Origin: an uncultured Saprospiraceae bacterium
Lineage (GTDB): Bacteria; Bacteroidota; Bacteroidia; Chitinophagales; Saprospiraceae
Assembly: GCA_938041325.1 (NCBI GenBank)
Contig: CALIAG010000339.1
Location: 1-33,267 of the forward strand
DNA: 33,267 nucleotides
Direction of reading: 5' to 3'
Below the pieces are notes generated by a model that saw only the letters and a list, made by a program, of their open reading frames with translations, was not told the origin of the DNA and ran no database searches. This document shows positions 1 through 33,267 of the stretch, piece by piece. The position numbers were made by a program, and so were the translations under genes. Position 1 is the first letter of the stretch; the number at the start of each line of letters is the position of its first letter.

Positions 1-561
1 CCGGTGAGTAAGGACAATCGGGTCAGTATGGTATTTCAACAATACTCTTCTTTACCTTGGATGACGGTTTTAGAAAATGTGGGTATGGCATTGAAGTTCA
101 AAGGCATTTCTAAAGAAGAACGAGATGTAAAGGCCATGGAGTTGATTGAGCTCGTTGGTCTTGCTGGTCACGAACATAAATTTGCGCAAGACCCCAATTT
201 ATCTGGGGGGCAATTGCAAAGGGTTGCCATTGCTAGAAGTCTGTTAGCTAACTCAGATATTCTTTTGATGGATGAACCTTTTGGTGCATTGGATGTCAAA
301 ACGCGACTTCAGATGCAAGATCTGCTAACGAGTATCTGGGCAAAATTCCAATCAACAATTATCTTTGTAACGCATGATATCTCTGAGGCTGTTTATTTAG
401 CAGATGATATTTATATCATGAAATCAGCGCCTTCAAGGTTTGTAGAGCACGTACACGTTGATCTACCATTTAACCGGACTAGGCAAATAAAAAGAGATCC
501 TCGCTTTACCGAATTGGTTCATTTGGTTGAAGACAAAATGGTAAGCGTATCAAGCTTGTAA
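1..561 (+). CDS. ABC transporter ATP-binding protein, nitrate/sulfonate/taurine type (5' end outside window)
   Basis: Cytoplasmic ATPase subunit of an importer of the NrtD/SsuB/TauB group. The reading frame is open to the window edge (codon 1-3 is Pro) and the Walker A motif is missing, so the true start lies upstream; the GTG at position 4 is internal. Visible motifs are the Q-loop (FQQYSS) followed by LPWMTVLENV, which is typical of the nitrate/sulfonate branch, the signature LSGGQLQRVAIARSL, the Walker B ILLMDEPFGALD, and the H-loop FVTHD. About 185 residues remain of a family usually 250-280 long. Permease and binding-protein genes are probably upstream. The gene converges on the next one and shares a bidirectional terminator with it. 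The substrate cannot be told from this subunit alone. Confidence 0.95.
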   Translation, partial: PVSKDNRVSMVFQQYSSLPWMTVLENVGMALKFKGISKEERDVKAMELIELVGLAGHEHKFAQDPNLSGGQLQRVAIARSLLANSDILLMDEPFGALDVKTRLQMQDLLTSIWAKFQSTIIFVTHDISEAVYLADDIYIMKSAPSRFVEHVHVDLPFNRTRQIKRDPRFTELVHLVEDKMVSVSSL

Positions 562-581
562 TAGGAGTTTTGTAAAAAAAA

Positions 582-623
582 GAAAAAAGGTTCCTTACGA
601 TATTTCATAAAGAACCTTTTTTC
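582..623. terminator. Bidirectional intrinsic terminator
   Basis: Perfect 12-bp inverted repeat (582-593 with 612-623) flanked by A and T runs, with an 18-base loop. It sits between two converging genes and can act in both directions. Confidence 0.85.
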
Positions 624-641
624 GTATAAGCTTTTTAATAC

Positions 642-1343
642 TTAATTTCCATCTATTAGTTCGCCAGAGCCAGTATCATTAGAAGTTATTTCCGGATTTC
701 CTTTATAAGTTACATCTCCACTTCCTTTGATAGTAACATTTAATTTTTCTGATACAGTTACTTCAGTTTCACCAGATCCATCTGAACTAACGGTACAATC
801 TTTTGTACTAAAATCAAAAGCTTTTACATCACCTGAACCGTCAATAGAAATATCCAATTTGTCTCCAGTTCCATCTATTTTCATGTTTCCAGAACCATCG
901 GAATTAATTTGAACATCGTCAGCATTTAAACTACTTAATGTTATATCACCACTTCCATTAATCCTCAATTCAAGATCATCAACTGAAAAGCTTGAAATTG
1001 TAATATTTCCAGAACCATCAGAGCTGACTTTTTCTAAATCAGCTACAGTAACCTCCAATCTTAGGCTAAAATTTGAATAATTTCCAGGTAACAGGTCAAC
1101 TAAAAATTCATTACCAGAAACAGAAGTACTGAGTCGATCGATGATATTGTCCTGACCAATTGCAACCACTTTTTGAGTATTGCCTTGGGAAATTTCAATG
1201 TCGATAGAAGAATCTAGATTAATTTTGTCGAATGAAGACAGGTCAATTTCTCGTTCGACGATTGGACCTTCTCCTGTGAATCGATCATTATTACATGCAG
1301 ATGCAAAAGCAAGAACTAGGGATAAAAAAAGAATCTTTTTCAT
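642..1343 (-). CDS. DUF2807 (GIN-domain, head-of-adhesin-like) lipoprotein
   Basis: Predicted cell-envelope lipoprotein of 233 residues. The N-terminus is a lipoprotein signal peptide with lipobox FASAC (Cys17). The mature part is a right-handed beta-solenoid of the DUF2807 family. The sequence shows at least six short repeats of the form (D/N/K)GSG(N/D)-hydrophobic strand from about residue 108 to 220, which is the family's hallmark. DUF2807 proteins are common and often multicopy in Bacteroidota; their function is unknown and an adhesion or envelope role is only inferred. The ATG at 1343 directly precedes the signal peptide. A partial promoter -7 box (TATATTTC) lies about 50 bases upstream without a clear -33 element. 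The gene appears monocistronic. Confidence 0.9.
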   Translation of the reverse strand: MKKILFLSLVLAFASACNNDRFTGEGPIVEREIDLSSFDKINLDSSIDIEISQGNTQKVVAIGQDNIIDRLSTSVSGNEFLVDLLPGNYSNFSLRLEVTVADLEKVSSDGSGNITISSFSVDDLELRINGSGDITLSSLNADDVQINSDGSGNMKIDGTGDKLDISIDGSGDVKAFDFSTKDCTVSSDGSGETEVTVSEKLNVTIKGSGDVTYKGNPEITSNDTGSGELIDGN

Positions 1344-1480
1344 TGTATTAGGTTTTAGTTTTCAATAAAATATTAAAGTCGATGTCTTTGCATGCGAATT
1401 GAAATATAGCTTTGTTTTAGCAAATTTGTGTTTACATTCTAAAAGAGTATAAAAAAAGAAAAGGGTTGCACGAGAGAGAA
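1344..1480. other. Intergenic region upstream of the DUF2807 gene
   Basis: Carries the likely promoter of the leftward DUF2807 gene and the 3' end of the next leftward gene. No clear intrinsic terminator for the latter was seen. Confidence 0.4.
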
Positions 1481-3724
1481 TTATTTCACATCAATATCCA
1501 ATCTTTTTTGCTTTTGTTTATCTCTTAGGATAAATACATAAGCTCCGGATTTGAGTGCTAATGCTGTGGGAACCCCTGCTTTTGGGATTTCAATGACATC
1601 CGCTGGAACAGCAAAATCAAGATCTTCACCTGCATTATATGCCATTACAATACACGGATATGACATGCCGTGTTTGTCAGGATTGAAAGGATAAATCGTA
1701 TAACCAGCGCGTTCCATAAGCCAAGAAGGACGTTGGTTTATGGTCTTAGACTTTGGAAGAAATACCTGAATATCATAAGGTTTTATTTTCTCCAATTCAT
1801 TATTCGGATTGGTTTCTTTCTTTACAAATACCTCATCTCCTTTTGCAAAGACGGTAGGTTGCACAACACTTCGAATGGAGTAATAAGGATCCTCTTCATT
1901 GCCACATTTTTCACTCATCACAGATTGATCAATAGTAAAAGGATTTACTCTTGCCAATTCATTGATCCACCAAGCCATTGGTTTTTGATTGGAGAAGGAA
2001 ATCTCTTTAGATGCTCGATCATTGCAATGAACAATAACCTTTGCCTTAGGATCACTTCTCAATATTTTATTGATATTCATTGCTTGAGACCAAGCTAATG
2101 AATTGGTGTTTATAATGTCCGCCGTTGCCATTTTCGGTTGGGTTCTTTTTAAAACCTGTCCAGCTTTAGCCTTCTGTTCTTTTGTAGGTTGATAAGAAAA
2201 AACGGTAAAGCCTTTTGCTATAGCTTCCCGCACCATCATCCCATATACGGGTTCCTTTATCAATTCACCAGAATTCAAAACCGGGTACTTTCTATTGGTC
2301 AATTCAGTGTCTTCACCACTTAATCCCTCTAAGGCCAAATATCGGTATCCTTGTTCATACAATCCATCCAGTAAACTCAAGGTGAAAGCTCTATGCTGCG
2401 GAGCTTCTGCTCGCTCATTTATTATAAGTATTTTTTCTGTTTTAGCTTTTTCAAAAATGAATTCTTCTGCCTTGAATGGTGTACTGTTCTTTAGTTGATT
2501 GATAAGTCGTTGATCATTGGCCTTTCCTGCAGAGCCCGTTTCACAATCCCATTGATATTGTCCGATTAATGTTTTTGCAACACGCTGTTTAGAGCCCAAT
2601 TTGTCCGAAAAAGAGTAAACGGCTTCTGGCCCTTGCAATGTTTTCTGCGGTTGATTAGCATCCGCTCCTTCCAACACAAATTCAACTCTTCTATTCTTTT
2701 CCCGGCCTTCTTCTGTGTCATTGTCCGCGATCGGTTTGCTTAGGCCATATCCTTGGCTACTGACTCTCTCTTGATTAATGCCCTGGCTGGTCAAATATTC
2801 TCGGACTACTTTTGCTCTCGCATCAGAAAGTTCTTTGTTGTACACATCATTACCAGAGTCATCTGTATGTCCTTGAATTTGGATGGTAATCTTTGGATTC
2901 TTATTTAAAATATTTACCAATTTATTTAACTCACCAAAAGATTCTGGTAGGAGATCATATTTATCATGTTCAAAATAAATATTATCCATTTGGATAGAGG
3001 CGATGCCTTTTTCAATTCTGTAATATCGACTTGGTTCGTAATCCACGGCTTCACTCGTAAATGACTCTACAAAAATATCGTCTATAAGAAAATAGCCTTC
3101 CGCAATTGGAGAATTCCCTTCTGCATTTTGAAATTGCCCAATGTAGAGGTAATCAAATTCTTCTTCTGCAACAAAAGTCCCATGAATTTTTATCCATTTC
3201 TCTGGTTCTGTTATTATTTTGCTGTTGGCAGCTACTTCAGGTTTCCCTTGAATAATTCTTTTGTCATATTGAAAATAGTAGCTTCCAAACTCAATTCCAA
3301 AATATTCGTTCAAAGCAGTGGGAACAGGTTTTTTCTTTGAATAATAAGTGGGCATCGAAATCCAGAATTCTACATAATAACTCCGACCTTTGATAAGAGG
3401 TTGCTTCAATTTTACTCTTCCATATTCCGCCCAATAATCACCATTAACGACAAGACCTGCCATGTTTTTTCCTCCTTTTGGTGGAATTAATGTTAGGTTG
3501 TTACTGTCGAATCTAGGGCCAAGAAGATCTGTGGATGCTTGGTTAGGGCAGGCCCAATTTTTAGCGGCACGCTCGAAAACATCTCCATTGCTAGAAAGGT
3601 GAACTGGAATAAAATCATTTTTTTCAAAACCCGCGTTAGGAACAAGGTTTTGAGCATCACTTTTGGATGTAATAAGAAAAAGTGAGAAAATTAAGAAGAA
3701 AAGTGAATATGTGGCCTTATGCAT
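1481..3724 (-). CDS. Secreted OmpA-domain protein with N-terminal jelly-roll and C-terminal Tiki/ChaN-like domain
   Basis: A 747-residue envelope protein. The ATG at 3724 is chosen because it starts a classical signal peptide ending SDAQ, and because a perfect Bacteroidota promoter at 3749-3779 lies inside any longer frame. Domains: signal peptide 1-25; a lectin-like jelly-roll region about 27-225 beginning LVPNAGFE; an OmpA peptidoglycan-binding domain about 242-353 with GHTDDSGND, LSDARAKVVREYL and REKNRRVEF; then about 422-740 a region containing ILIINERAEAPQHRAF and GYRYLALEGL, which resembles the ChaN/Tiki haem-uptake or erythromycin-esterase-like fold. OmpA domains tether proteins to the cell wall, so the C-terminal domain is probably held in the periplasm. 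The catalytic or ligand role of that domain is not known to me, and the fold assignment is by resemblance only. Confidence 0.8.
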   Translation of the reverse strand: MHKATYSLFFLIFSLFLITSKSDAQNLVPNAGFEKNDFIPVHLSSNGDVFERAAKNWACPNQASTDLLGPRFDSNNLTLIPPKGGKNMAGLVVNGDYWAEYGRVKLKQPLIKGRSYYVEFWISMPTYYSKKKPVPTALNEYFGIEFGSYYFQYDKRIIQGKPEVAANSKIITEPEKWIKIHGTFVAEEEFDYLYIGQFQNAEGNSPIAEGYFLIDDIFVESFTSEAVDYEPSRYYRIEKGIASIQMDNIYFEHDKYDLLPESFGELNKLVNILNKNPKITIQIQGHTDDSGNDVYNKELSDARAKVVREYLTSQGINQERVSSQGYGLSKPIADNDTEEGREKNRRVEFVLEGADANQPQKTLQGPEAVYSFSDKLGSKQRVAKTLIGQYQWDCETGSAGKANDQRLINQLKNSTPFKAEEFIFEKAKTEKILIINERAEAPQHRAFTLSLLDGLYEQGYRYLALEGLSGEDTELTNRKYPVLNSGELIKEPVYGMMVREAIAKGFTVFSYQPTKEQKAKAGQVLKRTQPKMATADIINTNSLAWSQAMNINKILRSDPKAKVIVHCNDRASKEISFSNQKPMAWWINELARVNPFTIDQSVMSEKCGNEEDPYYSIRSVVQPTVFAKGDEVFVKKETNPNNELEKIKPYDIQVFLPKSKTINQRPSWLMERAGYTIYPFNPDKHGMSYPCIVMAYNAGEDLDFAVPADVIEIPKAGVPTALALKSGAYVFILRDKQKQKRLDIDVK

Positions 3725-3748
3725 TAAGCTGATTTTTGAATTTATGAT

Positions 3749-3779
3749 CAAAAATACGATGCTATTGAACTTGATCAAA
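3749..3779 (-). promoter_or_regulatory. Bacteroidota-type promoter
   Basis: On the minus strand TTTG (3776-3779), then exactly 19 bases, then TATTTTTG (3749-3756): a full match to TTTG-N19-TAnnTTTG. The predicted transcript start is about 20 bases before the ATG at 3724, which fixes the start of the OmpA-domain gene. Confidence 0.8.
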
Positions 3780-4297
3780 AAAAAAGCAGTTTTGTTTAGA
3801 AATTCACCCCGAATGATAATCCAAGGGCAACATCTAGTTAACGAAGATAATAGTATTCTATTTCAAATATTCTATGGAAGCTTTTATAAAAGGGACAGAA
3901 AATAATGATAAAATTAACTGTCCCTAATATTTGCTTATCCTATGTTTAGAATAACAATTTTATGGCCGAAAACAACGGATTTGATTTTTTGAAGAAAAGA
4001 GTTGGGGGGGTATATGGGTCTGGCTATTTATTTGTTTGTTTGGCTGCGATGATACTATAAAAGTAATCCTAATTCAAGCGTAAAATAAGGAATTTTGCGA
4101 CCTTATTATCATTTCCGATCTATTAAAGCGGTGATTTATGACTACCCGAATTATTGGGGCCACTTCTTTTAGTAATAGAAATGTTGAATTGATTTGGTCT
4201 ACCTATAGTAAATGAGGTTGGTGTAACAAATGTAGGAGTTTTACCGGATTAATGAAAGTTTTATCAAATTAAAACAGATATTAATAAAACACATGTG
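3780..4297. other. Gene-free stretch with possible remnants of coding sequence
   Basis: No intact gene. On the minus strand a 13-codon tail (3796-3837) ends in Val-Asn-Phe-stop like an outer-membrane barrel. A 41-codon open island (4126-4248) reads like part of an extracellular beta-domain. Both are bounded by in-frame stops. An 8-bp inverted repeat (3891-3898 with 3918-3925) lies between them. A 12-bp perfect palindrome (4288-4299) overlaps the stop codon of the next leftward gene. Confidence 0.4.
4126..4248 (-). pseudogene. Possible decayed fragment of a secreted beta-domain protein
   Basis: 41 sense codons without a start, closed by TAA at both ends. The translation contains TPTFVTPTSFTIG followed by FNISITKRSG, a composition and strand pattern like the repeated extracellular domains of Bacteroidota surface proteins. 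No homologue can be checked here, and an open stretch of this length can arise by chance, so this is only a candidate. Confidence 0.25.
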
Positions 4298-7200
4298 TTA
4301 AGAGTTTAATTCGGTGTCTAGGTTTATTCTGAATTGTTGATCAAGGTTTTCTAAGATAAAATCAATTAATTTACCTTTTTCAAATTCTCTTTTGATTTTC
4401 AAGCGATTGTCTTTTATAGAGCCTTGCTTAACAATTCTCATCGGATTGTCCCTAAAAAAATCTTTGCGGTGAATATTGATTGGTCGTTCATATTTTTTAT
4501 CTCCCAATGCTATCATGTAAATTGATTCTTCTTCTTTGCCGAATTCCCATTTATGGATGCCTTTTTCAGATTGTAAATACAAAACAGGTGCATCACCGAT
4601 TAATTCAAATTCAATTCCATATAGTTGATCTGCAGATTTAGGATTTTTAAACTTTTCTACTGACTCTGCCTTTTCCTTTTTTTCGACGTATTCTGCTCTT
4701 TGCTTTTTATTTTCAATGGTAGATAAATTTCCTTTTTCGTCAATAATTTCTTCAGAGACTTTTATTTCCTCTTTATAAAGTTGTTCTCGATACCAGATAC
4801 TTTTGTAAGTAAATTCAAATCCTTTTCTTTCAAAGAGTTCCTTATAGAAATTGAAAATGGGACCTAGGTTGGTTCCATACAATGCAAAGGTGCAAATTTT
4901 CGCATCTGGAAAAAGTCGTAGGTAAATTTGGATCTTCAAAGAGAACAATTTATTCTTCCATTCTTTAAGTCGTTCGATGATTGATGGATCGTAATCATTC
5001 AACCCCATGACCACTAATGATATTTCATTTTCGAGTTCTTCTATCTCTTCACTTAATTCTTCAACCTCTGTTTTTGTTTCAAGATAATAGCTGTAATTGA
5101 GGCTCTTTTCTTTGTCTTTCCAAAACCTAGCTTCATTCTTCTTTTTCTCTCTTTCAAGAATTTCAAATAAACTAATAATCCGAATATAAAACTGGCCTTC
5201 TTGTAATCGATATATTTGGCGTCTTAATTCAGATGCATGATCTGCGAAATTAATTTTATCCAACTCCTCTAACAATAATTCTAAGCCCAATGGATCTGCA
5301 TCAAAGGATAAATGAATCTTATCATTTTGAATTGAAGTGTTTACAATAAGTTGATCATCGTAATCACTCTGGTTGAGTTGAATAGACAAAGGCATTATTA
5401 GTTCCTCCCGAATCGTTCTCTGCAAATATCTAGCACCATACTTTTTGTTATAACCTTTCTTCGCTAAATACTCATAGACTTCTTCGTCTAATCCAAAATC
5501 AATTCTTCTAAATTTAAGACCTTCTCTTTGTTTTAGTAAATCTATTTCCCTTTTTACGACTTGTCTTATCCCATTTTCACTAAGAGAATTGAAAGCAATT
5601 ATCTGATCGATTCTGTTAAAGAGCTCTGGCCTAAAATGTTTTCTTACCGCTGTTTTGAAATGATCTGAAACTTCAATATTGCTCGTACCTCCATTCAAGT
5701 TAATCCTGCTTCCAAGAATATTCGAAGCGCCAATGTTAGAGGTCATTATTATAATGGTACTACAAAAGTTGACCACTTTTCCTTTGCTATCTGTAAGTCT
5801 GCCTTCACCTAATACTTGTAAAAGTAAATCGTAAAAATTGGGATGGGCTTTTTCTATTTCATCAAAAAGTAAAAGGCAAAAAGGTTCTCTGCGAATGGCA
5901 GACGTCAATAAGCCATCTGTTGAGTAATTTATTCCTGTCAGCCTCAAAACAGAGAAAGCATCTGAATACTCGCTCATGTCAAATCGTATCATTCTATTTC
6001 TACGACCAAAAGTAAACTCAGAAAGGATTTTGGCCAATTCTGTTTTACCGACTCCAGTTGGCCCTACAAATAAGAAAGATGCAATAGGTTTCCCTGTTCT
6101 GCTAAGAGCTGTTTTTACACTAGCCAATGCATCAACAACCCCTTTTACGGCAAGTTCTTGATCGAACAATTTTTCATTAAAACTCTTCCTAACTTCAACT
6201 GGATCCATTGGGATCTGTGGATCTACCAGGAATAAAGGCAAACCAGAATCATTGCTGAAATTTTGGATTACTTCTTTCCGTGTGATTTTCTCCAAATTCT
6301 CCGTTGCTCCTGAGTTGTTAATTATAATGCTTTCTAAAAAGCGAATTGGTTTACCTGGAAATCCAGAATAAGGTGTAAATCTCCGATTGAGTCTAATGGT
6401 TTCCTTTATAGCTTCTTTTTCTATTTTGATGTTTCGCTCCTCAGCGATGTGCTCAACTTTGTTGATGATTATTTTTTCGAGATCATCTTTTGGCTCTTCC
6501 ATTCGAATAATTTGGAATAGCGGCAGATAATTTGGAGATTTTAATTCAATTCTTGCACGTTCTTCTTCTGTACATTCAGAAATAATATTGATTTCGCCTC
6601 GACTTAAGTAGGAACGCAAATATTCTCCGATACTTACATCGTTTCCAACATATTGACCAACTTCAAAAAGCTCTAATAAATTTCTGATAAAGAGGAAGTC
6701 TTGAGTTTGTGCCAACTCTTTGCATAACAAAGAAAGGTTTTCTTGCCAACCAGATTCTAAAGTCAGTTCTTTGACCAAAGTAGAAGCAGTCGTTTCCCAA
6801 ATATTAAAATTGAGTCTTCTTTTTTTCAATGACCTTGCAAATTCCCAAATGATAGATGTTTTTCCAACGCCACTTGGCCCTACGATTAGAAAGTTTCTAT
6901 TGAATTTTCCTTTTACAGCTCTATTGATTTGCTCCAATTCGTTTTTGCGACCGAATGCAATCTGCTTCTCAATTTTTAGTTTCTTAGCAACCTTCGATAA
7001 GAGGGAAGAGGATTTGTTTTTCTCAATGTTTTGCAATTCCTTTTGGGAAGGAATAGACAAACTCATATTGCTTTGCTTTAATTCCGACTCAGAAAACCAA
7101 ATAGCGGAAACAATACTCCGAACGTCGAGCAATCTTTTATTTTGAGCGAACTCCAATTTTACAATATCATATAAGGCTTTTTGCAAACCTTCAAAATCTG

Positions 7201-7561
7201 AACCGAATGCCTCTTTGGATAAGCTTGGAATAATGCCCCAAAAACCATTTTCTCCTTCTTTATAATAACAATCAAAAGAAAGACTGAAATCAGGATAAGT
7301 CATTTTGTCTTTTGATTCAGCAAAATCAACTTCAATGGTATCCTTATAAAAATCACCATCATTGAATTCCGAAAGAATACTTGAAAACTGACCTTTATTG
7401 AGGACCTTGTTTTGATACAAAGTTGCATAGTCCTTTGCTATCTTAATGGTATTTTGATTTAATCGAATGACTTGATTATCCATCAAAGGTTTGATGATTA
7501 TTCCGCCAGTCTCGAATCTAAGACGAAATGCAAAAAAAGGTATGTTTAAACTAAATGCCAT
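4298..7561 (-). CDS. ClpB-like double AAA+ ATPase fused to a GGQ-less release-factor-like domain
   Basis: A 1087-residue cytoplasmic protein. N-terminal region 1-160 is a small alpha/beta domain with WGIIPSL. AAA-1 spans about 195-440: Walker A GPSGVGKT (228-235), but the Walker B Asp-Glu position reads Arg-Asn (293-294). AAA-2 spans about 460-745: Walker A GPTGVGKT (500-507), Walker B LLLFDE (563-568), sensor-1 Asn609, arginine finger Arg650 and sensor-2 GAR (709-711); the usual GYVG pore loop is absent. Residues about 765-1087 resemble a class I release factor: a coiled helical PCRF-like part, FERKGFEF, a GIHKW strand equivalent to the release-factor GVHR(V/L), and QGSIKDNR near the end; no GGQ occurs. 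The start at 7561 is preferred over Met27 (7483) because the first 26 residues form plausible strands. It follows the DUF429 gene by 37 bases. The role is unknown; acting on ribosomes or nascent chains is inference. Confidence 0.85.
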   Translation of the reverse strand: MAFSLNIPFFAFRLRFETGGIIIKPLMDNQVIRLNQNTIKIAKDYATLYQNKVLNKGQFSSILSEFNDGDFYKDTIEVDFAESKDKMTYPDFSLSFDCYYKEGENGFWGIIPSLSKEAFGSDFEGLQKALYDIVKLEFAQNKRLLDVRSIVSAIWFSESELKQSNMSLSIPSQKELQNIEKNKSSSLLSKVAKKLKIEKQIAFGRKNELEQINRAVKGKFNRNFLIVGPSGVGKTSIIWEFARSLKKRRLNFNIWETTASTLVKELTLESGWQENLSLLCKELAQTQDFLFIRNLLELFEVGQYVGNDVSIGEYLRSYLSRGEINIISECTEEERARIELKSPNYLPLFQIIRMEEPKDDLEKIIINKVEHIAEERNIKIEKEAIKETIRLNRRFTPYSGFPGKPIRFLESIIINNSGATENLEKITRKEVIQNFSNDSGLPLFLVDPQIPMDPVEVRKSFNEKLFDQELAVKGVVDALASVKTALSRTGKPIASFLFVGPTGVGKTELAKILSEFTFGRRNRMIRFDMSEYSDAFSVLRLTGINYSTDGLLTSAIRREPFCLLLFDEIEKAHPNFYDLLLQVLGEGRLTDSKGKVVNFCSTIIIMTSNIGASNILGSRINLNGGTSNIEVSDHFKTAVRKHFRPELFNRIDQIIAFNSLSENGIRQVVKREIDLLKQREGLKFRRIDFGLDEEVYEYLAKKGYNKKYGARYLQRTIREELIMPLSIQLNQSDYDDQLIVNTSIQNDKIHLSFDADPLGLELLLEELDKINFADHASELRRQIYRLQEGQFYIRIISLFEILEREKKKNEARFWKDKEKSLNYSYYLETKTEVEELSEEIEELENEISLVVMGLNDYDPSIIERLKEWKNKLFSLKIQIYLRLFPDAKICTFALYGTNLGPIFNFYKELFERKGFEFTYKSIWYREQLYKEEIKVSEEIIDEKGNLSTIENKKQRAEYVEKKEKAESVEKFKNPKSADQLYGIEFELIGDAPVLYLQSEKGIHKWEFGKEEESIYMIALGDKKYERPINIHRKDFFRDNPMRIVKQGSIKDNRLKIKREFEKGKLIDFILENLDQQFRINLDTELNS

Positions 7562-7598
7562 ATTGGAGATCGTAAATGTAGCAAAAATGACTAGGCCA

Positions 7599-8186
7599 TC
7601 AAACTATTATAATGCCCTCTTCGGGATCACCAATGGTTTCATGGATCTTTTGAGTAAATCGGAGGCCAGAATAAGCTGCTAACAGTGCGTCTATATGATG
7701 CCAACTGCTTAAGTGGTCCACATCAAAAGGAATTGGAATTTTTTCGTGTAGAAAATTTGCGACCTCTATTATTGAGGCTTTTTTGCCTTTATAATCAATT
7801 TCTTTCAATTTGAATCTTTTTGCCCAAATGGAAGGGTAGACCTCATGGACCTTAATCTCTTGTTTTTCAAAAAGTTGTTTTAATCTCATTGCACGGGCGG
7901 TTAACCCCCCTAAAAACATTGGAGACATAGCGCTAGTTTCTCTATCTGCTACTCTGTAAAAAAAATCGTTATACTTTTTGGGAGATATAAAAACACCAGG
8001 AAGGGATAAAGGTGCATCTAAAAAGAGGGTGTCGATAGTATGGGACAAGACAATTTCTTCCAAAAATTCATCTGCATTTTTCTTTTTTTGACTTTGAAAA
8101 AATGAAACAGGAGAATTTGCTTCAATCAATGCAAGAACAGTAGTACCTGCTAGTTTACTCCCATAATCTATACCTGCGAAACTCAT
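7599..8186 (-). CDS. DUF429 family protein (RNase H-fold, predicted nuclease)
   Basis: 195 residues. It begins MSFAGIDYGSKLAGTT, the strand-turn-strand with an early Asp (Asp7) typical of DUF429 and other RNase H-like folds. Further conserved-looking blocks are LFLDAPLSLP, SAMSPMFLGGLTARAM and the C-terminal HHIDALLAAYSG, whose Asp is a likely second acidic ligand. DUF429 proteins are predicted nucleases without an established cellular role. The gene is directly upstream of the AAA+/release-factor-like gene on the same strand with a 37-base gap, so the two are probably co-transcribed. The ATG at 8186 is the only good start. Confidence 0.8.
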   Translation of the reverse strand: MSFAGIDYGSKLAGTTVLALIEANSPVSFFQSQKKKNADEFLEEIVLSHTIDTLFLDAPLSLPGVFISPKKYNDFFYRVADRETSAMSPMFLGGLTARAMRLKQLFEKQEIKVHEVYPSIWAKRFKLKEIDYKGKKASIIEVANFLHEKIPIPFDVDHLSSWHHIDALLAAYSGLRFTQKIHETIGDPEEGIIIV

Positions 8187-8334
8187 TAAAAGAAGTGTTT
8201 TTAATAAAGATGAAAATTGTAATGTAGTCGAATTTAAGTGTTTTAACGTTTTTTTGACTATTTAAGTAGAATAATTTTTACTTATAGAAGGTGTTTACTT
8301 ATTTTGAATTTATATTAAGAAGCAGAATCAATCT

Positions 8335-8901
8335 ATGAAAAAATTTAGTTTTCAAACAGATATAGTAAGAAGGAAAAAATTCAATAAAAGTGCTTTATTC
8401 TATGGTTTAATAGGCGCAGGACTTTTAGGATATGCTGGATTGAATTATCTGGATATGGGCATGGTCCCTCTTTTAGAAAAATTCATTTCTCAAATAGGTC
8501 TGCATGCGTATTCTATGTGGGTGTATATTGGGTTTTTGGCAGTTTGCTTATTCATGGTTATGCCTGCTTTGAGAACTTTATTCCAGAAGAAAGTTTCCGT
8601 AGGTGGAAACGTAAGCTTTGATGAAGAAAAATTGAAAATAGTTCGAGGAAGAGAAAAGTATATTATACCTGGTGCAGATTTGAATAAAATGCAATTCAAT
8701 CTTAAGGCCTTGCCAAGTGGAGAGAAAAAATCCAAGGAAAAATTATTTGGAGGAAGTTATATGACGATCCCAACGAAAAAGGGAGCCTTCAAATTAGAAT
8801 TGAATATAGATAGTAATGAGAAGAAAGAAGACCTCTTAGAAATGATAGAGTTTCTCAAAATCGAACATGATGTAGATGTGAAAGTTCAGGAAACTAAATA
8901 A
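8335..8901 (+). CDS. Two-TM membrane protein of unknown function
   Basis: 188 residues. A basic N-terminus (about residues 11-18) precedes a first membrane segment at about 20-36; a second lies at about 61-80. The C-terminal 105 residues are soluble, rich in Lys and Glu, with alternating beta-strand character (NVSFDEEKLKIVRGREKYII), like the strand-rich PH-like soluble part of many small bacterial membrane proteins. I do not recognise a family. A weak promoter (TTTT, 19 bases, TTATTTTG at 8299-8306) precedes the ATG by 28 bases. It is divergent from the DUF429 gene and ends before a strong bidirectional terminator, so it is probably transcribed alone. Confidence 0.75.
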   Translation: MKKFSFQTDIVRRKKFNKSALFYGLIGAGLLGYAGLNYLDMGMVPLLEKFISQIGLHAYSMWVYIGFLAVCLFMVMPALRTLFQKKVSVGGNVSFDEEKLKIVRGREKYIIPGADLNKMQFNLKALPSGEKKSKEKLFGGSYMTIPTKKGAFKLELNIDSNEKKEDLLEMIEFLKIEHDVDVKVQETK

Positions 8902-8945
8902 GCCAATAGTACGAATCTGATTGGTCTAAGAAATGTAAAATCTAA

Positions 8946-8983
8946 AAAAAGAGGTTGTCTCAAAATATAGACAACCTCTTTTT
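8946..8983. terminator. Bidirectional intrinsic terminator
   Basis: Perfect 15-bp inverted repeat (8946-8960 with 8969-8983), 8-base loop, A run on one side and T run on the other, located between two converging genes. Confidence 0.9.
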
Positions 8984-8986
8984 CAA

Positions 8987-9553
8987 TTAAAAATTATTGA
9001 ATGCTCGAATTTCGCTTTGACTAGCTCGTCCCCAATTGAACAACTCTTGGAATTGGTCCAAAGCTCCTCGTTGAAGTATTTTCTGTACCTCAGGATCAAA
9101 ATAAAGCATCTTCAATTTTTCTGTAAATAATTCGGTATTCACTTCTTTGGTCTTGCTCCTGATTAGCAAACCACAGCGGTTATTTATATATTCCGCTACG
9201 TATTCATTGAAAAAAGTGATAATTGGAACGCCATATTTAAAACAATCCTTAATCAGATTTCTTTTTAAATTTCCGGATGGAATGATTACTACAGAAGCTG
9301 CTTTGATGAATTGATCTTTTTCCTGATTCTTTGGTAAAATTTCAAAGCTTACAGCATCTTCTAATTTTTCCTGGCGGATTAAATTCTGGATTTCTGCAGT
9401 TTTTTCACTTCCTACAAGAACCAGTTTCATTTTCTTTTTGTGTTTCGGGGTAACATTTTGATAAATTGGTGAAAAGGAATAAATCACATTTTCTAAGCCG
9501 GATTCATCAATCATGTCCACAAACGACAGTACACGGAATGCAGTCATCGACAT
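8987..9553 (-). CDS. Stand-alone GT4-like glycosyltransferase half (GT-B C-terminal domain)
   Basis: 188 residues, about half of a normal group 1 glycosyltransferase. The sequence follows the C-terminal Rossmann half: MKLVLVGSEKTAEIQNLI at the first strand, then the SFEILPKNQEKDQFIKAASVVIIPS block (the step before the nucleotide-sugar site), GVPIITFFNEYVAEYI in place of the usual G-P-hydrophobic-E motif, and CGLLI. The canonical Glu-x7-Glu is not clear, so activity is uncertain. There is no N-terminal acceptor-binding half and no signal peptide. It could be a remnant, a regulatory subunit, or one half of a split enzyme. Starts ATG at 9553 and 9547 are both possible. Confidence 0.65.
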   Translation of the reverse strand: MSMTAFRVLSFVDMIDESGLENVIYSFSPIYQNVTPKHKKKMKLVLVGSEKTAEIQNLIRQEKLEDAVSFEILPKNQEKDQFIKAASVVIIPSGNLKRNLIKDCFKYGVPIITFFNEYVAEYINNRCGLLIRSKTKEVNTELFTEKLKMLYFDPEVQKILQRGALDQFQELFNWGRASQSEIRAFNNF

Positions 9554-9795
9554 TAATTTGTTTGGGTGAATAATAGTCTTTAAAATTTATAACATCTTTT
9601 GAAGGATATTACAAAAAAGGTATTGGCGTAGTTTTATTTGTGTTAATTCTAAAGACAATATGACTGGTTTGTATAACATATATTATTGCCAAATATATGT
9701 TTTTGTGACAGGGACAAATGACTCAAAAACGCTTTATCCACAAGAAATAAGGCATTATATTATATGAGTAATCTTTCAGAAAATGAAAATAGAAT

Positions 9796-9826
9796 TTTCT
9801 TTAATTAGAATTTTTAGGTAAGTTTA
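9796..9826 (+). promoter_or_regulatory. Probable promoter of the signalling operon
   Basis: TTTC (9796-9799), 19 bases, TAAGTTTA (9819-9826): one mismatch in each box of the Bacteroidota consensus. The predicted transcript start is at about 9830, inside the adjoining palindrome. Confidence 0.45.
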
Positions 9827-9852
9827 CCAAAATGGGAATTTTCCCATTTTGG
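9827..9852. promoter_or_regulatory. 26-base perfect palindrome, likely operator
   Basis: Two 12-base arms (CCAAAATGGGAA and its complement) around TT. It lies immediately downstream of the promoter boxes and 11 bases before the regulator's ATG, a position suited to autoregulation by a dimeric DNA-binding protein; a 5' mRNA hairpin is the alternative. Confidence 0.5.
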
Positions 9853-9863
9853 AACTATGCCGA

Positions 9864-11219
9864 ATGAAATCTGAAAATTTAAGGATATTTATTGTTGAAG
9901 ATGACCCTACATATATTAAATTAATTAAATATATATTCGAACTCAACCCTGCTTTTGAAATTTATCAATTTAATACTGGAAAGGAATGCATCGATAACTT
10001 GCACCTTAATCCTAATATCATCTCCTTGGATTATAGTCTTCCAGATATGACAGGAAGCTATATTTTGGAGAAGATCAAAGCATATAATGAAAACATAAAT
10101 GTAATTGTATTGTCAGGTCAGAGTGACATTTCTACCGCATTAGAACTCTTGAAAAATGGTGCCTATGATTACATTGTTAAAAACGGAGAAGCTTCAGATC
10201 GATTGAGGCAGTGTGTTTTTCATTTACAAAACACGATTTCACTTACCAAGAAGGTAGAAGTACTGAATGATGCATTGGCTTTGAAATACGATTTTCAAAA
10301 CCGGGTTATTGGTACAAGTCCTGCGATGCAAAACATCTTCAAATTAATAGGGAAAGCCATTAAGACAAATATCACCGTTTCAATTACTGGAGAAACGGGG
10401 TCAGGAAAAGAAATAATTGCGCGAAGTATCCATTACAATTCGAGGTTTCGAAAAGGGGACTTTGTAGCTGTTAATGTAAGTGCTATTCCGGGAGAACTAC
10501 TTGAATCCGAATTATTCGGATATGAAAAAGGAGCTTTTACTGGAGCAAATGCCCGTAAACTGGGCTATTTTGAAGTCGCCAATGAAGGAACTTTATTTCT
10601 TGATGAAATTGCTGAAATGGATTTTAACCTTCAATCTAAATTATTGCGTGTCATCCAGGAAAGAGAATTGATCAGATTAGGAGGGACAAGCCCTACTAAA
10701 TTCGACGCAAGGCTAATCGTTGCCACTCACAAAGACTTAGCAGAAGAAGTAAATGCTGGAAGATTTCGAGAAGATCTATATTATAGATTGTTAGGTCTTC
10801 CTATAAAAGTACCACCATTGAGAAGACGTGGCAATGATGTACTGCTTTTGATGCGGTATTTTTTAAATGAGTTTGCATCCTCTAATCAACTTGGCAAAAT
10901 ATCAATTGAACCACAAGCCAAAGAAAAGTTATTAAAGTATTCTTATCCCGGAAATGTAAGAGAGTTAAAAGCTATCGTTGAACTGGCCGTTGTCTTGTGT
11001 GAAAATAATACCATCACAGAAGATGAAATTAGATTTAACTCTCCAAGACAGTTAGAAACCTTTTTGTCTGATACGATGACGCTAAAAGAGTACAATAGAA
11101 AAATAATAGATTATTACTTAAAGCAAAATGAAAATGACGTTTTGCTCGTAGCAAAAAAACTGAACATTGGTAAATCCACAATTTATAGAATGTTAAAAGA
11201 AGATGCAGTTAACAATTAA
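9864..11219 (+). CDS. NtrC-family sigma-54-dependent response regulator
   Basis: 451 residues from the ATG at 9864; a longer frame from TTG at 9849 would begin inside the palindrome and is rejected. Receiver domain about 6-125 with acidic pair Asp13-Asp14, phospho-acceptor Asp56 (SLDYSLPD), Ser84 and Lys106. AAA+ domain about 145-380 with Walker A GETGSGKE (176-183), the sigma-54 contact GAFTGA (223-228), Walker B GTLFLDE (242-248) and the FREDLYYRL arginine segment (301-309). The C-terminus carries a Fis-type helix-turn-helix (VAKKLNIGKSTIYRML). It activates transcription by RpoN when phosphorylated. It heads an operon whose next gene (histidine kinase) starts 2 bases after its stop, so they are a likely cognate pair. 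Confidence 0.95.
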   Translation: MKSENLRIFIVEDDPTYIKLIKYIFELNPAFEIYQFNTGKECIDNLHLNPNIISLDYSLPDMTGSYILEKIKAYNENINVIVLSGQSDISTALELLKNGAYDYIVKNGEASDRLRQCVFHLQNTISLTKKVEVLNDALALKYDFQNRVIGTSPAMQNIFKLIGKAIKTNITVSITGETGSGKEIIARSIHYNSRFRKGDFVAVNVSAIPGELLESELFGYEKGAFTGANARKLGYFEVANEGTLFLDEIAEMDFNLQSKLLRVIQERELIRLGGTSPTKFDARLIVATHKDLAEEVNAGRFREDLYYRLLGLPIKVPPLRRRGNDVLLLMRYFLNEFASSNQLGKISIEPQAKEKLLKYSYPGNVRELKAIVELAVVLCENNTITEDEIRFNSPRQLETFLSDTMTLKEYNRKIIDYYLKQNENDVLLVAKKLNIGKSTIYRMLKEDAVNN

Positions 11220-11221
11220 GC

Positions 11222-13102
11222 ATGAAAAAGGAATCTTCAACTTCTCCAATCTTCAGCGAACAAAATCCAGAGGATTCTTCTCTACTATTTTTATTGTTCC
11301 AAAATAATCCAAATGGAATTGCTTTGGTGAATTACACTTCTCAAGAAATAATAAAAGTCAACCAAACTTTAATTTCGTTTTTAGAAATTGATCATGAAGA
11401 AATTCTTAAGATGAAATGGTCAGAATTAGACCTTAATTTTAACGATGATGTTTACCAAGCAAATCTAAGATCTCTCCACAAAGGGAAAATAAAACACTTC
11501 GATACAATTCATCCGTTCAAATCTAAAACCAAAAAAGGGATGAATTTAAGCATAAAATCTTCTATGCTTATTTCTAAAGAAAAGAAATACCTTTTATTCC
11601 AACTTGAAAAAAGTAAATTCGAACCCTATCTAGATGTCTTTTACAAGGAGAATACTTTTAGTCAAATTTTTGATCAGAGTCCAATTGGAATCATGATTGG
11701 ACATCGAGTTGGTCGATTGAAAGCAAATCCACGTTTGTGTGAAATGACAGGTTATACAGAGAAAGAATGGTTGGAAATGGACACTGCTGTATTTAGCCAT
11801 CCGGATGATGAAGTCATTTTTTTACAAAAAAGGAAAGAACTCTATGACAATAATATTCCATTAATAAATCTTCAAAAAAGATATATTCGCAAAGATCAAA
11901 GTGTCTTTTGGGCCAATGTTTTTGTATTCCCAATTTACTCTTCGCACGGAGCTTTGGAGTCAGACATCGCCTTTATTACAGATATCACTAAAGAACATGA
12001 AGCAAATCAAGAGATCATACTTTCTAATGAAAAGTATTTTGACCTCTTTGAAAACATGTATGATGCTTTGGTGGTATTGGACGAAAAGGGAAGTATTCTA
12101 GATGCGAACTTAGCTGCTCAACGATTATTTGATTTGAGTTTAGTGAAGTTGAAAAAAATGAATATTCAAGATTTGATTTATAATAAAGATTTAGATCAAT
12201 TTAATTCACTACAAAACGAATTGCGAACAGCGGGTTATTTTTCCAACTATATGATAAGAATAATTTCTAAAAACAAAGAGATAAGAACGGTCCAAATCAA
12301 TTCAAACGCCATTTTTCAATCCGGTAAATTTTCTGGTTCAAGAAATATTGTAAGGGATATTACAGAAGAATTGGAAACCCAACAAAAACAGAAAGAGTTG
12401 GTCAATAAGTTGAGCAATGCAAATCAAGAATTACAAGAGTTTGCTTATATCGTGTCGCATGATTTGAAAGCTCCCTTACGAGCAATTGCGAGCTTAGCGC
12501 AATGGCTTGCTGAAGATTATAAGAATGTTTTGGATGATACAGGAAAAATGCAATTGGACTTGTTGAATAAGCGGGTTGAAAGGATGCATAATTTTATTGA
12601 AGGTATTTTAGAATACTCAAGAGTAAGTCGCGAAAAAGAGAAAATAGAAAAAGTGGACCTTAAAAAAATTCTTTTAGAAGTACTCGATAGCTTAGCTCCA
12701 CCGTCAACTTTTAAAATAAATATTCCCAAATCAATGCCTTTTATTTATTGCCAAAGGCTTAGGATTTTTCAATTGTTCCAAAACTTGATCAGTAACGCAA
12801 TAAAATACAATGATAAAGAGGAAGGGCAAATTGATATTAGGCTACAGGAAGAATTGAATTTATTTAGAATAAGTGTAACAGACAATGGCCCAGGCATAGA
12901 TAAAAAGTATCATGATAAGGTATTTCAGATATTCCAAACACTGCAATCACGTGATGCATATGAGAGTACAGGGATAGGCTTAACAATAGTGAAACGAATT
13001 GTGGAAATGCATGGAGGCGAAATACAAATATTTTCAGACAACAATCAAGGAGCAACTTTTGAATTTACTATTCCTAAATTATTAGACAAGACTATTGACT
13101 AA
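11222..13102 (+). CDS. Cytoplasmic triple-PAS sensor histidine kinase
   Basis: 626 residues without membrane segments. Three PAS-like domains at about 20-133, 145-262 and 272-385; the second and third are the clearer ones (SPIGIMIG..., ENMYDALVVLDEKGSILDAN). HisKA follows with phospho-acceptor His413 (VSHDLKAPLRAI), then an HATPase domain with an N-box (FQNLISNAIKYND), DNGPGID and GIGLTIVKRI. The HisKA sequence is of the type found in phytochrome-like kinases that pair with Rcp1-like single receivers, and just such a receiver follows, its ATG overlapping this stop codon by one base (TAATG). It senses a soluble or intracellular signal; no cofactor-binding residue can be assigned. Confidence 0.93.
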   Translation: MKKESSTSPIFSEQNPEDSSLLFLLFQNNPNGIALVNYTSQEIIKVNQTLISFLEIDHEEILKMKWSELDLNFNDDVYQANLRSLHKGKIKHFDTIHPFKSKTKKGMNLSIKSSMLISKEKKYLLFQLEKSKFEPYLDVFYKENTFSQIFDQSPIGIMIGHRVGRLKANPRLCEMTGYTEKEWLEMDTAVFSHPDDEVIFLQKRKELYDNNIPLINLQKRYIRKDQSVFWANVFVFPIYSSHGALESDIAFITDITKEHEANQEIILSNEKYFDLFENMYDALVVLDEKGSILDANLAAQRLFDLSLVKLKKMNIQDLIYNKDLDQFNSLQNELRTAGYFSNYMIRIISKNKEIRTVQINSNAIFQSGKFSGSRNIVRDITEELETQQKQKELVNKLSNANQELQEFAYIVSHDLKAPLRAIASLAQWLAEDYKNVLDDTGKMQLDLLNKRVERMHNFIEGILEYSRVSREKEKIEKVDLKKILLEVLDSLAPPSTFKINIPKSMPFIYCQRLRIFQLFQNLISNAIKYNDKEEGQIDIRLQEELNLFRISVTDNGPGIDKKYHDKVFQIFQTLQSRDAYESTGIGLTIVKRIVEMHGGEIQIFSDNNQGATFEFTIPKLLDKTID

Positions 13103-13512
13103 TGAAAAATAACAAACCAATATTACTGATAGAAGATGATCTTGTTGATGCTTTGACTGTAAAAAGGGCATTTAAAGAATTGAATGTAAAAAATAAAATC
13201 ATTCATAAACCTGATGGAGAACAAGCTTTGGACTTGCTAACAGATAAGAGTTCACCCCTTCCCTGTATGATTTTATTGGACCTTAATATGCCTAGAATGA
13301 ATGGCTTAGAGTTTATCGAGCAAGCAAAATCGGACCTTACATTAAGGTCCATTCCAATTATAGTGTTGACTACTTCCTCTGAATACCGCGACAAAGAAAA
13401 AAGTTTTGAACATAGTGTCGCTGGATATCTTGTAAAACCACTAGATTATACTATTTTTGTGCAAATGATAAAAACGCTTTCTGCCTATTGGACAGTAAGC
13501 GAAATGTTGTAA
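13102..13512 (+). CDS. Rcp1-like single-domain response regulator
   Basis: 136 residues consisting only of a receiver domain: acidic pair Glu11-Asp12-Asp13 (LIEDD), phospho-acceptor Asp60 (ILLDLNMPRMNG), VLTTSS with the conserved Thr/Ser, and the YLVKPL lysine. The extended DLNMPRMNGLEF and RSIPIIVLTTSS pattern is that of Rcp1-type regulators that shuttle phosphate from PAS/phytochrome-type kinases. Translationally coupled to the kinase gene through a 1-base overlap. With no output domain it should either compete for phosphate or pass it on to an HPt domain, for which the next gene supplies a candidate. Confidence 0.93.
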   Translation: MKNNKPILLIEDDLVDALTVKRAFKELNVKNKIIHKPDGEQALDLLTDKSSPLPCMILLDLNMPRMNGLEFIEQAKSDLTLRSIPIIVLTTSSEYRDKEKSFEHSVAGYLVKPLDYTIFVQMIKTLSAYWTVSEML

Positions 13513-13584
13513 GTGATTCACTGAATTACTTAAGCCTTATTGAGAAACAAATTTCTAAACTTCCCCAGTTTAAAAAAGCCTCTG

Positions 13585-14337
13585 ATGCAATTTTTATACA
13601 TCGAAGATGACGAATTCGATCGTCTAGCTGTTTATAGATACTTGGGTAAATGGGATTTACAGAATTGCGTAATTTTTAAAAATACGCTCTCTGAAGCTAT
13701 TGATCAGTTAAAAGAGAATAAATACCAAGTAATCTTTTCGGATCTCCAATTGACGGATGGAAACGCCTTGTCTCTGCTCACAAAATTTCCCAAGCAAAAG
13801 TTTATCTTTATTTCTGGCATTGAAGATAGAGAAGTATTGGAGATTATCCATGCCAATAAGAATGCTCAGTTTATCAAAAAAGATTTTGATTTGAGCTACC
13901 TTTTACTAATAAAGAATGAAATCTTAAAAGCAAAAGGCAAAGAGGATATTTCGAAAATCTCGAAACCTACAAATCCAAATATAAAAACTGATTACGATTT
14001 GAGCAATCTTCGAAGATCATTTAATAACAATGAAAAACTTGTTATGGAAGTTGTCAAAGAATTTATCAAACATATCCCTATAAAATTAAAGGCTTTGGAT
14101 AATGCTATTGGGCAAAAAAATGAAACGGGTATTAAAAATATTACTCATCAGTTGAAGACTTCTTTTTCTTTAATGGGATTGAAAAAATGTTATAGTATTT
14201 TAGTAGCCATGGAAGACCAAGCAAGTCAAACTAAAAAGAATGAAGCATTCGATTTTCCAAAACAATTTAAAAATTTGAGTACTTTAACTTCGAACGGAAT
14301 AGTTCAATTAGAAAATTTATTGGAAGCTAATGATTGA
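13585..14337 (+). CDS. Receiver-HPt phosphorelay protein
   Basis: 250 residues from ATG 13585 (MQFLYIEDDE); an upstream TTG at 13540 would add 15 poorly conserved residues. Receiver domain about 1-118 with Glu7-Asp8-Asp9, phospho-acceptor Asp53 (IFSDLQLTDGNAL), FIFISG and the lysine of FIKKDF. After a linker, an HPt four-helix domain about 135-250 with the phospho-accepting His188 in THQLKTSFSLMGL. It could take phosphate from the neighbouring kinase/Rcp1 pair and hand it to the NtrC-type regulator, closing a relay within the operon; this routing is inference. Its end overlaps the next gene by 8 bases. Confidence 0.88.
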   Translation: MQFLYIEDDEFDRLAVYRYLGKWDLQNCVIFKNTLSEAIDQLKENKYQVIFSDLQLTDGNALSLLTKFPKQKFIFISGIEDREVLEIIHANKNAQFIKKDFDLSYLLLIKNEILKAKGKEDISKISKPTNPNIKTDYDLSNLRRSFNNNEKLVMEVVKEFIKHIPIKLKALDNAIGQKNETGIKNITHQLKTSFSLMGLKKCYSILVAMEDQASQTKKNEAFDFPKQFKNLSTLTSNGIVQLENLLEAND

Positions 14338-14785
14338 GATCGATTATTTGAATTATCAAGATAAGCTGAATTTGAAAAATGTGGACGGGAAAAGGATGGT
14401 CTTTGATCCAATTCGGAAAAAATTTATCGTACTTGGACCCGAAGAATTGGTAAGGCAAATGGTTATTCAATATTTGATTGAAGATCGGTCTTATAACAAA
14501 AATAAGATTGCGGTTGAAAAGTCTTTGCAAGTCAATAAGCAACTTCGACGATTTGATATTCTGATTTATAAAAAAGAGATTTCCGAACCGTTTCTTTTAG
14601 TGGAGTGCAAAGCTCCTAAAGTCAAAATTTCGCAGAAAACTTTTGAGCAAATAGCATGGTACAATATGCCCTTGAAAGTAGACTATTTGATGGTCACGAA
14701 TGGAATGGAAACGTTTTGCTGTAAAATGGATTACGAGAATGAAAGTTTTGATTTTTTAAAAGAAATTCCTTCCAACAATTCTTAA
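14330..14785 (+). CDS. HsdR N-terminal-like (PD-(D/E)XK nuclease fold) protein
   Basis: 151 residues matching the short stand-alone 'type I restriction enzyme R protein N-terminal' proteins that are nearly universal in Bacteroidota. The nuclease-fold core is visible: Asp76 in RRFDILIY and Glu92-x-Lys94 in LLVECKAPK, preceded by an acidic residue around Glu63. There is no helicase and no HsdM/HsdS nearby, so it is not a restriction system by itself; its cellular role is not established. The ATG at 14330 overlaps the preceding stop by 8 bases, indicating translational coupling to the signalling operon, although functional linkage need not follow. Confidence 0.88.
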   Translation: MIEIDYLNYQDKLNLKNVDGKRMVFDPIRKKFIVLGPEELVRQMVIQYLIEDRSYNKNKIAVEKSLQVNKQLRRFDILIYKKEISEPFLLVECKAPKVKISQKTFEQIAWYNMPLKVDYLMVTNGMETFCCKMDYENESFDFLKEIPSNNS

Positions 14786-14807
14786 TTCAAAATTGCCTAT
14801 AAATTAC

Positions 14808-14846
14808 TCAACCTTTCCTTAACAATTGAAGCTAGGGAAAGGTTGA
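14808..14846. terminator. Hairpin between convergent genes, terminator-like
   Basis: 11-bp inverted repeat (14808-14818 with 14836-14846) with a 17-base loop. T tracts are short on both sides, so termination efficiency is uncertain. Confidence 0.55.
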
Positions 14847-14870
14847 TCAGTTTAATGAAATAAAATAACT

Positions 14871-15062
14871 CTAAGTCGGAACTACCTTTGCAGTCTTAAG
14901 GCCCTGCTCAATTCTTTTTAAATGTACAGGGATATCACGCAATGCATTAACGGACTGTGAGTGGTAACGCTTGAAACAATCATCGGTTTCATAAGCGTAA
15001 TTTGTAGCGTTTTCAAGCTTCGAGAGAAGTGAAATCAGCTTGTTGAAATCATTGGTATCCAT
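14871..15062 (-). CDS. Small hypothetical protein, 63 aa
   Basis: A predicted soluble, mostly helical 63-residue protein beginning MDTNDFNKLISLLSKLENAT with heptad-like spacing of hydrophobics, and containing one Cys (CFKRYH). No family recognised. Supported by an ATG start, a terminator-like hairpin just past its stop, and residue composition that is not simply AT-driven. No clear promoter was found; the best is TTTG followed after 18 bases by TAATTTAA. It may be a small regulator linked to the neighbouring signalling operon, but nothing in the sequence shows this. Confidence 0.55.
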   Translation of the reverse strand: MDTNDFNKLISLLSKLENATNYAYETDDCFKRYHSQSVNALRDIPVHLKRIEQGLKTAKVVPT

Positions 15063-15335
15063 TCTAAACGATTTAATAGGTGATCTTAAATTAACCGTCA
15101 GGCATATTTAACAAATGATATATGTCAAAAATTGTACCTGAAATTGTGTTCAAAAGGCGTGTAAGGGCAATTGGTCAAAAAAAAAAGGATAATGCAAAAT
15201 TTCGAATAAACAGAGTTGTGTCGATATTATGTTTCGAATAATATCTATTTCGCTTAATAAAATACGAATTTTTATTGATATTTCAAAATATTTACATATA
15301 AATTAAATTGGCTTTTGTTAAAACGCAAACAAAGC
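15063..15335. other. AT-rich intergenic region
   Basis: No gene seen. It contains an 8-bp inverted repeat (15223-15230 with 15238-15245) and two copies of TTTCGAATAA. The downstream side of the aspartate kinase gene shows no clear terminator. Confidence 0.5.
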
Positions 15336-16628
15336 CTATTTTCTTATCATCATAGGAACATTTTTGACCACGATCTGAGTATTTCTTCCTATTCGTTCTT
15401 CAAGAAGCACGATCTTACCTTTTTTCAAAGTATCAAGCAATTCTTTTTGGTAGTGCCTTACTGTTAATAACTCAAGATTCCTTTCTACACTAACCTTGAA
15501 TTCCTGTTCAATATTTTTCACAAAATTATCTATTCGATCGTCAATGTCATTGACACAAACAGAAAATGTAATTGCACCGTTTTGCATCATATTAACTTGC
15601 AATCTATATTCTGCAATATTGTTAAAAAGGTGTCGCATGTGGTGCTCTGCCACAAATGAAAAATCTCTTGTAGAAATTCGGAGCAATGCTTGATTTTGCT
15701 CAACAGCAATTATTGGAGGATAATTGTCGCCAACTTCATCAGAGATGTAAGTACCAGAACCTTGCGGATCGATAAAAGACTTGACGTATAATGGAATATT
15801 TTTATTCTGTAATGGTTTTATCGTTTTTGGATGAATAACTTTTGCACCATAGTAAGTCATTTCAATAGCTTCCTTGTAAGATAAGCCATCTAGTTTTATT
15901 ACGTTTTCAAATAACCTTGGATCAGCGGTTAATACACCTGGCACATCTTTCCAAATGGTCATGGATTCTGCGTCCAAGCAATAAGAGAAAATAGCAGCAG
16001 TATAATCTGACCCTTCCCGGCCTAAAGTGGTTGTGAAATTTTCTGAAGAGGAACCAATGAATCCTTGAGTCACTACAAAACCACCTTTTTCCAACATAGG
16101 ATTCACAACAGTTTTGGCATTATCTATCGTTTCATCCCATTGGACCCAAGCTTCTCTATACAAATTATCCGTTCGGATGACATCCCTTGCATCCAACCAT
16201 TGTGAAGACAAATTACATTCATTCAAATAAGCACAAAGAATTCTGGAGGAAACCAATTCTCCAATTCCAACAATCTGATCATATATATAGTCATAAGGAT
16301 CTTCTGGTTCTTCTTCTATAATCCAATCAACGGCAACAAAAATGTCATTCACCAATTCATAGATTTCGTGTTTTTCGCCAAACAAATCTCTGATGATCTC
16401 AAAATGAGTATTTTTTACCTCGTTTAATGCGGACAATGCATCTCCCTTTTGTTTTGCGTAAGCATTGACCACCTTCTCCATTGCATTGGTTGTTTTACCA
16501 ATGGCAGAGACGACAATTACAAGCGATTCATCCTTAACATTGCTCAATATTTTCGCGACATTTTTAATCGCTTCCGCATCCTTAACCGATGCTCCTCCGA
16601 ATTTATAAACCTTTTTTGTACTGTGCAT
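15336..16628 (-). CDS. lysC: Aspartate kinase, monofunctional
   Basis: Phosphorylates L-aspartate, the first step towards lysine, threonine, methionine and diaminopimelate; cytoplasmic. 430 residues. Motifs: KFGGASV at 9-15 (the family usually has KFGGTSV), the TTLGREGSDYTAA phosphate-binding block, and WKDVPGVLTADPR, followed by the EMTYYGAKVIHPKT region of the kinase fold. The C-terminal about 130 residues form ACT-like regulatory domains, suggesting feedback control by lysine or threonine, but the ligand cannot be deduced. There is no homoserine dehydrogenase domain. A perfect -7 promoter box lies 28 bases upstream. The gene is divergent from the oad operon and appears monocistronic. Confidence 0.95.
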   Translation of the reverse strand: MHSTKKVYKFGGASVKDAEAIKNVAKILSNVKDESLVIVVSAIGKTTNAMEKVVNAYAKQKGDALSALNEVKNTHFEIIRDLFGEKHEIYELVNDIFVAVDWIIEEEPEDPYDYIYDQIVGIGELVSSRILCAYLNECNLSSQWLDARDVIRTDNLYREAWVQWDETIDNAKTVVNPMLEKGGFVVTQGFIGSSSENFTTTLGREGSDYTAAIFSYCLDAESMTIWKDVPGVLTADPRLFENVIKLDGLSYKEAIEMTYYGAKVIHPKTIKPLQNKNIPLYVKSFIDPQGSGTYISDEVGDNYPPIIAVEQNQALLRISTRDFSFVAEHHMRHLFNNIAEYRLQVNMMQNGAITFSVCVNDIDDRIDNFVKNIEQEFKVSVERNLELLTVRHYQKELLDTLKKGKIVLLEERIGRNTQIVVKNVPMMIRK

Positions 16629-16655
16629 TTTCTAAAAATTGTGTAAAAAGTTGTG

Positions 16656-16663
16656 CAAATATA
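16656..16663 (-). promoter_or_regulatory. Promoter -7 element of lysC
   Basis: TATATTTG on the minus strand, a full match to TAnnTTTG, 28 bases before the lysC ATG. No TTTG is found at the usual -33 spacing, so the promoter is only half-supported. Confidence 0.5.
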
Positions 16664-16824
16664 GTTTTATTGATTTTGATGAATCTGAATATTTTAAAAA
16701 TAAATCCATAATTCTGTCATTTCTTAAAAAAAAGAATCGGACAAGCACCAAATCAGCAATAATTCATCTTGAAAATTGTAAATATTTTTTATAGTCAAAA
16801 GAAATGCTCTTTTCCAAGTTCTTA

Positions 16825-16855
16825 TTAGGTGAGAATAAGGTTTTTATTAAATTTG
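16825..16855 (+). promoter_or_regulatory. Promoter of the oadGAB-like operon
   Basis: TTAG (16825-16828), exactly 19 bases, TAAATTTG (16848-16855). The -7 box is perfect and the -33 box has one mismatch; the predicted start is about 15 bases before the oadG ATG at 16876. Confidence 0.65.
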
Positions 16856-16875
16856 TGTAGAACCAAATTAGATAA

Positions 16876-17184
16876 ATGAGCCAAGATTTAAATACTGCCT
16901 TAATCGTTTTTTTTATTGGGATGACTACCGTTTTTACCATTCTGGCTCTAGTCGTTTTAACAGGCAAAATTCTGATCCGAACAATCAATACTTTTTATCC
17001 CGCTGTTGTCCAATCTCCTGAAATTAAAACTACAGGAGTAAAGGGGCCCAAATCAATTTCAACTAAAAAATTGGCAGCCATCGTTGCTGCGGTAGAAAAT
17101 ATAACAAATGGAAAGGGGAGTATCCAATCCATTGAACCATCCATAGAAGAAGATTCTGAATTGAAAAAGGTTCAGTATCCTTAA
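16876..17184 (+). CDS. oadG: OadG-family gamma subunit of sodium-pumping decarboxylase
   Basis: 102 residues: one N-terminal membrane helix at about 8-32 (ALIVFFIGMTTVFTILALVV, with the family's G-M-T-x-V-F), followed by a cytoplasmic tail containing KLAAIVAAVENI, as in OadG/MmdD subunits. The gamma subunit anchors and assembles the complex and joins the soluble alpha subunit to the membrane beta subunit. It is the first gene of the operon, 17 bases before the alpha subunit gene. The usual zinc-binding His/Asp residues at the extreme C-terminus are not evident. Confidence 0.88.
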   Translation: MSQDLNTALIVFFIGMTTVFTILALVVLTGKILIRTINTFYPAVVQSPEIKTTGVKGPKSISTKKLAAIVAAVENITNGKGSIQSIEPSIEEDSELKKVQYP

Positions 17185-17201
17185 GAAAATAGAAACAGAA
17201 T

Positions 17202-19115
17202 ATGAAGAGAGAACTTAAATTTTGCCTGGTTTACAGAGATATGTGGCAATCTTCTGGAAAATATACACCAAGAGTAGATCAATTATTAAAAGTAGCTGAT
17301 CCGATTATTAAAATGGGCTGTTTTTCAAGGGTGGAGACAAATGGAGGAGGTTTTGAACAAATCAACCTTCTTTATGGGGAGAACCCGAATCAAGCAGTTC
17401 GTCAATGGACTCAACCATTTAATGATGCTGGAATTCAAACGCAAATGCTCGAAAGAGGATTGAATGGAATTCGAATGAGCCCTGTTCCTGCTGATGTTCG
17501 AAGGCTGATGTTTAAGGTCAAAAAAAAGCAAGGCACAGATATCTCCCGTTCCTTTGACGGGTTAAATAATCCTCAAAACCTTGCAAACTCTTTTGCTTTT
17601 GCAAGAGAGGCTGGTATGATTGCTCAAGGAGCATTGAGTTTAACCTATTCACCACTTCACACTGTTGATTATTATATCAATCTTGCAGATCAATATATTG
17701 ATTTAGGAGCTCAAGAGATTTGTATAAAAGATATGGCTGGAATCGGCCGACCAGTGTCTATTGGAAAGATTGTCAAAGGGATTCGCGATCGTCATCCGGA
17801 TATATTAATTCAGTACCATGGTCATTCAACGCCTGGACTATCTGTTGCATCTTCTCTAGAAGCAGCTAGAGCTGGAGCAGACATTATTGATGTGGGAATG
17901 GAACCTTTGTCATGGGGAACAGGTCATGCAGATTTGTTGACCATTCACGCGATGTTTAAAGATGCAGGATTTTCGATTCCGGATGTGGATACACGAGCTT
18001 ATATGGAAGTCCGATCTTTGACACAATCATTTATTGATGACTTCTTAGGTTACTATATCAATCCAAGAAACCGTTTTATGAACTCCTTATTAATTGAGCC
18101 AGGTTTGCCTGGAGGAATGATGGGTTCTTTAATGGCTGATTTAGAGAATAATTTGAAAAGCTTGAATAAGTGGCTTAAAAAGAACAATAAAACGGAATTG
18201 ACACAAGAAGATCTCTTGATCAAATTGTTTGACGAAGTTAAATTCATTTGGCCTAAAATGGGTTATCCGCCATTGGTCACTCCATTCAGTCAGTATGTGA
18301 AGAATGCAGCTTTGATGAACGTTATTCAAATGGAAAAAGGCCGAGAAAGGTGGTCCATGTTAGATGAGAATACCTGGGGAATGTTGACCGGAAATTCTGG
18401 ACAACTGTTAGGACCTTTAGGAGAGGAGTTGATGGCGATTGCCAAAAAGCAAAAAAGAGAATTCTATACCGGGAATCCACAAGATCTGTATCAGGATGAA
18501 TTGGAATTGTTTGCTGAAAACATGGATAAAAGGGGATGGGATTATGGAGAGGACGATGAAGAATTAATGGAATATGCGATGCATCCCACCCAATACGAAG
18601 ATTATAAATCTGGAAAAGCAAAAGAACGGTTTTTAAAGGATTTAGAAGAAAGAAAAGCGAAGAAAGAAGGGGAAAGTTCGGCTGCTGTAATTCCAGTTCC
18701 ATCCACTGCAACTCCTGCAGTCAACCTTCAACCCAAAAATCTTACGATTGATGTTGATGGTGAATCTTTTAACGTCACTGTTTCTTATAATGATGGAGAT
18801 GGTCAAGCTGTGGTCAATAATACAACTGCAGCTCCTGTTCCTGTCAATCAAACTCCTGCGCCAAAACCTAAGTCGAACGGCAATGTCCAGGAAATTACTG
18901 CACCACTTGAAGGAAAGTTTTTCTTAACCAGAGAGTCTTCGGAAATTCCCATCAAAGTAGGAGATACGATTACTGCAGGTGATACGATTGCCTACATTGA
19001 ATCCATGAAGGTAATCAATGCCATCTCTGCTGATAAGAGTGGAAAAATAGTTGAAATTGTAGCTCGACATGGTGAAGAGATTGAAGAAGACGATGTGATT
19101 TTAACCATTGGATAG
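17202..19115 (+). CDS. oadA: Carboxyltransferase/biotin-carrier alpha subunit, OadA-like
   Basis: 637 residues. N-terminal TIM-barrel carboxyltransferase: metal-ligand Asp12 in YRDMWQS, Lys176 in CIKDMAG (the lysine that is carbamylated in the family), the HGH metal pair His206/His208, and Thr240 at the catalytic threonine position. A conserved-carboxylase region follows, then an acidic and Pro/Ala linker, and a biotinyl domain with Lys603 in ESMKVIN, 34 residues from the end as expected. It transfers CO2 from a carboxylic acid, probably oxaloacetate, to biotin for Na+-coupled decarboxylation by the beta subunit. Several active-site surroundings differ from typical OadA (TGHA where TSQP is usual; HSTPG for HDTSG), so the true substrate could differ. 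Confidence 0.88.
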   Translation: MKRELKFCLVYRDMWQSSGKYTPRVDQLLKVADPIIKMGCFSRVETNGGGFEQINLLYGENPNQAVRQWTQPFNDAGIQTQMLERGLNGIRMSPVPADVRRLMFKVKKKQGTDISRSFDGLNNPQNLANSFAFAREAGMIAQGALSLTYSPLHTVDYYINLADQYIDLGAQEICIKDMAGIGRPVSIGKIVKGIRDRHPDILIQYHGHSTPGLSVASSLEAARAGADIIDVGMEPLSWGTGHADLLTIHAMFKDAGFSIPDVDTRAYMEVRSLTQSFIDDFLGYYINPRNRFMNSLLIEPGLPGGMMGSLMADLENNLKSLNKWLKKNNKTELTQEDLLIKLFDEVKFIWPKMGYPPLVTPFSQYVKNAALMNVIQMEKGRERWSMLDENTWGMLTGNSGQLLGPLGEELMAIAKKQKREFYTGNPQDLYQDELELFAENMDKRGWDYGEDDEELMEYAMHPTQYEDYKSGKAKERFLKDLEERKAKKEGESSAAVIPVPSTATPAVNLQPKNLTIDVDGESFNVTVSYNDGDGQAVVNNTTAAPVPVNQTPAPKPKSNGNVQEITAPLEGKFFLTRESSEIPIKVGDTITAGDTIAYIESMKVINAISADKSGKIVEIVARHGEEIEEDDVILTIG

Positions 19116-19167
19116 TGCAAGAATTAGGGACCTTTTGCTTTTAATAAAATAACCAACTTTCCTAAGA

Positions 19168-20373
19168 ATGAATATACTTGAGAGGCTGTATGACATGACT
19201 GCGTTTGGAGAATTGATAGAGGCTCCTGCTTCTTTATTCATGCTTCTGATTGGCTTCCTTTTATTGTATCTAGGCATCCACAAAAAATATGAACCCTTGC
19301 TTTTGGTGCCAATTGCATTTGGGGTTTTATTGGCCAACTTTCCTGGCGGAAATATGAGTGTGACGGCTGCCACCGCTGAAAACGGTATTGATCATTTGAC
19401 GATAATTGAAATCGCAAAAGATCATGGCATCATGAATATGCTTTATTACACGCTTATAAAAACAGGGCTATTGCCTCCATTGATTTTCATGGGAGTTGGT
19501 GCATTGACGGATTTTGGCCCTATGCTTCGGAATCTTAAGCTGGCCTTTTTTGGTGCCGCCGCACAGATAGGAATATTTTCAGTTTTATTTGCGGCAGTGG
19601 CAATGGGTTTTACCATTCAAGAGGCTGGTGCACTTGGGATAATTGGAGGCGCAGATGGCCCAACCGCTATTTACACCAGTATCATTTTAGCTCCACATTT
19701 ATTGGGTCCAATTGCAATCGCAGCCTACTCTTACATGGCGCTGGTTCCAGTGATCATACCTTTTGTTGTACGGTATACTGTGACAACGGAAGAGCTTAAG
19801 ATCAATATGAAAAAGCAAGAAAAATTGTTTCCAAATAAAGTGGTGATCAAAAATTTACGTTTGGTAAAAATTGTGTTTCCAATTGTTTTGGCAACCTTGG
19901 TATCTATATTAGTTCCATCTTCTGTTCCTCTAGTTGGGATGCTGCTTTTTGGAAATCTGATCAAAGAAATCGGTACGGAAACCAACCGTTTATTCAAAGC
20001 CGCTTCAGAAACAATTATGAATACTGCGACCATTTTCCTTGGCTTAACTGTTGGAGGAACAATGACCGCCTCTACATTCTTAAATAGTGAAACATTAATG
20101 ATAGTGGTTGGTGGATTTATCGCTTTTGCGATTTCTATTTTTGGCGGAATTATGGCGGTAAAAATTTATAACATTTTCTCAAAGAAGAAAATAAATCCAT
20201 TGATTGGTGCAACAGGTTTGAGTGCCGTACCCATGGCTTCGAGGGTAGCGAATGAAATCGCATTGAAGCACGATTCCAATAACCATATTTTGCAATATGC
20301 AATGTCCAGCAATATCTCTGGCGTTATTGGTTCTGCCGTAGCAGCAGGAGTATTGATCTCCTTTTTGAGCTAG
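19168..20373 (+). CDS. oadB: Na+-translocating decarboxylase beta subunit
   Basis: 401-residue integral membrane protein with nine or so hydrophobic helices. It shows the family's key motif GIIGGADGPTAIY with Asp163 (the sodium-binding Asp of OadB), the GALTDFGPML loop near residue 111-120 and the GATGLSAVPMASRVAN segment near the C-terminus. It decarboxylates the carboxybiotin on the alpha subunit and pumps Na+ outwards. It completes the gamma-alpha-beta operon, 52 bases after the alpha gene. The oad operon gives this organism a decarboxylation-driven sodium gradient, consistent with marine or sodium-using physiology. No terminator was seen after it. Confidence 0.95.
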   Translation: MNILERLYDMTAFGELIEAPASLFMLLIGFLLLYLGIHKKYEPLLLVPIAFGVLLANFPGGNMSVTAATAENGIDHLTIIEIAKDHGIMNMLYYTLIKTGLLPPLIFMGVGALTDFGPMLRNLKLAFFGAAAQIGIFSVLFAAVAMGFTIQEAGALGIIGGADGPTAIYTSIILAPHLLGPIAIAAYSYMALVPVIIPFVVRYTVTTEELKINMKKQEKLFPNKVVIKNLRLVKIVFPIVLATLVSILVPSSVPLVGMLLFGNLIKEIGTETNRLFKAASETIMNTATIFLGLTVGGTMTASTFLNSETLMIVVGGFIAFAISIFGGIMAVKIYNIFSKKKINPLIGATGLSAVPMASRVANEIALKHDSNNHILQYAMSSNISGVIGSAVAAGVLISFLS

Positions 20374-20416
20374 GAGATCAAAATTTCTAGTTCTATTGAA
20401 TTTTATATATTGGGTC

Positions 20417-21964
20417 TTAATCGACCAACTCCTTCATCACTTCGAATGGAGCAATTAGCTTTCCAGTTTCCTTTGTACTATTGGTTTTCTTTCCTGTGCG
20501 ATTTAACATTTCGTAAGCTTCTTTTGTAGTCAAAGAAGGTTTGATTGCTTTCATCACACCAACGAGTCCTGCAACATAAGGCGTCGCCATTGAGGTTCCA
20601 TTGAAAAAGGCATATTTGTTATTCGGAATGGTTGAGTAAATCGCAACGCCAGGAGCGGCAACACCCATTTTTACATCTTGTACAAAGTTCGAAAAGGAAG
20701 CTCTATTTAAAGCCGTATCGATTGCACTGACAGTAATAATACCAGGCGTATTTGCTGGTGAATAATCTTTTGCATTTTTATTGCTATTTCCAGCTGCCGC
20801 CAATACAATTGCTCCTTTTTTATTTGCATATTCAATCGCATTTTGATATCCTTTTTGTCTTACGGAATTCGAAGGTCCACCCAAAGACATAGAGATAACA
20901 TCAGCGCCATTATCCGCAGCTTTTATAATGCCTTCAATAATGGTTCTTTGCGTTCCTCCTCCAAAACTATTCAACACAGAAATACTGGTTATTTCAACAA
21001 AATTATTATTATTTCCAAAAGATGCTATACCCACACCGTTGTTTGAAACGGCACCGGCAATTCCTGCACAGTGCGTACCATGTCCCATCCCGTCTTTATC
21101 ATACGTAGCACTCAAAGATTTATAATTGGCTTTAATATCCTCATGTTTTGCATCGACGCCTGTATCCAGAATATATACTCGTGCTTTTCGCTTAGGTTTT
21201 ACATCTTTTAATAAGTCATATAGTTTATCAACTTCCATTGCATCAAATCCCCAAAGTTTGTTGATAGAAGGATCATTTACCCCATAATTTCTTTTCGCAT
21301 TGGAATAACTTCCCTCGCTAATTCCAGGATCATCTAAAGTGATTTTCTCATTTGGTTCAACCCAATCTACATGACCTGAATTATTTAACTCATTCATAAT
21401 ATCACTGATGGCCGCCGAATGCTTTGCAGGTACGTCAACAACAAAATAATCGTCTAAATCAGTATCGTCTTTCCAGAAAGGATCAAAAGCTCTTTCTGCA
21501 GATAGATTGTATTTATCCAGTATTGATTGAATAGAAGAAAGTTCTTTGCCATTTGAAATTTCTAAAAGTAATTCACCTTCCTGGTCATATTCAATTTGTT
21601 CTGTCGAAATGGAGTTTGAAGTAGCTTTCGCAAAACTCTCTGTAAGGAAATTGAAATAAAAGAAATGGAAGAAAATATATCCAACAGCCAACAAACTCCA
21701 AAATGCAGCTTGTTTCTTTCTAATAAATCCAAAAGTTTGAGACACGATTCCCAAAACCATTAAATCTCGGAACAATACGGATAATTTAGTGGTAAACTCT
21801 GCATCAGCAAAAGCCAAAGTCATCGCATAAACAAGGAATCCTCCGAGAAAAGCGGTACTGCACAGTTTGCTCTTAGCAGGCTGATTTTGGTAGTAAAACC
21901 AAAGAATCAAGCCTAAAAGGCTAACTCCAAAACTGATGGGATACAATATATTAAGCATAATCAT
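20417..21964 (-). CDS. Membrane-anchored subtilisin-like serine protease (S8)
   Basis: 515 residues. The first 110 hold four predicted membrane helices (about 6-25, 36-53, 61-80, 86-107) instead of a cleavable signal peptide. A propeptide-like region follows at about 125-210 (strands and helices with HVDWVEPNE, like inhibitor I9). The S8 catalytic domain has Asp267 (ILDTGVD), His295 (GHGTHCAG), oxyanion Asn393 (AAAGNSN) and Ser458 (NGTSMATPYVAG), all present. The protease faces one side of the inner membrane; which side cannot be fixed, but four helices put both ends on the same face. There is no T9SS domain. Starts at 21964 or 21958 are equivalent. The gene converges with oadB. Confidence 0.93.
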   Translation of the reverse strand: MIMLNILYPISFGVSLLGLILWFYYQNQPAKSKLCSTAFLGGFLVYAMTLAFADAEFTTKLSVLFRDLMVLGIVSQTFGFIRKKQAAFWSLLAVGYIFFHFFYFNFLTESFAKATSNSISTEQIEYDQEGELLLEISNGKELSSIQSILDKYNLSAERAFDPFWKDDTDLDDYFVVDVPAKHSAAISDIMNELNNSGHVDWVEPNEKITLDDPGISEGSYSNAKRNYGVNDPSINKLWGFDAMEVDKLYDLLKDVKPKRKARVYILDTGVDAKHEDIKANYKSLSATYDKDGMGHGTHCAGIAGAVSNNGVGIASFGNNNNFVEITSISVLNSFGGGTQRTIIEGIIKAADNGADVISMSLGGPSNSVRQKGYQNAIEYANKKGAIVLAAAGNSNKNAKDYSPANTPGIITVSAIDTALNRASFSNFVQDVKMGVAAPGVAIYSTIPNNKYAFFNGTSMATPYVAGLVGVMKAIKPSLTTKEAYEMLNRTGKKTNSTKETGKLIAPFEVMKELVD

Positions 21965-22289
21965 AATTTTCTAAAGCTGAATGTTCTCTTCCGATAGTTG
22001 TTTAAACGGAAAGAAATTCTCAATCCATTTTATTTTCGTCTTTATAACGAAATTTCTACTCTTTCAATATACCTAAACTAGCATCAAAGCTCAAATTAGT
22101 AGGATAATCTAGCCAAAATATAAGACGAAAATCGAATATTTGGGGATAAGTCGCTCTTAATAACTTATTCTATTAACGATTATACTGAAAATTATACCTT
22201 ATTAGAAGGTCAATTATCAATAAGCTTTTTACCTTTACGCCACCAAATAGACCCTAAAATTCTAATAATTATAATTAATCAAAAATTTT
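21965..22289. other. Divergent promoter region between protease and aldolase genes
   Basis: No gene seen. TACCTTTA (22230-22237) is a one-mismatch -7 box about 50 bases before the aldolase ATG; no -33 partner was found. Confidence 0.4.
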
Positions 22290-23372
22290 ATGTCTACAAC
22301 TACTGCTACTAGATTTCGACCAGGTGTACTATGGGGCGATGAAGTTACCGAACTTTTCAATTTTGCAAATGAGAATAATTTTGCAATTCCAGCTGTAAAT
22401 GTCGTTGGAACAAACTCAATTAATGCTGTTTTAGAAACTGCAAGAGCGGTTAATTCCCCAGTTATTATTCAGTTTTCAAATGGCGGAGCAAAATTTACTG
22501 CCGGAGGTGCTTTATCTAATGAAGATGAACAAGCTGCGATTCTAGGTGGAATATCTGGAGCTATGCACGTACATTCGATGGCTAAGGCCTATGGCGTAAC
22601 TGTTGTATTGCATACAGACCACTGTGCTAAAAAGTTATTGCCTTGGATTGATGGCTTAATGACAGCTGGTGAGCGTTTTTATGTTTCTCGAGGGTATCCT
22701 TTGTATTCTTCGCACATGATCGATCTTTCTGAAGAACCGATTGAGGAGAATATTGAAATCTGTGAGGAATATCTAAAGAGAATGGATAAGATCGGAATGA
22801 CACTTGAAATAGAATTGGGTGTAACTGGAGGAGAAGAAGATGGTGTGGATAACACAGATGTTGATAGTTCGAAGTTGTATACTCAGCCAGAAGAAGTCGC
22901 TTATGCATATGAGCGATTGAGTAAAATCAGTAATAAGTTCACAATTGCTGCGGCATTTGGAAATGTTCACGGAGTTTACAAACCAGGTAATGTTGAGTTG
23001 AAACCAATCATTTTGAAAAATTCTCAAGATTTTGTAAAAGAGAAATTCAAAACAGGAGAGCAACCAATAAATTTTGTTTTCCATGGAGGTTCAGGTTCTT
23101 CTCGAGAAGAAATAAGAGAGGCGATTGAGTATGGTGCAATCAAGATGAATATTGACACGGATATGCAATGGGCATTTTGGGATGGAGTAAGAAATTACTA
23201 CGAAGGAAAAAGAGATTACATGCAAGCTCAAATTGGAAATCCGGATGGTGATGACAAACCGAACAAAAAGAACTACGATCCACGAAAATGGTTGAGAGCA
23301 GCAGAAGTTTCATTTGTTGAACGTCTGAAATTGGCTTTCGAAGATTTGAATTGCATTAACAAAAATGCTTAG
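22290..23372 (+). CDS. fbaA: Class II fructose-bisphosphate aldolase
   Basis: Cleaves fructose 1,6-bisphosphate to dihydroxyacetone phosphate and glyceraldehyde 3-phosphate in glycolysis, and the reverse in gluconeogenesis; zinc-dependent, cytoplasmic. 360 residues, class IIA (FbaA) length. Motifs: AIPAVNVVGTNS near the N-terminus, VVLHTDHC with Asp110 as catalytic acid and His111 as zinc ligand, ELGVTGGEEDGVDN, FGNVHGVYKPGN with a zinc His, and VFHGGSGSS for phosphate binding. The C-terminal SFVERLKLAFEDLN is intact. Monocistronic, with its own intrinsic terminator. Confidence 0.97.
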   Translation: MSTTTATRFRPGVLWGDEVTELFNFANENNFAIPAVNVVGTNSINAVLETARAVNSPVIIQFSNGGAKFTAGGALSNEDEQAAILGGISGAMHVHSMAKAYGVTVVLHTDHCAKKLLPWIDGLMTAGERFYVSRGYPLYSSHMIDLSEEPIEENIEICEEYLKRMDKIGMTLEIELGVTGGEEDGVDNTDVDSSKLYTQPEEVAYAYERLSKISNKFTIAAAFGNVHGVYKPGNVELKPIILKNSQDFVKEKFKTGEQPINFVFHGGSGSSREEIREAIEYGAIKMNIDTDMQWAFWDGVRNYYEGKRDYMQAQIGNPDGDDKPNKKNYDPRKWLRAAEVSFVERLKLAFEDLNCINKNA

Positions 23373-23410
23373 TTCGAAACGATCATTCGTGGTCTAAATA
23401 AAAATAATAT

Positions 23411-23442
23411 AAAAGGTCAGTAGAATTCTGCTGGCCTTTTTT
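23411..23442 (+). terminator. Intrinsic terminator of fbaA
   Basis: 10-bp stem (23411-23420 with 23431-23440, one G-U pair) with a 10-base loop, followed by a T run. Confidence 0.88.
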
Positions 23443-23457
23443 AAGAATTGAATTAAA

Positions 23458-24066
23458 ATGTCGGCAGAAAAAGGATTGCAGATTAGTTATCAGAACAATG
23501 ATTCCAAAGGATGTCGGGACTCGTTTATCGCTACGTTTTGGGAAAACAAAATGAAGCTATCAGTTCCTTATGTCAGAGAAGACTATCAGGATTTTCAATT
23601 CAATGCGATTTATAAAAATTACTATTCTATTGATGAGTTTGATAAAGGGATCCGCACCTTTTACAAAAAATCTGACCATGAAATTTTTACACGTTTAGAA
23701 AATGTGAAGTTTGGTACCAACGCTGTACAAGAAGACATTTATCGATTTGCAGTTGTCGAAGATTATGTGAAATTTCATGGATACCATTTATTGAAAGTAG
23801 AGAAATACAATAAATCAGATACCCGCCACAAAGCGCTAGTTATTGATAAATACCAATTGATTCACCTACCTGATATGGGAAAGTATTTGGATGAAAAACA
23901 TTGGTCTAAATTGGGCGATCTGACATTTCTCAGCTACAATCATCTTCCTGATTATTACAAAAAATATCGGTTTATAGCTAGAAAAGAACACGGAAGCAAC
24001 AGGGGCTTGTTGATGGAATTCGAAGTTACGAGTGTGGAAGTTGTATCGCTTGCATCAACGATGTAA
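23458..24066 (+). CDS. Hypothetical soluble protein, 202 aa
   Basis: No family recognised. 202 residues, no signal peptide or membrane segment, rich in Tyr, Lys and Asp/Glu. Visible segments include SKGCRDSFIATFWENKMK, DIYRFAVVEDYVKFHGYHLL and a C-terminal GLLMEFEVTSVEVV strand. It starts at ATG 23458, 16 bases after the fbaA terminator, so it needs its own promoter or readthrough. An inverted repeat begins at its stop codon (24059-24127). Confidence 0.7.
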   Translation: MSAEKGLQISYQNNDSKGCRDSFIATFWENKMKLSVPYVREDYQDFQFNAIYKNYYSIDEFDKGIRTFYKKSDHEIFTRLENVKFGTNAVQEDIYRFAVVEDYVKFHGYHLLKVEKYNKSDTRHKALVIDKYQLIHLPDMGKYLDEKHWSKLGDLTFLSYNHLPDYYKKYRFIARKEHGSNRGLLMEFEVTSVEVVSLASTM

Positions 24067-24127
24067 AGAGATGGTGACTTAAAATTGAATACATTCTTGA
24101 TCCTCGATAACCATATTCTTTACATCG
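24059..24127. repeat. Inverted repeat at the 3' end of the hypothetical gene
   Basis: A 10-base arm (24059-24068, spanning the stop codon) is exactly complementary to 24118-24127; the match continues imperfectly inward to 24076/24110. There is no T run, so it is not a standard terminator. It lies between convergent genes. Confidence 0.45.
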
Positions 24128-24170
24128 CTGATATCTTTATTCGATAAATCCAATTATAATCTTCGTTGTT

Positions 24171-24680
24171 TTAATTTTGAAGCTCTTCTCCTTCAACCTG
24201 AGCAATTGCTTTTGCAGCTTCCATCCGGGTTAACCAATTCATATGAACCAGGACATCAATCATCTTTTTGTTACACCATTCTTCCATCTTGCCAAAGTTG
24301 TGCATTACAATATGTTGTCCTTCTTTTGTCGAGCAGGATGATGTATTTAGATTATGGGTTATAAAAAGTTGAGTTCCATCTGAGGTGTTTATTGATGATG
24401 ATAAACCATTATGAAAAATTGACGCACTAGAACCAACAATTGAAATTAAATTCCAAGAATCCCCTACAGCGTCGATTGTAGACTGGGTACCATCGGAATT
24501 ATATAGCGTAGCAGAATTGAAATTCACATGAATCGTGGAGAATGTGCCATCAAAATTTCTTACCGTTAAGTTGTTCCTGTTATGAGTAACCCTGCTTAGA
24601 GTATAGTCATTTTGATTTACTTGAGCAAAAGTTTCAGATGCTGCAAAAAGGAGGAGTAAAAAGAAGATTTGAGTTTTCAT
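24171..24680 (-). CDS. Secreted hypothetical protein with beta-repeats
   Basis: 169 residues. Signal peptide 1-20 ending ETFAQ. The next hundred residues consist of short strand-turn repeats of the type (F/S)DGT(F/Q)-S-hydrophobic (DGTFSTIHV, DGTQSTIDA, DGTQLFITH), like a small beta-solenoid or propeller blade array. The last 50 residues are helical (MEEWCNKKMIDVLVHMNWLTRMEAAKAI). There are two Cys in the mature part (CSTKEG and EWCNKK). No sorting domain. No family recognised. It is encoded downstream of dnaG on the same strand, 103 bases away, with an AATAGC-centred hairpin between. Confidence 0.7.
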   Translation of the reverse strand: MKTQIFFLLLLFAASETFAQVNQNDYTLSRVTHNRNNLTVRNFDGTFSTIHVNFNSATLYNSDGTQSTIDAVGDSWNLISIVGSSASIFHNGLSSSINTSDGTQLFITHNLNTSSCSTKEGQHIVMHNFGKMEEWCNKKMIDVLVHMNWLTRMEAAKAIAQVEGEELQN

Positions 24681-24783
24681 ATTTTTTCTTCTTAATATAC
24701 AAAAAATAATTCATAATAGCAATGCTATTACGGTTAATAGTGTAGCTTTTTAGGAAAGAATGCCTATATAAGGTCCTGAATTC

Positions 24784-26826
24784 TTATTTAATAATTACAG
24801 TATTTAAAGACTTTGCAATCACGTTGCGCATTTCCAATAAGTGTTTTTGAACCTTCAATAATTTCATAATTTGGTCCTCATCTTTTTCGTTCATTGCCGT
24901 TTGAATTCTTCCTTGATTCAACTCACACATTTTTATTACCTTCTTTAACTTAAATCTTTGCAAAGCTTGCATACCATCATTTGCAAAATTCTCTTCTGGC
25001 ATCGTTTGATTGCGCAAAGGCATATTGTGTATTTCTTCCCAGTTGGGGCTGTACTCAAAAGGGGAGTGGAGTACATCAATCGCAATTTGTTGAATCTCTG
25101 CGTTTTGGTGATTGGTGAAGTGACCAGGTGTTATTTCCTTTTTGTCCTTAACCAACCTGACTACTTCATTGAGAATGATTTCATATTTTTTATTGTCAAA
25201 ATCACTAAGGACTTCTTCTAAATTCATTAATAGAAATTGAGCAATAGTTTGATTTTCTTCTTTATCGAAAATTCTATTTCCAGAGCTGATTAATATTCTA
25301 ATAATATCTTTTTCTTGAAACTCATTGCTTGATTTGCTTTCTTGAGAACTGCCTTGGTTTGAAGGAGCCAAGTTGCCTTGCTCAATATTAGCGTAGGGTG
25401 TTTCACTTTCTGGAAAGTTGGACTCTTCTGAAGGAAAAGGAACGGCCTCTCCTCGAGCTATTTGGCCTTTTCTTTTAGCGAGTTGAGCTTCTCTTCTAAT
25501 TCTGTTAGCTCGTTCCTGTTTTTTCTTTTCTTCGTTTTGACTAACTGTTTTATTCGATTCTGCAATCAATAAGTTTTCATCAACTCCCATGACGTTAGAA
25601 CATTCCTTCACATATAGGGAACGTTTGATTGGATCTGGAATCTTTGCGATACTGGAAACGATGTCTTGTATTAATTCCGCTTTTTTTATTGGATCGCCTG
25701 CTGCTTCTTCTAATAGCAATTGTGTTTTAAAAAGGATAAAATCTTTTGCATTATCTGTTATATATTCTCTAAAAGCAGTGGTTCCAACTTTTTGCAAATA
25801 AGAATCAGGATCTTCTCCTTCAGGAAGAAGAACAACCCGCACATTCATATCTTGTTCCAAAACCAAATCCAATCCTCTCAATGCAGCTTTAACTCCAGCA
25901 GCATCCCCATCGTAAAGGATTTTCATGTTTTGAGAAAAACGTTTGACCAATTGAATTTGATCAACAGTCAAGGATGTTCCTGAAGAAGCAACAACATTAT
26001 CAATCCCTGCTTGGTGCAAAGAAATAACATCAGTGTAGCCTTCCACCATTATACATTCGTCAAGTTTTCGGATTCCTTTTTTAGCAAAATAAGAACCATA
26101 TAAAACCCGACTTTTATTATAAATTTCTGTTTCAGGAGAATTGATGTATTTCGGAGCTTTTACGTTTTTTTGTAAAATTCTTCCACCAAAACCAATCACT
26201 TTTCCACTCAAATTGTGGATAGCGAACATCACCCTATTGCGAAAAAAATCGCTGCCATAATTAGTGGTCAATCCCAGCTTTTTAAGCAAGTCTGCTTTGT
26301 ATCCTTTATTGACGGCATTCAGCGTGAAATTATCTTTCTTTTCAGGAGCAAATCCTAACCCGAATTTCTTAATCGTCTCTTCTCGGAATCCTCTCTCTTT
26401 AAAGTAATGAAGAGCAACGCTTTTCCCGGTATCCGTTTCGAGCATCTGCTCTTGATAATAGTCTCTAGCATATTCATTAATGATATACAAACTATCATGC
26501 AGCTGAGCTTCTTGTCTTTGTTCAGGGCTTTTTTCTACTTCAGCTATTTCAATCCCATACTTTTTAGCGAGATACTTCAAAGCTTCAGGAAAAGAATATT
26601 GTTCATGATCCATCATGAACTGGACAGAATTCCCTGCTTTTCCACAGCCAAAACATTTATAAATATTCTTGGTAGGAGATACCGTAAAAGAAGGAGTCTT
26701 TTCATTGTGAAAAGGACAATTGCCAATTAGGTTAACTCCTCTTCGTTTGAGGTTAACATAGTCACCTACCACATCTTCAACTTTGGCGGTATCAATAATT
26801 TCTTGAACTGTATTTGCTGGTATCAC
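24784..26826 (-). CDS. dnaG: DNA primase DnaG
   Basis: Synthesises RNA primers for lagging-strand replication. 680 residues. N-terminal CHC2 zinc-binding domain with Cys37, His40, Cys58 and Cys61 (CPFHNEKTPSF, CFGCGKAG). RNA-polymerase core and TOPRIM domain with the metal-binding VEGYTD and YDGDAAG motifs. The C-terminal third is variable with a Gln/Ser/Glu-rich linker (about 470-500) and a helical helicase-interaction domain. The start is a GTG at 26826; no upstream ATG is in frame, and the protein begins MIPANTVQEIIDTAKVEDVV as the family does. A -7-like box (TATATTTA on the minus strand, 26831-26838) is so close that the transcript may be leaderless. Confidence 0.97.
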   Translation of the reverse strand: MIPANTVQEIIDTAKVEDVVGDYVNLKRRGVNLIGNCPFHNEKTPSFTVSPTKNIYKCFGCGKAGNSVQFMMDHEQYSFPEALKYLAKKYGIEIAEVEKSPEQRQEAQLHDSLYIINEYARDYYQEQMLETDTGKSVALHYFKERGFREETIKKFGLGFAPEKKDNFTLNAVNKGYKADLLKKLGLTTNYGSDFFRNRVMFAIHNLSGKVIGFGGRILQKNVKAPKYINSPETEIYNKSRVLYGSYFAKKGIRKLDECIMVEGYTDVISLHQAGIDNVVASSGTSLTVDQIQLVKRFSQNMKILYDGDAAGVKAALRGLDLVLEQDMNVRVVLLPEGEDPDSYLQKVGTTAFREYITDNAKDFILFKTQLLLEEAAGDPIKKAELIQDIVSSIAKIPDPIKRSLYVKECSNVMGVDENLLIAESNKTVSQNEEKKKQERANRIRREAQLAKRKGQIARGEAVPFPSEESNFPESETPYANIEQGNLAPSNQGSSQESKSSNEFQEKDIIRILISSGNRIFDKEENQTIAQFLLMNLEEVLSDFDNKKYEIILNEVVRLVKDKKEITPGHFTNHQNAEIQQIAIDVLHSPFEYSPNWEEIHNMPLRNQTMPEENFANDGMQALQRFKLKKVIKMCELNQGRIQTAMNEKDEDQIMKLLKVQKHLLEMRNVIAKSLNTVIIK

Positions 26827-26830
26827 ACTG

Positions 26831-26838
26831 TAAATATA
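26831..26838 (-). promoter_or_regulatory. Possible -7 promoter box directly before dnaG
   Basis: TATATTTA, one mismatch to TAnnTTTG, ending 4 bases before the GTG start codon. A TTTC lies 18 bases further upstream. Confidence 0.35.
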
Positions 26839-27041
26839 CCAAAAAATCAGGCTTAAGAAATGATTAACTCTTGTTAATTACTTTAACATTATGATTCGTT
26901 AACATATTTAAATTCTGGATATCAACGGTTTACATATGCGGGTTTAACATACCTTAAAATCGATAACAGTCGATGGCACCTTCTTTGGCATTATAAAAAT
27001 ATAATATATAACGTGAAAGGCGTTATAGATGAAAACAAAAC
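26839..27041. other. AT-rich region upstream of the RNA array
   Basis: No convincing gene. It holds repeated TTTAACAT/GTTAACAT words, a 6-bp inverted repeat ATAACG/CGTTAT (about 27009-27027) and a TTGGCA...TATAAC pair that resembles a sigma-70 promoter for the first RNA unit, although this consensus is not the usual one in Bacteroidota. Confidence 0.3.
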
Positions 27042-27169
27042 AAATTCAAATTTTAATAAAGTGTTTTGCGAAGATGAAGATGAAAAATTTGAATTTAAAG
27101 AATATAATGGGTGTTCTCATAGTGTGTGGGCTACCCCGCGATCTAATAGATTGATGGGGTAGCTTTTTT
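27042..27169 (+). ncRNA. Structured RNA unit 1 of a three-copy tandem array
   Basis: 5' stem of 12 perfect base pairs (27042-27053 with 27085-27096) and a 31-base loop; then a linker of about 33 bases that is nearly identical in all three units; then a terminator hairpin (GCTACCCC 27130-27137 with GGGGTAGC 27156-27163, inner stem CGATCT/AGATTG) and six T's. This is the most divergent copy in the 5' loop. No RNA family recognised. Confidence 0.5.
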
Positions 27170-27212
27170 CAAACTTTTAAAGAAAAGTCAAACACATTTA
27201 AATTAGTAAATC

Positions 27213-27324
27213 AATTCAAGTTATGCAGAACAGTCTGTAGAATTTGAGTTTAAAGAATATAATGGGTGTTCTCATAGTGTGTGGACTACCCCTCAATCAA
27301 ATGATTGATGGGGTAGCTTTTTTT
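27213..27324 (+). ncRNA. Structured RNA unit 2 of a three-copy tandem array
   Basis: 5' stem AATTCAAG/TTTGAGTT (27213-27220 with 27243-27250), capped by an inner hairpin TGCAGA/TCTGTA. The invariant linker follows, then a terminator hairpin (CTACCCC 27286-27292, GGGGTAG 27310-27316, inner 7-bp stem TCAATCA/TGATTGA) and seven T's. A promoter-like pair TTTA-N19-TAAATTAG (27176-27206) would start the transcript at the base of the 5' stem, giving an RNA of about 112 nt. Confidence 0.55.
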
Positions 27325-27366
27325 CTTAATTTTTCACGACTGTTAGACCTCTTAAATCAAGAAATC

Positions 27367-27479
27367 AATTCAAGTTTTGTAGAACCGACTATAGGATTTG
27401 AATTTAAAGAATATAATGGGTGTTCTCATAGTGTGTGGACTACCCCACGATCTTAACGATTGTTGGGGTAGCTTTTTTT
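27367..27479 (+). ncRNA. Structured RNA unit 3 of a three-copy tandem array
   Basis: 5' stem AATTCAAG/TTTGAATT (27367-27374 with 27397-27404), inner hairpin TGTAG/CTATA in which one C-G pair of unit 2 is replaced by T-A. The invariant linker follows, then a terminator hairpin (CTACCCC 27440-27446, GGGGTAG 27465-27471, inner CGATC/GATTG) and seven T's. Confidence 0.55.
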
Positions 27480-27487
27480 ATAGATAA

Positions 27488-27625
27488 TTGCATTACATAA
27501 AGGTTAAATTGATTAACTTTGATCTTCAGCTTACCAAAAACTGGATTCCATTCGGAATTCTCTTAGCAATTTCAATCTTACTAAATTTTCTAGTCTCACT
27601 GCGAAAGCAGCGTAAAAGCTATTAA
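27488..27625 (+). CDS. Candidate small single-pass membrane protein
   Basis: A short open frame between the RNA array and the next large gene. From TTG 27509 it encodes 38 residues (45 from TTG 27488): a polar start, one membrane helix WIPFGILLAISILLNFLVSL, and a basic tail RKQRKSY, a classical positive-inside layout. AAAGG precedes the TTG at 27509. There is no ATG, and AT-rich DNA readily encodes hydrophobic runs, so it may be chance. If real, it could be the partner or target of the adjoining RNAs, as in small membrane peptides controlled by small RNAs; this is speculation. Confidence 0.35.
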   Translation: MHYIKVKLINFDLQLTKNWIPFGILLAISILLNFLVSLRKQRKSY

Positions 27626-27641
27626 ATCACATTTTTTTAAT

Positions 27642-27670
27642 AATTATGGGTAAGCGATAACCCCATAATT
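27642..27670. promoter_or_regulatory. Inverted repeat before the T9SS gene
   Basis: 9-bp arms AATTATGGG and CCCATAATT around an 11-base spacer, ending 14 bases before the ATG at 27685. A possible operator or 5' UTR hairpin. TAATTTTC (27666-27673) within it is a weak -7 box. Confidence 0.4.
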
Positions 27671-27684
27671 TTCAAAACATTACT

Positions 27685-29310
27685 ATGAGTTCCCAAATTT
27701 TACAAAAGGGAAGAATCAAACGATTGATTTCTTCCACAGTTTTCTTTTTGTTTTTTACCATCACATTAGTCGCTCAGGTTACCACTTGGACTGGAAGCAA
27801 TAGTTCCGATTGGAATGATGCTGCCAATTGGTCTCAAGGTATGCCAGCTAACGGAAATAATGCGATTATCCCCACCAATCCAATCGGAGGTAACTTTCCT
27901 GAAATAACAGGATTTCTTTATGTTGGTTACAACATTACCTGTTATGGTAGTTTGACTAACCACGGATATTTTTTGTTAGGAGGTACTTATATCCAATCTG
28001 CAGTAGGGACCTTTGATAATTATGGTCTTCTCAATTCTTGGGGAAACATTGACAATAAAGCTCCATTTTCTAACAGCGGAACCATTCAATCTTCCGGTTC
28101 TTTTATGAACAATGGAACCATAACCAATACAGGAAACATTTACAACGATGGCTTTTTTAATAATAATGGGGTAGTGGATAACCATGCTACTTTTTCTAAT
28201 CGACATGCAGGATCACTAAATAGTCAGATTAGTTTTAATAATTACGCGAGCTTATACTCTGAAGGAAGCGTAAACCTGAACGGTGGAAAGTTTAATAATG
28301 ATGGAGGTGTAGTGTACTCAGGAGGTTCTTTTGGTTCAAATGCCGAAATAACAAATAATGGAACACTAACCATGAATGGCTTTTTTCTCAATAATGTAGC
28401 CGGAGAAATGTTCAATTATGGAACATTAAATGTATTGGGTTCTGCCGCGAATTCAGGATCAATAGAAAATTTTGGACTCATTGCAAACAATGATAATTTT
28501 ACGAATGATTTTTCAGGCAGCATTGCCAATAATGGGACGGTTGAGAATAGAGGTTGTTCCGTTTTTAACCAGTTTACATCAACAGCACTTACAGGAACCG
28601 TTGTTAACTACGGTGTTATTTATGAAATAGGTTCTTCTGTAAACGTGGTTTGGGGATCGGGTTTAGTTTTAACTAGCCTCCAAGATTCTCCAGTACCAAC
28701 AGTGTCTTGTACGGACATTGAAATTAGCTTTCCACTCGGAGGAACTTATTCTATCAATGCTTATGATGTAACAAGTGAAATCTCTGCTAATTATTGTTAC
28801 GTAGCTAGTGTGAATGTTACTCCAAGTACTTTTACTTGTGATGACAAAGGAGATAATTTGGTCACTGTGACCGTCACAGATGGGATGGGTTTTTCAACAT
28901 CATGTACGGCTAACGTTCGTGTAGAATGCATTGCAGTCAATCCATTAATGGCATTAGGGCAAGAAGATCAAGTTCAACAAGAACTGGCTGCTGCTCAAGA
29001 AGAAAATATTCCATTAGATCTCGATTGGAATGCGAATAATGAAAACAATAACAAGCTAGGCTTGTTTCCAAATCCTGCTGCTTCAAATTTCAATATAGAT
29101 TTAAGCAGTTATCAAGGGAAGGATGTTTCAGTTGAAATAACATCTATGAATGGGCAAAAAGTGTTTTCCAATAATTTGAACAATTGGGAAGGATCTTTTT
29201 ATTTGGTAGATGCATCAAATTTTGGGAATGGCTTGTATAGTGTTCTCGTTATTGATGATACAGGGGATTTTAAAACTGAAAAATTAATTATATCCGGATC
29301 AAATAGATAA
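27685..29310 (+). CDS. T9SS type A-sorted surface protein with beta-repeat region
   Basis: 541 residues, exported by Sec and then by the type IX system. Signal peptide 1-30 ending TLVAQ. Residues about 35-330 are an Asn/Gly-rich array of short repeats (NNGT, NSGT, NYGT, NDGF followed by a hydrophobic strand) forming a probable parallel beta-helix. About 330-410 is an Ig-like domain with several Cys (CTDIEIS, CDDKGDN, CTANVRVEC). After an acidic linker comes the T9SS C-terminal sorting domain, 458-541 (LGLFPNPAASNFNI ... KTEKLIISG). Likely a cell-surface or secreted adhesin. Its start codon is complementary to part of the invariant linker of the upstream RNA units. An intrinsic terminator follows. 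Confidence 0.9.
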   Translation: MSSQILQKGRIKRLISSTVFFLFFTITLVAQVTTWTGSNSSDWNDAANWSQGMPANGNNAIIPTNPIGGNFPEITGFLYVGYNITCYGSLTNHGYFLLGGTYIQSAVGTFDNYGLLNSWGNIDNKAPFSNSGTIQSSGSFMNNGTITNTGNIYNDGFFNNNGVVDNHATFSNRHAGSLNSQISFNNYASLYSEGSVNLNGGKFNNDGGVVYSGGSFGSNAEITNNGTLTMNGFFLNNVAGEMFNYGTLNVLGSAANSGSIENFGLIANNDNFTNDFSGSIANNGTVENRGCSVFNQFTSTALTGTVVNYGVIYEIGSSVNVVWGSGLVLTSLQDSPVPTVSCTDIEISFPLGGTYSINAYDVTSEISANYCYVASVNVTPSTFTCDDKGDNLVTVTVTDGMGFSTSCTANVRVECIAVNPLMALGQEDQVQQELAAAQEENIPLDLDWNANNENNNKLGLFPNPAASNFNIDLSSYQGKDVSVEITSMNGQKVFSNNLNNWEGSFYLVDASNFGNGLYSVLVIDDTGDFKTEKLIISGSNR

Positions 29311-29374
29311 AATCTAATTTTTACTGTCGATTCTTATCGTGTTTTGACAGCTTTATTAAGCTTGATTTTTTTAC

Positions 29375-29412
29375 AAAAGGCTTTACTCTTTCAGCAAGAG
29401 TAAAGCCTTTTT
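29375..29412 (+). terminator. Intrinsic terminator
   Basis: Perfect 16-bp stem (29375-29390 with 29396-29411), 5-base loop, ending in a T run; downstream of the T9SS type A protein gene. Confidence 0.92.
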
Positions 29413-29500
29413 AGCAAATTCGTATAAGAATTTTTAGTAATACAACAGTCCAGATGGTACAAATTTATTATTTTCACATTATTAACAGAATAATTGGAAA

Positions 29501-30457
29501 ATGAGTCGGTGTCCGAATTGTCAAATTATAATAATTGAAAAAGCGAGTTATTGTCATGGCTGTGGCAAGGCTTTACGCGTAAATTGTTTGACTTGCGCGA
29601 CCTCAAATTCGATTTTAAACCTGAATTGTAGGAATTGTGGAGACCATATTCCGGTCTTCCCAGACCAAAAAGGGCCGGAAAGCTTGAGATTTACCCTTGA
29701 TTTTAGAGAAACATCGACTTTAAACCACCAGATAATCAACCATTTTTTCGAAGCATTAAGAACTGCTGTCGCAGAAGAACATGACATTAGAAAAATTGAA
29801 GAGTACTTGGATACCTTTGCCAGTTCTCCTTTTAAATCAGTAGTTGAGAAAAAAAGCCTTGAATTGGCAGAAGAAGCGTATACGATTCATTGCAAACAGA
29901 ATGAAGAGGTCGTTATCCTGGTGGATAAATTGTTGAAAGAGAATTTAGATCCTTTGGTTGATCAATTTATCATCAAGTACTGTCAAGAAATTAATCAGGT
30001 TAATTTTTCATCTGATATTTTAAACCATGCCTATTCAAATAAAGAGAATGTAAAAATTCCAGATCTGATAAAAGACTATTTGGATCCAGAGAAAGAAGAA
30101 GAAATTATCTATGTCGATATAAAAAAAGTTCCAGAATCTAAGTTGAAAAACGCTCGACAATCCTTCCTTTTTCCTGAAGTGGATGAACAACTCCTCTTGC
30201 TTTGTGATCAAACCGTTTTTGGATCTTGTAAAGAAGGTTTTGCGATCACCAATGAAGCTATTTATTGGAAAGCCCATTTTCATCCAGCACAGAGTATTGC
30301 GTTCAAAGACATAATCTGGGTGAAAAAAGACACAGATTGGATTACGATAAATAATTTGTTTTTCAATGTCAATCCAAGTTTGAATATTAAGATGCTCAAG
30401 CTATTGAAGAAACTTCAAAAAATATATAGCCAACCTGCTGCTTTTTCTGTCAATTAA
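29501..30457 (+). CDS. Double zinc-ribbon protein with C-terminal PH-like domain
   Basis: 318 residues, cytoplasmic. Two four-Cys zinc ribbons at the N-terminus: Cys4/Cys7/Cys18/Cys21 and Cys29/Cys32/Cys43/Cys46. The middle 70-215 is helical and acidic. The C-terminal about 225-318 has a strand pattern, FGSCKEGFAITNEAIYWKAHF then IAFKDIIWVKKDTDWITIN, typical of the small PH-like domain that often accompanies zinc ribbons in bacterial proteins of unknown function. I know no function. Own terminator upstream (29375-29412); no obvious promoter match. It is followed by a 142-base gap with a 12-base palindrome. Confidence 0.75.
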   Translation: MSRCPNCQIIIIEKASYCHGCGKALRVNCLTCATSNSILNLNCRNCGDHIPVFPDQKGPESLRFTLDFRETSTLNHQIINHFFEALRTAVAEEHDIRKIEEYLDTFASSPFKSVVEKKSLELAEEAYTIHCKQNEEVVILVDKLLKENLDPLVDQFIIKYCQEINQVNFSSDILNHAYSNKENVKIPDLIKDYLDPEKEEEIIYVDIKKVPESKLKNARQSFLFPEVDEQLLLLCDQTVFGSCKEGFAITNEAIYWKAHFHPAQSIAFKDIIWVKKDTDWITINNLFFNVNPSLNIKMLKLLKKLQKIYSQPAAFSVN

Positions 30458-30476
30458 ATCACACTCTTTATTAAGC

Positions 30477-30488
30477 CAAAGCGCTTTG
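30477..30488. promoter_or_regulatory. 12-base perfect palindrome
   Basis: CAAAGCGCTTTG in the intergenic space between the zinc-ribbon gene and the next gene. A possible regulator site; there is no T run to suggest termination. Confidence 0.3.
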
Positions 30489-30599
30489 AGCATTGACTTT
30501 CAAATCTAAACTTTCGTGCATCCCCGTTGTTTAACAGACAATTCGATTTTAAAATTTGTAAAATAGAATTCGTTTTCTTTGGATTTACTATCTTACTAT

Positions 30600-32879
30600 A
30601 TGCAGAGAGTTCATTTATCTTTTACTTTATTGGTCTGCTTTTTTTCTTTTGGTGCTTGTTTCGGACAAGGCTTAAACAACCAATGGTATTTTGGTAATCA
30701 ATCTGCATTAAATTTCAATTCCGGTGTTCCTCAATCTTCTTCCGATCATATTCTATCGAGTGAATCAACAGTTACCGTAAGTGATTCGTCTGGCAATCTT
30801 TTGTTTTTTACCAATGGCTTAGAAATAATTGATCGAAATAACAATTTAATGCCTTTTAGCGAAGGTCTTGGTGCCGATCCGGAAAGCCCGCAATCTGTAG
30901 TTGTTATTCCGGCGCCTGCCAATTCAGGTCAATATTTTGTCGTTACTGTGGGACCGGATTCTGAAGGTGCGAAGTTGAGGTATTCTGTTGTGGATATGGC
31001 CCTTAATCAAGGAAACGGAGCAGTAAAAATAAATCAAAAGAATGTGTTGTTGGGAGAAGAATTTGAACAAACCTTAGTAACAACTCCTGCTCCTTGTGGT
31101 GTATGGATAGTTGCACAAAAAAAAGATGTATTCAATGCAAATGTCTTTTACTGTTTCTTAGTTGATTTTCGAGGTATTGACTTGCCTGTAATCTCCAGTC
31201 ATGGAATAGTTTTCAATACAGGTGGTTCCGGCTTTGATAACCTTCTTGCTAAATTTTCACCAGCAAAAGATCAACTGGTTGTTACTGGGACTTACGAACC
31301 CGGATTTGGAAGTACAAGCACCGAGGACTTTCTTTCTCTCTTCTTTTTTAATAGGGGCGAAGGTCGAGTGTTCGAACATCTAGGTTTTAACAATAGTTCA
31401 ATTTTTCAAAACGTAAAAGGGTCTTGTTTTTCGCCTGATGGTAATCTATTGTATACTTCTGAATCGCTAAACGAGAATGGGCAAAGAGGTGTTTTTCAAT
31501 ATGATATTAGCCAAAACAATTCATCCATAATTATTTCAAGTCGAACATTAATAGGAACGCCTAATTGCTTTGATTGTGTTTTCGATATGCAGTTAGGACC
31601 AGACAATAAAATTTATATCAGCAAGAATGATCAAAATTATTTAGCATCTATTTCGTCGCCAAATAGTTTCGGGACAGCTTGTAATTATCTTGATGAAGCG
31701 GTTTCATTGGGAGCAGGGGAAGGTAAAAAAGGATTGCAAAATTTAATCTTTCCAACCTTCCAAATTGAAGGTATTTTTTCTTTTGAAGACAGTTCGATTT
31801 GTCAAATGGATACCATAGTTCTTAGCCCAGCATCTTTTTTTCAGGACTTAGTTTGGCAGGATGGATCAATGAATTCGATTTATGAGATAACAGAGCCAGG
31901 AGAGTATTGGGTCACAGGCCGACTGGATGATTGCCCGGTAAGAGACTCGGTTACTGTCCTAGAGTTTTCAAGTGAGTTGGATATTTTAGGAGAAGACACG
32001 ATTCTATGTAATGAAGGCGTTTTAAGCTTCGATTTTGGTTCCAATTCCGGATTCACATATGAATGGTCAAATGGTATAAATGCACCTCAAAATAGCTTTA
32101 CAGAAGAAGGAACAATTGTAGTGGAAGCATTTGATGGTGCTTGCACCTTTCGAGATGAAATGGATTTGAGTTTTTACGATGCCGTTGAATTGGGTACGTC
32201 TGATACTTTGCTTTGTCAAGGGCAAAAACTCCGTTTGAATCCAGATGTGACAGAAGCAAGTTTTGTTTGGCAAGATGGGAGCACAAGCAATACTTTTTTG
32301 GTAGAAACGCCAGGCATATATGCTGTTGAAGCAATTATAAATAACCAGTGTGTTGAGTTTGATCAGATAGAAGTTTCTTATTCTTCTCTTAGTGATATCG
32401 ACCTAGGACCAGATACAACTTTATGCAATACGCAGGACTTAGTGCTAAGTATAGAAAACAGAGTCGGTACTCAATATTTATGGCAAGATGGATCCACTGG
32501 TTTTGAGTTTGAAGTTGAACGTTCGGGCCTCTACGCTATAACGGTCTCAGAAGCCGAATGCAGTTTTACGGATCAGATAGAAGTTTCTGTAAGGAATTGC
32601 TGTGATGTTTATATACCCAATGCCTTTTCTCCAAATGGTGATGGGATAAATGACCAATTTATGGTTTTTTCGGGTTGCGGAATTGAATCACTCAGTCTTA
32701 AAATATTTGATAGAAAAGGACGCTTGTATTTTGAAGAAAATGAACCTTTCAATGAGGGATGGGATGGGAATTTTAGGGGTGAACAAGCTTTAGAAGCGGT
32801 GTATGTTTATATTATTGAATTGGAACTAGAAGACGGTAGAAGCGAATTGTTTACTGGCGATGTTTCATTGATTAGATAG
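30600..32879 (+). CDS. Gliding-motility-associated C-terminal domain (T9SS type B) surface protein
   Basis: 759 residues from ATG 30600; the TTG at 30579 is not used because the signal peptide (MQRVHLSFTLLVCFFSFGACFGQ) begins at this ATG. An N-terminal beta-propeller-like region of about 360 residues (GNQSALNF, LLFFTNGLEI, YFVVTVG, PDGNLLYTSE, GPDNKIYISK) follows. Four Ig-like repeats of 65-75 residues come next, each with D(T/S)..(L/I)C ... W(Q/S)(D/N)G ... G.Y.V ... C, at about 395-665. The last 93 residues are the CHU/gliding-associated C-terminal domain (IPNAFSPNGDGINDQF to the end), the type B sorting signal of T9SS. Expected on or outside the outer membrane; possible adhesion or motility role. 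Confidence 0.92.
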   Translation: MQRVHLSFTLLVCFFSFGACFGQGLNNQWYFGNQSALNFNSGVPQSSSDHILSSESTVTVSDSSGNLLFFTNGLEIIDRNNNLMPFSEGLGADPESPQSVVVIPAPANSGQYFVVTVGPDSEGAKLRYSVVDMALNQGNGAVKINQKNVLLGEEFEQTLVTTPAPCGVWIVAQKKDVFNANVFYCFLVDFRGIDLPVISSHGIVFNTGGSGFDNLLAKFSPAKDQLVVTGTYEPGFGSTSTEDFLSLFFFNRGEGRVFEHLGFNNSSIFQNVKGSCFSPDGNLLYTSESLNENGQRGVFQYDISQNNSSIIISSRTLIGTPNCFDCVFDMQLGPDNKIYISKNDQNYLASISSPNSFGTACNYLDEAVSLGAGEGKKGLQNLIFPTFQIEGIFSFEDSSICQMDTIVLSPASFFQDLVWQDGSMNSIYEITEPGEYWVTGRLDDCPVRDSVTVLEFSSELDILGEDTILCNEGVLSFDFGSNSGFTYEWSNGINAPQNSFTEEGTIVVEAFDGACTFRDEMDLSFYDAVELGTSDTLLCQGQKLRLNPDVTEASFVWQDGSTSNTFLVETPGIYAVEAIINNQCVEFDQIEVSYSSLSDIDLGPDTTLCNTQDLVLSIENRVGTQYLWQDGSTGFEFEVERSGLYAITVSEAECSFTDQIEVSVRNCCDVYIPNAFSPNGDGINDQFMVFSGCGIESLSLKIFDRKGRLYFEENEPFNEGWDGNFRGEQALEAVYVYIIELELEDGRSELFTGDVSLIR

Positions 32880-32892
32880 TTTTACCATCAAA

Positions 32893-33267
32893 TTAATTGG
32901 TTTTCAGCCAACCCGTAATACTCATCCGGGGTTGATGACTGAGTAAAACTTCATGCTCTAACTCACTGCTTTTAAAAAACACACATTTACCAATTAAAGG
33001 AGATATAATTTGAGAAACATCGTTTTGGTAAATGCATAATTCACCTCCATCCGAAGGTTGCCAATTGTCATTTAAATAGATGATCATAGAAAAAGCCCTA
33101 CTTTGATTGTCTTTGAATTGATCAAAATGCCTTTTATAGGAAGTTCCTTTATCATAATAAGCATAGTGAAATTCATATCCAGTAATGCCCGTATAACAAG
33201 TTCTATTGAGGTATTTAACGAACTCATCAATCAGATCGAAAAAACTATTTTCATGAATATTATTGTG
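32893..33267 (-). CDS. Prolyl 4-hydroxylase-like 2-oxoglutarate/Fe(II) dioxygenase (5' part outside window)
   Basis: The frame is open to the window edge, giving 124 C-terminal residues; the ATG at 33087 is internal. Iron-binding HxD is seen as His48-Phe-Asp50 (KRHFDQF), the distal His in ELEHEVL, and the 2-oxoglutarate-binding basic residue in PRMSITGW, with the family's DGGELCIY block between. Such enzymes hydroxylate proline or other residues using O2 and 2-oxoglutarate; in bacteria, homologues of the ribosomal-protein and EF-Tu hydroxylases have this size. The true start lies to the right of the window. It converges on the preceding surface-protein gene with only 13 bases between stops and no terminator. 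Confidence 0.85.
   Translation of the reverse strand, partial: HNNIHENSFFDLIDEFVKYLNRTCYTGITGYEFHYAYYDKGTSYKRHFDQFKDNQSRAFSMIIYLNDNWQPSDGGELCIYQNDVSQIISPLIGKCVFFKSSELEHEVLLSHQPRMSITGWLKTN

Follow-up and report, generated by a model that had tools for sequence, protein, structure and literature searches.

A multicopy small RNA family of Saprospiraceae with a near-invariant unpaired segment directly before an intrinsic terminator

Beside dnaG in an uncultured Saprospiraceae bacterium, three similar intergenic units follow one another at a regular spacing. Do these units belong to a family of small RNAs (sRNAs), which part of them is held constant, and what might that part do? We addressed these questions in the window (the whole stretch of 33,267 nucleotides analysed here) and in homologous loci of related genomes and of viral contigs.

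Three-unit array in the window

The three units span positions 27042-27479 with a repeat period of 154-155. Tandem Repeats Finder reported a single tandem array in the window (27086-27479, period 154, 85% matches), which is intergenic, with dnaG on the minus strand on one side and the gene for a secreted type IX sorting domain protein (plus strand) on the other. An earlier note, made from the sequence alone, had described each unit as a 5′ hairpin, an invariant linker and a terminator, and repeat finding, alignment and folding all confirmed this layout. A block of 36 bases (TTTAAAGAATATAATGGGTGTTCTCATAGTGTGTGG) is identical in aligned units 1, 2, and 3. The MFE z of the units was -5.2, -6.4, and -5.7, respectively, and none of 200 shuffles equalled any unit. 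The features are as follows (evidence in brackets).

24784..26826, minus strand: dnaG (DNA primase), divergent neighbour, outside the RNA (Pfam Zn_ribbon_DnaG, DNAG_N, Toprim, DnaB_bind)
27042..27096, plus strand: unit 1, 5′ stem-loop with 13 pairs and a 29-base loop in the centroid fold (folding)
27109..27126, plus strand: unit 1, invariant core GGGTGTTCTCATAGTGTG, putative effector segment (unit alignment, pattern searches, dnaG-anchored sample)
27128..27169, plus strand: unit 1, intrinsic terminator, hairpin and T run (folding, covariation)
27213..27250, plus strand: unit 2, 5′ stem-loop (folding)
27264..27281, plus strand: unit 2, invariant core (alignment, pattern search)
27283..27324, plus strand: unit 2, intrinsic terminator (folding, covariation)
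27367..27404, plus strand: unit 3, 5′ stem-loop, U-A in place of the C-G of unit 2 (folding, alignment)
27418..27435, plus strand: unit 3, invariant core (alignment, pattern search)
27437..27479, plus strand: unit 3, intrinsic terminator (folding, covariation)

For the 5′ stem of unit 1, which had been given as 12 perfect pairs, folding yields 13. Two paired exchanges pointed out earlier were likewise present in the folds: the change from C-G to U-A in the inner hairpin between units 2 and 3, and the inner terminator pair, which is T-A in unit 1 but A-T in unit 2. By themselves, the three units hold little covariation evidence; this evidence comes from homologues, and it concerns the terminator.

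Distribution of the family

A BLAST search with unit 2 gave matches in 17 of the 61 genomes searched (own genome counted), and an exact-pattern scan of contigs returned at least 115 stretches; those listed came nearly all from Saprospiraceae, Lewinella, Neolewinella or Phaeodactylibacter. When up to one mismatch was allowed, the core was found in 40 of 299 genomes of the order, all in the family of the window, while the reversed pattern had no matches. When a gap was allowed, 59 of 150 sampled Saprospiraceae genomes were positive and the reversed control was almost zero. Positive genomes carry one to five copies, often in tandem (two to five are listed in 17 of the 59; the window genome has three). 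Among 395 genomes of the class, real copies occurred in two only, both Saprospiraceae. Three other class-level matches contained gaps of 7-8 bases in the core and are presumed to be due to chance. One locus with the sRNA (L109) lies on a contig labelled Robiginitomaculum sp. (Alphaproteobacteria), probably owing to a binning error.

All copies share one plan: the 5′ part varies, an A-rich linker leads to GGGTGTTCTCATAGTGTG, and the terminator starts within a few bases of it. The hallmark of the family is the near-constant unpaired segment GGGUGUUCUCAUAGUGUG followed directly by the terminator, and 119 of 134 non-redundant copies passed the terminator filter. A covariance model of the family (R1) scored the three window units at 78-81 bits; applied to 395 genomes of the phylum, it retrieved family members and one weak match of 29 bits, which is the level of chance cores.

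The earlier note had recognised no known RNA family. In agreement, no Rfam family reached the gathering score in the window and 20 homologous loci, and none appeared at E ≤ 0.5 in four loci. A limited literature search (open-licence PMC articles only) found no description of this RNA. The units belong to a real, lineage-restricted sRNA family of a known kind, apparently undescribed so far. The homologues support the earlier view that these are structured small RNAs of a new family, present in several copies and sharing a single-stranded region that does not change.

Structure and covariation

Covariation was tested in 72 homologous copies (alignment A2). Compensatory changes were found in each of the seven terminator pairs modelled. 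The structure as a whole had 58 double-change cells versus 15.8 in shuffles, and the signal was lost on sliding the pairing. In sliding windows, the mean fold z was -4.2 at the terminator and -1.06 in the 5′ region, while the core gave -0.08 to -0.53.

The 5′ hairpin stands out clearly in the window and in its relatives without being a defining trait of the family: it was present in 21% of copies compared with 9% of shuffles at equal score, a modest, roughly twofold enrichment. A short, weak hairpin is also predicted inside the linker and core; its inner pairs are invariant, its outer pairs are broken in many homologues, and only one compensatory cell was seen, so this helix is not conserved. 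Homologues were indeed found within Saprospiraceae, and their terminator pairs covary. The argument of the earlier note for selection on RNA structure stands for the terminator, but what the family conserves most strictly is its unpaired core sequence rather than its stems.

Invariance and variants of the core

As pattern searches fix the core themselves, its invariance was re-tested in a sample that was not selected on the core. DnaG was searched in 120 genomes of the family to locate dnaG and extract the sequence upstream of it. Among 107 such regions, 22 carried the core exactly, 8 with one mismatch, and 5 with two to five mismatches, whereas 72 were at background (six or more mismatches). 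Since intermediate cases are few (5 of 107), the core does not drift: beside dnaG it is either near-intact or missing. Some genomes without the core beside dnaG hold copies elsewhere. DnaG identity across the family goes down to about 40-60%, while the core hardly drifts; the partner of the core should therefore be important and itself constrained.

In several of the intermediate dnaG-upstream cases, a short A/U insertion separates GGTGTTCTCA from TAGTGTG. Two to five extra bases, mostly A/T, were noted between GGTGTTCTCA and AGTGTG in L242, L261, L273, and G1085:C196:6203-6222. Judged from the sequences, these insertion variants suggest two recognised half-elements in the core. A different core variant, GGGTGTTCTAATAGTGTG, was observed in the last (third) paralogue of several related arrays (L069, L110, L138, L144, and L173). 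The terminator type in these arrays is specific to the position of the unit, which would fit divergence within an ancestral three-unit array prior to the separation of these species.

The invariant segment might also be thought to encode a small peptide, with ATGGGTGTTCTCATAGTGTGT read as MGVLIVC and an ATG standing before the GGT in the window units and many copies. This ATG is missing in many other copies (positions -1 and -2 vary), third codon positions are invariant, the insertions of 2-5 bases in the core break the frame, and the terminator begins directly after the core. We rate a peptide gene as the least probable of all readings considered here.

Genomic context and promoter

In 83 of 122 loci, dnaG is the neighbour of the sRNA, nearly always in divergent orientation. 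The gene downstream of the sRNA differs between relatives and is mostly convergent, so the sRNA appears to be an independent gene and probably acts in trans. The same observation bears on a cis-acting leader or attenuator, whose terminator would control the downstream gene. Attenuators do share the plan of a conserved segment plus terminator, but apart from the changing and often convergent downstream gene, up to five terminated units occur in series and there is no ligand-like fold, which makes a leader very unlikely.

The motif GTCTWTA was found upstream 21 times (1.0 expected). In loci of the Neolewinella type and in others, it lies upstream at -47 to -72, counted from the core; it is promoter-like and is distinct from the usual TAnnTTTG box of Bacteroidota. 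The Bacteroidota -7 form TATATTTG was seen upstream 8 times versus 0.4 expected. The units are probably transcribed. As for the wider neighbourhood, a gene for a class II fructose-bisphosphate aldolase lies near dnaG in the window (22290-23372), and a homologue of it is also located near the sRNA in three other loci (L068, L105, and L123).

Phage copies

The exact 17-mer of the core was present in seven viral contigs. In four of them, representing three lineages, it is directly followed by a strong terminator, and these copies scored 34.6-57.7 bits with R1; two viral contigs whose core is put down to chance and lacks a terminator scored about 25 bits. The complete copies are the following.

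L351:5716-5792: complete sRNA copy in a myophage, own terminator
L355:11928-12004: complete sRNA copy in the same myophage as L351, own terminator
L356:4293-4359: complete sRNA copy in a Mu-like phage, own terminator
L353:2118-2186: complete sRNA copy in a 5 kb contig, own terminator

L351 and L355 represent one myophage (with baseplate J, gp25, tail collar, and VapE helicase) from two metagenomes and are identical over the 1000 bases compared. The proteins of the myophage and of the Mu-like phage are closest to those of phages of Bacteroidota. L353, which carries a DNA methylase gene, is not certain to be viral. The phage RNAs share the plan of the host copies and little else with them. Gapped, one-mismatch, and 16-mer searches of viral sequences gave no further matches judged real, and BLAST against plasmids and phages gave no match. 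Complementarity to the core within the phage loci did not exceed chance, and self-regulation of the phage by pairing is thus unlikely.

Phages often integrate in RNA genes, and the shared segment could then be an attachment site, with the phage copies as attP. However, the phage copies have their own terminator and AU-rich linker, and L351 and L356 also a 5′ hairpin at the right distance. In addition, the Mu-like phage among the carriers has no need of such a site, and no integrase was among the L351 proteins tested. An attachment site appears even less likely than a leader.

Target searches

Sites nearly perfectly antisense to the core (14-15 of 15 matches) were searched in 12 whole genomes, and only the sRNA itself and scattered unrelated matches were found. 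The evaluation of pairing with start regions covered the neighbours of the sRNA and about one fifth to one quarter of two genomes. No signal was obtained for the dnaG start region (mean z +0.30 over 22 loci), and none globally for 797 gene start regions in the loci around the sRNA (mean z +0.16). Two Neolewinella segments of 1.1 Mb with 361 orthologue pairs had no shared site of at least 8. SusC start regions gave no signal either (mean z +0.23 compared with +0.43 for all genes, from only 12 SusC-like genes in the two Neolewinella segments, i.e. in another genus). With E. coli rRNA, the core paired no better than shuffled cores did. As the coverage of start regions is partial, a few imperfectly paired targets may have been missed. 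Because these searches found no target, the role of a target-binding regulator is one that we infer.

A raised ratio of sites in start regions over those in coding sequences disappeared against controls that held the start-codon complement fixed, and was discarded. Separately, the lpxA leader of four related loci (L167, L173, L087, and L069) keeps a GAGAACACC / GAGAACAC(C) site that complements the core in its 5′ half.

Partner of the core

Alternatively, the core may be a protein-binding site, and the RNAs may titrate or escort an RNA-binding protein, e.g. an RRM_1 protein of the RbpB type. The titration of CsrA by CsrB serves as the model for such an action, and RRM proteins commonly bind single-stranded RNA that is GU-rich. 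The entire segment is invariant, yet antisense sites were not found; its halves GGUGUUCUCA and AGUGUG tolerate A/U between them, as a two-site protein ligand could; and multicopy arrays and phage copies fit titration. Furthermore, Hfq was detected in none of 10 Saprospiraceae genomes (but in five control genomes), and RRM_1 proteins were present in nine of the ten. On the other hand, sampled genomes in which no core was found (e.g. G218, G067, and G093) have RRM proteins as well, and these proteins hence do not track the core. Protein binding is possible, though in our judgement less likely than not. Somewhat more doubtful is its elaboration, in which the core would be recognised in two parts (GGUGUUCUCA ... 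AGUGUG) by a protein rather than by antisense pairing, and infecting phages would use their copies to gain control of this host regulator or to titrate it.

Most likely, the units represent a new multicopy family of trans-acting sRNAs with the core as effector, and the family is a strong candidate for a general regulator. Base pairing of the core with one or more mRNAs is on the whole probable and slightly favoured over protein binding, although the few members that tolerate short A/U insertions in the core speak against one continuous duplex. In the mechanism that we propose, the array would give rise to three small RNAs, each about 110-130 nt long and terminated independently of the others. 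The 17-18 nt unpaired segment GGGUGUUCUCAUAGUGUG, placed behind an A/U-rich linker (and in the window also a 5′ hairpin) and directly before the terminator hairpin, would be the effector and work in trans, pairing with its mRNA or mRNAs like the seeds of the multicopy sRNAs FopS and Qrr. An RRM protein perhaps helps pairing, a role considered because Hfq was not found. Tandem duplication would raise the dose and leave room for divergence of the paralogues.

Comparison with known systems

RNA regulation in Bacteroidota beyond Bacteroides has been little studied. The family offers a testable sRNA system without detected Hfq for Saprospiraceae, including cultured species of Neolewinella, Lewinella, and Phaeodactylibacter, and the phage-borne copies offer a way into the study of RNA-level conflict of phages with their Bacteroidota hosts.

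Qrr of Vibrio and LhrC of Listeria each exist as several almost identical copies that have a terminator and share an invariant effector segment. They are work-alikes of the Saprospiraceae RNA, unrelated to it in sequence and lineage; Qrr works with Hfq, whereas Hfq was not found in the 10 Saprospiraceae genomes. Both are listed as paralogous sRNAs (PMC11697453). Among Bacteroides sRNAs, BTnc049 (RF04179) gave a sub-threshold full-length alignment to unit 2, covering the 5′ hairpin, the AAGAAUA linker, and the terminator (22.6 bits versus a gathering score of 81.9, E = 0.21), but the invariant core is missing from its consensus. GibS (BTnc035), a single sRNA with two 5′ seeds (PMC7366714), is a different RNA and, as far as tested, unrelated in sequence.

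The closest analogue and nearest worked-out precedent is FopS of Bacteroides (PMC11697453), a paralogous sRNA family with 14 members in B. thetaiotaomicron, a single-stranded seed and a terminator, an RRM protein partner (RbpB), and a copy reported in a Caudovirales phage; its known target class is SusC mRNAs, and it is reported to have been deposited in Rfam (PMC11697453). Rfam searches gave no match at the gathering score in the window or 20 loci, and none at E ≤ 0.5 in four loci. FopS and the Saprospiraceae RNA have in common that they are multicopy RNAs of Bacteroidota with a single-stranded conserved segment and an intrinsic terminator, with a phage copy, and in organisms bearing RRM proteins. 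In FopS, the seed is at the 5′ end of the RNA and the genes are spread over the genome, whereas in the Saprospiraceae RNA, the core follows a 5′ region and lies directly against the terminator, and the genes form tandem arrays beside dnaG. Within a known kind of sRNA, the Saprospiraceae family shows unusually strict conservation of one unpaired segment and has phage-borne copies.
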